Part shown: in pieces, positions 1-64,000 of the stretch
How positions within the stretch are numbered: the first letter of the stretch is position 1
How the letters are laid out: each line of letters starts with the position of its first letter
NCBI RefSeq assembly: GCF_001676705.1
Contig: NZ_CP016170.1
Location: 4,898,001-4,962,000 of the forward strand
Origin: Bordetella bronchialis
Lineage (GTDB): Bacteria > Pseudomonadota > Gammaproteobacteria > Burkholderiales > Burkholderiaceae_B
Reading direction: 5' to 3'
Length of the DNA: 64,000 nt
The notes under the pieces: model-generated
Told to the model about the DNA's origin: nothing
Seen by the model: only the letters and a program-made list of their open reading frames with translations
Database searches by the model: none
Translations under genes and position numbers: made by a program

Positions 1-270
1 ATCGTCGAGAACGTGCTGGTGTGCGGCATGCCGGCGCTGAACCAGTCTTCCGTCGTCATGCTGAGCAACGGCGACCAGGGCGGCACGGCCGGCGGCGGCG
101 TGGCCTGCGGCCAGATCATGGGCGAGGCCGCCTTCGTCACCGGCAGCCCCACCGTCATGGTGGGCGGGCCGCCCGGCGTGCGCCTGACCTGCATGACGAC
201 ACAGAATTCCAACAACACCATGGGCCTGGTGGCGGCGCCCAGCCAGACCGTGGTCCTGCTGCTAGGTTGA
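1..270 (+). CDS. DUF4150 PAAR-like T6SS spike-tip protein (5' end outside window)
   Basis: The frame is open from base 1, so the gene begins upstream; the last 89 codons are present. The visible part carries the Gly-rich pattern GTAGGGVACGQIMGEAAFVTG followed by SPTVMVGGPPGVRLTCMTTQN and NTMG, the same order of blocks as the complete DUF4150 protein at 28978-29361 (GGGVISQTFMGSSRYVTG, VLVMGTPIVRMTSLTVQN, NTVG). DUF4150 proteins are PAAR-like and are thought to cap the VgrG spike. It sits 11 bp upstream of tssJ in a T6SS operon that continues through tssM. Identification rests on this internal comparison and on context. Confidence 0.8.
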   Translation: MVENVLVCGMPALNQSSVVMLSNGDQGGTAGGGVACGQIMGEAAFVTGSPTVMVGGPPGVRLTCMTTQNSNNTMGLVAAPSQTVVLLLG

Positions 271-281
271 ACAGGCTCGCC

Positions 282-980
282 ATGACGCTTACCCGCACCC
301 TGAACCGCCTCGTGCCCGCCCTGCTGTGCGGCATCGCGCTGTCTTCTTGCAGCTCTTTGAACAGCATGATGGGCGGCAATTCCGAATCCGACGCGCTGAA
401 GGCCATGAAATGGACCTACGCCGGCGACGGCGTGCAGATCGCCGTGACGGCCGATCCCAGGCTGAACCAGTCCAACGGCCAGCCGCACACGCTGGCCATG
501 ACCGTCGTGCAGATGGAAGACCCCAGCGTCTTCGCGCCGTATGCCAGCAGCTCGTCCAAGATGTCGGCCCTGCTGCTGGCCGATGCGCCGCCGCCTGGCC
601 TGCTGGCGCTGAACCGCCTGTTCATCACGCCGAGCGAGAACCAGACCGTCACCCTGCCGCGCGTCGAAAAAGCGCAGTACGTGGGGCTGGTCACCGGCTA
701 CTACCATCTGGACCCGGCGCGCAGCGCGCGCCTGTACCAGGTCGGCGTGGAGGTCGATTCCAGCGGCATCGTGATCAAGACACGCAATGCGTCGCCGGAA
801 CCGCTCAAGATCGACCTGCGCCTGGGCCCCGACGGCATCGAGGAATCGCCCGGCACCCGCACGCCGCCCGTCGAACCGGTGCGGCCCAAGGGCGGCGAAG
901 TCTCGCCGCCGATCGCCAAGCCCGCGCAACCCGCATCCGGCATCGCGCCGCCCGCGCCCGCGACGGCGCCGTCCAAATAA
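282..980 (+). CDS. tssJ: TssJ outer-membrane lipoprotein of the first T6SS
   Basis: This 232-residue protein starts at ATG 282 with a lipoprotein signal (LCGIALSSC, lipidated Cys23) followed by a beta-rich domain typical of TssJ/SciN, including ALNRLFITPSENQTVTLPR and the YVGLVTGYYHLD segment that matches VGIVAGYRDLE in the second TssJ. TssJ is the outer-membrane anchor that holds the periplasmic part of TssM. After about residue 190 there is a Pro/Ala-rich tail (TPPVEPVRPKGGEVSPPI onward) of some 40 residues that the second TssJ (49504-50043) lacks. It lies directly before tssK, in the order tssJ-K-L-M. Confidence 0.88.
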   Translation: MTLTRTLNRLVPALLCGIALSSCSSLNSMMGGNSESDALKAMKWTYAGDGVQIAVTADPRLNQSNGQPHTLAMTVVQMEDPSVFAPYASSSSKMSALLLADAPPPGLLALNRLFITPSENQTVTLPRVEKAQYVGLVTGYYHLDPARSARLYQVGVEVDSSGIVIKTRNASPEPLKIDLRLGPDGIEESPGTRTPPVEPVRPKGGEVSPPIAKPAQPASGIAPPAPATAPSK

Positions 981-1000
981 CCCGAACCGCACACCCACCG

Positions 1001-2395
1001 ATGGCTACGTATCTGAAACAACCGCTGTACTGGCACCAGGGGCTTTTCCTGCAGCCCCATCATTTCCAGTACCAGGACGCCTGGACCGAGCGCATGCTGG
1101 CGCGGCAGGTGGAATTGACCATGCCCTGGTACTGGGGCTTCGGCGCGCTGGAAATCAACGAAACGGCGCTGGGCGCGCGCGAGGTGGTCATCGACCACAT
1201 GGCGCTGCGCTGGCGCGACGGCACGCTGACGGAAATCCCCGGCAACGCCCGCATCGAATCGCGCCGCTTCGAACTGGCGGACTTCTCCCAGGGCGCGCGC
1301 ACGCTATACGTGGGCCTGCGCCGGCACATCGAGGACCAGTCCAATGTGCTGAAGTACGAGAACCTGGACGATGCCGTGCAGGCGGACGCGCGGCTGGTGG
1401 TGCCGGCCGATCCGCAGGAGGTCCCCGACCGCTACACCAGCGGTCCGACCGGCCGGGTCACGCTGATGACCTATGTGCTGCGGCTGTTCTGGGAAGAGGA
1501 AATCAACGACCTCAGCGACTACGACGTCATGCCGGTCGCCCGGCTGGAACAGGACGGCGAGATCGTGCGCCTGGCGCCGCGCTTCGTGCCACCCTGCCTG
1601 AACCTGGCGGCGTCGCGGCCCCTGCAACTGATGATGATGGAGCTGCGCGACGAAGTCATCGGCCGCGCGCGCCAGCTGGAGGTCTTCAAGCAGCCGGTGG
1701 CCGGCCGCTCCGGCGAGGACGGCCAGTTCGCGCCGCTGCTGGCGCTGTCGGTGCTGAACCGCTACGGTCCGCAGATCACCCACCTGGTCGAAGCGCGCCA
1801 GACGCATCCGTGGACCATCTATGGCGTGCTGCGCCAGCTGGCCGGGGAACTCAGCACCTTCTCGGAATTCTGCGACCTGCTGGGCGAAACCCGCGACAAC
1901 CAGCAGCTGGTGCGGCCCTACAAGCACACCGACCTGGGCCCGTCCTTCATGGGCGTGCTGGACCTGATCCGCCGCCTGTTGAACGAAATCACTATCGGGC
2001 CGGAGATGCTGGTGCACTTCGAACAGGACGGCGCGACCGGCAACCTGTTCCGCGCGGACATGCCGCCATCCTTCTTCGGCCCGCGCCATCGCTACTACAT
2101 CATGGCCCGCAGCAGCCTGGATCCCAAGGCCCTGGCCGAGTCCGTCATGCTGGAAGCCAAGCTGGGCACGCCCGACCAGATCGAGACCCTGGTCACGCGC
2201 TCGCTGCCGGGCGTGGAGGTCATGCCCCTGCAGACACTGCCGCTGGGCATGCCGCGGCGCGCGGGCAGCGCCTACTTCCGCATCGAGAGCCTGTCGGAAG
2301 CGTGGGACGCCGTGGTGCACGACGGGCGGCTGTCGCTCTTCCTGCCCGACTCGCCCGCCGACCTGCGGCTGGAACTGATCGTCATCAAAGGATAG
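1001..2395 (+). CDS. tssK: TssK baseplate protein of the first T6SS
   Basis: The 464-residue product begins at ATG 1001 with the characteristic TssK opening YWHQGLFLQPHHFQYQDAW (the second copy at 50092 has WSEGMFLRPQHFQQFERYL). TssK is a trimeric cytoplasmic protein that links the TssEFG baseplate to the TssL/TssM membrane complex. Length is normal for the family (about 440-460). Sequence identity with the second TssK in the window looks low outside the N-terminal and C-terminal blocks, so the two loci are not a recent duplication. It is followed by tssL after only 4 bp. Confidence 0.92.
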   Translation: MATYLKQPLYWHQGLFLQPHHFQYQDAWTERMLARQVELTMPWYWGFGALEINETALGAREVVIDHMALRWRDGTLTEIPGNARIESRRFELADFSQGARTLYVGLRRHIEDQSNVLKYENLDDAVQADARLVVPADPQEVPDRYTSGPTGRVTLMTYVLRLFWEEEINDLSDYDVMPVARLEQDGEIVRLAPRFVPPCLNLAASRPLQLMMMELRDEVIGRARQLEVFKQPVAGRSGEDGQFAPLLALSVLNRYGPQITHLVEARQTHPWTIYGVLRQLAGELSTFSEFCDLLGETRDNQQLVRPYKHTDLGPSFMGVLDLIRRLLNEITIGPEMLVHFEQDGATGNLFRADMPPSFFGPRHRYYIMARSSLDPKALAESVMLEAKLGTPDQIETLVTRSLPGVEVMPLQTLPLGMPRRAGSAYFRIESLSEAWDAVVHDGRLSLFLPDSPADLRLELIVIKG

Positions 2396-2399
2396 AACC

Positions 2400-3077
2400 G
2401 TGCGGCTCAGCAATATCTGGGTTTCCTCCATGGAACAGGCCAGGGCCGCCATCAACGGCCCCACCGCCAATCAGGACGCGGCGGCGGTCGCCGAACAGCT
2501 GAAGGCCTCGCTGGACGCGGCGGTCGCGCGCGCGCAGTCCGGCGGCTATACCGCCGCCGAAGTGCAGGCCAGCCTGTTCGCGGTGGTGGCATGGATAGAC
2601 GAACTCGCCATGTCGCGGGAATGGGCGGGCGGCGCCACCTGGCGCCTGGCGCCCCTGCAGCGCCACTACTTTTCCACCACGCGGGCCGGCGCCGAATTCT
2701 TCGAGAAACTCGAAGCCCTGCCCGACCAGGCCATCGAAGTGCGCGAGGTCTACGGCCTGGCGCTGCTGGCGGGCTTCAGCGGGCGCTATACGCACCGCCC
2801 GCCCGGCGAGCTGGCCGCCTACCGGTCGGCGCTGCTGGCGCGCATCGCCGACGAGCGCCAGATGGCGCCGCTGGACCCGGACCTGCCGCTGTTTCCGCAG
2901 GCCGGCGGACGCCGCGCCCGCTCGCCGCAATACCGCCGCGGCCTGGCGCCTTCGCTGGTGACTTTCATTCTTATCGTGCTGCCGCTGTGCGCGCTGCTGG
3001 GCCTGTACCTGTACCTGGACTACGGCGTGGCCACCGACGCGGCCGGCTTTGTCGCTTCCGGCCGAACCGGCTCCTGA
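2400..3077 (+). CDS. tssL: TssL (DotU-type) inner-membrane protein, short form
   Basis: GTG at 2400 lies 4 bp after tssK; ATG 2430 (MEQARAAINGPT) is an alternative start. The 225-residue protein has the all-helical cytoplasmic DotU domain (AVVAWIDELAMSREWAGG; LAGFSGRYTH) and one C-terminal membrane segment at about residues 180-202 (SLVTFILIVLPLCALLGLYL), followed by only some 20 periplasmic residues. There is no OmpA-like peptidoglycan-binding domain, unlike the TssL at 51452. TssL pairs with TssM in the inner membrane. Peptidoglycan anchoring must come from another subunit; the TssM next door carries a SPOR domain. Confidence 0.88.
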   Translation: MRLSNIWVSSMEQARAAINGPTANQDAAAVAEQLKASLDAAVARAQSGGYTAAEVQASLFAVVAWIDELAMSREWAGGATWRLAPLQRHYFSTTRAGAEFFEKLEALPDQAIEVREVYGLALLAGFSGRYTHRPPGELAAYRSALLARIADERQMAPLDPDLPLFPQAGGRRARSPQYRRGLAPSLVTFILIVLPLCALLGLYLYLDYGVATDAAGFVASGRTGS

Positions 3078-3103
3078 CCTGAACGCTTACGCTGCTTGCC
3101 GCA

Positions 3104-6100
3104 ATGATCAAAAAACTGCTTGTCGTCATCGCCTGGTTGCTGGGCCTGCTGCTGCTGGCGCTGGGATGCTGGGTGCTGGGCCTGTACCAGGGCTGGCCGC
3201 TGTGGCGTTCCGTCGCGCTGTTCCTGGGCGTCATCGTCGGCCTCTGGCTGCTGTGGTGGCTGCGCGGCCGCTGGCTGGCCTGGCGGCTGCGGCGGCGGCT
3301 GGCCCGCCCCGTGGGCACCACCACCGTCAGCACCGCGCGGCTGGACGCCGATTGGCGCGCCGGCCTGGCGGCCCTGAAGCAGTCGCGGCTGTCGCGCTTC
3401 GGCTCGCCGCTGTACGTGCTGCCGTGGTACCTGATACTGGGCCCGCGCGACGCGGCCAAGGACGAACTGCTGCGCCGCGTGGCCGGCACCGCGCCCGTGC
3501 AGGGCCAGGGCGACGACCCGGCCGTGCTGCAATGGTGGCTGCTGCGCAATGGCGTCGTGCTCGATCCCACGGCCGAAATGCCCGACGAGCAACAGGCGCC
3601 CGACTCCCCGCAGTGGCGGCGCCTGCTGCACTGGATGATGCGCACCCGCCGGCGCGAGCCGCTGAACGGCCTGATCCTGGCCTTCAACGCGGTCTGGCTG
3701 GCCGACGGCACCGACGCCGAACTGAACGAGGCCGGCCAGGGCCTGCGCAAGCGACTGGACGAACTCACCCGCATCTACGACGCCCGCATCCCGGTCTACA
3801 TCGTGCTGACCGGCTGCCAGGCCATCCCCGGCTTTTCCGCCTGGGCCGCATCGCTGGGCCCCGACGTGACGCGCCACGCCATGGGCTACCAGAACGCCAC
3901 GCCCAACGCCAGCGTGACCCAGTTCATCAGCGATGCCTTCAACAGCATCGTGCATCGCATGTTCGACCTGCGCGTGCTGCAGGGCGTGCACGGCCTGCCC
4001 GCGGCGGACGCCTTCGCGCTGCCCGAACGCATGGCGCCCCTGGCCAAGCAATTGGCCAAGGTCCTGCGTTCGGCCTTCCAGCCCACGCCCTACGCCGAAA
4101 CGCCGCTGATGCGAGGGCTGTTCCTGACCGGCCAGGCGCCGGGCAGCGACCGCGGCCAGCCCGGCTGGTTCAGCCCCGGCCTTTTCCATAGCGCGCTGCC
4201 GGCCCAGCGGCACGCATGGCGTCCGGTCGAACGCTGGCGCATCTGGCGCCGCGTGCTGCGCCATGCCGTGGTCATCGCCTGGCTGGCCGCCTGCGTCGGC
4301 GTCGGCATCTTCCTGATCCATGCGGGCAACACCGCGCGCGAGGAGATCCGCGTCGCGGCCGCGCAAGGCTACGGCGACCCGGATTTCTCCGGCCCGATGT
4401 CGGGCGATCTGCACGCCTTGCAGGGCGAGCGCGCCGCCATCCACGCGCTGCGCGCCCGTCCCGCCTGGCAGCAGCGCTGGATGCCGTTCCAGTGGCGCGT
4501 CAATACGGTGGAACGCGCGCTGATGACCCGCTTCGTCGGCCAGTTCCACCGCGAGGTCATCGCCGCCGACCTGGATCCCCTGCTGATCAAGAGCCTGCCG
4601 CAACTGGCCAACGGCCAGAACGACACCCTGCTCGCGGCCTGGGCGCAGACCCTGGTGCGCCGCCTGAACCTGCTGGACGCGGCGCTCAAGGGCCAGGACG
4701 TGTACGCGTTGCCGGCGCCGGGCAGCGAACTGCCGGTGCTGCTGGCCAGCGCGCACCAGACCCTGGGCGATCCCATGGACGGCATCCTGCTGGGAGACAT
4801 GTATCGCGACTACCTGACCTGGCAAGGCAACCGGCAACTGCTGCAGGACGAATCGCGCGGCTTGCGCCAGGTGCTGGCCAGCCTGGGCCTGACGGACCGC
4901 ACGACGCGCTGGATCTACGCCTGGGTGGACATGCAGGGCAGCCTGAAGCCGGTGCGCATGACGGACTTCTGGGACATCCCCGATCGTCCCGGCCTGCCCA
5001 TCATTCCCGCCGCGCTGACGCCGGAGGGCGAGCGCGCCGCTTCCGGCTTCCTGGACGAACTGGGACGCGCCACCGGCGATACCGCCGAGTGGGCGGCGCG
5101 CCGCCGCGAATTCCAGCAGCACTACCAGAGCGCCGGCCTGGAAGCCTGGTTCGAGTTCGCCGACGTCTTCCCCCACGTGCCGGACCTGCTGCCCGACGGC
5201 GCCTCGCGCCGCGCGGTCATGTCCATCCTGCTGACCCGCAACGACCCCTATCTGCGCCTGATGCGCCAGCTGGCCGCGGTGGGCGACCGCCTGCCGCTGG
5301 GCACGCGTCCCGACTGGATCGTGCAGGCCTCCAAGCTGGACGCCTTGAACGGGCTGGCCTATGCCGATCCGGCGGCCGGCGCCTTGCAGGAAGTCGGCGT
5401 GGTGCAGCGTTTCGGCGGCGAGGTCATCAAGGCGCTGCCCCAGGGCGGCTCGCTGAACCAGGGCCTGAACCAGCTGAAGAACGACAGCGCCGCGCTGCAA
5501 CTGCTGCAGGCTTACCGCAAGGGCGTACGCGACACCATCACGCCGCTGCAGCAGGGCGACGGCACGGCGATGAAGGCCGCGGTGGAAATCTGGTCCTATG
5601 GCCACGATCCCAATGTGAAGAACGTGCCGCTGATCGATGCGAAGACGGCCCTGGATACCCTGCACAAGCAGCAGGGCGCATTGGGCACCCGCACCCATGT
5701 GGTGTGGGATATCGCCGGGGGCCCGCTGGACTTCGTGCTGGACTACGCGGCGCGCAGTGCCGGCTGCCGCCTGCAGCAGCAATGGGAGAACACGGTGCTC
5801 AGCGCGGTCCAGGGCGTGAGCGATGCGGAGCTGGCCAACCAGTTGCTGTATGGCGAACGCGGCCAGGTCAAGGCCTTCATGGACGGCGACGTCAAGTACT
5901 TCGTGGACCAGGATGCCGTGCGCTTCCAGGCCCGCGCGGCCGACGACAAGAAGGTGCCCCTCAACGGACAGTTCTTCGCCTTCGCCAGCATGACGCAACT
6001 GCGCCAGGTGGCGCTGGCGACGCAGCAGCTGCAATCGAAGCGCTCGGCCGACGAGGCGCAGGCGTTGACGCAGCAGCAGGCGGAACTGGAAAAGCAGATC

Positions 6101-7033
6101 GCCAAGCTGCAGGCGACGACCGGCACGGTGACGCTGAACACCGTGCCGCCGCAGACCAACCCGACCGCGCAGGTGCTGCCGCTCAGCGTGACGCTGAGCC
6201 TGCAATGCGCCAGCGGCACGCTCACGCTGGAAAACCTCAACTTCCCGAACAGCGGCGTCTTCCCGTGGTCCATGCAGACCTGCGGCGACACGACCCTGCG
6301 CATCCACTACGCGAACTTCGACCTGACGCGGCAGTGGACGGGCGCGCAGGGTTTCGTGGACTTCCTGCGCGAGTTCGCCAGCGGACAGCGGCGCTATACG
6401 CCCGCCGACTTCCCCGACCAAAGGGACGATATGACGCGGGCCGGCATCCAGTACCTGGTGGTGACCTATCGCCAGCAGGGCCAGGCGCCGCTGGTGGGCG
6501 CGTTCTCGCAGGCCGCGACGCTGGGCTCGCAGATGGAAGGCATCAAGGCGCGCCTGGCGCTGCTGCAGCCGGGCACGGCGCCGGGCTCGACCATGCCGCC
6601 GCCGGCGTCGGCGCCCAGCGTGCCGCAACGCATCGTCGCCTACTGCATGGGGCCGGTGAACGACATCGGGCCCGATCTTGCGCCGCCGCCGCCCCCCGTC
6701 ATCCCCGTGCCCACGGCGCCGCCGCGCACCGCGACGCCCGCGCCGGCGCCGCATCCGCGGCGTAGCGCGCCGCCGCCGCCTGCGCCCAAGCCGGCGGCCG
6801 CCAGCGGCCCCTACGCCGTGCAGGTGGGGATCTTCGCCCACCCGGAGTCGGTGCTGGATGCCTTGAAGAAGAACGGCTATGCGGTGCAGGATTCGGCCAT
6901 CACCATCAAGGGCGAGGCCTACCGGCAGATACGCGCGGTGGGCTACGCCAACCGCGATGCCGCCGACAGCGCGGCGGAGAAGATCGGCGGCCTGCTGCGG
7001 CTCAAGCCGGTGGTGATCAGCCTGGACGAATAG
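3104..7033 (+). CDS. tssM: Atypical TssM (IcmF-like) lacking NTPase motifs, with C-terminal SPOR domain
   Basis: This 1309-residue protein has two N-terminal membrane segments (about 4-28 and 35-54), a third at about 388-408, and a large periplasmic part, as in TssM. The cytoplasmic domain aligns by landmarks with the canonical TssM at 52732, but the nucleotide motifs are gone: LPWYLILGPRDAAKDELL (107-124) replaces LPWYVIIGAPGAGKTTAL, VVLDPTAEM (151-159) replaces LLDTAGRY, and VLTGCQAI (234-241) replaces VTKTDLL. The IcmF-type core ends near residue 1190. A Pro/Ala-rich linker (PPPPPVIPVPTAPPRTATP) then leads to a SPOR domain at 1235-1309 (GPYAVQVGIFAHPESVLDAL, then YRQIRAVGYANRDAAD). SPOR domains bind denuded peptidoglycan. 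The frame is intact, so this is a diverged rather than a broken gene. It is the last gene of its operon. Confidence 0.9.
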   Translation: MIKKLLVVIAWLLGLLLLALGCWVLGLYQGWPLWRSVALFLGVIVGLWLLWWLRGRWLAWRLRRRLARPVGTTTVSTARLDADWRAGLAALKQSRLSRFGSPLYVLPWYLILGPRDAAKDELLRRVAGTAPVQGQGDDPAVLQWWLLRNGVVLDPTAEMPDEQQAPDSPQWRRLLHWMMRTRRREPLNGLILAFNAVWLADGTDAELNEAGQGLRKRLDELTRIYDARIPVYIVLTGCQAIPGFSAWAASLGPDVTRHAMGYQNATPNASVTQFISDAFNSIVHRMFDLRVLQGVHGLPAADAFALPERMAPLAKQLAKVLRSAFQPTPYAETPLMRGLFLTGQAPGSDRGQPGWFSPGLFHSALPAQRHAWRPVERWRIWRRVLRHAVVIAWLAACVGVGIFLIHAGNTAREEIRVAAAQGYGDPDFSGPMSGDLHALQGERAAIHALRARPAWQQRWMPFQWRVNTVERALMTRFVGQFHREVIAADLDPLLIKSLPQLANGQNDTLLAAWAQTLVRRLNLLDAALKGQDVYALPAPGSELPVLLASAHQTLGDPMDGILLGDMYRDYLTWQGNRQLLQDESRGLRQVLASLGLTDRTTRWIYAWVDMQGSLKPVRMTDFWDIPDRPGLPIIPAALTPEGERAASGFLDELGRATGDTAEWAARRREFQQHYQSAGLEAWFEFADVFPHVPDLLPDGASRRAVMSILLTRNDPYLRLMRQLAAVGDRLPLGTRPDWIVQASKLDALNGLAYADPAAGALQEVGVVQRFGGEVIKALPQGGSLNQGLNQLKNDSAALQLLQAYRKGVRDTITPLQQGDGTAMKAAVEIWSYGHDPNVKNVPLIDAKTALDTLHKQQGALGTRTHVVWDIAGGPLDFVLDYAARSAGCRLQQQWENTVLSAVQGVSDAELANQLLYGERGQVKAFMDGDVKYFVDQDAVRFQARAADDKKVPLNGQFFAFASMTQLRQVALATQQLQSKRSADEAQALTQQQAELEKQIAKLQATTGTVTLNTVPPQTNPTAQVLPLSVTLSLQCASGTLTLENLNFPNSGVFPWSMQTCGDTTLRIHYANFDLTRQWTGAQGFVDFLREFASGQRRYTPADFPDQRDDMTRAGIQYLVVTYRQQGQAPLVGAFSQAATLGSQMEGIKARLALLQPGTAPGSTMPPPASAPSVPQRIVAYCMGPVNDIGPDLAPPPPPVIPVPTAPPRTATPAPAPHPRRSAPPPPAPKPAAASGPYAVQVGIFAHPESVLDALKKNGYAVQDSAITIKGEAYRQIRAVGYANRDAADSAAEKIGGLLRLKPVVISLDE

Positions 7034-7043
7034 CGCGGGACAT

Positions 7044-7080
7044 GCGGGCGCGCCGGCCGGGCCCCGCCCGGCGTGCCCGC
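7044..7080. terminator. Bidirectional terminator-like hairpin between tssM and the DapA-family gene
   Basis: Two nested stems lie between convergent genes: outer GCGGGC (7044-7049) with GCCCGC (7075-7080), inner GCCGGGC (7056-7062) with GCCCGGC (7066-7072) around a CCC loop. There is no clear T-run. Confidence 0.55.
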
Positions 7081-7096
7081 GGCATGCTGGATGGTC

Positions 7097-8056
7097 CTAG
7101 GCGCGGTCCGCCCGCGCCGAATAGCCCAGGGTCTCCGCCATGGGCAGCCGGTAGTCGGCCTCGGTCAGCTGGCGCCGCAGCCCGGCCGCCTGCTCGTCGG
7201 CCAGCTCCACCAGCGGCGGCCGCACGATGCGCCAGGCGTCGTCGCCGGACTGCCAGGCCACGGCTTCCTTCATCGCGGAGATCATGGGCAGGGCCTGGAA
7301 GATGCCGCGGACCTGGCGGATGCGCTCATGCCAGGCGTCGGCCTGCGGCGTCTGCCAGTTGCGATAAAGGTGCATGATCTCCGCGGCGTTGACGTTGGCC
7401 GTGGCGGTGATGCATCCCACCGCGCCGGCGCGCAGGCCGGGCAGCAGGAAGACCTCGCTGCCGGGAAACACGTCGAAGCCGTCGGCGGCGAATTCGCGCA
7501 CCATCGCCGCCGTGTTGTCCCAATCGCCGGAGCTGTCCTTGGCGCCCGCCACCTGCTTGGGATAGGCCTTGAGCAGGCGTTCGATCAGGCGCAGCGTGAT
7601 GGGCACGCCGCTGACCGGGGGGATGTGGTACAGGTACACGCGCAGCCGGTCGTCGCCCACGCCCTCGATCAGGTTGGCGTAGGCGCGGAACAGGCCCTCG
7701 TCGCTGACGCCCTTGTAGTAGAACGGCGGCAGCACCAGCACGCCGGCGCAGCCCGCCTGCACGGCGTGGCGGGTCAGCTCCACGGCGTCGGGAACGGCGC
7801 AGGCGCCCGTGCCGGGCATCATGCGGTCCGGCGGCAGCCCGGCCGCCAGCAGGGCATCCAGCAGCCCGCGCTTTTCCGCGACCGACATCGATGCCGCTTC
7901 CGAGTTGGTGCCGAAGACGGCCAATCCCACGCCCTGCTCGACCAGGCCGCGGCAATGCCGCACCAGGCCGTCGGCGCTGGGCGTGCGATCCAGGTTGAAC
8001 GGCGTCAGGACGGGCGAGAGCACGCCGCGCAGGCGGTGGTCGTGGGGATGGGACAT
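7097..8056 (-). CDS. DapA-family lyase (dihydrodipicolinate synthase superfamily), probable keto-deoxy sugar-acid enzyme
   Basis: The start is ATG 8056, 6 bp after a GGAGGAG ribosome site; the open frame extends further upstream without support. The 319-residue TIM barrel has the superfamily residues: GTNSEAAS (from residue 49, in place of GTxGE), Tyr143 in VYLYHIPPVSG, and the Schiff-base Lys173 in VAGAKDSSGD. True DapA is usually about 290 residues and lies elsewhere. Here the gene sits beside a LysR regulator, an IlvD/Edd-family dehydratase and a Bug receptor, which suggests cleavage or dehydration of a 2-keto-3-deoxy sugar acid produced by that dehydratase. The substrate cannot be read from sequence. 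Confidence 0.85.
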   Translation of the reverse strand: MSHPHDHRLRGVLSPVLTPFNLDRTPSADGLVRHCRGLVEQGVGLAVFGTNSEAASMSVAEKRGLLDALLAAGLPPDRMMPGTGACAVPDAVELTRHAVQAGCAGVLVLPPFYYKGVSDEGLFRAYANLIEGVGDDRLRVYLYHIPPVSGVPITLRLIERLLKAYPKQVAGAKDSSGDWDNTAAMVREFAADGFDVFPGSEVFLLPGLRAGAVGCITATANVNAAEIMHLYRNWQTPQADAWHERIRQVRGIFQALPMISAMKEAVAWQSGDDAWRIVRPPLVELADEQAAGLRRQLTEADYRLPMAETLGYSARADRA

Positions 8057-8308
8057 GGAAGCTCCTCCAGGCGGACCGGTCGCCAGCGCGGCGCCGGTGC
8101 AGTGACGTTCGTATGGGTTCCCGGCGCGGGGTTTCGGCCGCCGGCCGGGGTGGCGCGTCCCGGGCAAGGCCGGGCCGGCGCCATAGGGGCAAAGTAGCAG
8201 TGTGGGCCGGCGGAGAACAAGAAAAAAGCGGCTTCCGTTACTATCACACCGCAATAATTTTCAGGAGTCGCCCGGCGGCCGCCCGGGACGCCCGCCACGC
8301 CGACCGCC
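8057..8308. promoter_or_regulatory. Divergent promoter region between the DapA-family gene and the LysR gene
   Basis: This 252-bp region separates oppositely transcribed genes, the usual place for a LysR-type operator. The only AT-rich stretch (about 8234-8265) contains TTACTATCACACCGCAATAA, which offers T-N11-A spacing compatible with LysR binding. The rest is GC-rich with no other recognisable site. Confidence 0.4.
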
Positions 8309-9211
8309 ATGGATACCCGCTATCTGCAGAGCTTCGTCACCGTTGCCGAAAGCGGCTCCTTCGCCCAGGCCGCGCGCCGCCTGGACCTGACCCCCACCGC
8401 CGTGGCGGCGCGCATCAAGGCCCTGGAGGACACCCTGGGCCTGACCCTGATCAAGCGGGCCGGGCGCTCGGTGCGCCCCACCGAGGCCGGCATGCGTATC
8501 CTGGAACGCGCCCGCGCCCTGCTGCGCGACGCCCGCGACCTGGCCGCGCTGGCGGAAGACGAGGCCTCCTACGGCGAACTGCGGCTGGGGGTTTTCGTGT
8601 CCGCCATGACCAGCGTGCTGCCGCCTGTGCTGAAGCGCGTGTACGACCGCTATCCCAGCCTGTCGGTCTTCGTCATGCCCGGCGCGTCCGTGGACCTTTG
8701 CCATCGCGTGGCGGGCGGCGAGCTGGATGCCGCCATCGTTGTCGAACCGCAGTTCGCCATCGGCAAATCCGTGCGCTGGCAATCCATCATGGAAGAACCG
8801 CTGGTGGTGGTCGCGCCCGCCGCCATGAAAGGCCAGGATGCGCACGACCTGCTGCGCACCCAGCCCTTCATCCGCTACGACCGCTCCGTGCTGGGCGGAC
8901 AGCTGGCCGACCGCTACCTGCGCGACCACCGCATCGTGCCGCACCAGCGCCTGGAAATGGACAGCCTGCTAGGCGTGGCGGCGCTGGTGGACCAGGGACT
9001 GGGCGTGGCGCTGCTGCCGGACTGGTCCTCGCTGTGGTCCTCGCGCTATGCCTTGACGCGCGTGCCGCTGCCCGGCCGCGCGCCCGTGCGGCGCGTCGGC
9101 CTGGTGTGGCAGGCGCAGGGCGCCCGCACCGCGCTGGCGGAAACACTGCTGGACGTGGCGCGCGCGATCTTCGGCCGGCCGGGCGGACGCCACGCGTCGC
9201 GTGGCGACTGA
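8309..9211 (+). CDS. LysR-family transcriptional regulator
   Basis: The 300-residue protein has the N-terminal winged helix-turn-helix (YLQSFVTVAESGSFAQAARR, then LTPTAVAARIKALEDTLG; residues about 5-60) and a periplasmic-binding-like effector domain (GELRLGVFVSAMTSVLPPVL, GVAALVDQGLGVALLPDW). It is divergent from the DapA-family gene and convergent with the dehydratase gene, so it most likely controls this sugar-acid cluster. The effector ligand is unknown. Confidence 0.9.
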   Translation: MDTRYLQSFVTVAESGSFAQAARRLDLTPTAVAARIKALEDTLGLTLIKRAGRSVRPTEAGMRILERARALLRDARDLAALAEDEASYGELRLGVFVSAMTSVLPPVLKRVYDRYPSLSVFVMPGASVDLCHRVAGGELDAAIVVEPQFAIGKSVRWQSIMEEPLVVVAPAAMKGQDAHDLLRTQPFIRYDRSVLGGQLADRYLRDHRIVPHQRLEMDSLLGVAALVDQGLGVALLPDWSSLWSSRYALTRVPLPGRAPVRRVGLVWQAQGARTALAETLLDVARAIFGRPGGRHASRGD

Positions 9212-9213
9212 AA

Positions 9214-9235
9214 GGGCGGCGGCAAGGCGCCGCCC
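9214..9235. terminator. Bidirectional hairpin between LysR and dehydratase genes
   Basis: GGGCGGCG (9214-9221) pairs with CGCCGCCC (9228-9235) across a 6-base loop. It fills the 30-bp gap between convergent genes; in the minus-strand direction there is no T-run. Confidence 0.55.
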
Positions 9236-9241
9236 GCCCCT

Positions 9242-11002
9242 TCAGGGCTTGCCGACCGGCGTGCTGCCGTTGTCCCGGGTGCCGCGCAGGAAATCGAAAT
9301 CGCAGCCCTTGTCCGCCTGCGTGACCGAGGTCAGGAACAGCTTGCGGTAGCCGCGGTCGTCGCCTTCGCGCGGCGGACGCGGCTGCCATTGCGCCCGGCG
9401 GCGCGCCAGCTCCGCCTCGTCCACCAGCAGCGACAGCTCGCGCTGCCGGACGCTGAGGCGGATGCGGTCGCCCGTGCGCACCAGCGCCAGCGGACCGCCG
9501 ATGGCCGATTCCGGCGTGACGTGCAGCACGATGGAGCCCGACGCCGTGCCGCTCATGCGGCCATCGGAGATGCGCACCATGTCCTTGACGCCGGCACGCG
9601 CCAGCTTGCGCGGGATGGGCATGTAGCCGGCTTCCGGCATGCCGGGCGCGCCGACAGGGCCGATGTTCTTCAGCACCATGATGTCGTCGGCCTGGATATC
9701 CAGGGCCTCGTCGTCCACGCGCGTGGCCAGGTCTTCCAGGTCCTCGAAGACGACCGCGCGCCCTTCGTGCTCCATCAAGGCCGGGGTGGCGGCGGACTGC
9801 TTGATGATGGCCCCGCCCGGCGCAAGGTTGCCGCGCAGCACCGCGATGCCGCCCTGGCCGTAGATGGGCCGGTCGAAAGGCCGGATGACCTCCTGCGGGA
9901 AAGGCGGCGGCGCGTCGTCCAGTTCTTCGCCCAGCGTGCGGCCGGTCACGGTAAGCGCGTCCAGGTGCAGCAGCGGGCGCAGTTCGCGTAGCAGCGTGCG
10001 CACGCCGCCCGCCTTGTGGAAGTCCTCCATGTAGTGTTGGCCTGAGGGCTTCAGGTCCACCAGCACGGGCGTTTCCTTGCCGATGCGGTCGAAGGCTTCC
10101 ATGTCCAGGCCGATGCCCAGGCGGCCCGCCACCGCGGTCAGGTGGACGATGCCGTTCGTCGAACCGCCGATGGCCAGCAGCACGCGCAAGGCGTTCTCGA
10201 AGGACTTGGCCGTCAGGATGCGGTCGGGCGTCAGCTGCCGTTCTATCATCGCCACGGCCTCCGCCCCGGTGCGCTCGGCCACGCGGATGCGGTCGGCCGT
10301 CACGGCGGGCGGCGATGCGCTGCCCGGCACCGCGATGCCCAGGGCTTCGGCGATGCAGGCCATGGTGCTGGCCGTGCCCATCACGGAACAGGTGCCCACG
10401 CTGGCGACCAGCTGGTTGTTGACGTCGGCGATCTCGGCGTCGTCGATTTCCTCCGCCCGGTACTTGCCCCAGAAACGGCGGCAGTCGGTGCAGGCGCCCA
10501 CGCGTTCGCCGCGGTGCGAGCCCGTCAGCATCGAGCCGGTCACCAGCTGGATCGCCGGCACCTTGCCGCTGGCCGCAGCCATCAACTGCGCCGGCACGGT
10601 CTTGTCGCAGCCGCCGATCAGCACCACCGCGTCCATGGGCTGGGCGCGGATCATTTCCTCCGTGTCCATGGACATCAGGTTGCGCAGGAACATGCTGGTC
10701 GGCGAGGCGAAGCTCTCGTGGACCGAGATGGTGGGAAACTCCACCGGCAGGCCGCCCGCCAGCATGACGCCGCGCTTCACGGCCTCCATCAGCTGCGGCA
10801 TGTTGCCGTGGCAGGGGTTGAAGCCGCTGCCCGTGTTGGCGATGCCCACGATGGGCCGGCCCAGCGCGTCGTCGCTCAGCCCGGCGCCCTTGATGAAGGC
10901 CTTGCGCAGGAACAACGAGAACCCGGCATCGCCGTAGCTGGTCAGGCCCTTGCGCATGCCGCTGGCGGCCGCGCCCTTCGTGGGGGAAGACTTCGATGAC
11001 AT
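9242..11002 (-). CDS. IlvD/Edd-family sugar-acid dehydratase (Fe-S)
   Basis: The 586-residue protein starts at ATG 11002. Three cysteines expected to hold the iron-sulfur cluster are present: Cys64 (FNPCHGNMP), Cys132 (IGGCDKTVPAQL) and Cys205 (VGTCSVMGTASTM), with Lys134 next to the second. The C-terminal block SDGRMSGTASGSIVLHVTPE is also typical. The family includes dihydroxy-acid dehydratase, phosphogluconate dehydratase and L-arabinonate/D-xylonate dehydratases. The 586-residue length and the DapA-family and Bug neighbours favour a sugar-acid dehydratase over the biosynthetic IlvD. The Bug receptor gene lies 65 bp upstream on the same strand. Confidence 0.87.
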   Translation of the reverse strand: MSSKSSPTKGAAASGMRKGLTSYGDAGFSLFLRKAFIKGAGLSDDALGRPIVGIANTGSGFNPCHGNMPQLMEAVKRGVMLAGGLPVEFPTISVHESFASPTSMFLRNLMSMDTEEMIRAQPMDAVVLIGGCDKTVPAQLMAAASGKVPAIQLVTGSMLTGSHRGERVGACTDCRRFWGKYRAEEIDDAEIADVNNQLVASVGTCSVMGTASTMACIAEALGIAVPGSASPPAVTADRIRVAERTGAEAVAMIERQLTPDRILTAKSFENALRVLLAIGGSTNGIVHLTAVAGRLGIGLDMEAFDRIGKETPVLVDLKPSGQHYMEDFHKAGGVRTLLRELRPLLHLDALTVTGRTLGEELDDAPPPFPQEVIRPFDRPIYGQGGIAVLRGNLAPGGAIIKQSAATPALMEHEGRAVVFEDLEDLATRVDDEALDIQADDIMVLKNIGPVGAPGMPEAGYMPIPRKLARAGVKDMVRISDGRMSGTASGSIVLHVTPESAIGGPLALVRTGDRIRLSVRQRELSLLVDEAELARRRAQWQPRPPREGDDRGYRKLFLTSVTQADKGCDFDFLRGTRDNGSTPVGKP

Positions 11003-11067
11003 GAATATCCTTCGCTTGTTGAAACCGGCGCATCCGGTCCGGGATGCGCCGCCATACCGCCGGGGCG

Positions 11068-12072
11068 TCAATCCACCGTGATTTTCGCGTCCTGGATGAC
11101 GCGGGCCCACTGGTCGACCTCGGCCTGCAGGCGCTTGCGGGCGTCGTCGGCCGAGGCCGGCGCCACCGCGTAGGCGCCCTGCTGCAAGAGCTTTTCCTTG
11201 GTGTCCGGCATGACCAGGATCTTGGCCAGGGCCGCGTTCAGCGTATCGACGACGGGCTTGGGCGTCTTGGCCGGGACCAGCACGCCGAACATCGACGCCA
11301 CATTGAAATTGGGCAGGCCTTCCTCGGCCGCGGTGGGCGTGTCGGGCAGCATGGAAATGCGTTCCGGCATCGTAACCGCAAGCGCGCGCAGCTGGCCGCT
11401 CTTGATGAAAGGCAGCGAGGCCGGCACCGTCTCCACCATGGTCAGCACCTGGCCGCCGACCAGGTCCGTCATGGCGGGGCCGCTGCCGCGATAGGGAACG
11501 TGCAGCATATCCACGCCGGTCTGCCGCTTGAAGAGCTCCGCGGCCATGCGCTGCGGCGCGCCCGCGCCGGAGGACGCATAAGTCAGCTTGCCCGGGTTCG
11601 CCTTGGCATAGGCGATCAACTCCTTCAGGTTATGGATGGGCAGCTTGGGATTGACCACAAACACCAGCGGCACGGCGGCGATCGTCGCCACCGGCGTCAG
11701 GTCGCGCATCAGGTCGTAGGAGATCGATTTCTTCTCCAGGGTCGCCATGATGGAGTGCGAGGTGATAGCTCCCATCAGCAAGGTGTAGCCGTCGGGCTCG
11801 GCGCGCGCCACGGCGTCCGCGCCCAGGTTGCCGCCGGCCCCGCCGCGGTTTTCCACCACCACCTGCTGCTTCAGTTCCTCCGACAGCTTCATGGCGATGA
11901 CGCGGCCCACCACGTCGGTGGCCCCGCCCGGGGGGTAGGGAATGACCAGCTTCAAGGCATGGTCCGGATAGGCGGCTTGCGCGCTCGGCGCCAGCGGCGC
12001 CAGCATGGCGGCCGTACAGAGGGCGGCTGTGCCTAGCAGGCGCCTGCGCGGCGCGGAATGGCGGTTGGGCAT
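11068..12072 (-). CDS. Bug/TctC-family extracytoplasmic solute receptor
   Basis: The 334-residue protein begins with MPNRHSAPRRRLLGTAALC, a signal peptide ending near SAQAAYP (a twin-Arg-like RRR is present). The Bug hallmarks follow: LVIPYPPGGATDVVGR, VENRGGAGGNLGADAVARA, PDGYTLLMG and VPYRGSGPAMTDLVGGQV. Bug proteins bind carboxylates in the periplasm and are greatly expanded in Bordetella and relatives; many have no linked TctA/TctB genes, and none is visible here. It probably binds the organic or sugar acid handled by the neighbouring dehydratase and DapA-family enzyme. Confidence 0.9.
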   Translation of the reverse strand: MPNRHSAPRRRLLGTAALCTAAMLAPLAPSAQAAYPDHALKLVIPYPPGGATDVVGRVIAMKLSEELKQQVVVENRGGAGGNLGADAVARAEPDGYTLLMGAITSHSIMATLEKKSISYDLMRDLTPVATIAAVPLVFVVNPKLPIHNLKELIAYAKANPGKLTYASSGAGAPQRMAAELFKRQTGVDMLHVPYRGSGPAMTDLVGGQVLTMVETVPASLPFIKSGQLRALAVTMPERISMLPDTPTAAEEGLPNFNVASMFGVLVPAKTPKPVVDTLNAALAKILVMPDTKEKLLQQGAYAVAPASADDARKRLQAEVDQWARVIQDAKITVD

Positions 12073-12292
12073 GGCTAGTCTCCGTTTCGTTTTTCTGGTC
12101 GTTCATTATTGATGGGCGGACCTGCGGATAACGCAGGTTTTGCTGGGTTCACAATGAGATATTTTTCAGGTCTGGCCGGCGCGACGCGCGCGGCGGCAGG
12201 CGCGGTACGATGTTGCGCGCGACGCGGCTCGCCGTCTCGCCGCTCCCCTGTATGGCCCGAACGCACCTTCTCCGGACGCTTCCCACGCCGCC

Positions 12293-13681
12293 ATGAAAGA
12301 CACGCCGCAGTCTTCGCAGGATTCCTCCACCGCTGACGGGCCGGCGGCCGACCCGCCGCCGGTCCAAGGTTCCACATCCGGCGAGCCAGGGCGCGGCGCC
12401 ATCCCACCCGCCGCCGGCAAGGCCATGGCGGCGATGGGCGACCGCGCAACGGGCATTCCGCTTTGGGTGCTGGCGCTGTCCACCACGCTGGGCATGCAGA
12501 CGGTGGCGTCCTTCCTCGACCTGAGCCTGCCCGTCATCGCGCCGCTGCTGACGGCCGGGGCCGGCCTGTCGCCGGAACGGGTGGGCAACCTGTCTTCGCT
12601 GAATTCCCTGGGCACGGTGCTGTTCCTGCTGTTCGGCGCGCCGCTGCTGGCGCGGCTGGGACCCGTCCGCATGCTGCAGGCGGGCGCGTTGCTGGCGGTG
12701 TTCGGCCTGGCGCTGGCGGCCACGGGGTATTGGCCCCTGCTGATCGTGGGCGCCATCCTGATGGGAATCGGCTACGGCCCCTCGCCCCCGGCGGGCAGCC
12801 GCATCCTGGCGGCGACCGCGCCGCCCCGCCATCGCACGCTGATTTTTTCCATCAAGCAGGCCGGCGCGCCAGCCGGCGCCGCCTGCGCGGGCCTGATCCT
12901 GGCGCCCGCGGCGGCGGCCTGGGGATGGGAAGGCGCGATGCTGGTGTCCATGGCCATCGGCGTGGCCGCCGCCTGCGTCATCGCGCCGGCGCGCCAGCGG
13001 CTGGATACGGAGCGCGACCCGCAGCGCTCCATCCAATTGAAGGTGCTGATACATCCCCGCGCACTGGCCACGCCCTACCGCGTGCTGCGCGCCGCGCCCT
13101 CTTTGCTGACGGTGTCGGCGCTGGCGTTCTCCTTCGCCATCGTGCAGGGCTCGCTGTTCTCGTTCTCCGTCACCTATCTGGTCACCGCGCGCGGCATGCC
13201 GCTGGCCACCGCCGGGATCGCCTACGCCTGCATGCAGTTCGCCGGCGTCTTCGCCCGCATCTTCCTGGGCTGGCTGGCGGACCGCACCGGCAGGCCGGCC
13301 TACAACCTGACCATCCAGGCGCTTATCGCCGCCGCCGTGGTGGTGGCCTATGCGCTGCTGCCGGCGTCGCCCTCGCTGCTGCTGGCCGGTTTCGTCGCCG
13401 GCGCGGCGGGATTCTTCGCCGCCAGCTGGAACGGCATCTACCTGGCCGAGATCGCGCGGCTGTCCCCGCCGGAAAAAATCGTCGAAGCGACATCGGCCTC
13501 GGTATTGGTTTCCTTCCTGGGCTACTTCGTCGGTCCCTCGCTGTTTTCCATACTGGTCACGCTGACAGGGAGCTACCGCATCCCCTTCTTCGTCGTGGCG
13601 GCGCAGTTGGCGGCGATGGCGGCGGTGCAGTTGGTCGTACTGCGGCGGCGCCGGTCATCCGCGGATGGGCGCTCGCACTAG
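12293..13681 (+). CDS. MFS transporter
   Basis: The 462-residue product has a long hydrophilic N-terminus (about 55 residues, rich in Asp, Pro and Gly) before twelve predicted membrane segments in two sets of six; later starts at 12425 or 12434 are possible. The loop between segments 2 and 3 reads GAPLLARLGPVRML, and the second half repeats it as GWLADRTGRPA, the MFS A-motif. GSRILAATAPPRHRTLIFS and the following KQAGAPAG correspond to segment 5. The substrate is unknown. It is divergent from the Bug gene with a 220-bp gap and is the last ordinary gene before the lower-GC patch. Confidence 0.85.
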   Translation: MKDTPQSSQDSSTADGPAADPPPVQGSTSGEPGRGAIPPAAGKAMAAMGDRATGIPLWVLALSTTLGMQTVASFLDLSLPVIAPLLTAGAGLSPERVGNLSSLNSLGTVLFLLFGAPLLARLGPVRMLQAGALLAVFGLALAATGYWPLLIVGAILMGIGYGPSPPAGSRILAATAPPRHRTLIFSIKQAGAPAGAACAGLILAPAAAAWGWEGAMLVSMAIGVAAACVIAPARQRLDTERDPQRSIQLKVLIHPRALATPYRVLRAAPSLLTVSALAFSFAIVQGSLFSFSVTYLVTARGMPLATAGIAYACMQFAGVFARIFLGWLADRTGRPAYNLTIQALIAAAVVVAYALLPASPSLLLAGFVAGAAGFFAASWNGIYLAEIARLSPPEKIVEATSASVLVSFLGYFVGPSLFSILVTLTGSYRIPFFVVAAQLAAMAAVQLVVLRRRRSSADGRSH

Positions 13682-13935
13682 ACATCGTGCCTACATATGC
13701 ATTACCAACGTGGAAAAACGAAGCTCAGGCGTAAAGGCGCAGTAAAGCGGCCGCTCCAACGTACCGCGGCGCGAGAGCGCGCCAATCCAACTCGAGACCG
13801 TTTAATGGAGGCCGCGCTCTCGGTTGACGGCCGATTGCCGGCGTTGAACCGCGCCAGTAACATTCGGGATTGCCTACCGAGGCGGTGGAATAAGACGCGT
13901 CGATCGGCAGCACGCGGCAAGTACAGAGAGGGCCC
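13682..13935. other. Lower-GC gap without a recognisable gene; perfect inverted repeat
   Basis: No open frame here has convincing coding character. A perfect 10-bp inverted repeat is present: CGAGAGCGCG at 13772-13781 and CGCGCTCTCG at 13813-13822, spaced by 31 bp. The stretch joins the MFS gene to a truncated nuclease-like gene and probably belongs to the same acquired, decayed segment. No transposase, integrase or tRNA is visible. Confidence 0.5.
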
Positions 13936-14849
13936 ATGCAGCAAGTCGACGAGTTCCAAGTCGAAGTTCAGCCGGACTTCATCGAGAAAATCACTTGATC
14001 TTGACTGAAGTCTTGAATCTGCCCACCCGCAAGCAGGAGGAGCTTGCCGAGCTCTTGCGCGAAGGGTCGCTGTCGTCGATCATCAACGCGGCCAAGGTTG
14101 TTGCCGATCGTCTCAAATTCCTGGCTGGACTCGAAACAATACTCTTTGAAAAAGGTCCCAAGCAGCGACTCAAGGAGCGAACTCAGCTACACCGCATCCT
14201 GGCGGAGAACCCGTGGGTCTTCGGCGAAGAGTTCCATCTTTCCGTCGACGACATGTCACTGACGGAAGTTCTACGCAAGCATAAGGCACTGCTGGGTGAC
14301 GACATCGTGATAGACGCCCCGGTCAAGCATGTCGCTCAAACGCGTGGAATTGTCGATCTGATGCTGTCACGGCAGATCCGACGACACCGCGCCAACGACT
14401 TGACCCACCTCGTCGTGGAGCTTAAGGCACCCAACGTCAAGATCGACAGGGACGAGATTTCGCAGATTGTCGGCTATGCCGCCTCGGTCACCTCCGATGA
14501 ACGGTTCCGCAATGTCGACGTCAAGTGGGATTTCTGGGTTATCAGCGATGACGTCGGTCCGGTTGGGAAGTTCAACATCGGCGAGAACACCGCGACGGGC
14601 CTCATCCATAAAAGCGCCAACGCCTCTATCTACATCAAGACCTGGGCACAAGTGCTGGACGACAACCGCGCCCGCATGCAATTCTTCCAGGAACGGCTTG
14701 AATTCAATGTCGACAAGGGCCGGTCGCTCAAACACTTGCAAGAACGCTACGCGACCTACCTGCAGGGGGTGCTTCACGCGGACGCCTATCCGGTGGCTTC
14801 GGCCGAAACGGAAGCCACCCGATCGCACGCCGAAGGGTCCAAAACATAA
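13936..14849 (+). pseudogene. Truncated, apparently frameshifted PD-(D/E)XK nuclease-like protein
   Basis: The frame from ATG 13936 reads MQQVDEFQVEVQPDFIEKIT and stops at TGA 13996. One base out of phase, a 284-codon frame continues naturally as ILTEVLNLPTRKQEELAELL. Restoring one T near 13995 would join them (EKIT-LILTEV). The long frame opens only with TTG 13995 and has no ATG until 14253, in the middle of the domain. The body holds a restriction-endonuclease-like core, numbered from TTG 13995: LHRILAENPWVFGEEF (65-80), Asp121 in GIVDLML, Glu142 and Lys144 in VVELKAP, and Gln157 in EISQIVGYA. This pattern resembles Shedu/DUF4263-type nuclease domains or C-terminal domains of large ATPase-nuclease proteins; the family assignment is tentative. 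GC content is clearly below that of its neighbours, indicating transfer. An alternative is an intact short gene using TTG. Confidence 0.55.
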
Positions 14850-15138
14850 GCGTGTGCGGCGGCGTGCGGGATACCGGCGGGCCGCAGGCTGCCGACTTTC
14901 TCCCCCGCGACCCGACCTAAGTCCGCGGACGTGGCGTCAAGAGCCCGTGCCGCCCAGTTCAAGCCCGACAGTCGGCCAGCTCATCCTGCCCCCCGATAAG
15001 GCTCACCCGTAGTGATGCGGCCCTGAACTTCATGGCATTGGGGTCATTCCGCCATTCCACGGCCGGTCGGCGATAATGGCGCATCCAGCCCCCCGCGCTT
15101 CGCCGCGGCCTCGGGCGCGTTTTTTCCCGCCGCCTTCC
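14850..15138. other. Non-coding gap after the nuclease remnant
   Basis: I see no gene here. The stretch returns to high GC by about 15060 and should hold the promoter of the following ABC transporter gene. The minus strand is open across much of it, but this frame runs on through the ABC gene as a shadow. Confidence 0.4.
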
Positions 15139-16959
15139 ATGACCCGATTCCGCTTCGACCTGCGAGGAAGCGTCTTCAAGGACGCCCTCGCCTTTACCTT
15201 TCGCCATTGGCGCCGCCAGCCCGGGCAGGTGGCGCTGGTCGCCGTGCTGATGCTCAGCTCGGCGGTGGCCGATGTCGTCACGCCGATGTATGCCGGCCGC
15301 CTGATCGATGCGGTGACCTCCGGCACGGCGGCCGAGCCCGACAGCTGGCACGCCGCCCTGGTCGCCTTCGGCCTGCTGATCGGGCTGGGCGTGGCCAGCC
15401 TGATAGCGCGGCAATTCGCCTTTGCCACGATTTCCGCCATGACGCTGCGCATGATGAGCCGGATCTGCGCCGACGCCTTTCACCGGGTGCAGCGTTTTTC
15501 CAGCGACTGGCACGCCAACACCTTCGCCGGGTCCACCGTGCGCAAGATCACGCGCGGCATCTGGGCGCTGGACCTGCTGAACGACACGCTGCTGCTGGCG
15601 CTGCTGCCGACGCTGATCATGCTGACGGGCGCCGCCGTGCTCCTGGGCCTGCACTGGCCGGTCATGGGCATGATCGTCGGCGCCAGCGCGGTGATCTATC
15701 TGGTGGCGGTGGTGCTGCTGTCCCTGGGCTATGTGGCGCCGGCCGCGCGGCTGGGCAACGCCTGGGACACGCGCCTGGGCGGCGCGCTGGCCGACGCCAT
15801 CACCTGCAACGCCGTGGTCAAGGCCTTCGGCGCCGAGCAGCGCGAAGAAGCGCGCCTGCAAGGCATCATCCGCAAATGGCGCGCGCGCACCTATCGCGGC
15901 TGGATACGGGGCACGGTCAACGGCAGCACCCAGGGCGGCCTGCTGGTCCTGATGCGGGTGGCCATCGTCGGCACGGCGCTGCTGCTGTGGGCCGGCCAAC
16001 GCGCCAGTGCGGGAGACATCGCCTTTGTCCTGACCATGTTCTTCGTGCTGCAGGGGTATATGCGGGAACTGGGTACGAATATCCGCAACCTGCAGCGCTC
16101 GGTCAACGATATGGAAGAACTCGTGGGCCTGGAACGCCAGCCCCTGGGCATCGCCGATCGTCCCGGCGCGGTGCCGATCGCCATCGAGGCCGGCGAGATC
16201 CGCTTCGAGCACGTGACCTTCCAGTACGGCGGCCACACGACGCCGCTGTACCGCGACTTCTCCGTGCGCATCGCGCCGGGCGAGCGCGTGGGACTGGTGG
16301 GGCATTCCGGCTCGGGCAAGACTACCTTCGTCAAGCTGATCCAGCGCATGCACGATGTGACCGCGGGGGCCATCCTGATCGACGGGCAGGATATCGCGGC
16401 CGTCCAGCAGGCGACGCTGCGCGCGCAGATCGCCATCGTGCAGCAGGAACCCATCCTGTTCCACCGCACCCTGGCCGAGAACATCGCCTATGCCAGGCCC
16501 GGCGCCTCGCAGGCCGAGATCGAAGCGGCCGCCCGGCTGGCCAATGCGCACGACTTCATCGCCACCCTGCCGCGCGGCTACCAGACCCTGGTCGGCGAAC
16601 GCGGCATCAAGCTGTCCGGCGGCGAACGCCAGCGCGTCGCCATCGCCCGCGCCTTCCTGGCGGACGCGCCCATCCTGGTCCTGGACGAAGCGACCTCCAG
16701 CCTGGACAGCGAAAGCGAACAGCTGATCCAGCAGGCCATGGAGCGCCTGATGGTGGGCCGCACCACGCTGGTGGTGGCGCATCGCCTGTCCACGGTGCGC
16801 TCGCTGGACCGGCTGCTGGTCATGGAAAAAGGCCGCATCATCGAGGAAGGCACCCACGACGAACTGGTCGCTCGCCCGCAGGGGGTCTATCGGCGGCTGT
16901 ACGAGCGCCAGGCCCTGTCGCTGACCAGCCCGGCGGCCGCGGAGCTGGGCGCCGTGTAG
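15139..16959 (+). CDS. ABC exporter, fused membrane and ATPase domains
   Basis: The protein has 606 residues from ATG 15139 (627 from ATG 15076; the extra 21 residues are Pro/Arg-rich and unlike the family). An N-terminal six-helix exporter domain (about 1-330) is followed by an ATP-binding domain with Walker A GHSGSGKTT, Q-loop QQEPILFHRTLAENI, signature LSGGERQR, Walker B ILVLDEATSSLD and the switch His in VVAHRLSTV. This is the MsbA/MDR half-transporter layout, working as a dimer to export lipids, drugs or peptides; the substrate cannot be told. It stands alone on its strand, 30 bp before the hydrolase gene. Confidence 0.9.
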   Translation: MTRFRFDLRGSVFKDALAFTFRHWRRQPGQVALVAVLMLSSAVADVVTPMYAGRLIDAVTSGTAAEPDSWHAALVAFGLLIGLGVASLIARQFAFATISAMTLRMMSRICADAFHRVQRFSSDWHANTFAGSTVRKITRGIWALDLLNDTLLLALLPTLIMLTGAAVLLGLHWPVMGMIVGASAVIYLVAVVLLSLGYVAPAARLGNAWDTRLGGALADAITCNAVVKAFGAEQREEARLQGIIRKWRARTYRGWIRGTVNGSTQGGLLVLMRVAIVGTALLLWAGQRASAGDIAFVLTMFFVLQGYMRELGTNIRNLQRSVNDMEELVGLERQPLGIADRPGAVPIAIEAGEIRFEHVTFQYGGHTTPLYRDFSVRIAPGERVGLVGHSGSGKTTFVKLIQRMHDVTAGAILIDGQDIAAVQQATLRAQIAIVQQEPILFHRTLAENIAYARPGASQAEIEAAARLANAHDFIATLPRGYQTLVGERGIKLSGGERQRVAIARAFLADAPILVLDEATSSLDSESEQLIQQAMERLMVGRTTLVVAHRLSTVRSLDRLLVMEKGRIIEEGTHDELVARPQGVYRRLYERQALSLTSPAAAELGAV

Positions 16960-16989
16960 ACTAGCCCCCAACCGAATCCGGCGACCGCC

Positions 16990-17538
16990 ATGGCTTCCGC
17001 CTTACTGATCATCGACGTCCAGCAAGGACTCTTCGCGCCATCCCCCCGCCCCGCCGATGCCGACGCGGTGATCGCCCGCATCAATGTCCTGGCCGCGCGG
17101 GCCCGCGCGGCCGGCGTGCCGGTGGTCTTCGTCCAGCACGAAGGCAAGTCGCTGGCGTCCGATACACCCGCCTGGGCCCTGGCAGACGGCCTGCATGCCC
17201 AGGCCGCCGACCACCGCATCCGCAAGTCCGCCTCCGACGCCTTCCTGCGCACGGGACTGTCCGCCCTGCTGGACGCGCACGCCGCCACCCATCTGGCGGT
17301 GTGCGGCTACGCGAGCGAGTTCTGCGTGGACAGCACCGTGCGGCGCGCCGCGGCCCTGGGCTACGACGTGACCCTGGCGGCGGACGCCCATACCACCCAT
17401 GACCAGCCGCACGCGGACGCAGCCCTTATCCGCGCCCACCACAACGCCACGCTGTCCAGCCTGGGCAGCTACGGCGTGCGGATAGAGGCCCTGCCGGCGG
17501 AGCAGATCGTCTTCCGCACACGTCCTCCGCGGGCCTGA
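16990..17538 (+). CDS. Isochorismatase-like cysteine hydrolase
   Basis: The 182-residue protein carries the family triad: Asp9 (LLIIDVQQGLF), Lys79 (RIRKSASDAF) and Cys112 (CGYASEFCVDSTVRRA). The family includes nicotinamidases, carbamoylases and isochorismatases; nothing here fixes the substrate. It probably shares transcription with the preceding ABC transporter gene (30-bp gap). Confidence 0.88.
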   Translation: MASALLIIDVQQGLFAPSPRPADADAVIARINVLAARARAAGVPVVFVQHEGKSLASDTPAWALADGLHAQAADHRIRKSASDAFLRTGLSALLDAHAATHLAVCGYASEFCVDSTVRRAAALGYDVTLAADAHTTHDQPHADAALIRAHHNATLSSLGSYGVRIEALPAEQIVFRTRPPRA

Positions 17539-17546
17539 GGCGTCCC

Positions 17547-17647
17547 ATCGAGCCTGTCCGGGCCGGCGCTATCGAGCCTGTCGGCTTCGTGCATCGATCC
17601 CGTCCGGCTCGCCGGATCCGCCGGTCGCCGGATCCGCCGGTCGCCGG
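17547..17647. repeat. Short tandem repeats downstream of the hydrolase gene
   Basis: A 12-mer ATCGAGCCTGTC occurs at 17547-17558 and 17571-17582, with a variant at 17593-17604. It is followed by two copies of the 16-mer GCCGGATCCGCCGGTC at 17611-17626 and 17627-17642 plus a 5-base partial third copy. Confidence 0.7.
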
Positions 17648-17791
17648 CCTCATTCCTCCAGGCCCCCGTGCTTGGCATGCGGCGTGCTAGGCTGGCGCGG
17701 CGGCCGGCCGTCCGCGGGACGGTCCGGCGCCGCCCATCACGCCAGGATGCCGCGTGATCGAGCCGCCCACCCCAACGCCTTTGGAGCGAGC

Positions 17792-19354
17792 ATGCCCGAC
17801 CCTGACAGCCACTTGCGGCACGGTGCCCTGGAGTTTCCGGACTTCACCATCGAAACCTACAGCCTGGCATTGCGCGACGACAACGGTTTCGTGGGCGACA
17901 ATGCCAGCCGTCCGGCTTTCCAGGCCATCCTCCACGCCTGGCGCAATCTCTTCGAGGCGCTGCACGGCAAGGACCCCCTGGGCAAGGCGCCCACGGAGGA
18001 AATCCCCAAGAAGAAACTCGATGAAATGATGGCGGAGGAAGGCCCGGCGGCCGCCGCCATCCACGGCGCGCTGCAGGACTACGCGGAACAACTGGCGCGC
18101 GTGGTGCGCCGCTTCCTGGCCCAGAAATCATGGAAAGGCGTGCAGCGGGTCATCATCGGCGGCGGCCTGAAACAGAGCGACATCGGCGCCCTGGCCATGG
18201 AAGCCGTGGCCAAGCGCCTGTTCCATGAGGATGTCCATGTGCAGCTGCGCCTGCTGCACCATCACGCGGACGAAGGCGGCCTGATCGGCTGGCTGCACCT
18301 GATGCCCCCCGATCTGGCGGAACAGTACCGGGCGATGCTGGCCGTGGACATCGGCGGGACCAATATCCGCTGCGGCATCGTGCGTTTGCCCAAGAACCGC
18401 GACCCGCGCAAGGCCAAGGTGGTCATCTCCGAGAAATGGAGCCACGCCCGCGACGAGGACACCACCCGCAAGGAACACGTGATCCAGGGCATCGCCGACA
18501 TGCTGACGCGGCAGATCGACTATGCCCGCAAGAAGGGCATCAAGCTGGCGCCCTGGGTGGGCGTGGCCTGCCCGGGCCGCATCCGCCAGGACGGCACCAT
18601 CAGCCGCGGCACGCAGAACCTGCCGGGCGACTGGGCCCGCCGCGATTTCCACCTGCCGCGCGCCTTGTGCAAACGGCTGCCGAAGATCGATGGACAGCAG
18701 GTGCAGGTAATGCTGCACAACGACGCCATCGTCCAGGGCTTGTCGGAACTGCCGTATCTGGACGATGTGCGGCGATGGGGCGTGTTGACCGTCGGCACCG
18801 GCCTGGGCAATGCCTGCTACACCATGCGGCGCAGGCCGACCGACGCGGGGCGGGAAGCAGACACGGAAGCGGCGCAGGACGGCGATACGGAAACGGCCAA
18901 GGCCGGTAAGAAAGCGGACAAGATCGGGAAGAAAGCGGCCGGGGACCCGGCGAAAGCCGCCAAGCCGGCTTTCCGGACGGCGGCGACCGCGGAACCGGCC
19001 AAGCCGGCCGCGGGCAAGCGGGCACCGCGGAAAGAAACCGCTTCGTCCGGCGGCGCGGCAACCGAGGCGGCCAACAAGAAGCGCACTTCCACCGCCATGC
19101 CGGGCAAGACGCCAGGCAAAAAGCCGGCCGACGGAAGCGGGGGCGCCAAAACCGCCAAGCGCGCCGGAAAATCCGCGACGAAAACGCCCGGGAAAACTGC
19201 CACAAGCGCAGCCCCCGCCAAGTCCCGGACAAGGAAAACCGCCACCAAAGCCGTGGGGAAAACATCGGCTTCCGGGCGGCTCGTGACCGCGAAGAAAAAC
19301 ACTGGCGCGCGGGCGGGCGCGAAGAAGAGGTCTCCCGCGCGCAAGGTGCGCTGA
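17792..19354 (+). CDS. ROK-type sugar kinase with permuted motif order and histone-H1-like tail
   Basis: ATG 17792 follows a GGAG site. The 520-residue protein contains all main ROK/glucokinase motifs, but in shifted order. The block normally near the C-terminus comes first (VQRVIIGGGLKQSDIGALAM, about 116-135, then ADEGGLIGWLHL). The phosphate-binding LAVDIGGTNIRCGIV lies in the middle (about 183), followed by GVACPGRIRQDGTIS, NLPGDW, the catalytic HNDA (about 308) and LTVGTGLGNAC (about 334). The kinase part then ends. The usual zinc-binding CxCGxxGC block is absent. Residues about 343-520 form a Lys/Ala/Pro/Thr-rich tail (for example KTPGKTATSAAPAKSRTRKT) like AlgP or bacterial histone-H1 proteins, suggesting nucleic-acid or polyanion binding. 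Activity as glucose or polyphosphate glucokinase is inferred only from motifs. Confidence 0.78.
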   Translation: MPDPDSHLRHGALEFPDFTIETYSLALRDDNGFVGDNASRPAFQAILHAWRNLFEALHGKDPLGKAPTEEIPKKKLDEMMAEEGPAAAAIHGALQDYAEQLARVVRRFLAQKSWKGVQRVIIGGGLKQSDIGALAMEAVAKRLFHEDVHVQLRLLHHHADEGGLIGWLHLMPPDLAEQYRAMLAVDIGGTNIRCGIVRLPKNRDPRKAKVVISEKWSHARDEDTTRKEHVIQGIADMLTRQIDYARKKGIKLAPWVGVACPGRIRQDGTISRGTQNLPGDWARRDFHLPRALCKRLPKIDGQQVQVMLHNDAIVQGLSELPYLDDVRRWGVLTVGTGLGNACYTMRRRPTDAGREADTEAAQDGDTETAKAGKKADKIGKKAAGDPAKAAKPAFRTAATAEPAKPAAGKRAPRKETASSGGAATEAANKKRTSTAMPGKTPGKKPADGSGGAKTAKRAGKSATKTPGKTATSAAPAKSRTRKTATKAVGKTSASGRLVTAKKNTGARAGAKKRSPARKVR

Positions 19355-19385
19355 CGATCGGGGGACGCAGCGCGCCTGGGGTATC

Positions 19386-19688
19386 TCAGGCCGGCGGGAA
19401 CCCCACCTTTTGCGGCCACAGGTTGGCGAAGGCATGGATGGACGTCGACGCGTACACGCCATGCCGGGTGAAAGGCTCGTCCTGCAGCCACTGCTCGGCC
19501 GCTCCGCGGCTGGGAAAGTCGATGACCAGCAGGCTGCCGATCATCGTCTCGCCATCGTCCGCCAGCAACGGACCGGCAAAGGCCATCTGGTCCGCCTTGG
19601 TGGCCAGATAGGCGCGATGTTCGGGGCGCACGCGCGCGCGTATGTCGGCAACGCCGGGCTTGTCCAGCATGTGGATGGCATAGAGCAC
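19386..19688 (-). CDS. YciI-like small protein
   Basis: This 100-residue protein uses GTG 19688 behind a GGGAGAAG site, giving LYAIHMLDKPGVADIRARVR. The YciI ferredoxin-like fold is indicated by RPEHRAYLATKADQMAFAGP, SLLVIDFPSRGAAEQWLQDE and PFTRHGVYASTSIHAF. The His and Asp residues that characterise the family are present. It converges with the ROK kinase gene (31-bp gap). Its function is unknown; YciI proteins resemble muconolactone isomerases. Confidence 0.82.
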   Translation of the reverse strand: MLYAIHMLDKPGVADIRARVRPEHRAYLATKADQMAFAGPLLADDGETMIGSLLVIDFPSRGAAEQWLQDEPFTRHGVYASTSIHAFANLWPQKVGFPPA

Positions 19689-19928
19689 GGTTCTTCTCCC
19701 TCTTGGATGTGGATGGCGGCATGGGGCCGGGGTCAGTCGCCTGTCTCCCGACGTCCCGACACGCGACCGGACGCCCTCGCCGATCATACGCGGGGCGCTC
19801 GCGTACGGCATCTCGCCGATAGGACGCAGTCGGCCCACCCCGCAGATACAACTTGAAACGAGAAACCCGGCGCGCGGCCGCCGCCGACGTAGGCGGCAGA
19901 ATCCATGGGGCCAGGGCACAACATCGGC

Positions 19929-19944
19929 CAACTCCGCGGAGTTG
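19929..19944. promoter_or_regulatory. 16-bp perfect palindrome upstream of bioB (candidate operator)
   Basis: CAACTCCGCGGAGTTG lies about 100 bp before the bioB start, in the 357-bp gap 19689-20045 that must hold the biotin operon promoter. It does not match the E. coli BirA operator halves (TTGTAAACC). No other site was recognised in the gap; bioB has GGAG 7 bp before its ATG. Confidence 0.4.
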
Positions 19945-20045
19945 TACGCAACGCCCCGCCATCCCGCGATAAAACGCCCGGTTGCCTGCCCCTGGCCCAC
20001 TCCCTACGATCCGGCCGTTTTTCAGACCCTCGCCGGAGAATCCGC

Positions 20046-21146
20046 ATGCCCAGCACTTCAACCGCTCAGCCCTCGCCCGGCGCGGACGCCGTCGCTTCGC
20101 GCGCCCGTCCGTCCGCGCCGCCTGTCCCCGCGCCACTGCCGCCGGCATCCAAACCGGCGCTGCCGTCCGCCAAGGGCACCGCCTTGTGGACGGTCGAGGA
20201 CATCGCCGCGCTGTACGAGCTTCCCTTCCCCACCCTGATGCACCGCGCGCAAACAACGCATGGCGCGCACTTCGATCCCACCGCCATCCAGCTCTCCAGC
20301 CTGCTGTCGATCAAGACCGGCGGGTGTCCGGAGGACTGCGCTTATTGCTCGCAGTCCGCGCACCACGACAGCGGCGTGCGGCCGCAGCCGCTGATGCCGC
20401 TGGAAGACGTACTGGCCGCCGCCCGCGCCGCGCAGGCGGCCGGCGCGCGGCGCTTTTGCATGGGCGCCGCGTGGCGCTCGCCCAAGCCGAAACAGGTCGC
20501 CGCGGTGGCCCGCATGGTGGCCGAGGTCAAGGCCCTGGGCCTGGAAACCTGCGTCACGCTGGGCATGCTGGACGGCGGCCAGGCACGCAGCCTGGCGGAC
20601 GCCGGGCTGGACTACTACAACCACAACCTGGACACGTCGCCGGAGTTCTACGGCCGCATCATCACGACCCGCACCTACCAGGACAGGCTGGATACGCTGC
20701 GCCATGTGCGGGACGCCGGCATCAAGGTGTGTTGCGGCGGCATCGTCGGCATGGGCGAAGACCGCCGGACGCGCGCCGGGCTGATCGCCCAACTGGCCAA
20801 TCTGGATCCCTATCCGGAATCCGTGCCGATCAACAACCTGATGCGGGTCGCCGGCACCCCGCTGCATGGCGCCGAGCCCCTGGACCCCTTCGAATTCGTG
20901 CGGACCATCGCCGTGGCGCGCATCGCCATGCCGCGCGCGGTGGTCCGGCTGTCCGCCGGGCGCGAGCACATGGACGACGCTACCCAGGCCCTGTGCTTCC
21001 TGGCCGGCGCCAACTCCATCTTCTACGGCGAAGCGCTGCTGACCACGGGTAATCCGCGCGTGGAGGCCGACCGGCGCCTGCTGGATTTCCTGGGCATGCA
21101 GGCCGGCGACGCCGTACCCGCGGAGGCCGCCGGATGCACGCGATGA
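20046..21146 (+). CDS. bioB: Biotin synthase
   Basis: The 366-residue radical-SAM enzyme inserts sulfur into dethiobiotin, the last step of biotin synthesis. Cys94, Cys98 and Cys101 ([14 protein letters not shown]) bind the SAM-dependent 4Fe-4S cluster. Later blocks [31 protein letters not shown] and the Arg in RLSAGRE are typical BioB. The first 45 residues are a Ser/Ala/Pro-rich extension ([19 protein letters not shown]) absent from most BioB proteins. It is the first gene of bioB-A-F-D and overlaps bioA by 13 bp. Confidence 0.96.
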
Positions 21147-22612
21147 ACCCGGCCGATAGCGGCGCCGGTCCGCACACCGGCCGTGACGCCGGCGACGCCA
21201 TCGACCTACATACCGGCCGCGATGCGGATGAGGCCATCGAAACCCCTGCCGGCGGCAACGCCGGCCTGGCGGCGCGCAGCCGGCGCGCCGTGTGGCACCC
21301 GTGCACGCAGATGAAGCACCACGAGCGCGTTCCGCTGCTGCCCATTGCCCGGGCCCGGGGCGCGTGGCTGTACGACGCCGACGGCCGCCGCTACCTGGAC
21401 GGCATCAGCTCGTGGTGGGTCAACCTGTTCGGGCATGCGCATCCCGCCATCAACGCCGCGCTGGCGGCGCAACTGGACACGCTGGAACATGCCATGCTGG
21501 CGGGCTGCACCCACGCGCCCGCGGTCGAGCTGGCCGAGCGCCTGGCGGCGCGCACCGACGGCACACTGGGCCATGCATTCTTCGCGTCGGACGGCGCGTC
21601 GGCGGTCGAGATCGCGCTGAAAATGAGCTTCCATTTCTGGCGCAACAGCGGCCGTTCCGGCAAGCGCGAGTTCGCCTGCGTCCGGCACGGCTACCACGGC
21701 GAAACGCTGGGCGCGCTGTCGGTGACCGACGTGCCGCTGTTCCGCGATGCCTACGGCCCCTTGCTGCGGCAGGCCCACTGCGTGGCGTCGCCGGACGCGC
21801 GGCTGGCCTTGCCCGGCGAAAGCGCGGGCGACGTCGCGGCGCGCGCCCTGGCCGATGTCGCGGCCCTGTTCGAAAGCCGTGGCGACGCCATCGCCGCCAT
21901 GGTGGTCGAGCCCCTGGTGCAATGCGCCGCCGGCATGGCCATGCACGACCCGGCCTATCTGCGCGGGCTGCGCGCGCTGTGCGACCGCCACGGCGTGCAC
22001 CTGATCGCCGACGAAATCGCCGTCGGCTTCGGCCGCACCGGCACCTTCTTCGCGCACGAACAGGCCGGCATCCGCCCGGATTTCCTGTGCCTGTCCAAGG
22101 GCATCACGGGCGGCTATCTGCCCCTGTCCGTGGTGCTGTCGCGCGACGCCATCCATCAGGCCTTCTACGACGACGACGTGGCGCGCGGCTTCCTGCATTC
22201 CCATTCCTACACGGGCAATCCGCTGGCATGCCGCGCCGCGCTGGCGACGCTGGACCTGTTCGACAGCCAGGACGCGCTGGCCGCCAACCAGCGACGCTTC
22301 GATGCCCTGGCCCAGGCGCTGGCGGGCCTGGCCGCGCATCCGCGCGTGGCGCACCTGCGCCGCCGCGGCGCGATCCTGGCCTTCGACGCCATGATCGACC
22401 CGGCCGCCGGCGGCGACTTCGCGCGCCGCTACGCGCGGCATGCGCTGGACGCCGGCGCGCTGCTGCGCCCCATCGGCCGCACCGTATACCTGATGCCGCC
22501 CTACATCCTGGATGACGAGGAGATCGCCCTGCTGGCCGCCGCCACCGTGCAGGCCCTGGAACGCACGCTGGACGCGCCCGCCGTCCATCGACCCACCGGA
22601 ACCCGTGCATGA
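21134..22612 (+). CDS. bioA: Adenosylmethionine-8-amino-7-oxononanoate aminotransferase
   Basis: This PLP enzyme converts 8-amino-7-oxononanoate to 7,8-diaminononanoate with SAM as amino donor. ATG 21134 lies 7 bp after GGAGG inside the bioB end. Core motifs are [42 protein letters not shown] and [17 protein letters not shown], with PLP Lys322 in [14 protein letters not shown]. The first 50 residues are an unusual extension with a tandem repeat ([11 protein letters not shown] then [11 protein letters not shown]). It overlaps bioF by ATGA. Confidence 0.95.
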
Positions 22613-23796
22613 ACCTGCCCCATCCCTTCCACGTATTGCAGGCGGGCCTCGCCGATCTGGATGTTGGCCACCTGACCCGTCGCCGCCGCGTGGCCGACAC
22701 GCCGTGCGCGCCGCGCATCCGCCTGGACGGCCGTGAGCTGGTCGCCTTCGCCAGCAACGACTATCTGGGCCTGGCCAACCACCCGGGGCTGGTCGATGCG
22801 ATTGCCGAAGGCGCGCGGCGCCACGGCGCGGGCAGCGGCGGCTCCCACCTGCTGGGCGGCCACTCCCGCGCCCACGTGCTGTTGGAGGACGCCCTGGCCG
22901 AGTATGCGGGCGGCTTCGCCTGCCACCCGCGCGCCCTGTCGTTTTCCACCGGCTACATGGCCAACATCGCCATCCTGACGGCCTTGGGCGGACGCGGCGC
23001 CAGGCTGTATTCGGACGCCCTGAACCATGCTTCCCTGATCGACGGCACCAGGCTGTCGCGCGCCGACGTGCGCATCTATCCGCATTCCGACGTGGCGGCG
23101 CTGGCCGCGATGCTGGAGGCCGATCGCGGCGACGGCGTCAGGATCATCGCGACCGACGCCGTGTTCAGCATGGATGGCGATATCGCCCCGCTGGCCGCTT
23201 TGCTCGCCTTGGCGGAGAAGCACCAGGCCTGGCTGGTAATCGATGACGCGCACGGCTTCGGCGTGCACGGCGCGGACGGCGCCGGCACGGTGGCGGCGCT
23301 GGGGCTGCGATCGCCGCTGATCGTCTATATGGGCACGCTGGGCAAGGCCGCCGGGGTGGCGGGCGCTTTCGTCGTGGCGGAGGACACCGTCATCGAATGG
23401 CTGGTGCAGCGGGCGCGGACATATATCTTCACGACCGCGGCGGCGCCGGCCCTGGCCCACGCCGCCCGCGCCAGCATCGCGCTGATGCGCGGCGAGGAAG
23501 GACGCGCGCGGCGCGCGACATTGCAGGCCCATATCGCCACAGTGCGCGAGACGGTTGCGCGGTGCATGCCGGCACACGGCTCCAGCACCGCCATCCAGCC
23601 CTTCATGGTGGGCGGCAACGAGGCCGCATTGCAACTGGCGGACGCCTTGCTCGAACGTGGCCTGTGGGCGCCCGCCGTCCGTCCGCCCACCGTTCCCCCG
23701 GGCACCGCGCGCCTGCGGCTATCGCTGTCGGCCGCCCACGAAACCGCCGACGTACAACGACTGGCACAGGCACTGGAAACCCTGCATCGACCATGA
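22609..23796 (+). CDS. bioF: 8-amino-7-oxononanoate synthase
   Basis: The 395-residue PLP enzyme condenses pimeloyl-thioester with alanine. Motifs: [54 protein letters not shown], and PLP Lys246 in [15 protein letters not shown]. The start ATG overlaps the bioA stop and its own stop overlaps bioD by ATGA, implying translational coupling. No bioC or bioH is visible in the window, so pimeloyl supply is encoded elsewhere. Confidence 0.95.
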
Positions 23797-24533
23797 CATC
23801 GTCCCGCCTTGCGTATTTCATCGCCGGTACCGATACCGAGATCGGCAAGACGCTGTCCAGCTGCGCGCTGCTGCATGCCTTCGCGGCGCTGGGCATGTCC
23901 ACCGCCGCCATGAAGCCCGTCGCGGCCGGCGCCAGCCTGGATCGCCATGGCGTCTGGCGCAACGAGGACGCCGAGGCCCTCGCGGCCCACGCCACCGTGG
24001 CAGTGCCGCGCGAGCTGTCCACGCCCTATCTGCTGCGGGAACCCGCCGCCCCGCACCTGGTGGCCGCGCGCGCGGGCGTCGCGCTGGAGATCGACGCCAT
24101 GGTGCGCTGCTACCGGCAGGTCGCGGCGCGCGCGGATGTCACCCTCGTCGAGGGCGTGGGCGGTTTTCTCGTACCGCTGGACGGGGACCGCGATACGGGG
24201 GACCTGGCCCGCGCGCTCGAGCTTCCGGTGGTGCTGGTGGTCGGCCTGCGCCTGGGCTGCCTGAGCCACGCCCTGCTGACGGCCGAAGCCATCGCGGCAC
24301 GCGGGCTGCGCATGGCGGGATGGATCGCCAACACCGTGGACCCCGGCATGCGCCTGCCGGACGAGAACATCGCCACGCTGCGCGACCGCTTCGGCAGGCG
24401 CCACGGCGCGCCGCTGCTGGGCATGATTCCCCGCCTGGACGAACCGTCCGGCGCGGCGGCCGCCCGCTGGCTGGATATCGCGCCGCTGGCGCGTCCGCCC
24501 GCGGCAAGCGGCAGCGCATCGCGCCGGACCTGA
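23793..24533 (+). CDS. bioD: Dethiobiotin synthetase
   Basis: The 246-residue ATP-dependent carboxylase closes the ureido ring to form dethiobiotin. The P-loop is [14 protein letters not shown] (about 10-23), with AAMKPVAAG and [11 protein letters not shown] also typical. It is the last gene of bioB-A-F-D and converges with the tlpA-like gene. Confidence 0.94.
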
Positions 24534-24535
24534 TG

Positions 24536-24551
24536 GCGGCCCCGGGGCCGC
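24536..24551. terminator. Palindrome after bioD, possible terminator
   Basis: GCGGCCCCGGGGCCGC is a perfect 16-bp palindrome immediately after the bioD stop. It lacks a loop and T-run, so its role in termination is uncertain. Confidence 0.3.
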
Positions 24552-24604
24552 GGCCCGACACGTACGCCGCCCCGGTCGCCGGGATCGCGGCAGCGGTCCT
24601 GCCC

Positions 24605-25132
24605 TTAGCCGGCTTGCGCCAAGGCCTGCTGGATCATGGCCTCCGTCTCCTTGTAGCGGCCCTCGCCGAAGTGCGTGTAGATCACCCGGCCCTGCTTGTC
24701 GACCAGGTAGAAGGCCGGCCAGTAGATGTTCCGGTAGGCGTCCCAGGTGGCGTACTTGTTGTCCTGCGCCACCGGGTAGCTAATGCCGAAGCGCTTGATG
24801 GCATCCTGCACGTTGGCCGTCGACCGCTCGAAGGCGAACTCCGGCGTGTGCACGCCCACCACCACCAGGCCCTGGTCCTTGTACTTTTCGTGCCAGCTCT
24901 TGACATAGGGCAGCGTGCGGATGCAGTTGATGCAGGTGTAGGTCCAGAAGTCCACCAGCACCACCTTGCCACGCAGCGACGCCATATCCAGCGGCTCGCT
25001 GTTCAGCCATTTCTCGATGCCGGTGAATTCCGGCGCCTGGGGCGGAGCGGCCTCCACCCGCCCCGCGGCGGCCAGGGGCAGCGCGCAGGCGAAGGCGGCG
25101 GACAGGACGAGCTTTTTCAGTCGGGCGAGCAT
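24605..25132 (-). CDS. TlpA-like periplasmic thioredoxin
   Basis: The 175-residue protein has a cleavable signal peptide (MLARLKKLVLSAAFACALPL ending near RVEAA) and a thioredoxin fold with active site CINC (Cys67 and Cys70) in VDFWTYTCINCIRTLPYVKSW, as in the cytochrome-c-linked or DipZ-like TlpA group. VVVGVHTPEFAFE and WPAFYLVDKQGRVIYTHFGEG complete the fold. It lies 10 bp downstream of the CcdA-like gene, which would feed it electrons across the membrane. The start ATG 25132 is preferred because it opens the signal peptide. Confidence 0.88.
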   Translation of the reverse strand: MLARLKKLVLSAAFACALPLAAAGRVEAAPPQAPEFTGIEKWLNSEPLDMASLRGKVVLVDFWTYTCINCIRTLPYVKSWHEKYKDQGLVVVGVHTPEFAFERSTANVQDAIKRFGISYPVAQDNKYATWDAYRNIYWPAFYLVDKQGRVIYTHFGEGRYKETEAMIQQALAQAG

Positions 25133-25142
25133 GACGGATTCC

Positions 25143-25892
25143 TCATTGAAAGAGATTGGCGATCCAGGCATAGGCCAGGACGTCGTACTGGAAATGAATG
25201 GCCACGGCGGTCAGGATCAGCAGCACCCCGAAAGCGCGTTGCAGGGCCAGCGTGTGCCGCGAGACGCGGCGCACGCGCGTGGCGACGAACTTTCCGCCGT
25301 AGGCGATGGCCAGCATCGGAATGCCGGAACCGACGGCATAGAGCAGCAGCAGGAAACTGGAATGGCCGACGTCCTGGGCCCGCGCGGCCAGCACCAGGAT
25401 GGATGCCAGCACCGGCCCGGCGCAGGGCGTCCATACCGCGCCCAGCGACATGCCCAGCAGGAAACCGGCGGCATTGCCCCGCGACGATGCGGCCCGGCCG
25501 CCACCGTCCCGCGCGCCGTCCCGCGGCGTAACAGTGCCCGCCGCAAGGCCGCCGCCCGGCGTCGCCAGCCGCTGCAGCGGGCCGCCCAGCCGGGCCATCA
25601 GCCAGTCATAGGGCCGCGGCCAGATGCGTACGGCGCCGAACAGCGCCAGCAGCACGATGGATGTCGAGCGCACGGCCTCCTGCACGTGGCCGGAGGAATG
25701 CGACAGCAGCCCCAGCAGGATGCCCAGGCTGGCGAAGGACAGGACGAATCCCGCCACGATGAATAGCGGCCGCAGCCGGCCCGAGCGCTCCACCGAGCTG
25801 CCCAGCACCACCGGCAGCAGCGGCAGAACGCAGGGCGATGCGATGGTCAGCACCCCGGCCAGGAGCGCGAGGGGAGGTTCGATAAGGTCCAT
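25143..25892 (-). CDS. CcdA/DsbD-family thiol-disulfide membrane transporter
   Basis: This 249-residue membrane protein has six predicted segments and the two redox cysteines of the family: Cys21 in IASPCVLPLLPVVLG and Cys157 in AVWTPCAGPVLAS. It passes reducing power from cytoplasmic thioredoxin to the periplasmic TlpA-like protein encoded just downstream. A Gly/Arg-rich cytoplasmic loop of about 34 residues (108-141, TPGGGLAAGTVTPRDGARDG onward) between the two halves is longer than usual. Confidence 0.88.
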   Translation of the reverse strand: MDLIEPPLALLAGVLTIASPCVLPLLPVVLGSSVERSGRLRPLFIVAGFVLSFASLGILLGLLSHSSGHVQEAVRSTSIVLLALFGAVRIWPRPYDWLMARLGGPLQRLATPGGGLAAGTVTPRDGARDGGGRAASSRGNAAGFLLGMSLGAVWTPCAGPVLASILVLAARAQDVGHSSFLLLLYAVGSGIPMLAIAYGGKFVATRVRRVSRHTLALQRAFGVLLILTAVAIHFQYDVLAYAWIANLFQ

Positions 25893-26141
25893 GGCGGGTC
25901 TCCGTTTTCCGAGACCGCATTGCACCTGCGCCAGGTATCCCGCCTGTGCCAGCCAGGGGGATTTTTCCGGGCTTATGTATCCGCCGCCGGGGCGTATACA
26001 GTACGACACAACCGCCCTGCCTGCCGGCGGTATAAAGCGGGCATCGAAACGGCCTGCCCGGGCCGGACGGGATACGCGCGGCCGCGCCGTCCCGGCCCGC
26101 ATTCCACGGCCGCCCGGGCCCCGATGCCAAGGAGAAAACGC

Positions 26142-26513
26142 ATGACCGCTCCCCGCCACGCCGGCTCCTGCCACTGCGGCGCCGTCAGATTCGAAGTCAC
26201 CACGCCGCTGCTGCCGGCCACGCGCTGCGATTGCAGCCTGTGCCGCCGCAAGGGCGCCCTGATGTCCCCGGCCCTGCCCCGCGCGGACCTGCGCATCCTG
26301 GCCGGGGAGGACGCGCTGACCCTGTACCAGTTCAATACCCGCGTCGCGCGCCATTATTTCTGCAAGCATTGCGGCATCTATCCCTTCCACCAGACGCGCA
26401 CGGACCCGTCCCGGTGGCGGGTCAACCTGGGCTGCCTGGAAGGCGTGGATGTCTACGGCCTGCCCTTCGACGTGGCGCACGGGGCCGCCTTGTCCGTGGA
26501 GGGACAATCATGA
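26142..26513 (+). CDS. GFA-family zinc protein
   Basis: The 123-residue protein has the cysteine pattern of the glutathione-dependent formaldehyde-activating family: Cys10 and Cys12 (GSCHCGAVRFEV), Cys29, Cys31 and Cys34 (RCDCSLCRRKG), Cys74 and Cys77 (FCKHCGIYPFHQTR). Most members of this family have no proven activity. Its stop overlaps the start of the next small frame by ATGA. Confidence 0.87.
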   Translation: MTAPRHAGSCHCGAVRFEVTTPLLPATRCDCSLCRRKGALMSPALPRADLRILAGEDALTLYQFNTRVARHYFCKHCGIYPFHQTRTDPSRWRVNLGCLEGVDVYGLPFDVAHGAALSVEGQS

Positions 26514-26791
26514 AGCGCTGGCTGGCGGCGTTACTGTTCACGGTGGGCGGGCTGGGTGCCGAAGCCGTCCAGGGCGGGCCCTGCACGCTGATCGCCAGTA
26601 CCGCTCGCGGAACCGGCAGGTATCCGGATGGCGGGGATGGACCGGATGACGGCGATGACGGCGATGGCAGGGATGGCCCGGACAGATGGAATGCCCGCGA
26701 TCCGCGGGATCCAGCCGGCGCCTGGCCGTGCCGGCATGCCCGCTACGGCTGCCGGGACGCCCTGGACCGCCGATCGCGGCACGATTTTTAA
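26510..26791 (+). CDS. Small secreted Asp/Gly-rich protein, unrecognised
   Basis: The 93-residue frame starts at ATG 26510, overlapping the GFA-gene stop by ATGA, and begins with a plausible signal peptide (MKRWLAALLFTVGGLGAEA). Then comes a low-complexity acidic stretch PDGGDGPDDGDDGDGRDGPD, encoded by degenerate GATGRC-like DNA repeats, and a C-terminal part with two Cys (WPCRHARYGCRD). I do not recognise a family. The overlap and signal peptide favour a real gene, but GC-rich repeats can mimic coding sequence. Confidence 0.4.
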   Translation: MKRWLAALLFTVGGLGAEAVQGGPCTLIASTARGTGRYPDGGDGPDDGDDGDGRDGPDRWNARDPRDPAGAWPCRHARYGCRDALDRRSRHDF

Positions 26792-26872
26792 ATACACTGC
26801 TCGCGGGCCGCGGCGTGACATCCCCCGCGCCGTGCGCCGACCGCCCAGACACCAACGAAGAAAGGCACCCCG

Positions 26873-27613
26873 ATGGACCATGTCGATCACGTCCTGATCG
26901 TCGACGACGATCGAGAAATCCGCGAGCTGGCCGGCAACTTCCTGAAGAAGAACGGCCTGAACGTCAGCTTCGCCGCCGACGGCCGCCAGATGCGCACGCT
27001 GCTGGAAAGCACCGCCGTCGACCTGATCGTGCTGGATATCATGATGCCGGGCGATGACGGCCTGGTGCTGTGCCGCGAGCTGCGCAGCGGCAAGCACAAG
27101 CGCATCCCCGTCGTGCTGCTGACGGCCCGCAGCGACGACATGGACCGCGTCATCGGCCTGGAGATGGGCGCCGACGACTATCTGGTCAAGCCCTTCGTGG
27201 CGCGCGAACTGCTGGCGCGCATCAAGGCCGTGCTGCGGCGCACCCGCATGCTGCCGCCCAATTTCCAGGTGACCGAATCGGGCCGGCAGATCCGCTTCGG
27301 CGACTGGCGCCTGGACACCACCGCGCGCCACCTGCTGGATGCCAGCGGCACTGTGGTATCGCTGAGCGGCGCGGAATACCGCATGCTGCGCGTCTTCCTG
27401 GATCACCCGCAGCGCGTGCTGACGCGCGACCAGCTGCTGAACCTGACCCAGGGCCGCGACGCCGACGTCTTCGGACGCTCCATCGACCTGCTGGTCAGCC
27501 GCCTGCGCCAGCGCCTGCGCGAGGATGCGCGCGAACCCATGTACATCAAGACGGTGCGCAGCGAAGGCTATGTATTCGCCTCCGCCGTCGAGATCACCGA
27601 AGACGAGGCCTGA
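26873..27613 (+). CDS. OmpR-family response regulator
   Basis: The 246-residue protein has a receiver domain (acidic DDD at 11-13, phosphoacceptor Asp55 in IVLDIMMPGDDG, LTARSDDMDR, and Lys in DDYLVKPFVARELLARI) and a C-terminal winged-helix DNA-binding domain (LSGAEYRMLRVFLDHPQRVL, then SIDLLVSRLRQRLRE, ending IKTVRSEGYVF). The linked sensor kinase gene follows after 13 bp. Target genes are not shown by the sequence. Confidence 0.93.
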   Translation: MDHVDHVLIVDDDREIRELAGNFLKKNGLNVSFAADGRQMRTLLESTAVDLIVLDIMMPGDDGLVLCRELRSGKHKRIPVVLLTARSDDMDRVIGLEMGADDYLVKPFVARELLARIKAVLRRTRMLPPNFQVTESGRQIRFGDWRLDTTARHLLDASGTVVSLSGAEYRMLRVFLDHPQRVLTRDQLLNLTQGRDADVFGRSIDLLVSRLRQRLREDAREPMYIKTVRSEGYVFASAVEITEDEA

Positions 27614-27626
27614 GAGGAATCCCGCG

Positions 27627-28952
27627 ATGTCCGCCCTCGCCGCCGTCCGGCGCATCTCGCTATGGCCGCGCACCTTGCTCATGCGCCTGTTCGTCCTTTT
27701 CCTGATCGGCCTGGTCGTGGCCCAGGCCCTGTCGCTGGCGCTGCTGTTCTACGAGCGCTACGAGGCCGGCAAATCCATGATGCTCGGCAACCTGGAAAGC
27801 GACGTCTCCATCGCCACGGATATCCTGGACCGCCTGCCGCCGGACGAGCGCCCGGCCTGGCTGCCGCGCCTGAGCAGCGGCAACCGCAAGTATCTTCTGG
27901 AGCCGTCCACGGCCGACCAGCCCGTGACGACGTCGGCGGGCCGCTCCGCCGCCGAGGCCATCCACAAGGCGCTGCGCCACCGCGAGGTACAGGTGCGCCA
28001 GATGGCCAGCGACGCCAAGCATATCCAGGCCATGATCCGGCTGAGCGACGGCAGCCCGATGACGCTGGACATCCACCTGCTGCTGATGCCGCTGGCGATG
28101 TGGCTGCCGGTGGTACTGGTGCTGCAGCTGATGCTGATGACGGGCTGCGCCTGGTACGCGGTGCGGCTGTCCGTGCGGCCGCTGACCCAGCTGGCGCGCG
28201 CGGCCGATGCGCTAGATCCCAACAAGACCGGGCCGCGCCTGGACGAGGACGGCCCCATGGAAGTCGCGCATGCCGCCACCGCGTTCAATGCCATGCAGGA
28301 CCGCATCGCCGCCCACCTGGCCGAACGCATGCGCATCCTGGGCGCCATATCGCACGACCTGCAAACGCCCATCACGCGCATGAAGCTGCGGTCCGAACTG
28401 ATGGACGACACGCCGGACAAGAGCAAGCTGGCGCAGGACCTGGACGAAGTCGAGCGCCTGGTGCGCGAGGGCCTGGCCTACGCGCGCACCGCGCACGGCG
28501 CCCTGGAGAAATCCGCGCGGCTGGATATCTGCGCCTTCCTGGACAGCCTGGTGTGCGACTACCAGGACACGGGCAAGGACGTCAGCCTGTCCGGCGCCTG
28601 CGCCGCGCCGCTGGTGACCCGTCCGCACGCCTTGCGGCGCCTGCTGGGCAACCTGATCGACAACGCCCTGAAGTACGGCGGCGGCACGGCCCAGGTCCAG
28701 GTCGAGGCCCACGACGGCGGCGTGACGGTATCCGTGCTGGATCGCGGCCCCGGCATCCCGCCCGACAAGCTGGAGGACGTCATGCAGCCCTTCTATCGCC
28801 TGGAGGGCTCGCGCAACCGCGACACGGGCGGGACGGGACTGGGCCTGGCCATCGCCAGCCAGCTGGCATCGGTCACCGGCGGCACCTTGACGCTGCGCAA
28901 CCGGGAAGGCGGCGGCTTGTGCGCGGAGCTGCGGCTGGACGGACTGGAGTAA
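27627..28952 (+). CDS. Sensor histidine kinase (EnvZ-like)
   Basis: The 441-residue inner-membrane kinase has membrane segments at about 18-41 and 150-175 flanking a periplasmic sensor domain of about 105 residues. It continues with a HAMP domain, the HisKA box with phosphorylated His243 (GAISHDLQTPITRMKLR), the N-box NLIDNALKYGG, DRGPGIPPD and GGTGLGLAIASQLA. ATG 27627 lies 13 bp after the regulator stop, with GAGAGGA upstream. It should phosphorylate the adjacent OmpR-type regulator. The signal is unknown. Confidence 0.92.
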   Translation: MSALAAVRRISLWPRTLLMRLFVLFLIGLVVAQALSLALLFYERYEAGKSMMLGNLESDVSIATDILDRLPPDERPAWLPRLSSGNRKYLLEPSTADQPVTTSAGRSAAEAIHKALRHREVQVRQMASDAKHIQAMIRLSDGSPMTLDIHLLLMPLAMWLPVVLVLQLMLMTGCAWYAVRLSVRPLTQLARAADALDPNKTGPRLDEDGPMEVAHAATAFNAMQDRIAAHLAERMRILGAISHDLQTPITRMKLRSELMDDTPDKSKLAQDLDEVERLVREGLAYARTAHGALEKSARLDICAFLDSLVCDYQDTGKDVSLSGACAAPLVTRPHALRRLLGNLIDNALKYGGGTAQVQVEAHDGGVTVSVLDRGPGIPPDKLEDVMQPFYRLEGSRNRDTGGTGLGLAIASQLASVTGGTLTLRNREGGGLCAELRLDGLE

Positions 28953-28970
28953 GCGCGGCCGGCGCCGCGC
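28953..28970. terminator. Hairpin between sensor kinase and DUF4150 genes
   Basis: GCGCGGC (28953-28959) and GCCGCGC (28964-28970) form a 7-bp stem with a 4-base loop in the 25-bp gap between convergent genes. It could end both transcripts; no T-run. Confidence 0.5.
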
Positions 28971-28977
28971 CATCCTG

Positions 28978-29361
28978 TCAGGGGGCCAGCACCAGCACCT
29001 TGGGCTGCGGGGAAAACACCTGCATGCCCACGGTATTGATCGTGTTCTGTACCGTCAGGCTGGTCATGCGCACGATGGGCGTGCCCATCACCAGCACGGT
29101 AAAGGCCCCCGTCACGTAGCGCGAACTGCCCATGAAGGTCTGGGAGATCACGCCGCCGCCCACGCCCGCGGTATCGCCCAGCGTGATCGGCACCGGCGTG
29201 GCCATGTTGTGCACCGGCGCGGCCAGCAGCAGCACGTTCCACGCCACGGGTATGCCCATGCTGGACGTCGCCACGTCCACGTGCGGGAAAGGCGGAATCG
29301 GCGTCTTGCAGACGTCCGGGAAGCCGAGCGCGACCCCCGGCAGTTGGCACACGGCCAGCAT
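28978..29361 (-). CDS. DUF4150 PAAR-like spike-tip protein of the second T6SS
   Basis: The 127-residue protein starts at ATG 29361 behind GAGGAGAG. It shows the DUF4150 blocks: FPDVCKTPIPPFPHVDVA, ITLGDTAGVGGGVISQTFMG, SSRYVTGAFTVLVMGTPIVR and QNTINTVGMQVFSPQPKVLV. Such proteins are expected to cap VgrG and connect cargo to the spike. It is the last gene of the minus-strand arm vgrG, membrane protein, DUF2169-pentapeptide, pentapeptide, DUF4150, so it is probably made together with the vgrG at 33470. Confidence 0.88.
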   Translation of the reverse strand: MLAVCQLPGVALGFPDVCKTPIPPFPHVDVATSSMGIPVAWNVLLLAAPVHNMATPVPITLGDTAGVGGGVISQTFMGSSRYVTGAFTVLVMGTPIVRMTSLTVQNTINTVGMQVFSPQPKVLVLAP

Positions 29362-29375
29362 GGCTCTCTCCTCGT

Positions 29376-30428
29376 TCAGGTCCTGCCCGCCGACCAGAGC
29401 TCGGCCTCCAGCATGGCGGGGTCGTTTTCGATGATGCCGGCGCGGTGCGACAGGCGCGCGCCCACCTGGATGGCCCGGTGGAATCGCGTGCGCGTGAAGC
29501 GGGCCTCGCGCAGGTCCGCGTCGGTCAGGTCCGCCGTGGAAAAATCCGCGTCCACCAGGCTGGCGTCGCGCAGATCGGCGCGCGCGCACCGCGCGCGGTG
29601 GAACACGCCCAGGTCCAGGCGCGCGCCGCGCAGATCGGCGTCGTCCAGGTTGGCCTCGGCCCAGATGGCGCCTTCGAACTGCGCGCCCGCCAGCCGGGCG
29701 TGCGCCAGGTCGGCCTGCGGAAACAGGCATTGCGGGCCCATCGCGCCGACGAAGCGCGCCTGCCGCAGCAAGGTCCCCTTGAAGTTGGACTGCCGCAACT
29801 GCGCCCTGCTGAAGTCCACCCCGTCCAGCTTGCTGTCGGTGAACTGGCATAGCGTGAAGCGCAGGCCGGCAAAGCCATGGCCGCTCAGGTCGCATTCGAC
29901 GAACATGGCGCTTTCGCCGCCGATCCCCTCCAGCCGGGTCTCGCGCAGGTCCAGCTGGTAGAAGGTCACGAAGGACAGCACCGCGCCGCTGAAATCCGCG
30001 CCCCGCAGGTCGGTCTTGGAGAACATCGCGCGGTCCAGGCGGGGGATGCGCAGGTCGGCGTCGCTCAGGCAGGTGGCGTGGAAGCTGGCGCGATCCAGCA
30101 TGGCGTCGGCCAGGCCCGCGCCGGTCAGGTCGCATTCGCTGACCATCAGCTGCCGGGCCGCCGCGCCGCGCAGATCGGCCTGCCGCAGCGAGCTCAGTAC
30201 GAACCGGGACTCTTCCAGTCCGGCACCGGCCAGGTCGGCGCCGTCGAAGCGGCAATGCGTGAACTGGCTGTCGTCCAGCCGGCACCCGGCCAGACGCGCG
30301 CCGCTGAAATCGACCTCGTCGAAAAAACCGCCGGCCAGGTCCAGGCCGGCCAGGTCCGCGCCGCGCAGGTCGGCGTTTTCCACGACTTCGCCATGGCGGA
30401 TCTTGTCCTGCAGGGTCTCGATATTCAT
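29376..30428 (-). CDS. Pentapeptide-repeat protein of the T6SS cargo module
   Basis: The 350-residue protein consists almost entirely of A(D/N)LXX-type pentapeptide repeats (ENADLRGADLAGLDLAGGFF, TDLRGADFSGAVL, EANLDDADLRGARLDLGVFH), which fold as a right-handed four-sided helix. Its start overlaps the stop of the upstream DUF2169-pentapeptide gene by ATGA, so the two are translationally coupled. Pentapeptide proteins beside DUF2169 and DUF4150 are common in proteobacterial T6SS loci. Their job is not settled; an adaptor or cargo role is inferred from context. No catalytic domain is visible. Confidence 0.85.
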   Translation of the reverse strand: MNIETLQDKIRHGEVVENADLRGADLAGLDLAGGFFDEVDFSGARLAGCRLDDSQFTHCRFDGADLAGAGLEESRFVLSSLRQADLRGAAARQLMVSECDLTGAGLADAMLDRASFHATCLSDADLRIPRLDRAMFSKTDLRGADFSGAVLSFVTFYQLDLRETRLEGIGGESAMFVECDLSGHGFAGLRFTLCQFTDSKLDGVDFSRAQLRQSNFKGTLLRQARFVGAMGPQCLFPQADLAHARLAGAQFEGAIWAEANLDDADLRGARLDLGVFHRARCARADLRDASLVDADFSTADLTDADLREARFTRTRFHRAIQVGARLSHRAGIIENDPAMLEAELWSAGRT

Positions 30429-33067
30429 GCGGCACGCTCCGCGCGGCGCAAGGGATGGCGCTTGGCGCCCGCCGTATAGGCGCCCCGCATGCGCGTGGAG
30501 GCGTCCATCAGCGCCTGCGAGACATCGGCGCGGAACAGGTTGGCGGCCTCCAGGTCGGCATCGCGCAGCGTCGCCTTGGACAGGATCGCTTCGATCAGGT
30601 TGGCGCCGCGCAGCACGGCCGCGTCCAGCCGGGCGCGCACGAACAGGCTGCGCGGGGCGCGGATGCGCGACAGGTCGGCGCCTTGCAGGCGGCATTCCGA
30701 CAGGTCGCAGGCCTCCAGCGTCGCGCCGGACAGGTCGGCGCCCGCCAGCATCGCCCCGCGCAGGCTGCTATTGTGCAGCGTGGCATCGCGGAAACTGGCG
30801 GCCGACAGGTCAGGTTCGCCGGCGAAGGCGCTGGCCTGCACGTCGGCGCCGGCAAAGGTCGTGGCGCCGGAAAACCGGCATCGCGTAAAGCCCGCCCGTT
30901 CCAGCCGGGCGGCGGTGAAATCGCAATCCTGCAAGGCACTCTCCAAGAAGGCGCACAGCGCCAGCGACGCCTGGGCGAAGCGGCACTGTTCCAGAATGAC
31001 GTTCATGCCGGTCCATTGCGACAGCCGCGCCTGGGCCAGGTCGCAGCCGCGCAGCAAGGTCTTGAACCAGCGCCCGCCCTCGGCACGCGCGCCGCGCAGG
31101 ACGCAGTCGTCCAGCACCGCTTCGTCCAGCCGTGCCTGGCTGAAGTCCGCGTCCCGGAAATCCACTTCCCACGCGCGCAGGCCGCCCAGGTTCGCGTTGC
31201 GGAACACCGCCGCGCGCGCGGACGTGCGCCGCAGGCAGGCCGCCGCCAGCACGGTGTCGGTGAAATCGCAGCCGTCCAGGCAGGCATCGGTCAGGTCGGC
31301 CCCGGCCAGGTCCGCGCCGCGGAAATCCATGCCGCGCAGGTCCATGCCGGACAGGTCCGCGCCCGCCAGCGGCAGGCCGCGGGCGGGCTGGCCGGCCGCT
31401 GCGCGCGCTTGCAGGCGCGCGCGGGTGCGCCGCGCGCGATGCGGCGGCATGGGCGGCGGGGGCGCGAACTGCTGGGCGGCGTTCAGATAGGCGGTGTGCG
31501 CCGCGGCGTGCGCGCCGCCCGTGCCATCGCCGGCGCCGCCGCGCATCCACGGCTGGCGGCGCGCTTCGCGCAGATGCCGGCGCAGGGCGGCGAAATCGAA
31601 AGCCGGCGCCGGGTGGTTCGTGTCCACGCCGCGCAGCCCGTCCAGGTCCATGCCGATGCCGGCCGCCAGGCCGGCGAGTTCCGCATCGGCATGCAGCGCG
31701 GCCGCCGCGCCCTCGCCGCGCCGGGCCTCCTCCAGTTCGCGCTCCATGCGCAGGATATGCGCCGGCAGTTCGGCCAACGCGGGCGCCGGCGCCTCCACCT
31801 CCAGGGGCGCCAGGTAGCGCGCCGGATCCAGGCCTTGCGCCAGCAGCTCGGCCCGCGCCCGGGCATGGCGGCGCTCGGCCCCGGCGCGCAGATTGCGGCG
31901 CGAGGGCCTCTGCCGCTCGTCGCGCGACCGGGTGTCCAGCCAGGGCCCGCACAGCGCACCCGGCACCAGTTCGTCGTCCAGCAGCGCGTACAGGGCGCCG
32001 TGCCGCGGGTCCAGCCGACGCTGGAGGACATCCTGGTAATACGCCAGGTCGCGCGGCGTACGGCCGTCGCGCGAACCGCCGTCCCATGGCTCGCCGCCCC
32101 CCAAATCCGCGCCCTCCAGCGCGGGCATGATGAAGCGCACGTCGGCCGCGTCATCCTCCCCCACCGGCATGCCGCCATGCCACACCAGCACCACGCGGTC
32201 GCGGTGCGGAAAGAACCAGGCCGTGGAAAGGCTCAGCGCGATCTCGCGCAATTGGCTGCCGTCCGCCTGCATGCTGGCGAAACAGCGCGCGCGCCAGTCC
32301 GGCAGGCGGCCGCGCAGCACCGCATGCTCGGGGTGCATATTCCATATCTCGTAGGCGGCGCCGGCCAGCGTGGCGCCGGGATCCGCCGCGCGCTGGTCCC
32401 GCGGCGCGGCCTGGAAATAGCGCGCGTCCATATCCGGCGCGAAGCCGGGAAAGTCGTTCTCCAGCCAGTCCTGGTCGTAGCGGCTGCCCAGGTGGCGCGC
32501 CCGTTGCGGCCAATCCATGCCCAGGGCACCATAGCCCGCCGGCAGTGGGCGTTGCGAAGGATGCGACAGGCGCGCGTCCGGCGATTCGATATTGGGCAGC
32601 CTGTGCACGCGCACGCCGTCCACCGTTTCCTCGGCGGCGCCCATGCCCAGCGGATTTTCCGCGACGCCCGGGCCGCCATACGCGCGCGTCCAGTCCACGC
32701 GCATGGCGTCGAAGGGCCGCGGTTCGCCGGGACGGCCGTCGACCCAGCAGCGATCGCCGAACACCAGCAATGGCTTGTCGGCGATGCCGTCCACCTTCAG
32801 CCGCACGGCGCAGGCGCGCTTGTCCTGCTGGTGCCGCGTATAGGCATAGCCCGTCGCCAGCACTTCCGGCACGGGCTTGGGCATGCCGGTGTCCAGCACG
32901 CCGCCGGCCTCCTCGCCGGCCAGCGTCCACAGGTCCTGTTCCGGCAGCAGGGCCGGCGTGTCGCCCAGGCGGGCCAGCGCCAGCACCGCGACGCCCAGCG
33001 TATCCTGGCGCCGCCAGCGATAGGGCCGCGCCAGCAGGCCCAGGCGGAATGGCTTGACGGTCTTCAC
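30425..33067 (-). CDS. DUF2169 domain fused to pentapeptide repeats, putative T6SS adaptor
   Basis: The 880-residue protein has an N-terminal DUF2169 domain (about 1-350; PFRLGLLARPYRWRRQDTLG, VFGDRCWVDG, DWTRAYGGPGVAENPLGMG, LPNIESPDARLSHPSQRP). A charged linker with Pro-rich FAPPPPMPPHRARRTRAR follows, then pentapeptide repeats from about 555 to 860 (LPLAGADLSGMDLRGMDFRG onward). DUF2169 proteins are adaptor-like partners of T6SS effectors, for example beside Tde2 in Agrobacterium. Here it sits between vgrG and the DUF4150 tip gene. It may load a cargo encoded elsewhere, or the pentapeptide domain may itself travel with the spike. Confidence 0.85.
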   Translation of the reverse strand: MKTVKPFRLGLLARPYRWRRQDTLGVAVLALARLGDTPALLPEQDLWTLAGEEAGGVLDTGMPKPVPEVLATGYAYTRHQQDKRACAVRLKVDGIADKPLLVFGDRCWVDGRPGEPRPFDAMRVDWTRAYGGPGVAENPLGMGAAEETVDGVRVHRLPNIESPDARLSHPSQRPLPAGYGALGMDWPQRARHLGSRYDQDWLENDFPGFAPDMDARYFQAAPRDQRAADPGATLAGAAYEIWNMHPEHAVLRGRLPDWRARCFASMQADGSQLREIALSLSTAWFFPHRDRVVLVWHGGMPVGEDDAADVRFIMPALEGADLGGGEPWDGGSRDGRTPRDLAYYQDVLQRRLDPRHGALYALLDDELVPGALCGPWLDTRSRDERQRPSRRNLRAGAERRHARARAELLAQGLDPARYLAPLEVEAPAPALAELPAHILRMERELEEARRGEGAAAALHADAELAGLAAGIGMDLDGLRGVDTNHPAPAFDFAALRRHLREARRQPWMRGGAGDGTGGAHAAAHTAYLNAAQQFAPPPPMPPHRARRTRARLQARAAAGQPARGLPLAGADLSGMDLRGMDFRGADLAGADLTDACLDGCDFTDTVLAAACLRRTSARAAVFRNANLGGLRAWEVDFRDADFSQARLDEAVLDDCVLRGARAEGGRWFKTLLRGCDLAQARLSQWTGMNVILEQCRFAQASLALCAFLESALQDCDFTAARLERAGFTRCRFSGATTFAGADVQASAFAGEPDLSAASFRDATLHNSSLRGAMLAGADLSGATLEACDLSECRLQGADLSRIRAPRSLFVRARLDAAVLRGANLIEAILSKATLRDADLEAANLFRADVSQALMDASTRMRGAYTAGAKRHPLRRAERAA

Positions 33068-33071
33068 GGCG

Positions 33072-33473
33072 CTATTCCGTGCGCTGGTCCAGCGCGACCT
33101 CGCGCGTGCCGGGCTCCACGCGCACCCGCACCACCCGCCCCTCGGCGAAATCGGCGAGCCGCACGGGCGATACCGGCACGCGCAGCGTGGCCTCGAAAGG
33201 CTCGACGCCGTCCTGGGCTTCCACGCCGAGCGTGATGTCGATGACGAAGAACCGCATGGCGCCCAGGCGCGTGCCCGTATCCACGGTGCGGACGACCACC
33301 GCCGTGGCGGGCCGGCCCGTCTGGCGCACCTGGTCCTGGCGCGCCACGACGGCGGCCTCCTGCGCCCGGCGGCGCATTTCGCCGCGCAGCATGACGGCGA
33401 CCTGCACGACCGACAGCAGCAGCACGACGATGACGCCCCAGGCCCATCCCGGCAGGCCGGCGGACGGCGTCAC
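33072..33473 (-). CDS. Small membrane-anchored protein of the vgrG operon, unknown function
   Basis: GTG 33473 overlaps the vgrG stop by GTGA. The 133-residue protein has one N-terminal membrane segment (GWAWGVIVVLLLSVVQVAVML, about 9-29), a short charged region and a beta-rich domain (ATAVVVRTVDTGTRLGAMRF, VRVRVEPGTREVALDQRTE). The pattern resembles small beta-barrel DUF proteins found in many bacteria, but I do not recognise a named family. Its tight coupling between vgrG and the adaptor gene means it could be an immunity or assembly factor. The sequence alone does not show which. Confidence 0.75.
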   Translation of the reverse strand: MTPSAGLPGWAWGVIVVLLLSVVQVAVMLRGEMRRRAQEAAVVARQDQVRQTGRPATAVVVRTVDTGTRLGAMRFFVIDITLGVEAQDGVEPFEATLRVPVSPVRLADFAEGRVVRVRVEPGTREVALDQRTE

Positions 33474-35857
33474 AATATGCTCCACAGGCCGACCATGGAT
33501 TGCTTCAGCCCCACCGACTGTGCCTTCACGGCGTCGAAGGCATAGCTGGTGCCGGAAGTGCGATAGGAGGCCAGCGCGCCGATATTGCTGATGGCGGAGT
33601 AATTGGTGAACGACACATTCACCATGATCGTGGTGCGGTACAGCGCAATGCGGCCCACGCCGATCTCCGCCTTGAACCCGGCCAGCGACAGGCCGTAGGG
33701 CGTGACGGTGTACCACTGGCCATCGGCCATGTTCTTCACCTTGGGCGCATTGAGCACGATGGCGGTGGGCGTCTTCAAGGTAATGTCGGCGTCGCCCTCC
33801 ACGTTTACCGTGGACCCGCTGGACTTCAGCAGCATCGCGGCCTTGGACTTCACGTCCAGGGCATCGCCGGTCGACTCCAGCAGCACTTTCCGGGGCGCGG
33901 TGGCCTCCAGCCCGGCGCTGCCGGACTTGACCACCACCTGGCCCTTGGCCTGCTCGGTCAGCGTCCCCGCCTGCACGTCGTGCAGGGAATCGCCCTCGGT
34001 CACGGTGATCTTTTCGCCGGTCTTCAGGGTCTCGTCGAAGGCGCCCGCGATCTCGCGGGTTTCGCCGCCGGCCGCCACCGTCGTCTTCAGGCCGTTGTCG
34101 AATTTTTCGTCCATCAAGCCGTCCTGCACATGCACGGTTCGCGAGGCCTTGACGGTGTAGTCCTCGTGGCCGGTGACGTGCACGGTACGGGATTGCCCCA
34201 CGGAAAGCTTGTCGGATCCCGTGACGTCGATATCGCGATTGCACAGGACGCGCTTGATGTCGTTGCCGCCGATCACGGTATTGCGCTGGCCGTCCGTGTT
34301 GTGGAATTCGTCGCACTCGACTTCGGTGTGCAGGTTGCGCTCCGCATGCAGCCAGATGCGCTCGGCGCCCGCGCGGTCCTCGAACATGAAGGCATTCGCG
34401 GTGGCCGGCGTGCCGTTCTTCGAGCGGCTCAGGAAACCGCTTTGCGTCGCGTTGTCCGGCAGGTTCCAGGGCGGCATATTGCTGGCGTTGTACACGCGGC
34501 CGATCACGATGGGCCGGTCGGGATGCCCGCCGATGAAATCCACCACCACTTCGTCATTGACGCGCGGCAGCTGTATGCCGCCGAAGCCGCCGCCCGCCCA
34601 GGGGCTGGACACACGCACCCAGCAGGAGCTGTTCTCGTCCTTCTTGCCATAGCGGTCCCAATGGAACTGCACCTTCACGCGGCCCATGTTGTCCGTCCAG
34701 ATTTCCTCGCCTTGCTTGCCGACCACCGTGGCGGTCTGCGGGCCATGGGTATGCGGGACGGGCGTGACGCGCGGCGCGCGGAACTGCACGGAAGCGGGCA
34801 GGACGACGAAGTCGATATCGAAGGTGGCGGGTTCGCCGGAGCCCGTCGCATAGCCGCCCTCGCGCAAGCGGTAGTAGGCGCCCACCACCAGGTACTCGCG
34901 GTTCTCCGCCTGGCGCGGATGATTGCGCAGGGTGAACAGGCGCCCCGGCGCCAGGCCGCGCGCGTTGCAGGACCCGCGGCCTTGCTCGCGCTGGCACTGC
35001 AGCGACTCCAGGCGCACGCGCGTGTAGTGTTCGGCGTCCTCCGGGTTGGTGTAGCCGCCCTGCCATTCGTACATTTCCAGGTCGCCGTTGTCGTGCGGGC
35101 CGGGATTGTTGCGCCGGGCCTCCAGGCTGGCGGCGGGCGTCAGGGGATGGTAATCCGTGGTGGCGAAGGCCCCGGGCGTGATCTGCTCGGCCACTTCCCA
35201 TTCGTGGATGTAGTCCTCGCGCGGCACCGCGTTGCGGTCGGGGCCGTAGTACGGGATGTGCTCGTAGCCGGCCACGGCCTCGTGCTGCGTGATGTCGTCC
35301 GTCAGCACCAGGATGTGCTTGTCCTTTTCGTGGCGGAACCAGTAATAGATGCCCTCGTGTTCCATCAGGCGGCTGACGAAGGCGAAATCGGTTTCCTGGT
35401 ACTGCACGCAATATTCCCAGGTGCGGTAGCGGTCGGCCAGCTTGTAGTCGACCGGATAGCGGTAATCCTTCAGGACCTCGCGTATCACGTCCGGCACGCT
35501 CTTGTTCTGGAAGATCTTACTGTCGGAGGTCTGCGTCAGGTACCACAGCCAGGGGCGCAGCGTCGCGCGGTAGACGTAATGCCGGCCGCCGTCCGTGTCG
35601 CGGCCCACCAGCACGCAGCGCGTTATCTCGCCGCCCAGGTAGCGCGGCGTGCCGCTGGCGGTCAGGATCTCCAGCGTCATGGGCTTGCCCAGCAACGCCT
35701 TCATATCCAGGGTGTACGACTCCGCCAGCAGGTCCACCTCGAACTCGAACAGCTGCGACAGGGTCTCCGCGCCGTGCATGGCACGAAACCGCAACTGGTC
35801 GGGCGGCAGCGGCGTGTGTGCCTGGATGATGCGATCGCTGTCCACCATGCGGTCCAT
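33470..35857 (-). CDS. vgrG: VgrG spike protein
   Basis: The 795-residue protein starts at ATG 35857 behind CCAGGAGAAG. It has the phage gp27-like N-terminal half (FEFEVDLLAESYTLDMKALL, RYRTWEYCVQYQETDFAFVS, RLMEHEGIYYWFRHEKDKH), the gp5 OB-fold (TAVVGKQGEEIWTDNMGRVK in part, VRVSSPWAGGGFGGIQLPRV, VIGRVYNASNMPPW) and the repeated gp5 needle (EVECDEFHNTDGQRNTVIGG and following). The last 90 or so residues beyond the needle (DGQWYTVTPYGLSLAGFKAE onward) have no enzymatic motif and probably receive the adaptor or tip. VgrG trimers form the spike pushed out on the Hcp tube. Confidence 0.95.
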   Translation of the reverse strand: MDRMVDSDRIIQAHTPLPPDQLRFRAMHGAETLSQLFEFEVDLLAESYTLDMKALLGKPMTLEILTASGTPRYLGGEITRCVLVGRDTDGGRHYVYRATLRPWLWYLTQTSDSKIFQNKSVPDVIREVLKDYRYPVDYKLADRYRTWEYCVQYQETDFAFVSRLMEHEGIYYWFRHEKDKHILVLTDDITQHEAVAGYEHIPYYGPDRNAVPREDYIHEWEVAEQITPGAFATTDYHPLTPAASLEARRNNPGPHDNGDLEMYEWQGGYTNPEDAEHYTRVRLESLQCQREQGRGSCNARGLAPGRLFTLRNHPRQAENREYLVVGAYYRLREGGYATGSGEPATFDIDFVVLPASVQFRAPRVTPVPHTHGPQTATVVGKQGEEIWTDNMGRVKVQFHWDRYGKKDENSSCWVRVSSPWAGGGFGGIQLPRVNDEVVVDFIGGHPDRPIVIGRVYNASNMPPWNLPDNATQSGFLSRSKNGTPATANAFMFEDRAGAERIWLHAERNLHTEVECDEFHNTDGQRNTVIGGNDIKRVLCNRDIDVTGSDKLSVGQSRTVHVTGHEDYTVKASRTVHVQDGLMDEKFDNGLKTTVAAGGETREIAGAFDETLKTGEKITVTEGDSLHDVQAGTLTEQAKGQVVVKSGSAGLEATAPRKVLLESTGDALDVKSKAAMLLKSSGSTVNVEGDADITLKTPTAIVLNAPKVKNMADGQWYTVTPYGLSLAGFKAEIGVGRIALYRTTIMVNVSFTNYSAISNIGALASYRTSGTSYAFDAVKAQSVGLKQSMVGLWSIL

Positions 35858-36362
35858 CTCTTCTCCTGGAGAGACAACGCCCGCCGCGCTCCTGTGCTCG
35901 ATGTTCTCGGAGCGCCGCGCGAGCGCCGTGGGTGTCGGTGATTCGACGCACCATCGCTGCCGATGCGCGAGACGGGCGATTCTAAACAGCTTGCAAGACC
36001 AGGAGAAGCCGCTTCACAAGCGTTTGTCGTTTTTACGAAATCGAAATACCTGGACACCTTTACACGACACAAACGGTAGAACTCAAAATTCACGGTTGTT
36101 GCATGTCTTTGTCTGCTGCCAGGGACGAACCGCCCGGCTACGTAAGTTTCATTACAGGACGTCAATTTTCGAGCGAAAAAGATGTTCGGAATTTTTCATG
36201 CTTGTTAAGCAATCGTAAGAAGAAACAGCGCGTGTGAGTTGCAATAAACGGACTAAGCCGAGTGCATAGAATGCGCATTCCGTGAGCAGTGCACGGACCA
36301 GAACAGATCCAGACGGACACCCGGTTGTGTGTACCGGCAACGCCCCGCAAGGGCAACGCCCT
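35858..36362. promoter_or_regulatory. AT-rich divergent promoter region between the two T6SS arms
   Basis: This 505-bp gap separates vgrG (minus) from tssA (plus) and is markedly AT-richer than the rest of the window between about 35975 and 36290, with runs such as GTTTGTCGTTTTTACGAAAT. No gene is visible. It must hold both promoters, and its base composition would suit an H-NS/MvaT-type silencer. I could not place convincing -35/-10 or sigma-54 boxes. Confidence 0.55.
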
Positions 36363-37475
36363 ATGACGATGACCATGGAATTCGCCGAAATACCGAGCAC
36401 GCTGGAGGGGGCCGCCCCAGGCCGCGCCGCGCCCGGCCCGTGGCTGCCGTGCGGGGAGGACCTCGAATACGACGCCGACTTCCTGCGGCTGCAGCAGTCG
36501 GCCGCGGAGCGCAGCGAACAGCAATTCGGGACCACCATCATCCCGGCCCAGGCGCCCGATTGGCGCGAGGTCGAGAAGCAGGCCCTGGCCTTGCTCGAAC
36601 GCACGCGCGACATACGCGTCATGAGCCATCTGACGCGGGCGTGGACGGAGACACGCGGGCTGCCCGGCTATGCCGATGGCCTGGCCCTGTGCGCCGAGGC
36701 GCTGGAGGACTATTGGGAGGCTGTGCACCCGCGGCTGGACAGCGTGGGCGAGGACGATCCGCTGCCGCGCGTGAACGCGCTGGCGTCGCTGGGCGACGTA
36801 CAGGGCTGCGCGCGCAGCGTGCGCTCCGCCAGCCTGATCGACGGCGTGCACGGCAGGTTGAGCCTGCGCGAGGCCGAGTCCATCCTGGACGGCAGCCGCC
36901 CGCAGGCCGACGCCTATCCCGGCGGCCGCGCGCGCCTGGTCGAACATCTGCGCCAGGCCTGGGTCGCCGGCGATCCGCGCCTGTCGTCGCTGGCCGCGGC
37001 GGAACGCACGCTGCGCCGCATACAGGAAACCGTGGCGGCCAGGCTGGGCAGCGAATGGATGCCCGACTACACCGCCGTGCTGCGCGCGCTGGACATCGTC
37101 CTGCAGGATCTGCACGCGCCGGGCGACGGCGGCTCGTCCGCGCATGAGGCCGACCCGGCGGCGACGGCCGGCCACGGCGCGGACGCCGCCCTTCCCACGG
37201 GCGCACCGGCCGCCCCGCCGCGGCCGGCCGCGCCTTCCGTGCGCTGGCAGGACGCGCAGATCCATACGCGCGACGAGGCGATGGCCATGCTGACCAAGGT
37301 CTGCGCCTACTTCGAGGTGCACGAGCCTGGCCATCCCGCCCCCTATGTCATCCGCCGCGCGCAGCAGCTCATCCCCATGAGCTTCCACGACATCATGCGC
37401 AATCTGGCGCCGCAGGGCCTGGAGCAATTCGAGCTGCTGCTGCCCCGGGACGCCGACGGCCGGCCCGCGCCCTGA
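36363..37475 (+). CDS. tssA: TssA (ImpA-type) sheath-assembly protein
   Basis: The protein has 370 residues from ATG 36363, behind an AAGGG site; ATG 36369 or 36375 are close alternatives. The N-terminal ImpA domain is recognised by GEDLEYDADFLRLQQSA, PDWREVEKQALALLERTRDI, RVMSHLTRAWTETRGLPGYA and LEDYWEAVHPRLD. An Ala/Pro-rich linker (about 285-310) leads to a C-terminal helical segment ending QQLIPMSFHDIMRNLAPQG. TssA primes and caps Hcp/TssBC polymerisation. It is the first gene of the long plus-strand operon. Confidence 0.9.
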   Translation: MTMTMEFAEIPSTLEGAAPGRAAPGPWLPCGEDLEYDADFLRLQQSAAERSEQQFGTTIIPAQAPDWREVEKQALALLERTRDIRVMSHLTRAWTETRGLPGYADGLALCAEALEDYWEAVHPRLDSVGEDDPLPRVNALASLGDVQGCARSVRSASLIDGVHGRLSLREAESILDGSRPQADAYPGGRARLVEHLRQAWVAGDPRLSSLAAAERTLRRIQETVAARLGSEWMPDYTAVLRALDIVLQDLHAPGDGGSSAHEADPAATAGHGADAALPTGAPAAPPRPAAPSVRWQDAQIHTRDEAMAMLTKVCAYFEVHEPGHPAPYVIRRAQQLIPMSFHDIMRNLAPQGLEQFELLLPRDADGRPAP

Positions 37476-37507
37476 TCCACCGTATCGAGAACAACCAGGA
37501 GAACCGC

Positions 37508-38077
37508 ATGGCAACCACCCTGAAAGGCAGCGGGCAGAAATTCATCGCGAGGAATCGCGCGCCCCGCGTGCAGATCGAATACGACGTGGAGATCTACGGC
37601 GCCGAGCGCAAGGTGCAGCTGCCCTTCGTCATGGGAGTGCTGGCCGACCTGGCGGGCCGCTCGGACACGCCGCAGCCCGATATCGGCGAACGCAAGTTCC
37701 TGAATATCGACATCGACAATTTCGACGAACGGATGAAATCCATACGGCCGCGCGCCGCGTTCCAGGTCGCCAACACGCTGACGGGGGAGGGCAACCTGAA
37801 CGTCGATATCACCTTCGAAAGCATCGACGATTTCTCGCCGGCCACGGTGGCGCGCAAGGTCGGCCCGCTGAATGAATTGCTGAATGCCCGTACCCAGCTG
37901 GCCAACCTGCTGACCTACATGGACGGCAAGACCGGCGCCGAAGAGCTGATCGGCAAGGTGCTGGAAGACCCGGCGCTGCTGAACGCGCTGGCCGCCGCGC
38001 CCAGGCCGGCCGATGCGACGCAGGACGGCGCCGCCGACGCGGACGGCGGCACGCGCGCGGTGCGCGACGCGAACTGA
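37508..38077 (+). CDS. tssB: TssB (VipA) small sheath subunit
   Basis: The 189-residue protein shows TssB features: GSGQKFIARNRAPRVQIEYD, LPFVMGVLADLAGRSD, ERKFLNIDIDNFDERMKSI, ARKVGPLNELLNARTQLANL and the TYMDGKTGAEELI tail. With TssC it builds the contractile sheath that drives the Hcp tube. It is followed by tssC after 17 bp. Confidence 0.95.
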   Translation: MATTLKGSGQKFIARNRAPRVQIEYDVEIYGAERKVQLPFVMGVLADLAGRSDTPQPDIGERKFLNIDIDNFDERMKSIRPRAAFQVANTLTGEGNLNVDITFESIDDFSPATVARKVGPLNELLNARTQLANLLTYMDGKTGAEELIGKVLEDPALLNALAAAPRPADATQDGAADADGGTRAVRDAN

Positions 38078-38094
38078 CCACAATGGAGAACGCC

Positions 38095-39597
38095 ATGACC
38101 GCAACGGCCCAACGTGCGCCGCAGCCCGCCAGCGAAACGCTGGAAGCGGACGACCTGTCCGCCCTGCTGAAAAAGGAGTTCAAGCCCAAGACGGAGCAGG
38201 CGCGCGAGGCAGTCGAGCATGCCGTGCGCACGCTGGCGCACCAGGCGCTGCAGAACAGCGGCATCGGCCTGTCGTCGGATGCCTACCGCACCATCCAGGC
38301 CATCATCGCGGAGATCGATCGCAAGATGTCCGAGCAGATCAACCTGGTCATGCACCACGCCGACTTCCAGCAGCTCGAAGGCGCCTGGCGCGGGCTGCAC
38401 TACCTGGTATCCAACACCGAGACCGACGAGCTGCTGAAGATCCAGGTCATGTGCGTGTCCAAGCAGGAACTGGGCCGCACGCTCAAGCGCCACAAGGGCG
38501 TGGGCTGGGACCAGAGCCCCATCTTCAAGCGCGTGTACGAGGAAGAATACGGCCAGTTCGGCGGCGAACCCATAGGCTGCCTGGTGGGCGATTACTACTT
38601 CGACCACAGCCCGCCGGACGTCGAGCTGCTGGGCGAGATGGCGCGCATCTCGGCCGCGGCGCACTGCCCCTTCATCGCGGGCGCCTCGCCCAACGTCATG
38701 CAGATGGATACCTGGCAGGAACTGGCCAATCCGCGCGACCTGACCAAGATCTTCACCAACACCGAGTACGCCGCGTGGCGCAGCCTGCGCGAATCCGAGG
38801 ACTCGCGCTACATCGGCCTGGCCATGCCGCGCTTCCTGGCGCGCCTGCCCTACGGTGCGCGCACCAATCCGGTGGACGAGTTCGATTTCGAGGAAGACAC
38901 CGACGGCTCCAACCACGACCGTTATACCTGGGCCAATTCGGCCTATGCCATGGCGGCCAACATCAACCGCTCTTTCAAGCTGTACGGCTGGTGCACCTCC
39001 ATACGCGGCGTGGAATCGGGCGGCGCGGTGGAGAACCTGCCCTGCCACACCTTTCCCACCGACGACGGCGGCGTGGACATGAAATGCCCGACGGAGATCG
39101 CCATCAGCGACCGCCGCGAAGCCGAACTGGCCAAGAACGGCTTCATGCCGCTGGTACACCGCAAGAACAGCGATTTCGCCGCCTTCATCGGCGCGCAGTC
39201 CCTGCAGAAGCCGCACGACTATTACGATGCCGACGCGGCGGCCAACGCCAAGCTGTCCGCAAGGCTGCCCTATCTGTTCGCCTGCTGCCGCTTCGCGCAC
39301 TACCTGAAGTGCATCGTGCGCGACAAGATCGGCTCTTTCCGCGAGCGCAACGACATGGAGCGCTGGCTGAACGACTGGATCATGAATTACGTGGACGGCG
39401 ACCCCGTGAACTCCTCGCAGGAAACCAAGGCCCGCAAGCCGCTGGCGGCCGCCGAGGTCCAGGTGCAGGAAGTCGAGGACAACCCCGGCTATTACGCCGC
39501 CAAGTTTTTCCTGCGGCCGCACTATCAGCTCGAAGGGCTGACGGTGTCGCTGCGCCTCGTGTCCAAGTTGCCCTCTCTCAAGCAGAACGAGGGCTGA
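38095..39597 (+). CDS. tssC: TssC (VipB) large sheath subunit
   Basis: The protein has 500 residues from ATG 38095, which has GGAG 6 bp upstream; ATG 38083 lies within that site and is less likely. Family blocks: QLEGAWRGLHYLVSNTETDE, FGGEPIGCLVGDYYFDHSPP, ISAAAHCPFIAGASPNVM, YGWCTSIRGVESGGAVENLP and the C-terminal VEDNPGYYAAKFFLRPHYQL. It pairs with TssB in the contractile sheath. A 166-bp structured leader separates it from hcp. Confidence 0.96.
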   Translation: MTATAQRAPQPASETLEADDLSALLKKEFKPKTEQAREAVEHAVRTLAHQALQNSGIGLSSDAYRTIQAIIAEIDRKMSEQINLVMHHADFQQLEGAWRGLHYLVSNTETDELLKIQVMCVSKQELGRTLKRHKGVGWDQSPIFKRVYEEEYGQFGGEPIGCLVGDYYFDHSPPDVELLGEMARISAAAHCPFIAGASPNVMQMDTWQELANPRDLTKIFTNTEYAAWRSLRESEDSRYIGLAMPRFLARLPYGARTNPVDEFDFEEDTDGSNHDRYTWANSAYAMAANINRSFKLYGWCTSIRGVESGGAVENLPCHTFPTDDGGVDMKCPTEIAISDRREAELAKNGFMPLVHRKNSDFAAFIGAQSLQKPHDYYDADAAANAKLSARLPYLFACCRFAHYLKCIVRDKIGSFRERNDMERWLNDWIMNYVDGDPVNSSQETKARKPLAAAEVQVQEVEDNPGYYAAKFFLRPHYQLEGLTVSLRLVSKLPSLKQNEG

Positions 39598-39604
39598 AGG
39601 GCGG

Positions 39605-39723
39605 GCCGGCCCTTGGCCGGCGTGCGTCCCAAGGGCATTTTCATTGCCGATTCCGTCAGGATTTCCGCGACGGGGCCCGCCTGCGCCCGGGGGCCCCGCG
39701 GGAAGCTCGCGGCACGGCTTTTT
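39605..39723 (+). terminator. Three hairpins and a T5 run in the tssC-hcp gap
   Basis: Hairpin 1: GCCGGCC (39605-39611), loop CTT, GGCCGGC (39615-39621). Hairpin 2: CGGGGCCC (39671-39678) with GGGCCCCG (39691-39698), 12-base loop. Hairpin 3: CCGCG (39696-39700) with CGCGG (39708-39712), followed 6 bases later by TTTTT (39719-39723). Hairpins 2 and 3 share bases 39696-39698 and cannot form together. This suggests attenuation or RNA processing that sets Hcp level relative to the sheath proteins. Confidence 0.5.
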
Positions 39724-39763
39724 CCGAGCAGGACTTTGAGCGATCTGAACCTAGGAGAAGCAA

Positions 39764-40252
39764 GTGGCTGTTGATATTTTCATGAAAATCGATGGCGCCA
39801 ATGGCGAATCGAAGGATGCCAACCACAAGGACTGGACCGACGTACTGTCGTTTTCCTGGGGCGCGACCCAGCCCGGCAATATGTCCAGCGGCGGCGGCCT
39901 GGGCGCGGGCAAGGCCAGCTTCAACGACTTGCACGTGGTGGCGCGCATCGACAAGGCGGCGCCGGCGGTAATGAAGCACTGCGCCAGCGGCAAGCACCTG
40001 AACATGGTGCAGCTTTCCATGTGCAAGGCCGGCGGCACGCAGATCGAATATTCCAAGATCACCCTGGAAGACGTGCTGGTGTCGTCCGTGCAGATCTCGG
40101 GCGACGGCGGTTCCGAAGCGGGCGTCATCGCCAACTTCGCCTTTCAGGCCGCCAAGGTCAAGCAGCAGTACTGGGAGCAGACCGACCAGGGCGGCAAGGG
40201 CGCCGAGACCCTGGTGGCCTGGGACATCAAGCAGAACAAGGAAGTGGGCTGA
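39764..40252 (+). CDS. hcp: Hcp tube protein
   Basis: The 162-residue protein uses GTG 39764, 3 bp after AGGAGAAG, giving AVDIFMKIDGANGESKDA. Hcp landmarks are VLSFSWGATQPG, GKASFNDLHVVARIDKAAP, YSKITLEDVLVSSVQISG and FQAAKVKQQYWEQT. Hexameric rings stack into the tube expelled by the sheath. It has its own leader and a strong ribosome site, in keeping with high expression, while still inside the operon. Confidence 0.96.
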   Translation: MAVDIFMKIDGANGESKDANHKDWTDVLSFSWGATQPGNMSSGGGLGAGKASFNDLHVVARIDKAAPAVMKHCASGKHLNMVQLSMCKAGGTQIEYSKITLEDVLVSSVQISGDGGSEAGVIANFAFQAAKVKQQYWEQTDQGGKGAETLVAWDIKQNKEVG

Positions 40253-40257
40253 CACCC

Positions 40258-41088
40258 ATGACCCTGACCGCCGCTCCCCTTCATGCCGGCAGCCTGGCCG
40301 CGCGCATCGAGTCCGTCGTCGCGGGGGTGCGCCGCCAGCCCGGCGACGCCGACCTGCGCGCGCAACTGTTCCAGCTGCTGGCCGTGCAGGGCGAATGGGA
40401 GCGCGCGGCCGAACAGATCAAGCTCTGCGCGGAGCTGAACCCCCAGGCCGCGCCCATGGCCCTGATGTACGACCGTGCCATCGCGGCCGAACGGCGGCGC
40501 GAAGCCGTCCTGGCCGGCCAGGCCGAGCCCGCCCTGCCCGGCCCGCGGCCGGACTGGCTGGACGCGCTGCTGCAAGCCCTGCGCCACGATCCCGCCGACG
40601 GCGCACGGGCCGCCGCGCTGCGCGCACGGGCGCTGGAAGATGCCGACACCCAGGCCGGCACGCTGGAACTGGCCGGCGAAGGCGCGCCGCGGCCTTTCGA
40701 CTGGATCTGCGACGGCGACAGCCGCCTGGGCCCGGTCTTCGAATTCATCCACGGCGAACACTACGCGTGGCTGCCCTTCCCGTATGTGCGCGGGATCCGG
40801 CTGCTGCCGCCGGAAGGCCTGAGCGATGTGCTCTGGGCGCGGGCCGAGATCGCGCTGGCCGATGGACGCGTGCTGCATGCGCTGGTCCCGGCCCGCTATC
40901 CGGCCCCCGCCGGCCGCCGCATGGGCGATCAGGACGAACGGCTGCGATTGGGGCGCCTGACGCAATGGGAACCGCTGCACGCGGGCCAGGGCGCGTATCC
41001 CGCGTATACCGGCGCCGGGCAGAAGATGTGGCTGACGGACCGGGGCGAGTACGCCTTGCTGGATATTCGCGGCCTGGAGCGCGCCTGA
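40258..41088 (+). CDS. tagJ: TagJ (ImpE-type) T6SS accessory protein
   Basis: The 276-residue protein matches ImpE/TagJ: an N-terminal helical repeat region (DADLRAQLFQLLAVQGEWERA, then AEQIKLCAELNPQAAPMA) and a C-terminal SciE-like domain (FDWICDGDSRLGPVFEFIHG, YAWLPFPYVRGIRLLPPE, VPARYPA). TagJ binds TssB and modulates sheath assembly or ClpV recycling in some systems. Its stop overlaps the tssE start (TGATG). Confidence 0.88.
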   Translation: MTLTAAPLHAGSLAARIESVVAGVRRQPGDADLRAQLFQLLAVQGEWERAAEQIKLCAELNPQAAPMALMYDRAIAAERRREAVLAGQAEPALPGPRPDWLDALLQALRHDPADGARAAALRARALEDADTQAGTLELAGEGAPRPFDWICDGDSRLGPVFEFIHGEHYAWLPFPYVRGIRLLPPEGLSDVLWARAEIALADGRVLHALVPARYPAPAGRRMGDQDERLRLGRLTQWEPLHAGQGAYPAYTGAGQKMWLTDRGEYALLDIRGLERA

Positions 41089-41708
41089 TGGGACACAGCG
41101 ATCCCCGCGCGCTGGCCTTGCGCGACCCCGGCCCGCGGGCCCCGGCCGCGCGCGGCGCCGCGCCCTTGGATGCCGCGCGGCCCCGCGTGGCGCCGCCGCT
41201 GGCCGAACGCGCCGCGCGCGACCGCCTGCAGCCCTCGCTGCTGGACCGCCTGATGGACGACGAACCGGGCAAGCGCGAGGAAGCGCGCGAGGCAACGATG
41301 CTGACGCACGCCCGGTTGCGCGAGGTCGTGCTGCGCGATCTGCGCTGGCTGCTGAACACCGTCAGCCTGGAAACCACCGACGATCTCGGGCCCTGGCGCC
41401 GCGTGGCGGGATCCGTGGTGAATTACGGCGTGCGCGCCCTGGCGGGCAAACGCATGTCGGACATCGACTGGATCGACGTGGAGGACTCCATCCGCCGCGC
41501 CATCGCCGCCTTCGAGCCGCGCATCCTGGATTCCTCGGTGGAGGTCCGCTGCGTGACCGACACCGGCACGCTGGAGCACCACAACGTCCTCAGCCTGGAA
41601 ATCAAGGGCATGCTGTGGTGCGTGCCGCATCCGCTGGAATTCCTGTTCCGCACCGACATCGACCTGGAAAGCGGCCACATGGACCTGCGCGACCTGGGAG
41701 GCTATTGA
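41088..41708 (+). CDS. tssE: TssE (gp25-like) baseplate protein
   Basis: The 206-residue protein has a gp25-like domain: QPSLLDRLMDD, LREVVLRDLRWLLNTVSLET, SVVNYGVRAL, VEDSIRRAIAAFEPRILDSS and FEIKG-type LSLEIKGMLW. The first 45 residues are an Ala/Pro/Arg-rich extension (GPRAPAARGAAPLDAARPR) that makes it longer than most TssE proteins. It is joined to tagJ and tssF by TGATG overlaps, so the baseplate genes are translationally coupled. Confidence 0.92.
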   Translation: MGHSDPRALALRDPGPRAPAARGAAPLDAARPRVAPPLAERAARDRLQPSLLDRLMDDEPGKREEAREATMLTHARLREVVLRDLRWLLNTVSLETTDDLGPWRRVAGSVVNYGVRALAGKRMSDIDWIDVEDSIRRAIAAFEPRILDSSVEVRCVTDTGTLEHHNVLSLEIKGMLWCVPHPLEFLFRTDIDLESGHMDLRDLGGY

Positions 41709-43615
41709 TGGACGCGCGCCTGCTGGACTACTACAACCGCGAACTGGTCTATATGCGCGAGATGGGCGCGGAGTTCGCCCAGCACTATCCCAAGGTGGCC
41801 GGCCGCCTGGGCATGCACGCCACCGAGGTGGCGGACCCCTATGTGGAGCGCCTGCTGGAAGGCTTCAGCTTCCTGACCGCGCGCATCCACATGAAGATGG
41901 ATGCCGAGTTCCCGCGCTTCACGCAGCGCCTGCTGGAGGTCGTCTATCCCAACTACCTGGCGCCCACGCCGGCCATGGCCGTGGTGCGCTTCGAGCCCAG
42001 CATGAACGAGGGCACGCTGGCCCGGGGCTTCGACCTGCCGCGTGGCACCTTGCTGCGCGGCAAAGTGCCACGCGGCGAACAGACGCCGGCCGAATTCATG
42101 ACCGGCCACGCGCTGAAGCTGTGGCCTTTGCGCGTGGTGGAGGCCGCCTTCGGTCCGCCGCCGCCCGACCTGCCGCTGGCCCGCCTGGGCCTGGCCGGCC
42201 GCGGCGCGCGCGTGCTGAGCGCGCTGCGTATCCGCATCGAAGTATGCGGCGGCCTGCGGCTGGAGGACCTGGACCTGGACCAGCTGGTGTTCTACCTGAA
42301 CGGCCAGGACCTGCAGATGCAGCGCCTGCTGGAAGTGGCGATGGGCCATACGGTGGCGGTGCTGGGGCACGACAGCGCCAGACCCGTCGCCTGGATCAAC
42401 CGCATGCCGGCCGGCGCGGTGCGCCACGAAGGCTTCGACGACGAGCAGGCGCTGCTGCCCGCCGATGCGCGGGTCTTCCAGGGCTATCGCCTGCTGCAGG
42501 AATACTTCGCCTTCCCGCGCCGCTACCTGTTCTTCAGTGTCAACGGCTTGAAACAGGGACTGCGCACCGGCGCGGCCGCATCGTCCGGCAAGCCGCGCGA
42601 GACGCGCGCCTTCGAGCTGACCTTGCTGTTTTCAACGGCGGCGCCCGAGCTGGAAGGCGCCATCGGCGCGGACAACCTGCCGCTGCACTGCGTGCCGGCG
42701 ATCAATCTGTTTCCCAAGCGCGCCGACCGCATCGCCGTCACGGCCCGCACCTCGGAATACCACGTGGTGGTGGACCGCACGCGCCCGCTGGACTACGAGG
42801 TCTACGGCGTGACGCGCGTCACCGGCCATGCGGCGGCGGACCGCCCCGAACAGGAGTTCCGGCCGTTCTACGGCTCCGTGTTCAGCGATCCCGACGACTA
42901 TGGCGCCTACTATTCGATGCGTCGCGAACCGCGGCTGGTCTCCGAGGCCGCGCGACGCAACGGCACGCGCACCGGCTATACCGGCAGCGAGGTCTACCTG
43001 TCCCTGGTCGACCGCCACGAAGCGCCTTTTTCCGGGCAGCTGCGGCACCTGACCCTGGACACGCTGTGCACCAACCGCGACCTGGCGGTGCTGCTGCCGC
43101 TGGGCACGCAGACCGACCTGACCCTGCGCGTTTCCGCGCCCGTCGCCGCCATCAAGGTGCTGCATGGGCCGACGCGCCCGCATCCGGCGCTGGCCGAGGA
43201 CGCCGCCGCCTGGCACCTGATCAGCCATCTGGGCCTGAACTACCTGAGCCTGATGGACCTGAACGAAGAGGCCGGCGCGCAGACGCTGCGCGAGATGCTG
43301 ACCCTGTACGGCAACCTGGCGGACCCGGCGGTGCGCAAGCACATCGCCGGCGTGCGCCATGTACGCGTCGAACCCATGCATCACCGCCTGCCGGCGCCGG
43401 GCCCCTTCCTGTACGGCCGCGGCGTGCGCATCGGCCTGGACGTGGACGAAGGCGCGTTCTCCGGCATCAGCCCCTATCTGTTCGGCGCGGTGCTGGAGAA
43501 ATTCTTCGCCCGCCACGTATCGATCAACATGATGTCGGAACTGGTCCTGTCCACCCTGCAGCGCGGCGAGATTGCCAGATGGAAGCCGCGCATGGGCACC
43601 CGGCCCGCCGTATAG
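41708..43615 (+). CDS. tssF: TssF baseplate protein
   Basis: The 635-residue protein begins with the canonical LLDYYNRELVYMREMGAEFA, followed by DPYVERLLEGFSFLTARIHM, FTQRLLEVVYPNYLAPTPAM, FSTAAPELEGAI and the C-terminal GRGVRIGLDVDEGAFSG and LEKFFARHVSINMMSELV. Two TssF with one TssG and TssE form the wedge that docks the spike. It overlaps tssE by TGATG. Confidence 0.95.
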   Translation: MDARLLDYYNRELVYMREMGAEFAQHYPKVAGRLGMHATEVADPYVERLLEGFSFLTARIHMKMDAEFPRFTQRLLEVVYPNYLAPTPAMAVVRFEPSMNEGTLARGFDLPRGTLLRGKVPRGEQTPAEFMTGHALKLWPLRVVEAAFGPPPPDLPLARLGLAGRGARVLSALRIRIEVCGGLRLEDLDLDQLVFYLNGQDLQMQRLLEVAMGHTVAVLGHDSARPVAWINRMPAGAVRHEGFDDEQALLPADARVFQGYRLLQEYFAFPRRYLFFSVNGLKQGLRTGAAASSGKPRETRAFELTLLFSTAAPELEGAIGADNLPLHCVPAINLFPKRADRIAVTARTSEYHVVVDRTRPLDYEVYGVTRVTGHAAADRPEQEFRPFYGSVFSDPDDYGAYYSMRREPRLVSEAARRNGTRTGYTGSEVYLSLVDRHEAPFSGQLRHLTLDTLCTNRDLAVLLPLGTQTDLTLRVSAPVAAIKVLHGPTRPHPALAEDAAAWHLISHLGLNYLSLMDLNEEAGAQTLREMLTLYGNLADPAVRKHIAGVRHVRVEPMHHRLPAPGPFLYGRGVRIGLDVDEGAFSGISPYLFGAVLEKFFARHVSINMMSELVLSTLQRGEIARWKPRMGTRPAV

Positions 43616-43645
43616 CCCACCCTGGAAAGACAAGAGGAGCCCGCC

Positions 43646-44302
43646 ATGAACACCGCCGCCGCGCGCCGCTATCCGGCCTACGATCCCGTCCACCTGCTGG
43701 GGCGCGTCGTCGCGCGCGGGGACGATGGCCGCTATCGCGTCGATTGCGACGGCCGGCCCTGGACCGCGCGGCGCGCGGCCAGCTGCCTGCTGGCGCCCGA
43801 GGTCGGCGACGAAGTGCTGATCAGCGGACCGGACGCCGCGCGCGTCTACCTGATCGCGGTGATCGCCCAGGCCGATCCGGGCCGCGCGCGGCTGGAGCTG
43901 GCGGGCGGCGCCGCGCTGGAAGCGGCCGACGGCGATCTCGCCCTGCAAAGCGCCCGCGCCATCCATCTGCGCGGCGGCAGCGCGGTGCGCGTGGATACCG
44001 GCGAACTGGAGCTGCGCGCCCGCGACGCGCGCTGCGTGGCCGACCGCATACGCTACGTGGCCGCCGAACTGCAGGCCACCGTCGGCACGACGCGCCTGGT
44101 GGGCAAGTCCTACGAGGCCGTGCTGGACCGCATGACGCTGATGAGCCGCATCAGCTTCCGCACCGTCGAGGAAATCGAGCAGGTGCGCGCCGGCACGCTG
44201 GATTACCAGGCCGAACAGGCCGCGCGCGTGCATGCCAGCTATACCCTGGTCACGGGCGGCGAACTGGTGAAGGTCGATGCCAAGCAGATCCACATGGGAT
44301 AA
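43646..44302 (+). CDS. DUF3540 protein
   Basis: The 218-residue protein matches DUF3540: HLLGRVVARGDDGRYRVDCD, ASCLLAPEVGDEVLISG, VYLIAVI, then a repetitive beta-rich middle (LELRARDARCVADRIRYVAA) and LMSRISFRTVEEIEQVRAGT. DUF3540 genes regularly accompany DUF2169, DUF4150 and pentapeptide genes, and the rest of that set is on the minus arm (28978-33067). Here the gene is set between tssF and tssG. The repeats resemble a VgrG-like needle, so it may bind the spike or its adaptor; the role is not established. It overlaps tssG by 26 bp. Confidence 0.85.
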   Translation: MNTAAARRYPAYDPVHLLGRVVARGDDGRYRVDCDGRPWTARRAASCLLAPEVGDEVLISGPDAARVYLIAVIAQADPGRARLELAGGAALEAADGDLALQSARAIHLRGGSAVRVDTGELELRARDARCVADRIRYVAAELQATVGTTRLVGKSYEAVLDRMTLMSRISFRTVEEIEQVRAGTLDYQAEQAARVHASYTLVTGGELVKVDAKQIHMG

Positions 44303-45383
44303 GGCCGGCGGCCCCGCCCTGCCCGGCGAATTCTGGCGCCGGCTGGAGGCCGCCCCCTGGTCGCACGATCTGTTCAACACCTTGCGGTGGATAGACGCGC
44401 GGGCCGGCAACCGGTCGCCGCTGGGCCGCGACAGCCTGCCGCGCAACGAGCCCGTGCGGCTGCGCCAGGAACCGTCCATGGCCTTCGCGCCATCGACGCT
44501 GGCGGCGGCGCGCGGCGCCCGCGACGGCCGGCCGCCCGAGCTGTCCATCTACAGCTTCGGGCTGTTCGGCCCCAATGGCCCCCTGCCGCTGCACCTGACC
44601 GAACACGCGCGCGAGCGCATGCACCATTACCGCGACGGCACGCTGGCCGCCTTCGCCGACATCTTCCATCACCGGCTGATCCTGCTGTTCTACCGCGCCT
44701 GGGCCGACGCCCAGAGCACGGTCAGCCTGGATCGCGGCGAGGAACGCTTCACGGGCTACGTGGCCAGCCTGCTGCACATGGGGCAGCCGTCCATGCGCGG
44801 GCGCGACGCCGTCATGGACCACGCCAAGTACTACATGGCGGGGCATCTGCTGCGGCAGACCCGCAACCCGGAAGGCATCAAGCACATCCTGCAGGCCTTC
44901 TTCCAGGTGCCCGTGCGCATCCGGGAGTTCGTGCCGCAATGGATACGCCTGGACCCCGCGCAGCGCATGGCCCTGGGCGGCGCCATGGGCCTGGGACGCG
45001 ACACCGTCCTGGGCGCGGCGGTGCGCGACGCCCAGCACAAATTCCGCATCGAGATCGGCCCGCTGGATCTCGCCACCTACCGCGCCTTCCTGCCCGGCGG
45101 ACCGCGCGGACGCCAGCTGATGCACTGGGTGCGGCACTACATCGGCGTCGAGTTCGCCTGGGACGCACGGCCCATCCTGCGCGCGCAGGACGTAGACGGC
45201 GTGCGGCTGGGGCAGGACCAGCCGCTGGGCCTGTCGTCCTGGCTGGGCCGCCGCCGCCCGGCGCAGGGCCACGCCGGCGACCTCCTGCTCGATTATGAGA
45301 GCCGGGGGCGCCTTAGCCGGGGGCGCCGCGGCGGGGAGCCGGCGATTTCCGCCCACCTATCCACCGAGGAGATCCCGCAGTGA
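44277..45383 (+). CDS. tssG: TssG baseplate protein
   Basis: The 368-residue protein has TssG landmarks: FWRRLEAAPWSHDLFNTLRW, PVRLRQEPSMAFAPSTLA, SIYSFGLFGPNGPLPLHLTE, DIFHHRLILLFYRAWADAQS and SWLGRRRPAQGHAGDLLLDY. It joins TssE and TssF in the baseplate wedge. ATG 44277 lies inside the end of the DUF3540 gene; its stop overlaps the effector start. Confidence 0.94.
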   Translation: MPSRSTWDKAGGPALPGEFWRRLEAAPWSHDLFNTLRWIDARAGNRSPLGRDSLPRNEPVRLRQEPSMAFAPSTLAAARGARDGRPPELSIYSFGLFGPNGPLPLHLTEHARERMHHYRDGTLAAFADIFHHRLILLFYRAWADAQSTVSLDRGEERFTGYVASLLHMGQPSMRGRDAVMDHAKYYMAGHLLRQTRNPEGIKHILQAFFQVPVRIREFVPQWIRLDPAQRMALGGAMGLGRDTVLGAAVRDAQHKFRIEIGPLDLATYRAFLPGGPRGRQLMHWVRHYIGVEFAWDARPILRAQDVDGVRLGQDQPLGLSSWLGRRRPAQGHAGDLLLDYESRGRLSRGRRGGEPAISAHLSTEEIPQ

Positions 45384-45904
45384 GGCACGACATGTTCTAC
45401 GACGGCCAGGTGCTGGACTGGCCGGGACACGGCAAATTCCGCGCCAGCAGCGGCTTGCCGGGGCACCAGATGCCCGACCGGTACTGCGCCGGCGATAGCG
45501 GTCCCATCCCGCCGGGCTACTACAAGATCATGCTGGCCGACCGGGGGCCGGCGCAGGACGACGGCCGCCATGCCTGCGCGCTGAAGCCGGCCTGGGGCAT
45601 GCAGTCCATACCGCGCGGCACCGCGGCCGGCGAATGCGAGCCCTATTGGGCCAACTGGGGCTGGAACCGCGCGCGCATGGAGCCCGCCGACGAGGCCACC
45701 CGCCATCGCTGCACGCCGGCGCGCGGCGGCTTCTACCTGCACGATTCGATCAAGGGCTACAGCCACGGCTGCATCGAAGTGGAAGGCCGCATTTTTCCGC
45801 TGCTGCGCACCTACTCGCGCGGCAGCCATCGCGATTCCATGATCCTGCTGGTGCGGTACGTGGCCGGCCGATCCACCTACGGAGGCACCCGTGCCGCGCC
45901 ATAA
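45380..45904 (+). CDS. DUF2778/Tlde1-like L,D-transpeptidase-fold T6SS effector
   Basis: GTG 45380 overlaps the tssG stop and follows GAGGAG at good spacing. The 174-residue protein has no signal peptide and opens with MFYDGQVLDWPGHGKFRASS, then GPIPPGYYKIML and the catalytic block GFYLHDSIKGYSHGCIEVEG, with His121, Ser128, His129 and Cys131 as in L,D-transpeptidases (HG...SxGC). DUF2778 proteins include Tlde1 of Salmonella, a T6SS effector that attacks peptidoglycan in the target periplasm. Placement inside the structural operon and a following secreted partner gene support an effector role. Cys36, Cys66, Cys86 and Cys111 might form disulfides in the periplasm. Confidence 0.82.
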   Translation: MRHDMFYDGQVLDWPGHGKFRASSGLPGHQMPDRYCAGDSGPIPPGYYKIMLADRGPAQDDGRHACALKPAWGMQSIPRGTAAGECEPYWANWGWNRARMEPADEATRHRCTPARGGFYLHDSIKGYSHGCIEVEGRIFPLLRTYSRGSHRDSMILLVRYVAGRSTYGGTRAAP

Positions 45905-46331
45905 CTCCCTGCCACGCATCGCCGGGATGCTCGCCTGCGCGGCGGGCGCGGCCGCCACGGCCCTGGCCGCCACGCCGGCGCGCGCGGCGGGCGCCGTCAC
46001 CGTGGACAACCCGCTGCAAGCCTGCATGGCCGTGCAGCTGGGCACGCGCACCATCGACCGTGGCGTACTGCTGCAGGCCCTGACGCTGGACACGCGCAAA
46101 CCGGTCGGCGCATGCGGCTGCAAATCCGCCATCGTCGGCTACACCGCCCGGGTCCTGCTGGACGGCGGCGCGCGCGGCCTGCTGCTGCAAGGCAGGCTGA
46201 ACACGCGCGCCGGCGCCACGACGGAGGCAGCGACAGGCGCAACGCCGCGCACGCTGCCGCTGGCGGCGGATGCCACGCTGGCCGGCGATCGCCCGGTCAC
46301 GCTCAGCTTCGAGTGCGCCGCGCCCGATTGA
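45891..46331 (+). CDS. Putative periplasmic immunity protein (DUF2195-like)
   Basis: GTG 45891 follows GGAGG and overlaps the effector end by 14 bp. The 146-residue product has a signal peptide (PRIAGMLACAAGAAATALAA, cut near ARA) and a compact domain with paired cysteines (QACMAVQL, GACGCKSAIVGY, SFECAAPD). The CGCKSAIVGYTARV block resembles DUF2195 proteins that accompany Tlde1-type effectors. A periplasmic neutraliser is what a cell would need against kin delivery of the L,D-transpeptidase-like toxin. The pairing is inferred from the overlap and from this resemblance. Confidence 0.75.
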   Translation: MPRHNSLPRIAGMLACAAGAAATALAATPARAAGAVTVDNPLQACMAVQLGTRTIDRGVLLQALTLDTRKPVGACGCKSAIVGYTARVLLDGGARGLLLQGRLNTRAGATTEAATGATPRTLPLAADATLAGDRPVTLSFECAAPD

Positions 46332-46355
46332 TTCACCGATCCACCCAAGGCACCC

Positions 46356-49004
46356 ATGTCCGACATCGGCCGCATCGATCTCTTCGGCAAGCTCGATCCC
46401 CTGCTTTACCAGGCACTGGAGGGGGCGACCGCGTTCTGCAAACTGCGCGGCAATCCCTATGTGGAGCTGGTCCACTGGATCCACCATCTGCTGCGGCACG
46501 CGGATGGCGACCTGCAGCGCATCGCCCGGCATTTCGAGCTGGACGCCGGACGGCTGCAGGCCGACCTGGCCGGCGCGCTGGAACAGCTGCCACGCGGCGC
46601 GGGCTCGGTATCCGACCTTTCCGAACATATCGACCATTCCGTGGAACGCGCCTGGATCCTGGCCTCGCTGCGCTATGGCCGCGCGCGCATACGCGGCGGC
46701 CACCTGGTGCTGGCGCTGGTCAAGACCTATGCCTTGCGCAACGTGCTGCTGGGCATGTCGGGCCAGTTCGCGCGCATCGTGCCGGACGTGCTGCTGGAGA
46801 ACCTGCCCGCCATCGTCGCCGGCTCGCCGGAGGACGCGGCGGACCTGCCCGCCGCGTCAGGCGGCCATGACGCGGGGTCCGGCGGCGCGCCTTCCGGCAC
46901 GATGCCGGGCGGGCGCGGCCAGGCCCTGGCGCGCTATGCCGTCGACCTGACGGCCCGCGCCGCCGCGGGCGAAATCGATCCCGTCTCGGGACGCGAGGCG
47001 GAAATCCGCCAGATCGTCGACATCCTGATGCGCCGGCGGCAGAACAACCCGCTGCTGGCCGGCGAGGCCGGCGTGGGCAAGACCGCGGTGGTGGAAGGAC
47101 TGGCCCTGCGCCTGGCCGCCGGGGACGTGCCGCCGGCCCTGCGCCACGTGTCGCTATACCTGCTGGACCTGGGCCTATTGCAGGCCGGCGCCGGGGTCAA
47201 GGGCGAGTTCGAGCAACGCCTGCGCGCCCTCATCGACGACGTGCAGGCCAGCGAGAAGCCCATCGTCCTGTTCATCGACGAGATCCATACCCTGATCGGC
47301 GCGGGCGGCGCCGCGGGCACGGGGGACGCGGCCAACCTGCTCAAGCCCGCGCTGGCGCGCGGGCAGTTGCGCACCATCGGCGCGACCACCTGGTCGGAAT
47401 ACAAGAAATACATCGAGAAAGACCCCGCGCTGACGCGCCGCTTCCAGGTCGTGCAGGTGCACGAACCCGACGAGGCGCGCGCCCTGGGCATGCTGCGCGC
47501 CCTGGCCGACACGCTGCAGCGCCATCACCGCGTGCTGCTGCTGGACGAAGCCATGGTCGCGGCGGTGGCGCTGTCGCACCGCTACATCCCCGCGCGGCAG
47601 CTGCCGGACAAGGCCGTGGCGCTGCTGGATACGGCCTGCGCACGCGTCGCGGTCAGCCAGCATGCCGTGCCGCCGGCGCTGGAGGACGCGCGCCGCCGCA
47701 TCCAGGCGCTGGAAACCGAACGCGACATCGCCGGCCGCGAGGCGCAATTGGGCCTGGACGGCGACGCGCGCGGGCTCGCGCTGGACGGCCAGCTGGACGA
47801 CGCCCGTGCGCAAGAAGCCGCGCTGGCCGCGCGCTGGGAAGAGGAACGCAGCCTGGGCGCGCGCGTGCTGGCGCTGCGCGAGCAGCTGGAAGACAGCGCG
47901 ACCGCCGCCACGCAGGCGGCGGACCTGCGCGACCAGCTGGGCCGCACGCAGCGCGAGCTGGCGCGGGTACAGGGCGAAACGCCCATGGTGCACCCGGCCG
48001 TCAACGCCGCCGCCGTGGCGGCCGTGGTGGCCGATTGGACGGGCATCCCCGTGGGCCGCATGATGCGCGATGAAGCCCGCTCCGTGCTGGACCTGGCCAC
48101 CACGCTGGAACGCCGGGTCATCGGCCAGCGCCACGCGCTGGAGGCCGTGGCGCGGCGCGTGCAGACTTCACGCGCGCGGCTCACCGATCCGCACAAGCCG
48201 GTGGGCGTTTTCCTGCTGTGCGGCCCCAGCGGCGTCGGCAAGACGGAAACGGCGCTGGCCCTGGCCGAGGCGCTCTACGGCGGCGAGCAGAACCTGATCT
48301 CCATCAACATGAGCGAGTTCCAGGAGCCGCACACGGTCTCGACGCTGAAGGGGGCGCCGCCCGGCTATGTCGGCTACGGCGAAGGCGGCGTGCTGACCGA
48401 AGCCGTGCGGCGGCGGCCCTACAGCGTGGTGCTGCTGGACGAGATCGAAAAAGCCCACGCCGACGTGCACGAGATCTTCTTCCAGGTCTTCGACAAGGGC
48501 TGGATGGAGGACGGCGAGGGCCGCCACATCGACTTCCGCAACACCATCATCCTGTTGACCTCCAATGTCGGCGCGGACCTGATCGCGCGCCTGTGCCGCG
48601 ATCCCGCCCTGGCGCCCGATGCCGAGGGCCTGGCGTCGGCCCTGCGCGAACCGCTGCTGCGCGTATTCCCGGCGGCGCTGCTGGGCCGCCTGGCCGTCGT
48701 GCCCTACCTGCCCCTGAGCGACGACATGCTGGCCGGCGTGGTGCGGCTGCAGTTCGACCGCATCCGCGAACGCCTGCGCCAGAACCACGGCATCGCGCTG
48801 GAGGTCGCGCCCGCCGCCGCCGCGCTGGTCGCGCAGCGCTGCACCGAAGTCGAATCCGGCGCCCGCATGGTGGACGCGATCCTGACCCATACCGTGCTGC
48901 CGCGCATCAGCCAGGCACTGTTGACCGCCTCCGCGCAGGAGCGCGGCGTCCGCCGCATCGCCCTGGACGCCGCGGACGGCGAGTTTCGCTACGAGTACGC
49001 ATGA
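46356..49004 (+). CDS. clpV: ClpV (TssH) sheath-recycling AAA+ ATPase
   Basis: The 882-residue protein has the ClpV N-terminal domain (LFGKLDPLLYQALEGATAF, then YVELVHWIHHLL), first AAA+ module with Walker A GEAGVGKT (236-243) and Walker B IVLFIDEIHTLIGAGG, a coiled-coil middle domain (about 445-545), and a second module with GPSGVGKTETALALAE (623 on) and YSVVLLDEIEKAH. It extracts contracted TssC from the sheath for reuse. The stop overlaps an ATG of the next gene (ATGATG). Confidence 0.96.
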   Translation: MSDIGRIDLFGKLDPLLYQALEGATAFCKLRGNPYVELVHWIHHLLRHADGDLQRIARHFELDAGRLQADLAGALEQLPRGAGSVSDLSEHIDHSVERAWILASLRYGRARIRGGHLVLALVKTYALRNVLLGMSGQFARIVPDVLLENLPAIVAGSPEDAADLPAASGGHDAGSGGAPSGTMPGGRGQALARYAVDLTARAAAGEIDPVSGREAEIRQIVDILMRRRQNNPLLAGEAGVGKTAVVEGLALRLAAGDVPPALRHVSLYLLDLGLLQAGAGVKGEFEQRLRALIDDVQASEKPIVLFIDEIHTLIGAGGAAGTGDAANLLKPALARGQLRTIGATTWSEYKKYIEKDPALTRRFQVVQVHEPDEARALGMLRALADTLQRHHRVLLLDEAMVAAVALSHRYIPARQLPDKAVALLDTACARVAVSQHAVPPALEDARRRIQALETERDIAGREAQLGLDGDARGLALDGQLDDARAQEAALAARWEEERSLGARVLALREQLEDSATAATQAADLRDQLGRTQRELARVQGETPMVHPAVNAAAVAAVVADWTGIPVGRMMRDEARSVLDLATTLERRVIGQRHALEAVARRVQTSRARLTDPHKPVGVFLLCGPSGVGKTETALALAEALYGGEQNLISINMSEFQEPHTVSTLKGAPPGYVGYGEGGVLTEAVRRRPYSVVLLDEIEKAHADVHEIFFQVFDKGWMEDGEGRHIDFRNTIILLTSNVGADLIARLCRDPALAPDAEGLASALREPLLRVFPAALLGRLAVVPYLPLSDDMLAGVVRLQFDRIRERLRQNHGIALEVAPAAAALVAQRCTEVESGARMVDAILTHTVLPRISQALLTASAQERGVRRIALDAADGEFRYEYA

Positions 49005-49024
49005 TGAACCGCCAGGAACCCTCT

Positions 49025-49507
49025 ATGACTTCGCGACTTTCGGCTTCCCGCGCGCCGGCGCGCCCCGCACGAGCCGGCACGGCGGCCGCCGCTTCGATGG
49101 CGCGTATCCCGATGGCCAGGCCTTCCGGATCGCGGTTGCGGCACGCATTGGCCTGGGGCTTCCTCGCCCTGGCGGCATCCGGCTGCGCGACGACCAGCCC
49201 CGCGGCCCGGCAGGCCTTGCAAACGGTGCGCGACCAATACATGGCCGGAGACTACGGCGCGGTGATCCGTACCGTCGCCACGTCCGAAACGCTGGCGGCG
49301 GCGCCCGACGACACGCGCGTGGAAGCCTTGAAACTGCAGGCCTACAGCTATTGCCTGACCCGCTACACGCGGCTCTGCGAGGACGGCTTCCTGCGCATCC
49401 TGCGGATCGAACCGTCCTTCCGGCTGCCCGCCAACGAATCGGGGCATCCCATGTGGGGACCGGTCTTCGAGCATGCGCGGCAAGCGGCGCGGAGCGGCTC
49501 GGCATGA
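49025..49507 (+). CDS. T6SS-associated lipoprotein
   Basis: The protein has 160 residues from ATG 49025, which has AGGA 8 bp upstream; ATG 49001 and 49004 overlap the clpV stop and are alternatives. A basic N-terminus leads to a lipobox (FLALAASGCATT), then a TPR-like helical domain (ALQTVRDQYMAGDYGAVIRT, EALKLQAYSYCLTRYTRLCE, IEPSFRLPANESGHPMWGPV). Similar lipoproteins accompany tssJ in related T6SS operons; the role may be to assist the outer-membrane part of the complex. It overlaps tssJ by ATGA. Confidence 0.8.
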   Translation: MTSRLSASRAPARPARAGTAAAASMARIPMARPSGSRLRHALAWGFLALAASGCATTSPAARQALQTVRDQYMAGDYGAVIRTVATSETLAAAPDDTRVEALKLQAYSYCLTRYTRLCEDGFLRILRIEPSFRLPANESGHPMWGPVFEHARQAARSGSA

Positions 49508-50043
49508 CGACACGACGCGCCTTCCTGTTCGCGCCGGCGGCGGCATCGCTGGCCGGCGCCGCCGTGCTGGCCGGCTGTTCCTCCACCGCCAGGCAAGTGC
49601 CCATTCCCTATGCCATCGTGCTGTCGGCCGACCCGCGGGTGAATCCGGACACCAACCGGCGCCCCTCGCCCATCCAGGTCACCGTCTACGAACTGAAGTC
49701 GCCGGGCACCTTCCAATCGCGTGACTACTACGCGCTGCAGGCCGACCCGCAGGCGGCGTTGGGCAAGGACCTGCTCAACAGCGACCAGGTCATCGTCAAG
49801 CCCGGCGAAACGCGGACGCTGGAGCGGCCCGGCAATCCCGAGGCGCGCGCGGTCGGCATCGTCGCCGGCTATCGCGACCTGGAAAACAGCCGATGGCGCC
49901 TGGTCGTGCCGCTGCCCGAGGCGCAGAACACCAATATCTACAAGGTATGGCAGTTCTCCCCCAACGAGGAAAAGATCCGGATCGCGGTGGGCGCCGAGGG
50001 CCTGTCGGAAACCGACCGCGGCCGGTCGTGGTGGCCGTTCTGA
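49504..50043 (+). CDS. tssJ: TssJ outer-membrane lipoprotein of the second T6SS
   Basis: The 179-residue lipoprotein has a signal ending in VLAGCSS (Cys25), with an RR-containing N-terminus, and a TssJ domain: YAIVLSADPRVNPDTNRRPS, PIQVTVYELKSPGTFQSRDY, VKPGETRTL, VGIVAGYRDLENSRWRLVVP. It has no Pro-rich tail, in contrast to the TssJ at 282-980. The start overlaps the preceding lipoprotein gene by ATGA. Confidence 0.93.
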   Translation: MTTRRAFLFAPAAASLAGAAVLAGCSSTARQVPIPYAIVLSADPRVNPDTNRRPSPIQVTVYELKSPGTFQSRDYYALQADPQAALGKDLLNSDQVIVKPGETRTLERPGNPEARAVGIVAGYRDLENSRWRLVVPLPEAQNTNIYKVWQFSPNEEKIRIAVGAEGLSETDRGRSWWPF

Positions 50044-50091
50044 AGCCGGTCCCCGCGAACCCCGCACAACGAGAAATCCTGAATCGACGCC

Positions 50092-51426
50092 ATGGCACAG
50101 CGGAATAAAGTCATCTGGTCCGAGGGGATGTTCCTGCGTCCCCAGCACTTCCAGCAGTTCGAGCGCTATCTCGAACATGCCATACAGCAGCGCGCCGCCG
50201 CGGCGCAGGCCTTCTTCTGGGGCTACACCCATCTGGCCCTGGACCGCGACGCGCTGGCGCTGGGCAAGATCGCCCTGGCCGAGGCGCGCGGGGTCCTGCC
50301 CGACGGCACGCCCTTCGAGTTCTGGCAGGCCGGCGATGCGCCGCCGGCGCTGGATGTGCCGCCCGGCACCAGCGGCGCGCGCGTGATGCTGGCGCTGCCG
50401 CGCGTGCGCGCCGGCGCGGGCGACATCGCCTATGAAGACGAGGAAGCCACCCTGGCGCGCTACCTGGTCGACGAGACCGAGATCGAGGACAGCGGCACGC
50501 AAGGGCTGGAGCCCGCGCTGGTGCAGGTGGGCAGGCTGCGGCTGCGCCTGATGCTGGAAAGCGAGCTGGGCGACGAATGGGTGGGCCTGAGCGTGGCCCG
50601 CGTGGCCGAGCGCCGGGCGGACAACCGCATCGTGCTGGACGACCGCTATATCGCGCCCTGGCTGGCCTGCGGCGCGCATCCCGTGCTGCGCGGCTACGTA
50701 CAGGAACTCCATGGATTGCTGGACGCGCGCGGCGCAGCCCTGGCCCAGCGGCTCTCGGGCCCCGGGCGCGGCGGCGTGGCCGAGGTCTCCGACTTCATGC
50801 TGCTGGAGACGGTCAACCGCTACGTGGGCGCGCTATGGCACGCCGGGCAGACGGAAGGCCTGCATCCCGAGCGCCTGTTCCACGACGCGCTGATGCTGGC
50901 CTGCGACCTGGCGACGTATACCTCGCCGATGCGCCGGCCGCAGGTCCTGCCCACGTATGCGCACGATGACCTGGCGTCGACCTTCGCGCCGCTGATGGAC
51001 GAACTGCGGCGCTCGCTGTCGGCGGTGCTGGAACAGCGGGCCCTGCGGATACCGCTGGACGACCGCGGCCAGGGCGTGCGCGTCGCGCAGGTACCCGACC
51101 TGGAGCTGCTGCGCAGCGCCGGCTTCGTGCTGGCCGTGCGCGCCGACATGCCCTCGGACACGGTGCGCACGCGCTTTCCGGCGCAGGTCAAGATCGGCCC
51201 CGTGGAAAAAATCCGCGACCTGGTGCACCTGCAGCTGCCCGGCGTAGGCGTGCGCGCGCTGCCGGTGGCGCCGCGGCAGATTCCGTACAGCGCCGGCCAC
51301 GTGTATTTCGAGTTGGACAAGAACGGCGACTTCTGGAAGCAGCTGGAGCGCACCGGCGCGCTGGCCCTGCACCTGGCCGGCGAATTCCCCGGCCTGGCGA
51401 TGGAATTCTGGGCCTTGCGCGATTGA
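50092..51426 (+). CDS. tssK: TssK baseplate protein of the second T6SS
   Basis: The 444-residue protein starts with VIWSEGMFLRPQHFQQFERY, the conserved TssK opening, and includes YEDEEATLARYLVDETEIED, FMLLETVNRYVG, HDDLASTFAPLMDELRRSLS and the C-terminal YFELDKNGDFWKQLERTGAL. It connects the baseplate with TssL/TssM. It follows tssJ after 48 bp and precedes tssL by 25 bp. Confidence 0.95.
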   Translation: MAQRNKVIWSEGMFLRPQHFQQFERYLEHAIQQRAAAAQAFFWGYTHLALDRDALALGKIALAEARGVLPDGTPFEFWQAGDAPPALDVPPGTSGARVMLALPRVRAGAGDIAYEDEEATLARYLVDETEIEDSGTQGLEPALVQVGRLRLRLMLESELGDEWVGLSVARVAERRADNRIVLDDRYIAPWLACGAHPVLRGYVQELHGLLDARGAALAQRLSGPGRGGVAEVSDFMLLETVNRYVGALWHAGQTEGLHPERLFHDALMLACDLATYTSPMRRPQVLPTYAHDDLASTFAPLMDELRRSLSAVLEQRALRIPLDDRGQGVRVAQVPDLELLRSAGFVLAVRADMPSDTVRTRFPAQVKIGPVEKIRDLVHLQLPGVGVRALPVAPRQIPYSAGHVYFELDKNGDFWKQLERTGALALHLAGEFPGLAMEFWALRD

Positions 51427-51451
51427 GCGCCGGCCCTGGGAGACAAAGGCA

Positions 51452-52735
51452 ATGCATGCATCGGACAGCGCCCTGCCGCCGCTGGGCGGCTTCGGCGACG
51501 CGGACGCGACGGCCACCAGCCGCCTGCGTCCGCACGAGTACGTCATCAGCGGGTCCAATCCGCTGGTGGCGGCGGCCAATCCCCTGCTGGACCTGATTCC
51601 GCAGATCCGCGCCACCGCCAGCCATCCTTCGCCGGCGCTGCTGCGCGAACACCTGCTGGATGAAGTGCGGCAATTCGAACTGCGCGCGCAACAGGCCGGG
51701 ATTCCGAACGAAACCATCCTGGGCGCGCGCTACTGCCTGTGCACCGCGCTGGACGAGGCCGCCGCGCTGACGCCCTGGGGCGGCAACGGCGTATGGTCCG
51801 CGCACAGCCTGCTGGTGACCTTCCACAACGAAACCTGGGGCGGCGAGAAGTTCTTCCAGCTGCTGAGCCGGCTGTCCCAGAATCCCAGCCAGCACCTGGA
51901 CCTGCTGGAGCTGCTCTATTACTGCCTGCTGCTGGGCTTCGAGGGCCGCTACCGCGTGATCGACAACGGCCGCTCGCAGCTGGAAACGCTGCGCCAGCGC
52001 CTGCTGCGCATCCTGCGCGCGGCGCGCGGCGAGGTCGCGCGCGAGCTCTCGCCGCACTGGCGCGACGCGCCCGCCCAGGCCCAGTTGCGCCGCCTGCCCG
52101 TGCCCCTGTGGGCCTATGGCGCGCTGGCGGCCGCGCTGGCCCTGCTGCTTTACCTGCTGCTGGGCTGGCGCCTGGGCGGGCAATCGGACCAGGTGTTCGC
52201 CGCCATCAACGCGCTGAAGGCGCCCACCGTGCAGATCGCCGCGCCGCCTCGCCCGCGCCCCGCGCCGGCCCCGCGGCTGGCGGTATTCCTGGCGCCGGAG
52301 ATCCGCGACGGCCTGGTCACCGTGCAGGACCAGGTCGACCGCAGCGTGGTGGTGCTGCGCGGCGACGGCGCCTTCGAATCGGGCGCGGCCGAGGTGCGCG
52401 GGCCTTATATGACCGTGCTCTCGCGGGTGGCCGACGCGCTGCGCGAGACCCAGGGCGTGATCCTGGTGCGCGGCTACACCGACAATGTGCCGATGCGCAG
52501 CGCGCGCTATCCGTCCAACTGGCATTTGTCGCAGGCGCGCGCCGACACGGTCAAGGCCATCCTGGAACAGCGCCTGGGCCAGCCCGGCCGCGTGCGCGCC
52601 GAAGGCCGCGGCGACGCCGATCCCATGGCGCCCAACGACACGCCCGCCGGCCGCGCGCTGAACCGCCGCGTGGAGATCACGCTGATGATTCCGCCCGTGC
52701 CGCGCGAAACCACGCTGGAGGGCGCGCAGCCATGA
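51452..52735 (+). CDS. tssL: TssL with OmpA-like peptidoglycan-binding domain
   Basis: The 427-residue protein has a DotU domain (SNPLVAAANPLLDLIPQIRA, CTALDEAAALTPWG, LLYYCLLLGFEGRYRV), one membrane segment (VPLWAYGALAAALALLLYLL, about 218-238), and a periplasmic OmpA-like domain (about 290-420; LRETQGVILVRGYTDNVPMR, NWHLSQARADTVKAIL, GRGDADPMAPN, GRALNRRVEITL). The OmpA domain anchors the membrane complex to peptidoglycan. Its stop overlaps tssM by ATGA. Confidence 0.95.
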   Translation: MHASDSALPPLGGFGDADATATSRLRPHEYVISGSNPLVAAANPLLDLIPQIRATASHPSPALLREHLLDEVRQFELRAQQAGIPNETILGARYCLCTALDEAAALTPWGGNGVWSAHSLLVTFHNETWGGEKFFQLLSRLSQNPSQHLDLLELLYYCLLLGFEGRYRVIDNGRSQLETLRQRLLRILRAARGEVARELSPHWRDAPAQAQLRRLPVPLWAYGALAAALALLLYLLLGWRLGGQSDQVFAAINALKAPTVQIAAPPRPRPAPAPRLAVFLAPEIRDGLVTVQDQVDRSVVVLRGDGAFESGAAEVRGPYMTVLSRVADALRETQGVILVRGYTDNVPMRSARYPSNWHLSQARADTVKAILEQRLGQPGRVRAEGRGDADPMAPNDTPAGRALNRRVEITLMIPPVPRETTLEGAQP

Positions 52736-55700
52736 TCGCCTCGCTGTTCTATCGCTTCTTCGGTTTCCTGTTCAGCCGGGGCCTGTGGAACTTCCTGGGC
52801 ATCGTGGCGCTGTCCATCCTGGTATGGATCGTCGGGCCGCTGCTGGCCATCGGCGCCACCCGCCCCCTGGAAAGCGAAACGGTGCGCATCGCCGTCATCG
52901 CCGCGCTGTTCGGCATCTGGCTGCTGCGGCTGCTCTGGCGCAAATGGCGCGAGGGCCGGCTCAACGCCCAATTGCTGGGGCAGATCCGCAAGCCGGCCAA
53001 GGAAGCGCCTGCGGCCCGGCCGGTGGACAACGGCCAGATGCGCCAGCTGGAGGAACGCTTCGACGAAGCCGTCGAGCTGCTGCGCAAGACCCGCTTCCAG
53101 GAAGGGGGCCGCTTCAGCCTGCACCGGTATTCCAAACAGTATCTTTACCAGCTGCCCTGGTACGTCATCATCGGCGCGCCCGGCGCCGGCAAGACCACCG
53201 CGCTGGTGAACTCCGGCCTGAACTTCCCCCTGGCCGACCGCTTCGGCAAGGTGGCGCTACGCGGGGTGGGCGGCACGCGCAACTGCGACTGGTGGTTTAC
53301 CGACGACGCCGTGCTGCTGGACACCGCGGGCCGCTACACCACGCATGAAAGCGATCCCACGGGCGACGAGGACGAATGGAAGGGCTTCCTGGGCCTGCTG
53401 TCCCGGTACCGCGGCCGCCAGCCCATCAACGGCGCCATGCTGACCATCAGCGTGGAAGACCTGCTGGGCGCATCCGACTCCGAGCGCGCCCAGCACGCCG
53501 CGGTGCTGCGCCGCCGCCTGCAGGAGCTGCGCGAGCAGCTGGGCATCCAGTTCCCGGTGTATGTCCTGGTCACCAAGACCGACCTGCTGTCCGGCTTCGA
53601 GGAATACTTTGCTTCCTTCAGCCGCGATGACCTGTCGCAGGTCTGGGGCTTTACCCTGCCCTATGCCCGCACGCAGGAACCGGACTTCGACCTGTACGAA
53701 GCCTTCCATGCCGAATACCGCCTGCTCCAGCGGCGGCTGGACGACGCCCTGCCGGAAGTGCTGGCCGCGGAAACCGACGCCGCGCGGCGGGCGCTGGCGT
53801 ATATGCTGCCGCAGCAGTTCGCCGGCCTGCAGGCGGTGCTGGGCCACTTCCTGAGCGATGTCTTCGCCAGCTCCAAGTACGAGGCGCGACTGCTCCCGCG
53901 CGGGGTGTATTTCACCAGCGGCACGCAGGGCGGCGCGGCCACCTTCGACCAGGTCACCGGCCACCTGAAGCGCTATCTGCGCATCGATACCGGCGGCACT
54001 GCGGCCGAACCGCCCGCCGAGGGCGAGGGGCGCAGCTATTTCCTGAAGAACCTGCTGCAGGATGTGATCTTCCGCGAGGCGGGGCTGGCCGGCCGCAACC
54101 TGCGCTGGGAACGCCGCTACCGGCGCCTGCACTGGACCGGCTATGGCGTCATCACGGCGCTGTTCCTGGCCCTGGTGGCGGGCTGGGCGCTCAGCTACCG
54201 CAACAATGCCGCCTATGTACAGGAAGTGGCCCGCCGCGTGCCCACGGTGGACAAGCTGGGACGCGAGCTGAAGATCACGCAGGCCGGCGACGTACTGGGC
54301 CTGATGCCTTTCCTGGACAGCCTGTGGTACCTGCCGCGCGATGCCGATTTCGAGGTGGACGCGCCGCCGCTGGACTACACCTTCGGCCTGTACCAGGGCC
54401 GCAAAATGGCGTCCGCGGCGCTGGGCGTCTACCGCGGCACGCTGGAACAGACCCTGTTGCCGCAGGTGGCGCGCCGCGTCGAGACCGCCCTGCGCAAGGC
54501 CCCCGCGGACGACCTGGAGTTCTCTTACGAGGCGCTGCGCGCCTACCTGATGCTGTACGAGGCCGACCGCTACGACGCCGAGTTCATGCACGCCTGGCTG
54601 CTGTCCGACATGCAGAAGACGCTGCCGGAGGGCTACACGCGGCGCCAGTACGACCAGCTCTCCCTGCACCTGCGCAACCTGGTGCGCGACCGCGTGCTGT
54701 CCTCGCCCTTTCCGCGGGACGACCAGCTGGTGCGCGCCGCGCGCGAGCGCCTGGCGCGCTATACGCTCGCGCAGCGCGCCTACAGCCGCCTGCGGCGCAT
54801 GCTGGCCAACGGCGAGGACGCACCCGACAACACCGCCGTGACGCTGGGCGGGCCGGCGGCCACATCGGTCTTCGTACGCAAAAGCGGCAAGCCGCTGACC
54901 GACGGCATTCCGGCGCTGTACAGCTATCGCGGCTACTGGGACGTTTTCAATAAACGCGTGGACCGCGTCGCCGAGGTCCTGCGCGGCGACGACGCCTGGG
55001 TGCTGGACATTCCGCCGCCCGGCCTGCTGGACGAGGCCGCGCGGCGCCAGCTGATCGTCGACATCAAGCGCCTGTACCTGAACGACTACGTCGCACGCTG
55101 GGATGCCTACCTGAACGACCTGCAGCTGGCGCCCAGTACCTCGCTGCTGGCCAATATCCAGATGGCGCGCACGCTGTCGGCGCCCGATTCGCCGCTGGCG
55201 CAGCTGGTGCGCGGCGTGGCCCGCGAGACCACCCTGCTGCGCGACGCCGGCGGCGACGCGCGCTCGCTGATGGACCAGGCCCGCGACCGCGTCAGCAGCA
55301 CGCGCGACGCGCTGGAGCAGATGTTCGGCCCGACCGGCCCGGGCGCCGCCACCCGCGCGGACGCCAGCGACGACAAGCTGGAATTGATCGTCGACAAGCA
55401 TTTCGAACCCTATCGCCGCCTGACCCAGGGCGCGGGCGCCGGCAGCCCGCCCCCCATCGCGGCCACCACGGGCCTGATCGACGAGCTCTATACCTACCTG
55501 ACCGCGGCCGACGCGGCGTTGCGCAGCGCCAGTCCGGCGCCGGGGTCGGACGTGGTGACCAAGCTGCAGGCCGAGGCCGGCCGCATGCCCGAACCGGTGC
55601 GCGATCTGCTCAACACACTGTCGGTGAACGCCTCCGGCCAGGTGTCGGGCGTCGCGCGCGAGCGCATGGGCGAAACCGTCGCGGCCACCATCGGCCTGTT

Positions 55701-56358
55701 CTGCCGGCAATCCATCGCCGGCCGCTATCCCTTCGCGCCGCAATCCAATCGCGATGTCGCGCCCAACGACATGGCGCGCCTGTTCGCGCCCAACGGCATG
55801 ATGGACGACTTCTTCCAGAAAAACCTGGTCAGCCAGATCGACGTGTCGGGGCCGCGCTGGCGCTTCAAGCCCGGCATAGACGGCAAGCCGGCGCCGCCTT
55901 CCGGCTACCTGGATGCCTTCCAGAAGGCCGGCATCATCCGCGATGTCTATTTCACGGCGGGCAACCCCATGCCGTCCTATCGCGTGTCCATCCGGCCACT
56001 GGAAATGGACGCCGGCATCACCCAGTTCCTGATGGACGTGGACGGCCAGGCCATCCGCTATGCCCACGGCCCCCAGGTGGCCGCGACCGTGCAGTGGCCC
56101 GGCCCGCGCGGCTCCAACCAGGTCAGCATCGAACTCACGCCCCAGGTCGGCACCGCCGGCATGAGCACGTCCGGGCCGTGGGCCCTGAACCGCATGCTGG
56201 ACAAGGCCGCGCTGGCGCCGGGCACATCGCCGGAAACCACCGTGGCGACTTTCGACTTCGGCGGCCGCAAGGTGGTGCTGGAGATCACGGCGAGCAGCGT
56301 GAAGAGTCCATTCCGCCTGGCCGAGATGCAGGGCTATGCATGCCCTGGGCGCGGCTGA
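52732..56358 (+). CDS. tssM: TssM (IcmF) with intact Walker A
   Basis: The 1208-residue inner-membrane protein has two N-terminal membrane segments (about 18-42 and 52-70), an NTPase-like domain with Walker A GAPGAGKT (148-155), LLDTAGRY and VTKTDLL motifs, a third membrane segment near residues 470-490 (GYGVITALFLALVAGWALSY), and a periplasmic domain ending in the DUF1215 type VI C-terminal block (EITASSVKSPFRLAEMQGYA). It spans the envelope from TssL to TssJ. It has no SPOR or other peptidoglycan-binding tail, unlike the TssM at 3104. Confidence 0.96.
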   Translation: MIASLFYRFFGFLFSRGLWNFLGIVALSILVWIVGPLLAIGATRPLESETVRIAVIAALFGIWLLRLLWRKWREGRLNAQLLGQIRKPAKEAPAARPVDNGQMRQLEERFDEAVELLRKTRFQEGGRFSLHRYSKQYLYQLPWYVIIGAPGAGKTTALVNSGLNFPLADRFGKVALRGVGGTRNCDWWFTDDAVLLDTAGRYTTHESDPTGDEDEWKGFLGLLSRYRGRQPINGAMLTISVEDLLGASDSERAQHAAVLRRRLQELREQLGIQFPVYVLVTKTDLLSGFEEYFASFSRDDLSQVWGFTLPYARTQEPDFDLYEAFHAEYRLLQRRLDDALPEVLAAETDAARRALAYMLPQQFAGLQAVLGHFLSDVFASSKYEARLLPRGVYFTSGTQGGAATFDQVTGHLKRYLRIDTGGTAAEPPAEGEGRSYFLKNLLQDVIFREAGLAGRNLRWERRYRRLHWTGYGVITALFLALVAGWALSYRNNAAYVQEVARRVPTVDKLGRELKITQAGDVLGLMPFLDSLWYLPRDADFEVDAPPLDYTFGLYQGRKMASAALGVYRGTLEQTLLPQVARRVETALRKAPADDLEFSYEALRAYLMLYEADRYDAEFMHAWLLSDMQKTLPEGYTRRQYDQLSLHLRNLVRDRVLSSPFPRDDQLVRAARERLARYTLAQRAYSRLRRMLANGEDAPDNTAVTLGGPAATSVFVRKSGKPLTDGIPALYSYRGYWDVFNKRVDRVAEVLRGDDAWVLDIPPPGLLDEAARRQLIVDIKRLYLNDYVARWDAYLNDLQLAPSTSLLANIQMARTLSAPDSPLAQLVRGVARETTLLRDAGGDARSLMDQARDRVSSTRDALEQMFGPTGPGAATRADASDDKLELIVDKHFEPYRRLTQGAGAGSPPPIAATTGLIDELYTYLTAADAALRSASPAPGSDVVTKLQAEAGRMPEPVRDLLNTLSVNASGQVSGVARERMGETVAATIGLFCRQSIAGRYPFAPQSNRDVAPNDMARLFAPNGMMDDFFQKNLVSQIDVSGPRWRFKPGIDGKPAPPSGYLDAFQKAGIIRDVYFTAGNPMPSYRVSIRPLEMDAGITQFLMDVDGQAIRYAHGPQVAATVQWPGPRGSNQVSIELTPQVGTAGMSTSGPWALNRMLDKAALAPGTSPETTVATFDFGGRKVVLEITASSVKSPFRLAEMQGYACPGRG

Positions 56359-56386
56359 ACGCGGCGCGACACGGACGGATCCCGGC

Positions 56387-57199
56387 ATGGAGAAACGAAT
56401 CGGAAGCCGCGCGATGGACACCTGGGATGACATGCGGCCGGCGGGACCGGGCGGCAGGACGCCGGCGTGGGCAGGGGGCGGGCAGGCGGCGCCGCCGGAA
56501 GGCGGGACGCGGCTGGGCTGGTATGGAAAGATCCCCGCCTCCGGGGACTTCGTGCACCGGCGGCTGCCGCGCGAGCTGATCGCCTGGTGGGACCGCTGGC
56601 TGCAGCACGGCGTCGCGGGCCTGAAACAGGCGCTCGACCCGCATACGGCGCGCGGCTTCGCGGCCGCGCCAATCTGGAACTTCGCCATCCCGGCGGGCCT
56701 GGGCGCCGGTGTCGCGCAGCTGGGCTGCATCGCGCCCAGCCGCGACCGGGTCGGGCGCGGCTATCCCGTCTGCGTGGCGCTGCCCCTGCGCGCCGACGAA
56801 TACCACGGCGGCCTGCTGGAAGACGCCGGCGAGTACTACCGCGAGATCGGCATCAATGTGCTGGGAGCGGTCCGGCACGGCTGCACGCCGGAGGTCTTCG
56901 ACCGGGCGCTGCGCTACGTGCCGCTGCCCCGCGCCGTGCCCGACCGCGCCTCGTCCGCCGGCAAGGACATCATGGACATCCTGAATGCCGGTACCGGCCC
57001 GGGCGCCGCGCCGCTGGCGGCGCGCGGGCTGGCCGCCTGGCCCGACCTGCCCTTCTGCTTCAATCCGAGCTCTCATACCAGCTATTGGTGGACCAACCAG
57101 GCCGACGGGGCCCCGCTTCAGACCTATGTACACGGCGGCGCGCTGAACGCAACATTGTTCACCCGGTTGTTCTCTTCGCTGCCCACCTGGCGGCCATGA
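56387..57199 (+). CDS. tagF: TagF T6SS regulatory protein
   Basis: The protein has 270 residues from ATG 56387; ATG 56336 (inside tssM) and ATG 56414 (better GGAAG site) are alternatives. The TagF/DUF2094 domain is clear: GWYGKIPASGDFVHRRLPRE, WWDRWLQHGV, WNFAIPAGL, SRDRVGRGYPVCVALPL and FNPSSHTSYWWTNQ. TagF represses T6SS firing post-translationally, in some species in parallel with the PpkA/PppA phosphorylation pathway. It precedes the pseudokinase gene by 24 bp. Confidence 0.9.
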   Translation: MEKRIGSRAMDTWDDMRPAGPGGRTPAWAGGGQAAPPEGGTRLGWYGKIPASGDFVHRRLPRELIAWWDRWLQHGVAGLKQALDPHTARGFAAAPIWNFAIPAGLGAGVAQLGCIAPSRDRVGRGYPVCVALPLRADEYHGGLLEDAGEYYREIGINVLGAVRHGCTPEVFDRALRYVPLPRAVPDRASSAGKDIMDILNAGTGPGAAPLAARGLAAWPDLPFCFNPSSHTSYWWTNQADGAPLQTYVHGGALNATLFTRLFSSLPTWRP

Positions 57200-57223
57200 C
57201 GACGCAAGACCCAGGAGCCGAAC

Positions 57224-58933
57224 ATGTCCCCTGCCTCCGCCTCCCTGTCCACGCGCGACCCGGAAACGCTGGCGCGCCACGCGGCCGCCGGCGGCATGGC
57301 GCCCGATCGCGTCCGCCGTATCCTGGCCGACCTGGCGCCGTCGCTGCGGACCCTGCATCGCGCGGGCCTGGCGCACGGCGACATCGCGCCCGCCACCATC
57401 GGCCTGGACGAAGCCGGACGCGCCTTCCTGCTGACGCCGCCGCTGGAGCCGGCGGCCAATGCGGAACACGCGCCGCGCCGCAGCGGCTACGCGGCCTTCG
57501 AGCAATACACCGACGATCCGGATACGCCCTGCGGGCCCTGGACGGATATCTATGCGCTGTCAGCCACGGCCTGCGCGCTGCTGACGGGCCAGGCCCCGCC
57601 TTCCGCCCTGGCCCGTTGCGTGCGCGACGAGTACGTCCCGCTGGCACGGCGCGACGGGGCGGACGAACAGGACTTCCGCGCGGTGCTGGACAGCGGCCTG
57701 GCGATGGACGGGCGCGCGCGGCCGCGCGATATCGCCGCGTTCGCCCGCGCCCTGGGGCTGGACATGCCGGATAGTCCCGCCGGCACACGGCCAGCCGTGC
57801 CGGGCGACGGACGCGATGCCCGCCTGGGCAGCCTGGAAGATGCCGATGGCCTGGAAGCCACCGCCGCCGGGCGTACCGGGGATACATGGCCCCCTGGCGA
57901 GAACGGCGCCCCTGTGGCGGCGCCGGCGGACAGGCCGCGGGCGCACGGCGTCGCCCTGTACCAGGAGGATCCGGACCGCGAGGCGGCCGTCGCGGCCGCG
58001 CAATACGACGCGGCGGTCGCCTCCATCCATGCGCCCCGGGACGGCGAGCCCCAGCGTACCGCCCGCGGCCGGATGCCGCCGCGGGCGCGTCCGCCGGCGC
58101 GCCAGCGTCCTCCGCTGCTCATGGTGCTGGCCGTCGTCGTGATGGTGGGGGCGGTCCTCTATGTGTGGCTGCGTCCGCAGCCGGCGCCGGGGACGAGCGT
58201 CGCGGCCAGGGGACCTGGCAGTACCGCCGCGCCGTCTGCCGGGACCGGCACGCCCGCGGCCGACCCGCGGCCGGGCGGAAAAACCCAGGCCGTGGCGCAG
58301 GCCGGCGCACCTTCCACCGCGCCCAGCGCCTTCGATCGGGCGAACGCCGCCCTCGGCGATCCGGGCGGTACTGGCAACCCGGGGAATTCCGCCACGCCTG
58401 GCAACTCGAAGGGCAGCGAGACCTTGCCGACACCGACCGGCGCGACGAGCCGGCCACCCAGCAACGGGGCCACCACCATCGATGTCGTCACGGGCGAGCT
58501 TGCCGCGCCCGCCCTGGACGGCGACGGATATTTCAATCCGCTTCCCGGCATGGCCGGTAGCGGAACGGCCAATCACAGCGCGGCTGGGATCGGCACGGCG
58601 GCTAATCGCCCGACCGGTGCCGGCACGGGCGGTAATGGCACGGGCGGTAATGCCACCCCGGACGGCGGCAACACGGGGGCGAGTGCGCCCCGCGCCACGG
58701 CAGCGGTCGCGCCGGCAAGCAAGGCCCCCGTGCCCGTCGCCGTCGCCGTCCGCCCCTGGGGCGAAATCATCGTCAACGGGAAATCGCGCGGCGTGAGCCC
58801 ACCGCTAAGCAGCCTTACCCTGGCGCCGGGCAAGTACAGCATCACCATACGCAACAACGCCAGTCCCGACGTGCACCAGAACCTGACGATTACCGGGGGC
58901 AAGAGCGCGATCATCTCGCACACTTTCAACTGA
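57224..58933 (+). CDS. T6SS membrane pseudokinase with periplasmic PEGA domain
   Basis: The 569-residue protein starts within a kinase C-lobe: SLRTLHRAGLAHGDIAPATI, then RRSGYAAFEQYTDDPDTPCG and WTDIYALSATACALLTGQAP. The entire N-lobe (Gly-rich loop and catalytic Lys) is missing. The catalytic loop reads HGD, with Thr for the metal-binding Asn, and DFG is replaced by FLLTPPL. Only 24 bp separate it from tagF, so no hidden N-lobe exists. After a low-complexity linker come a membrane segment (about 297-318, LLMVLAVVVMVGAVLYVWL), a Gly/Ala/Thr-rich region, and a PEGA domain at about 505-569 (VRPWGEIIVNGKSRGVSPPL, APGKYSITIRNNASPDVHQN). It is probably derived from PpkA-type T6SS kinases but should be inactive. 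Confidence 0.82.
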   Translation: MSPASASLSTRDPETLARHAAAGGMAPDRVRRILADLAPSLRTLHRAGLAHGDIAPATIGLDEAGRAFLLTPPLEPAANAEHAPRRSGYAAFEQYTDDPDTPCGPWTDIYALSATACALLTGQAPPSALARCVRDEYVPLARRDGADEQDFRAVLDSGLAMDGRARPRDIAAFARALGLDMPDSPAGTRPAVPGDGRDARLGSLEDADGLEATAAGRTGDTWPPGENGAPVAAPADRPRAHGVALYQEDPDREAAVAAAQYDAAVASIHAPRDGEPQRTARGRMPPRARPPARQRPPLLMVLAVVVMVGAVLYVWLRPQPAPGTSVAARGPGSTAAPSAGTGTPAADPRPGGKTQAVAQAGAPSTAPSAFDRANAALGDPGGTGNPGNSATPGNSKGSETLPTPTGATSRPPSNGATTIDVVTGELAAPALDGDGYFNPLPGMAGSGTANHSAAGIGTAANRPTGAGTGGNGTGGNATPDGGNTGASAPRATAAVAPASKAPVPVAVAVRPWGEIIVNGKSRGVSPPLSSLTLAPGKYSITIRNNASPDVHQNLTITGGKSAIISHTFN

Positions 58934-58946
58934 CCGGAGCGCCCGC

Positions 58947-58971
58947 GCCGGCGTGCCGCCGGCACGCCGGC
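58947..58971 (+). terminator. Perfect hairpin ending the T6SS operon
   Basis: GCCGGCGTGCC (58947-58957) and GGCACGCCGGC (58961-58971) form an 11-bp perfect stem with a GCC loop, 13 bp after the pseudokinase stop. No T-run follows. Confidence 0.65.
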
Positions 58972-59017
58972 TGGCATACCTCGCTCGAACGTCTGCCCAT
59001 GCCCCCGGCGGAAACAC

Positions 59018-59044
59018 ATCGGCCCCGTACGAGACGGGGCCGAT
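59018..59044 (-). terminator. Terminator hairpin of the DUF4148 gene
   Basis: ATCGGCCCCGT (59018-59028) and ACGGGGCCGAT (59034-59044) form an 11-bp perfect stem with a 5-base loop. On the minus strand it is followed by TGTGTTT. A further 16-bp palindrome CGCGGCGATCGCCGCG lies at 59050-59065, closer to the gene. Confidence 0.65.
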
Positions 59045-59099
59045 ATCCACGCGGCGATCGCCGCGGTAAAGCGTGGCGGGCGTCGAATCCCGCGCGTGC

Positions 59100-59438
59100 T
59101 TACGCACCTTGGAAGGGCTGGTTGTCCAGATCGCCGAAGGCGATGCTGGTCGTCGTGTTGCCGCGGTCGATGTCGGCGATGACTTGCGCACGGGTCACGC
59201 CGCTATCGGCTTGGGCGACGAAGGGCGCGTTGTTGGGTTCGCTGTTGCCCGTCAGGCCGGCCACGCGGGCTTGTTGCAGCTCGGCGACGACTTGGGCGCG
59301 GCTCACACCGGTATCGGCCTGGCCGTAGACGCCTTGGAAGGGCGTGTTGTCCGAATCGCCGCGCGGGGTGCCCGCTTGGGCCGCGCCGATGGCGGCGAAC
59401 GAAAGAATCAGAGCGGAAACGATGGTCTTGGCTTTCAT
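59100..59438 (-). CDS. DUF4148 periplasmic protein
   Basis: This 112-residue protein starts at ATG 59438 behind AGGAGT and has a clean signal peptide (MKAKTIVSALILSFAAIGAA, cut after AQA). The mature part contains repeats: DNTPFQGVYGQADTGVSRAQ, NNAPFVAQADSGVTRAQVIA and a partial DNQPFQGA, each with the VxRAQVxAxL helix typical of DUF4148. These small proteins are abundant in Burkholderiales; their function is unknown. Confidence 0.85.
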   Translation of the reverse strand: MKAKTIVSALILSFAAIGAAQAGTPRGDSDNTPFQGVYGQADTGVSRAQVVAELQQARVAGLTGNSEPNNAPFVAQADSGVTRAQVIADIDRGNTTTSIAFGDLDNQPFQGA

Positions 59439-59557
59439 GGCAGTACTCCTTAGTCCTGGTTGAGTGATTCGGGACGGACACCCCGGAGCGGGAGGGGGTA
59501 GGAACTTCGAGGTGTCCGTTGCTGTTCCCGATGGACTGAATTCTGCGCCGCCAAGCT

Positions 59558-59574
59558 CTAGGGATAAACCCTAG
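59558..59574. promoter_or_regulatory. CTAGGG-ATAAA-CCCTAG inverted repeat (candidate operator)
   Basis: This 6+5+6 inverted repeat lies 120 bp upstream of the DUF4148 start, in the 293-bp gap 59439-59731. The AT-rich centre in GC-rich DNA suggests a protein-binding site. I do not recognise a specific regulator. The rest of the gap shows no gene. Confidence 0.4.
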
Positions 59575-59731
59575 GATGAGGAAATGATATTTCCATAAAC
59601 CTGAATAATCCCACCGCGCCGGGTCGACGCTATCGCGCCGATAGAAAATCCCAATTCCCCCCGATGGCCGCCGTCGGCGGCTCCGCGGCCAGGCGCGGCG
59701 GCCGGCGCCGGCCCGGATAACGGCGCGCCGC

Positions 59732-61099
59732 CTAGACCCGCGTCTCGTCCTCGGCCGCCGCTTCCCGGGCCCTTGCTTCCTCCGTATCCGCTTCCGCCGA
59801 TGCAGCCCGGGGCGGTTCCACGACCCCTGGCTGCGGTTCGACCATGACCAGCTCCTTGATGTCCGGATCCACGCGCGGATCCAGCGTCGCGGCCGCCGCC
59901 GGCGAGCTTTGCAGCGCATCCGGCATGGCCTGGAAGTGCATGGGCGCCTCGTCGACCTGATGTTCGTGCGTCACCCGCAGCGGACGCACGGTCAGGACCA
60001 GGACGGCGGCGCAGGCCGAGATGAACACGTAGTACATATTCGGGCCCGCCAGCGACATCAGCCCGCCCGCGATCAGCGGCCCCACGCAGGCGCCGATGCC
60101 ATAGGCCATCAGCAGGATCGCGCTGAGTCCCACGCGCCGCTCGGGCTCGACGTGATCGTTGGCGAACGCCGCGCCCAACGGATACAGCGTGAACTGCAGC
60201 ACCCCGAACGCGCAGGACAGGAGCAGCAGCAAGGGAAACGGTATGGGCAGCCAACCCCACAGCAGGGCGGGCAGCAGCGTCAACAGCGCCGCGTTGAAGC
60301 GGATCAGGCCCGCGCGATTGACGCGGTCGGAAATCCAGCCCATGGGAAACTGCGACAACAGCCCCGCCGTCACGGCCACCGCGACATACACGGCGGCCTG
60401 CGCCGTCGAAAAACCATGCCGCGCCGCATACACCGGGGCCAGCCCATAGAAACCGCCGGACAGCAGGCCCGCCACGAAAAGCACCGTCAAGGACAGCGGC
60501 ACGCGCCGGGCGAAGAACTTCAGGTCCAGCGGCGCCGGCACCGGCGTGGCCGGATGCGACCGCGCGGTCAGGGCCACCGGCACCAGGCACAGGATCTGGA
60601 ATATCGCGACCAGGGTCAGCGGCCGCAGGTCCAGCGTGGCATACAGCGTCAGGGACAGCTGGCCCAGCACCGTGCCCAGGCCCGACATCAGCATGTAGAC
60701 CGAGAACACGCGCCCGCGCAGGCGATTTTCGGTCTGCTCGTTGAGCCAGCTTTCCAGCACCATGAACTGCGTCACCATGGCGATGCCGGCGATGAAGCGA
60801 AACCCCAGCCACAGCGGCAGGAGCTCGATCGATGCCTGCGCCAGCACCATGACCGCGGCGATCGCGGCACAGGCCACGAAGGCGCGGATATGGCCCACAC
60901 GTATCAGCAGCCGATGCCCCAGCCGCGCACCGCACACCAGCCCCAGGTAATAGCCCGCGATCAGCGTGCCCACCCAGAACGGACTGACGGACTGCGCGGT
61001 CAAGCGCAGCCCCATGAATGTGTTGAACAGCCCCGTGCCGCACAGCATCAACAGCGCCGCGGTGTACAGGGAAGAAAACGAGGAGATCGTGGCGAACAT
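59732..61099 (-). CDS. MFS transporter
   Basis: The 455-residue protein has twelve predicted membrane segments (FSSLYTAALLMLCGTGLFNT at the start) with the MFS loop ARLGHRLLIRVGHIRAF after segment 2 and GWISDRVNRAGLIR after segment 8. Segment 4-5 contains FRFIAGIAMVTQFMVLESWL then NEQTENRLRGRVFSVY, like the YcaD group. The last 60 residues form an acidic Glu/Ala-rich cytoplasmic tail (SAEADTEEARAREAAAEDET). AAGGG lies 5 bp before ATG 61099. The substrate is unknown. Confidence 0.87.
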   Translation of the reverse strand: MFATISSFSSLYTAALLMLCGTGLFNTFMGLRLTAQSVSPFWVGTLIAGYYLGLVCGARLGHRLLIRVGHIRAFVACAAIAAVMVLAQASIELLPLWLGFRFIAGIAMVTQFMVLESWLNEQTENRLRGRVFSVYMLMSGLGTVLGQLSLTLYATLDLRPLTLVAIFQILCLVPVALTARSHPATPVPAPLDLKFFARRVPLSLTVLFVAGLLSGGFYGLAPVYAARHGFSTAQAAVYVAVAVTAGLLSQFPMGWISDRVNRAGLIRFNAALLTLLPALLWGWLPIPFPLLLLLSCAFGVLQFTLYPLGAAFANDHVEPERRVGLSAILLMAYGIGACVGPLIAGGLMSLAGPNMYYVFISACAAVLVLTVRPLRVTHEHQVDEAPMHFQAMPDALQSSPAAAATLDPRVDPDIKELVMVEPQPGVVEPPRAASAEADTEEARAREAAAEDETRV

Positions 61100-61113
61100 A
61101 ATGCCCTTAAGCG

Positions 61114-61138
61114 CGAGAGCCGCACACGGCGGCTCTCG
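61114..61138 (-). terminator. Hairpin downstream of the peroxiredoxin gene
   Basis: CGAGAGCCGC (61114-61123) and GCGGCTCTCG (61129-61138) form a perfect 10-bp stem with a 5-base loop, between the peroxiredoxin stop and the MFS start. On the minus strand it is followed by CTTAAGGG, which includes the MFS ribosome site. Confidence 0.55.
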
Positions 61139-61170
61139 GGATGGCGGTACTCAGGATGCGGGGCCGCGCT

Positions 61171-61674
61171 TCAGCATTGCGCCAGCATCGTCGCGGCGTC
61201 GCTGACTTCGAACTTGCCGGGCGCCTCGATGTTCAGCGTCTTGACCACGCCATCGTCCAGCACCATGGCATAGCGCTGCGAGCGCACGCCCATGCCGCGG
61301 CCGTTCAGGTCCAGTTCCAGGCCCAGGGCCTTGGTCCACGTGGCCGAGCCGTCGGCCAGCATGCGCACCTTGCCGCCCGACTTCTGCTCGCGGCCCCAGG
61401 CGCCCATGACGAAGGCGTCGTTGACGGACACGCACCAGATCTCGTCCACGCCCTTGTCCTTGAAGGCGGCCGCGTTCTGGATGAAACCGGGCAGGTGCTT
61501 GGCCGAGCAGGTGGGCGTGAAAGCGCCCGGCACCGCGAACACGACGATCTTCTTGCCCTTGACCAGGTCCGCGACCTGGAAATTGTTGGGACCCAGCGCG
61601 CAGCTTTCGGTCTCGGTTTCGATGAATTCGGTCAAGGTGCCGTCCGGCACCCGGTCGCCGACTTTGATGGTCAT
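61171..61674 (-). CDS. Prx5-type peroxiredoxin
   Basis: The 167-residue thiol peroxidase has the peroxidatic Cys56 in VPGAFTPTCSAKHLPGF and the Prx5 blocks IWCVSVNDAFVMGAWGREQ and MGVRSQRYAMVLDDGVV. It reduces peroxides, usually with glutaredoxin or glutathione; the resolving partner is not encoded here. Cys81 and the C-terminal Cys167 are further thiols. Confidence 0.92.
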   Translation of the reverse strand: MTIKVGDRVPDGTLTEFIETETESCALGPNNFQVADLVKGKKIVVFAVPGAFTPTCSAKHLPGFIQNAAAFKDKGVDEIWCVSVNDAFVMGAWGREQKSGGKVRMLADGSATWTKALGLELDLNGRGMGVRSQRYAMVLDDGVVKTLNIEAPGKFEVSDAATMLAQC

Positions 61675-61785
61675 TGATATCTCCAGTGAAACAAGGGAAA
61701 ACGCCTTTCAGGGCGGGCGTCCCGGCATTCCGGGACCGCCTGCAAGGTCCGTGCCCCGACCGCATGGGCGGGCGCGGACCCGTGG

Positions 61786-62679
61786 TCACGTTTGCGACGA
61801 CGGTGCCAGATTATGCTGCGAAAACCACTCCAGCATCCGGCCCCACGCCTGCTCGGCCTGGGCCTTGCGATAGCTGGGCCGGTAATCGGCGTGGAAGGCA
61901 TGGCCCGCGCCCTGGTAGACGTCGATGACGGAAGCCTTGGCCGCCGCCGATCCCTTGGCCAGGGCCTCGCGCATGGCGGCCACGTCATCCTGCGTGATGC
62001 CGGTGTCTTCCGCGCCATAGGCACCGCGCACGGGCGCATGCATATCGCCGGCGATGTCCACGGGGAACTTGGGCCGCAGCGTGTCGTCGCGCTTGCCGCG
62101 CAAGGCCCCGTAGAAGGCCGCGCCGGCCTTCAGGCCGCGATTGTGGGCGGAATACAGCCATACGAAGCGCCCGCCCCAGCAAAAGCCCACGATGCCCAGC
62201 ATGGCCGGATCGCCGTCATGGCTGCCTGCCCATTTGGCGGTGGCGTCCAGGTCGCCGATCACCTGCGCATCGGGGATCTTGCTGATGATCTCGGCCTGCA
62301 GCTTGGCGATCTCGGTGTATTTCGTCGGATCGCCTTGCCGGGCGAAAAGGTCGGGCGCGATGGCCTGGTAGCCCACGTGCGCCAGGCGCCGGCAGACGTC
62401 CTGGATATATTCGTGCACTCCGAAGATTTCCGGCACGACCAGCACGGTGGGCAGGCGGGTGGCCTTTTCCGGGCGCGCGCGGTAGGCCCGCATATTGCCG
62501 CCCGCGGCGGGGATCTCCACCCAGCCGGCGGTCAAGCCCTTGGCGTCGGTCTTGATGGCGGTCTGGGCCATCACCGGCCCGGCCGCCAGGCAGAAGCCGG
62601 AGGCCGTGGCGGCCGTGAGGAATCCGCGGCGGTTCAGGCGCAGCGGCGGCAAGAGGCTATCGAGGTGCTTGTCGTCCAT
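61786..62679 (-). CDS. Tat-exported dienelactone hydrolase-family protein
   Basis: The protein has 297 residues from ATG 62679. The N-terminus LRLNRRGFLTAATASGFCLA is a twin-arginine signal with cleavage near VMAQT. The hydrolase core has Glu84 (VVPEIFGVHE), nucleophile Cys167 (GIVGFCWGGRF), Asp225 (GAEDTG) and His260 (GAGHAFH), the dienelactone hydrolase arrangement. Export to the periplasm is less usual than the cytoplasmic catabolic enzymes. The natural substrate is unknown. The preceding DUF748 gene ends 57 bp upstream on the same strand. Confidence 0.9.
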   Translation of the reverse strand: MDDKHLDSLLPPLRLNRRGFLTAATASGFCLAAGPVMAQTAIKTDAKGLTAGWVEIPAAGGNMRAYRARPEKATRLPTVLVVPEIFGVHEYIQDVCRRLAHVGYQAIAPDLFARQGDPTKYTEIAKLQAEIISKIPDAQVIGDLDATAKWAGSHDGDPAMLGIVGFCWGGRFVWLYSAHNRGLKAGAAFYGALRGKRDDTLRPKFPVDIAGDMHAPVRGAYGAEDTGITQDDVAAMREALAKGSAAAKASVIDVYQGAGHAFHADYRPSYRKAQAEQAWGRMLEWFSQHNLAPSSQT

Positions 62680-62735
62680 GCTGGGGACACTCCGTTCACG
62701 TTCGAATGCCGGGACCGCCCCGGCGGGCGCGCTGC

Positions 62736-64000
62736 TCAACGCTTCAATGAAAACTCCACCCGGTTCGGCGGTCCATCGTCCTTAATGCCTTCCGCCGACA
62801 GTTTGGGCGCCACCATGAACACCCGGTCCATGGGCGCGCCATCCTGCTGCAGCTGCTCATAGGCCGCCTGCGCCCGCGCATCGGCCAGCCTGCGCAGTTG
62901 CGCTTCGCCGGCGGGGGCGGCCTGCCTGAGCAGGGTTTCCATCTGTTCCGGCGGCAGGGATTTCGCCATGCCGATGAAATTGCGCGGCTTGTTCTCGATG
63001 TCCGCATTGTCATAGGCCGCTTTCAGGTACTTCGCGCGTTCGGCATCGGTCAGCGGCGCATCGCCGTCCAGGCGGCCGCTCTTGCCCGTGGCGCGCGAGC
63101 GCGCGATGCGGATGCGCGTATCCACCCAGGCCTGGCGCAGGCCGGCCTCGTCGGAGACGGGATCCGCCCGGCCGGCGATGTCCATCTTCAGCGAGGGGCG
63201 GTCCGCCAGCGCGGCCGCCAGCTTCTTGAGTTTTTCCTTGCCGTCATCGGTCAGGGTGGAAGTGCCCGGCGCGAAGGCGATATAGGAAAGCTCGTCGCCG
63301 CCGCCGAAGGCCGACGCCAGCAGGCTGAACGGCGAGGTGACGGCCTTGACGACCAGGTTGCCGATGACACGCAGGATGATGCCGCCCACCGAGAAGCTGG
63401 GATCGTCCAGCGAACCGGAGATCGGCAGGTTCACATCGATATTGCCCGAGCGGTCTTTCAGCAATGCGACGGCCAGCATGACGGGCAGCGTCGTGGCCTG
63501 CGGGCTGTCGGTTTTCGGGCCGAAGGTCAGCTGGTCCAGCATGACGTGGTTGCTGGCCTGCAACTGGCGGTTCTTGATGCGGTACTCCACGTCCATGGAC
63601 AGCTTGCCGCGTTCGATGGGATAGCCGACGTACTTCGCCGAATAGGTCGTGAAGCGCGGCAGGTCCACGCCGCGGGCGGAAGCCTGGATGTCCAGCGTCA
63701 GGAACTTGGCGAAAGGCTGGACGATGCCGCTGATGGTCAAGGGCGCGGTGCGGTAGACCCGTCCCTTGATGCTGACCTTGGCGGGCTTCGGGTCGGTGGA
63801 GGACACCGCCGACACCGAGCCTTCGATGGCCGAGAGCTCCGCCGTGTAATTGGGCCGCACGAAGCGGTCGTTGAACGTGGCCCGGCCGTTTTTCAGCGTG
63901 ATGCTGCGCACGGCGATGTTGGGCATATCGGACGCCGGCTTGGCCGCGGCCGGTTTGTCCTCCACCGGCCGCGAGGACCGGGCCGGCGTGGTGCGCGCCG
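62736..64000 (-). CDS. DUF748 / OmpA-like envelope protein (5' end outside window)
   Basis: The frame remains open to base 64000, so the N-terminus lies beyond the window; about 421 C-terminal residues are seen. They show DUF748/AsmA-like blocks (VRSITLKNGRATFNDRFVRP, NYTAELSAIEGSVSA, PLTISGIVQPFAKFLTLDIQ, GYPIERGKLSMDVEYRIKN, LPVMLAVALLKDRSGNIDVN, LPISGSLDDPSFSVGGIIL) and then an OmpA-like region (YIAFAPGTSTLTDDGKEKL, LKMDIAGRADPVSDEAGLRQ). Such large proteins span the periplasm and relate to the AsmA superfamily involved in lipid transport. Function here is inferred from family only. Confidence 0.88.
   Translation of the reverse strand, partial: ARTTPARSSRPVEDKPAAAKPASDMPNIAVRSITLKNGRATFNDRFVRPNYTAELSAIEGSVSAVSSTDPKPAKVSIKGRVYRTAPLTISGIVQPFAKFLTLDIQASARGVDLPRFTTYSAKYVGYPIERGKLSMDVEYRIKNRQLQASNHVMLDQLTFGPKTDSPQATTLPVMLAVALLKDRSGNIDVNLPISGSLDDPSFSVGGIILRVIGNLVVKAVTSPFSLLASAFGGGDELSYIAFAPGTSTLTDDGKEKLKKLAAALADRPSLKMDIAGRADPVSDEAGLRQAWVDTRIRIARSRATGKSGRLDGDAPLTDAERAKYLKAAYDNADIENKPRNFIGMAKSLPPEQMETLLRQAAPAGEAQLRRLADARAQAAYEQLQQDGAPMDRVFMVAPKLSAEGIKDDGPPNRVEFSLKR

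Follow-up and report, generated by a model that had tools for sequence, protein, structure and literature searches.

A SPOR domain at the C-terminus of a divergent TssM in a type VI secretion locus of Bordetella bronchialis

The window, i.e., the whole 64,000-nucleotide stretch of DNA analysed here, begins within a PAAR-like gene followed by the type VI secretion system (T6SS) genes tssJ, tssK, tssL, and tssM, and it also holds tssL and tssM of a second T6SS locus. The features are as follows:

1-270, plus strand: PAAR-like gene whose 5' part lies outside the window (PF13665 Tox-PAAR-like, E 1.7e-19, profile positions 36-108)
282-980, plus strand: TssJ lipoprotein with lipobox LSSC and a Pro-rich C-terminal tail (PF12790 T6SS-SciN, E 5.6e-11; start and lipobox from sequence)
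1001-2395, plus strand: TssK (PF05936, E 2.7e-100)
2400-3077, plus strand: TssL, short form of 225 aa without a C-terminal domain (PF09850 DotU, E 4.6e-36)
3104-7033, plus strand: TssM, divergent, 1309 aa (PF14331, E 5.1e-40)
6647-6805, plus strand: Pro-rich linker of TssM, residues 1182-1234 (read from sequence)
6806-7030, plus strand: SPOR domain of TssM, residues 1235-1309 (Pfam, predicted fold, PDB matches)
51452-52735, plus strand: TssL of the second locus with OmpA, for comparison (PF09850 and PF00691, E 5.3e-16; TIGR03350)
51739-56358, plus strand: canonical TssM of the second locus, for comparison (PF14331, PF06761, PF06744; TIGR03348, 1302.9 bits)

The window TssM contains the IcmF-related N-terminal domain PF14331 (137.9 bits, cut-off 25). 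It scores 146.6 bits with the TIGR03348 equivalog, under the 388-bit cut-off, which we read as a divergent TssM branch outside the curated equivalog and not as another protein. In the canonical TssM of the second locus, TIGR03348 spans residues 350-1537 of the open frame, and this protein has no SPOR match. A Foldseek search with the periplasmic core of the window TssM gave no match at E ≤ 0.001. The first five rows of a second-look alignment of the core were the TssM structures 6ixh, 6hs7, 4y7m, 4y7l, and 4y7o, none of which came from the first Foldseek pass, and the window TssM has the periplasmic TssM fold with a C-terminal C2-like domain. The core is kept to C1181, the tail begins behind this residue, and the outgroup rows P0051-P0057 end at most 7 residues from there. 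PF00691 is absent from the window TssM.

The tail consists of a linker with a Pro content of 40% and of residues 1235-1309 (GPYAVQVGIFAHPES...). An earlier note on this DNA had described a SPOR domain behind a Pro-rich linker at the end of TssM and given its span as 6656-7033, which takes in most of the linker as well as the SPOR domain, the latter starting at about 6806. The SPOR assignment is borne out by Pfam, the predicted fold, and PDB matches. The PF05036 search that the note had proposed matches residues 1233-1305 of the whole protein at 19.5 bits, just below the gathering score of 21, and the isolated 125-aa tail at 25.4 bits (E 1.8e-5), above it; whole TssM proteins of the relatives L041 and L054 also exceed this score. 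SPOR matches at E ≤ 0.01 were found in 34 of 35 family tails, these being the rows of alignment A3, which holds 35 out of 45 tails and omits near-copies and one further Pseudomonas-type tail (P0037). A family profile of 13 tails with 24-62% identity to the window tail scores the latter at 100.7 bits versus 8.7 bits for the best of 2000 shuffles, which shows family membership, the SPOR identity resting on Pfam and fold.

Modelled with AlphaFold2 (mean pLDDT 86), the tail shows the element order E-H-E-E-H-E, i.e., an RNP-like beta-alpha-beta-beta-alpha-beta fold including the beta-alpha-beta SPOR pattern the earlier note had expected, and its top PDB matches are the DedD and RlpA SPOR domains. 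Another SPOR-like PDB match is 6ozd. Searching PDB sequences with a profile of the 35 tails gave nothing significant (best E 0.1), and only the fold comparison was clear. A chance match or composition artefact was ruled out by the 34 of 35 family tails, the PDB fold matches, and the shuffle test, and a frameshift or single-assembly fusion artefact by the occurrence of the tail in an uninterrupted frame across many genomes. The SPOR domain is more conserved than the linker in seven of eight comparisons, the exception being L005, whereas the periplasmic core is more conserved than SPOR in seven of eight; against Pollutimonas the values are 62% for SPOR, 26% for the linker, and 48% for the core.

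Glycan-contact residues of the RlpA SPOR domain, namely Q270, F274, R302, R309, and R311 (PMC6895207), were transferred via an RlpA relative matching 6i05 (E 2e-32). The window tail retains Q270 (Q1240), F274 (F1244), and R311 (R1277) and has the aromatic Y1273 at RlpA position 307, while it differs at R302 (I1268) and R309 (Q1275) and so keeps one of the three arginines. In RlpA, binding survived single arginine changes, and changing all three removed much of it (PMC6895207). The Q270 and F274 equivalents are invariant in all 32 A3 tails outside the Pseudomonas branch, and these same rows have Arg at R311 (n = 23), R309 (n = 11), and R302 (n = 4). The Gln is absent from the remaining three A3 rows, all from the Pseudomonas branch, and is replaced by His in the SPOR tail L045. 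The Pseudomonas TssM tails (L008-L012, L016, L019, and L020) are SPOR-like with neither the Pro linker nor the conserved Gln, and their ligand may have changed.

In Pfam, the window TssL (2400-3077) has DotU alone, with no peptidoglycan-binding domain, SPOR, or OmpA, and the TssL at 51452 carries OmpA, both as the earlier note had stated. Its suggestion that the anchor appears to have moved from TssL to TssM is not supported by the relatives. TssL is short in all 20 homologous loci (open frames of 218-250 aa), including four with a tail-less TssM, and tail-less TssM rows lie just outside the SPOR clade. Short TssLs were also present in 12 of 12 further loci (224-262 aa stop to stop), and a search with the window TssL returned 80 homologues, all of 192-257 aa and with DotU only, among candidates of up to about 394 aa, a range in which a TssL-OmpA of usual size would not have appeared. 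The short TssL is a lineage trait in the loci read, whether or not TssM carries SPOR.

The cluster order common to ten upstream regions is tssA, B, C, hcp, E, F, G, H, and vgrG, followed by DUF2169, pentapeptide, DUF3540, PAAR, tssJ, K, L, and M, with some genes uncalled in some loci by ORF choice and Pfam run on representatives only. No separate TagL/OmpA gene was found in the homologous clusters examined; the window itself starts within the PAAR gene, so that the upstream genes of its own cluster lie beyond its edge. The OmpA matches listed for 20 genomes all lie outside the homologous clusters, and a one-sequence OmpA profile run over 30 loci (618 kb, ten of them upstream stretches) found only the window's second TssL. 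No OmpA, wall-hydrolase, or division gene was present among the scanned genes (TssG and TssK excluded) of Bordetella sp. BOR01, the nearest full locus. Away from the homologous clusters, these genomes do contain short TssLs with OmpA partners; for example, G011 has a 574-aa OmpA frame beside a 299-aa DotU, and in G020 an 846-aa OmpA frame and a 244-aa DotU are separated by about 7 kb. Such pairs resemble what is seen with TagL and TagP.

At the protein level, 205 relatives of TssM were obtained, 120 of which were listed, and a scan of genome contigs gave the 20 homologous loci. The family profile detects the tail in 16 of these, and Pfam SPOR is over the cut-off in 14 of the 20 TssM frames. 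The four tail-less TssMs belong to P. syringae GR12-2 (L007), Comamonas (L014), P. antarctica (L015), and Pandoraea (L017). Three of nine genomes in the BOR01 genus have a full-length TssM relative, each with SPOR, and a relative was found in one of 198 Pseudomonadaceae genomes, the query's own (at most three candidates scored per genome). Within the genus of Caballeronia mineralivorans, 11 of 58 genomes have a relative, one with SPOR and ten tail-less as judged by sequence reading without a Pfam scan. Since four of the 20 loci and ten of these 11 relatives are tail-less, the wall module is dispensable in the lineage. By eye, the TssM relatives L060-L064 and L069-L073 have no recognisable C-terminal wall-binding domain. 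At least two relatives (P0020 and P0203) are publicly annotated as "SPOR domain-containing protein". A plasmid origin was rejected, as there was no near match in plasmids and, by protein, one Caballeronia record at 27%.

A different domain occupies the same place in part of the BOR01 family. A survey of 101 genomes from this family (relatives at E ≤ 1e-100, at most six candidates scored per genome) gave 14 TssM relatives, and all their C-termini were read: seven have SPOR and seven a LysM-like domain after a Pro-rich linker. The LysM tails (L046-L052) form a separate TssM clade. PF01476 matches the whole TssM of L046 and L050 as well as each of the six scanned LysM tails, the latter with E values from 5e-13 to 6e-17, the seventh, L047, being near-identical to L046. 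Three LysM loci are of the same operon type, with DUF2169, pentapeptide, PAAR, TssJ, K, and L, and the one-sequence profile found no OmpA in the LysM loci. Two of the three have a minus-strand ORF between PAAR and tssJ (L057, 12238-13044; L058, 11937-12899 after reversal), for which Pfam gave no match. In an order-level survey with a LysM-type TssM as query, the sole match among 100 genomes was the SPOR-type TssM that the centre genome itself encodes. LysM is, to our knowledge, not specific for denuded glycan.

TssM trees were built from 81 of 95 rows and from 77 of 107 rows. In the 77-row tree, in which His at the Gln position was scored as SPOR state Q, the seven LysM rows form one clade (SH-aLRT 100) that adjoins two tail-less rows and stands apart from the SPOR clade. 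A single clade of SPOR and LysM rows, a group named after the tree had been seen, was rejected (p-AU 5.5e-62). The rows directly outside the SPOR clade have no tail in the 81-row tree. The minimum number of tail changes is six in the 81-row tree and seven in the 77-row tree, although both trees were built quickly under a single model and have flagged long branches, so that the numbers of gains and losses are unsure. P0032 (1208 aa, 52% identity), which by identity falls inside the SPOR clade and has no SPOR tail, was dropped from both trees and would, if included, add one more loss. The trees are consistent with SPOR having been gained on TssM and lost several times, and with a divergence of the Pseudomonas tails in which the key Gln for glycan contact disappeared. 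Such a gain fits better than a transfer from TssL because the short TssL also occurs in tail-less loci and the outgroup rows are tail-less.

Fused T6SS anchors are already known, namely TssL-OmpA, TagL, TagP, and TssL-SPOR. The specialised long TssL-OmpA, of which the window's second T6SS has one, likewise joins a wall-binding domain to a core membrane-complex protein, but it bears OmpA on TssL, whereas the window locus has SPOR on TssM and a bare TssL. TagL, a separate OmpA-domain protein recruited by TssL and counted among the accessory anchors (PMC8253398), likewise supplies wall binding where TssL has none, but the homologous clusters that were examined yielded no TagL. TagP derives from TssM and carries pfam00691 in its C-terminal periplasmic part (PMC5363822), where this domain replaces the C-terminal domain of TssM (PMC10433429). 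The window TssM resembles it in being TssM-like with a C-terminal wall-binding domain, but TagP is an accessory derivative and the window TssM keeps the core to C1181 with SPOR behind it. Fourteen DotU proteins fused to SPOR were reported by Broms et al. in 2012 (PMC3326028); these also place SPOR in a T6SS membrane-complex protein, but on TssL, and none was seen among the TssLs of this lineage (20 loci; 80 homologues of up to about 394 aa). The SPOR domains of RlpA, DedD, DamX, and CwlC have the same fold as the window tail, which shares part of the RlpA contacts, but these are division or wall-enzyme proteins, unlike the secretion-system protein TssM. No fusion of TssM with SPOR or LysM was found in the available parts of the open-licence T6SS literature, including PMC13375697, PMC10433429, PMC3326028, PMC5285517, and PMC10210955.

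These observations make it probable that the SPOR domain is a wall-binding module tethered to an otherwise complete TssM, where it grips the glycan as an anchor, and that the TssM C-terminus serves as a module port. The Pro-rich, presumably flexible tether would join the peptidoglycan-binding SPOR domain to the end of a complete TssM. As TssM crosses the periplasm and its C-terminal domain meets TssJ (PMC10433429, a review), the tether would hold SPOR close to the outer membrane within the periplasm, probably where the membrane complex passes through the wall. There, SPOR would most likely grip glycan strands and do the anchoring job that OmpA performs on TssL or TagL in other T6SSs. We infer periplasmic exposure, glycan binding, and anchoring. 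Two unrelated wall-binding domains at the same TssM end on separate branches point to wall contact at this site, and relatives holding LysM or nothing there would make the TssM C-terminus a port for wall-binding modules.

SPOR could instead be a targeting device that binds amidase-generated denuded glycan and guides the T6SS to assemble at septa or wherever else the wall is being split. The earlier note had suggested targeting of this kind, which we consider quite improbable. Q1240, F1244, R1277, and the aromatic Y1273 do occupy glycan-contact positions, and a 2019 paper, in which denuded-glycan binding was demonstrated, describes all known SPOR proteins as acting in division or morphogenesis (PMC6895207); here, the domain is found on a core weapon component. 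However, Ile and Gln replace the R302 and R309 equivalents, the Gln is lost in the Pseudomonas tails, and a division gene is absent among the scanned genes of the BOR01 locus. Moreover, a separate clade has LysM in the corresponding place, which suggests that general wall contact, rather than septal specificity, is kept or selected. A related idea, that the TssM C-terminus is an exchange site whose module determines where the T6SS is assembled, with SPOR reading amidase-processed, denuded glycan and so linking assembly with wall under division or remodelling, and LysM reading general glycan and so permitting it anywhere, seems to us unlikely.

A tentative possibility, which overlaps with the preferred anchor since wall binding is common to both, is an assembly checkpoint in place of a permanent anchor. 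TssM would recruit a housekeeping lytic transglycosylase or amidase, and SPOR would hold TssM in the cut hole by binding the glycan that this enzyme produces. At the assembly site in EAEC, the wall is cut by MltE, which the C-terminal domain of TssM stimulates and which TssJLM assembly requires (PMC10433429), and the stimulation would also agree with the preferred anchor; RlpA SPOR crystals were also obtained with a 1,6-anhydro ligand (PMC6895207). The scanned genes of the homologous operon, on the other hand, include no wall hydrolase. Finally, the tail might be a decaying or neutral appendage, or an RNP-type fold for protein-protein interaction without glycan binding. The several losses (at least six and seven tail changes on the two trees), the Pseudomonas divergence, and a conservation below that of the core in seven of eight comparisons would agree with this, but SPOR is better kept than the linker equally often, the Gln and Phe contacts do not vary in the 32 tails outside the Pseudomonas branch, and another branch has placed LysM at the site, which leaves such an appendage rather unlikely compared with a tethered wall anchor.

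Some further observations concern the genes around tssM. The Pro-rich end of TssJ (282-980) closely resembles the TssM linker. In the window, a DHDPS-family gene on the minus strand (7097-8254) converges on tssM and is probably unrelated to the T6SS. In Pseudomonas, tssM is directly followed by a Pfam-scanned hybrid sensor kinase in L008 (13939-17094) and by a LuxR-type response regulator in L009 (17069-17764), and clustering places a sensor kinase behind tssM in eight of ten Pseudomonas loci. Upstream of tssA, a divergent BTAD/AAA/TPR regulator of about 1200 aa is present in four of ten upstream regions (L021, L022, L027, and L030), two of which were run through Pfam.
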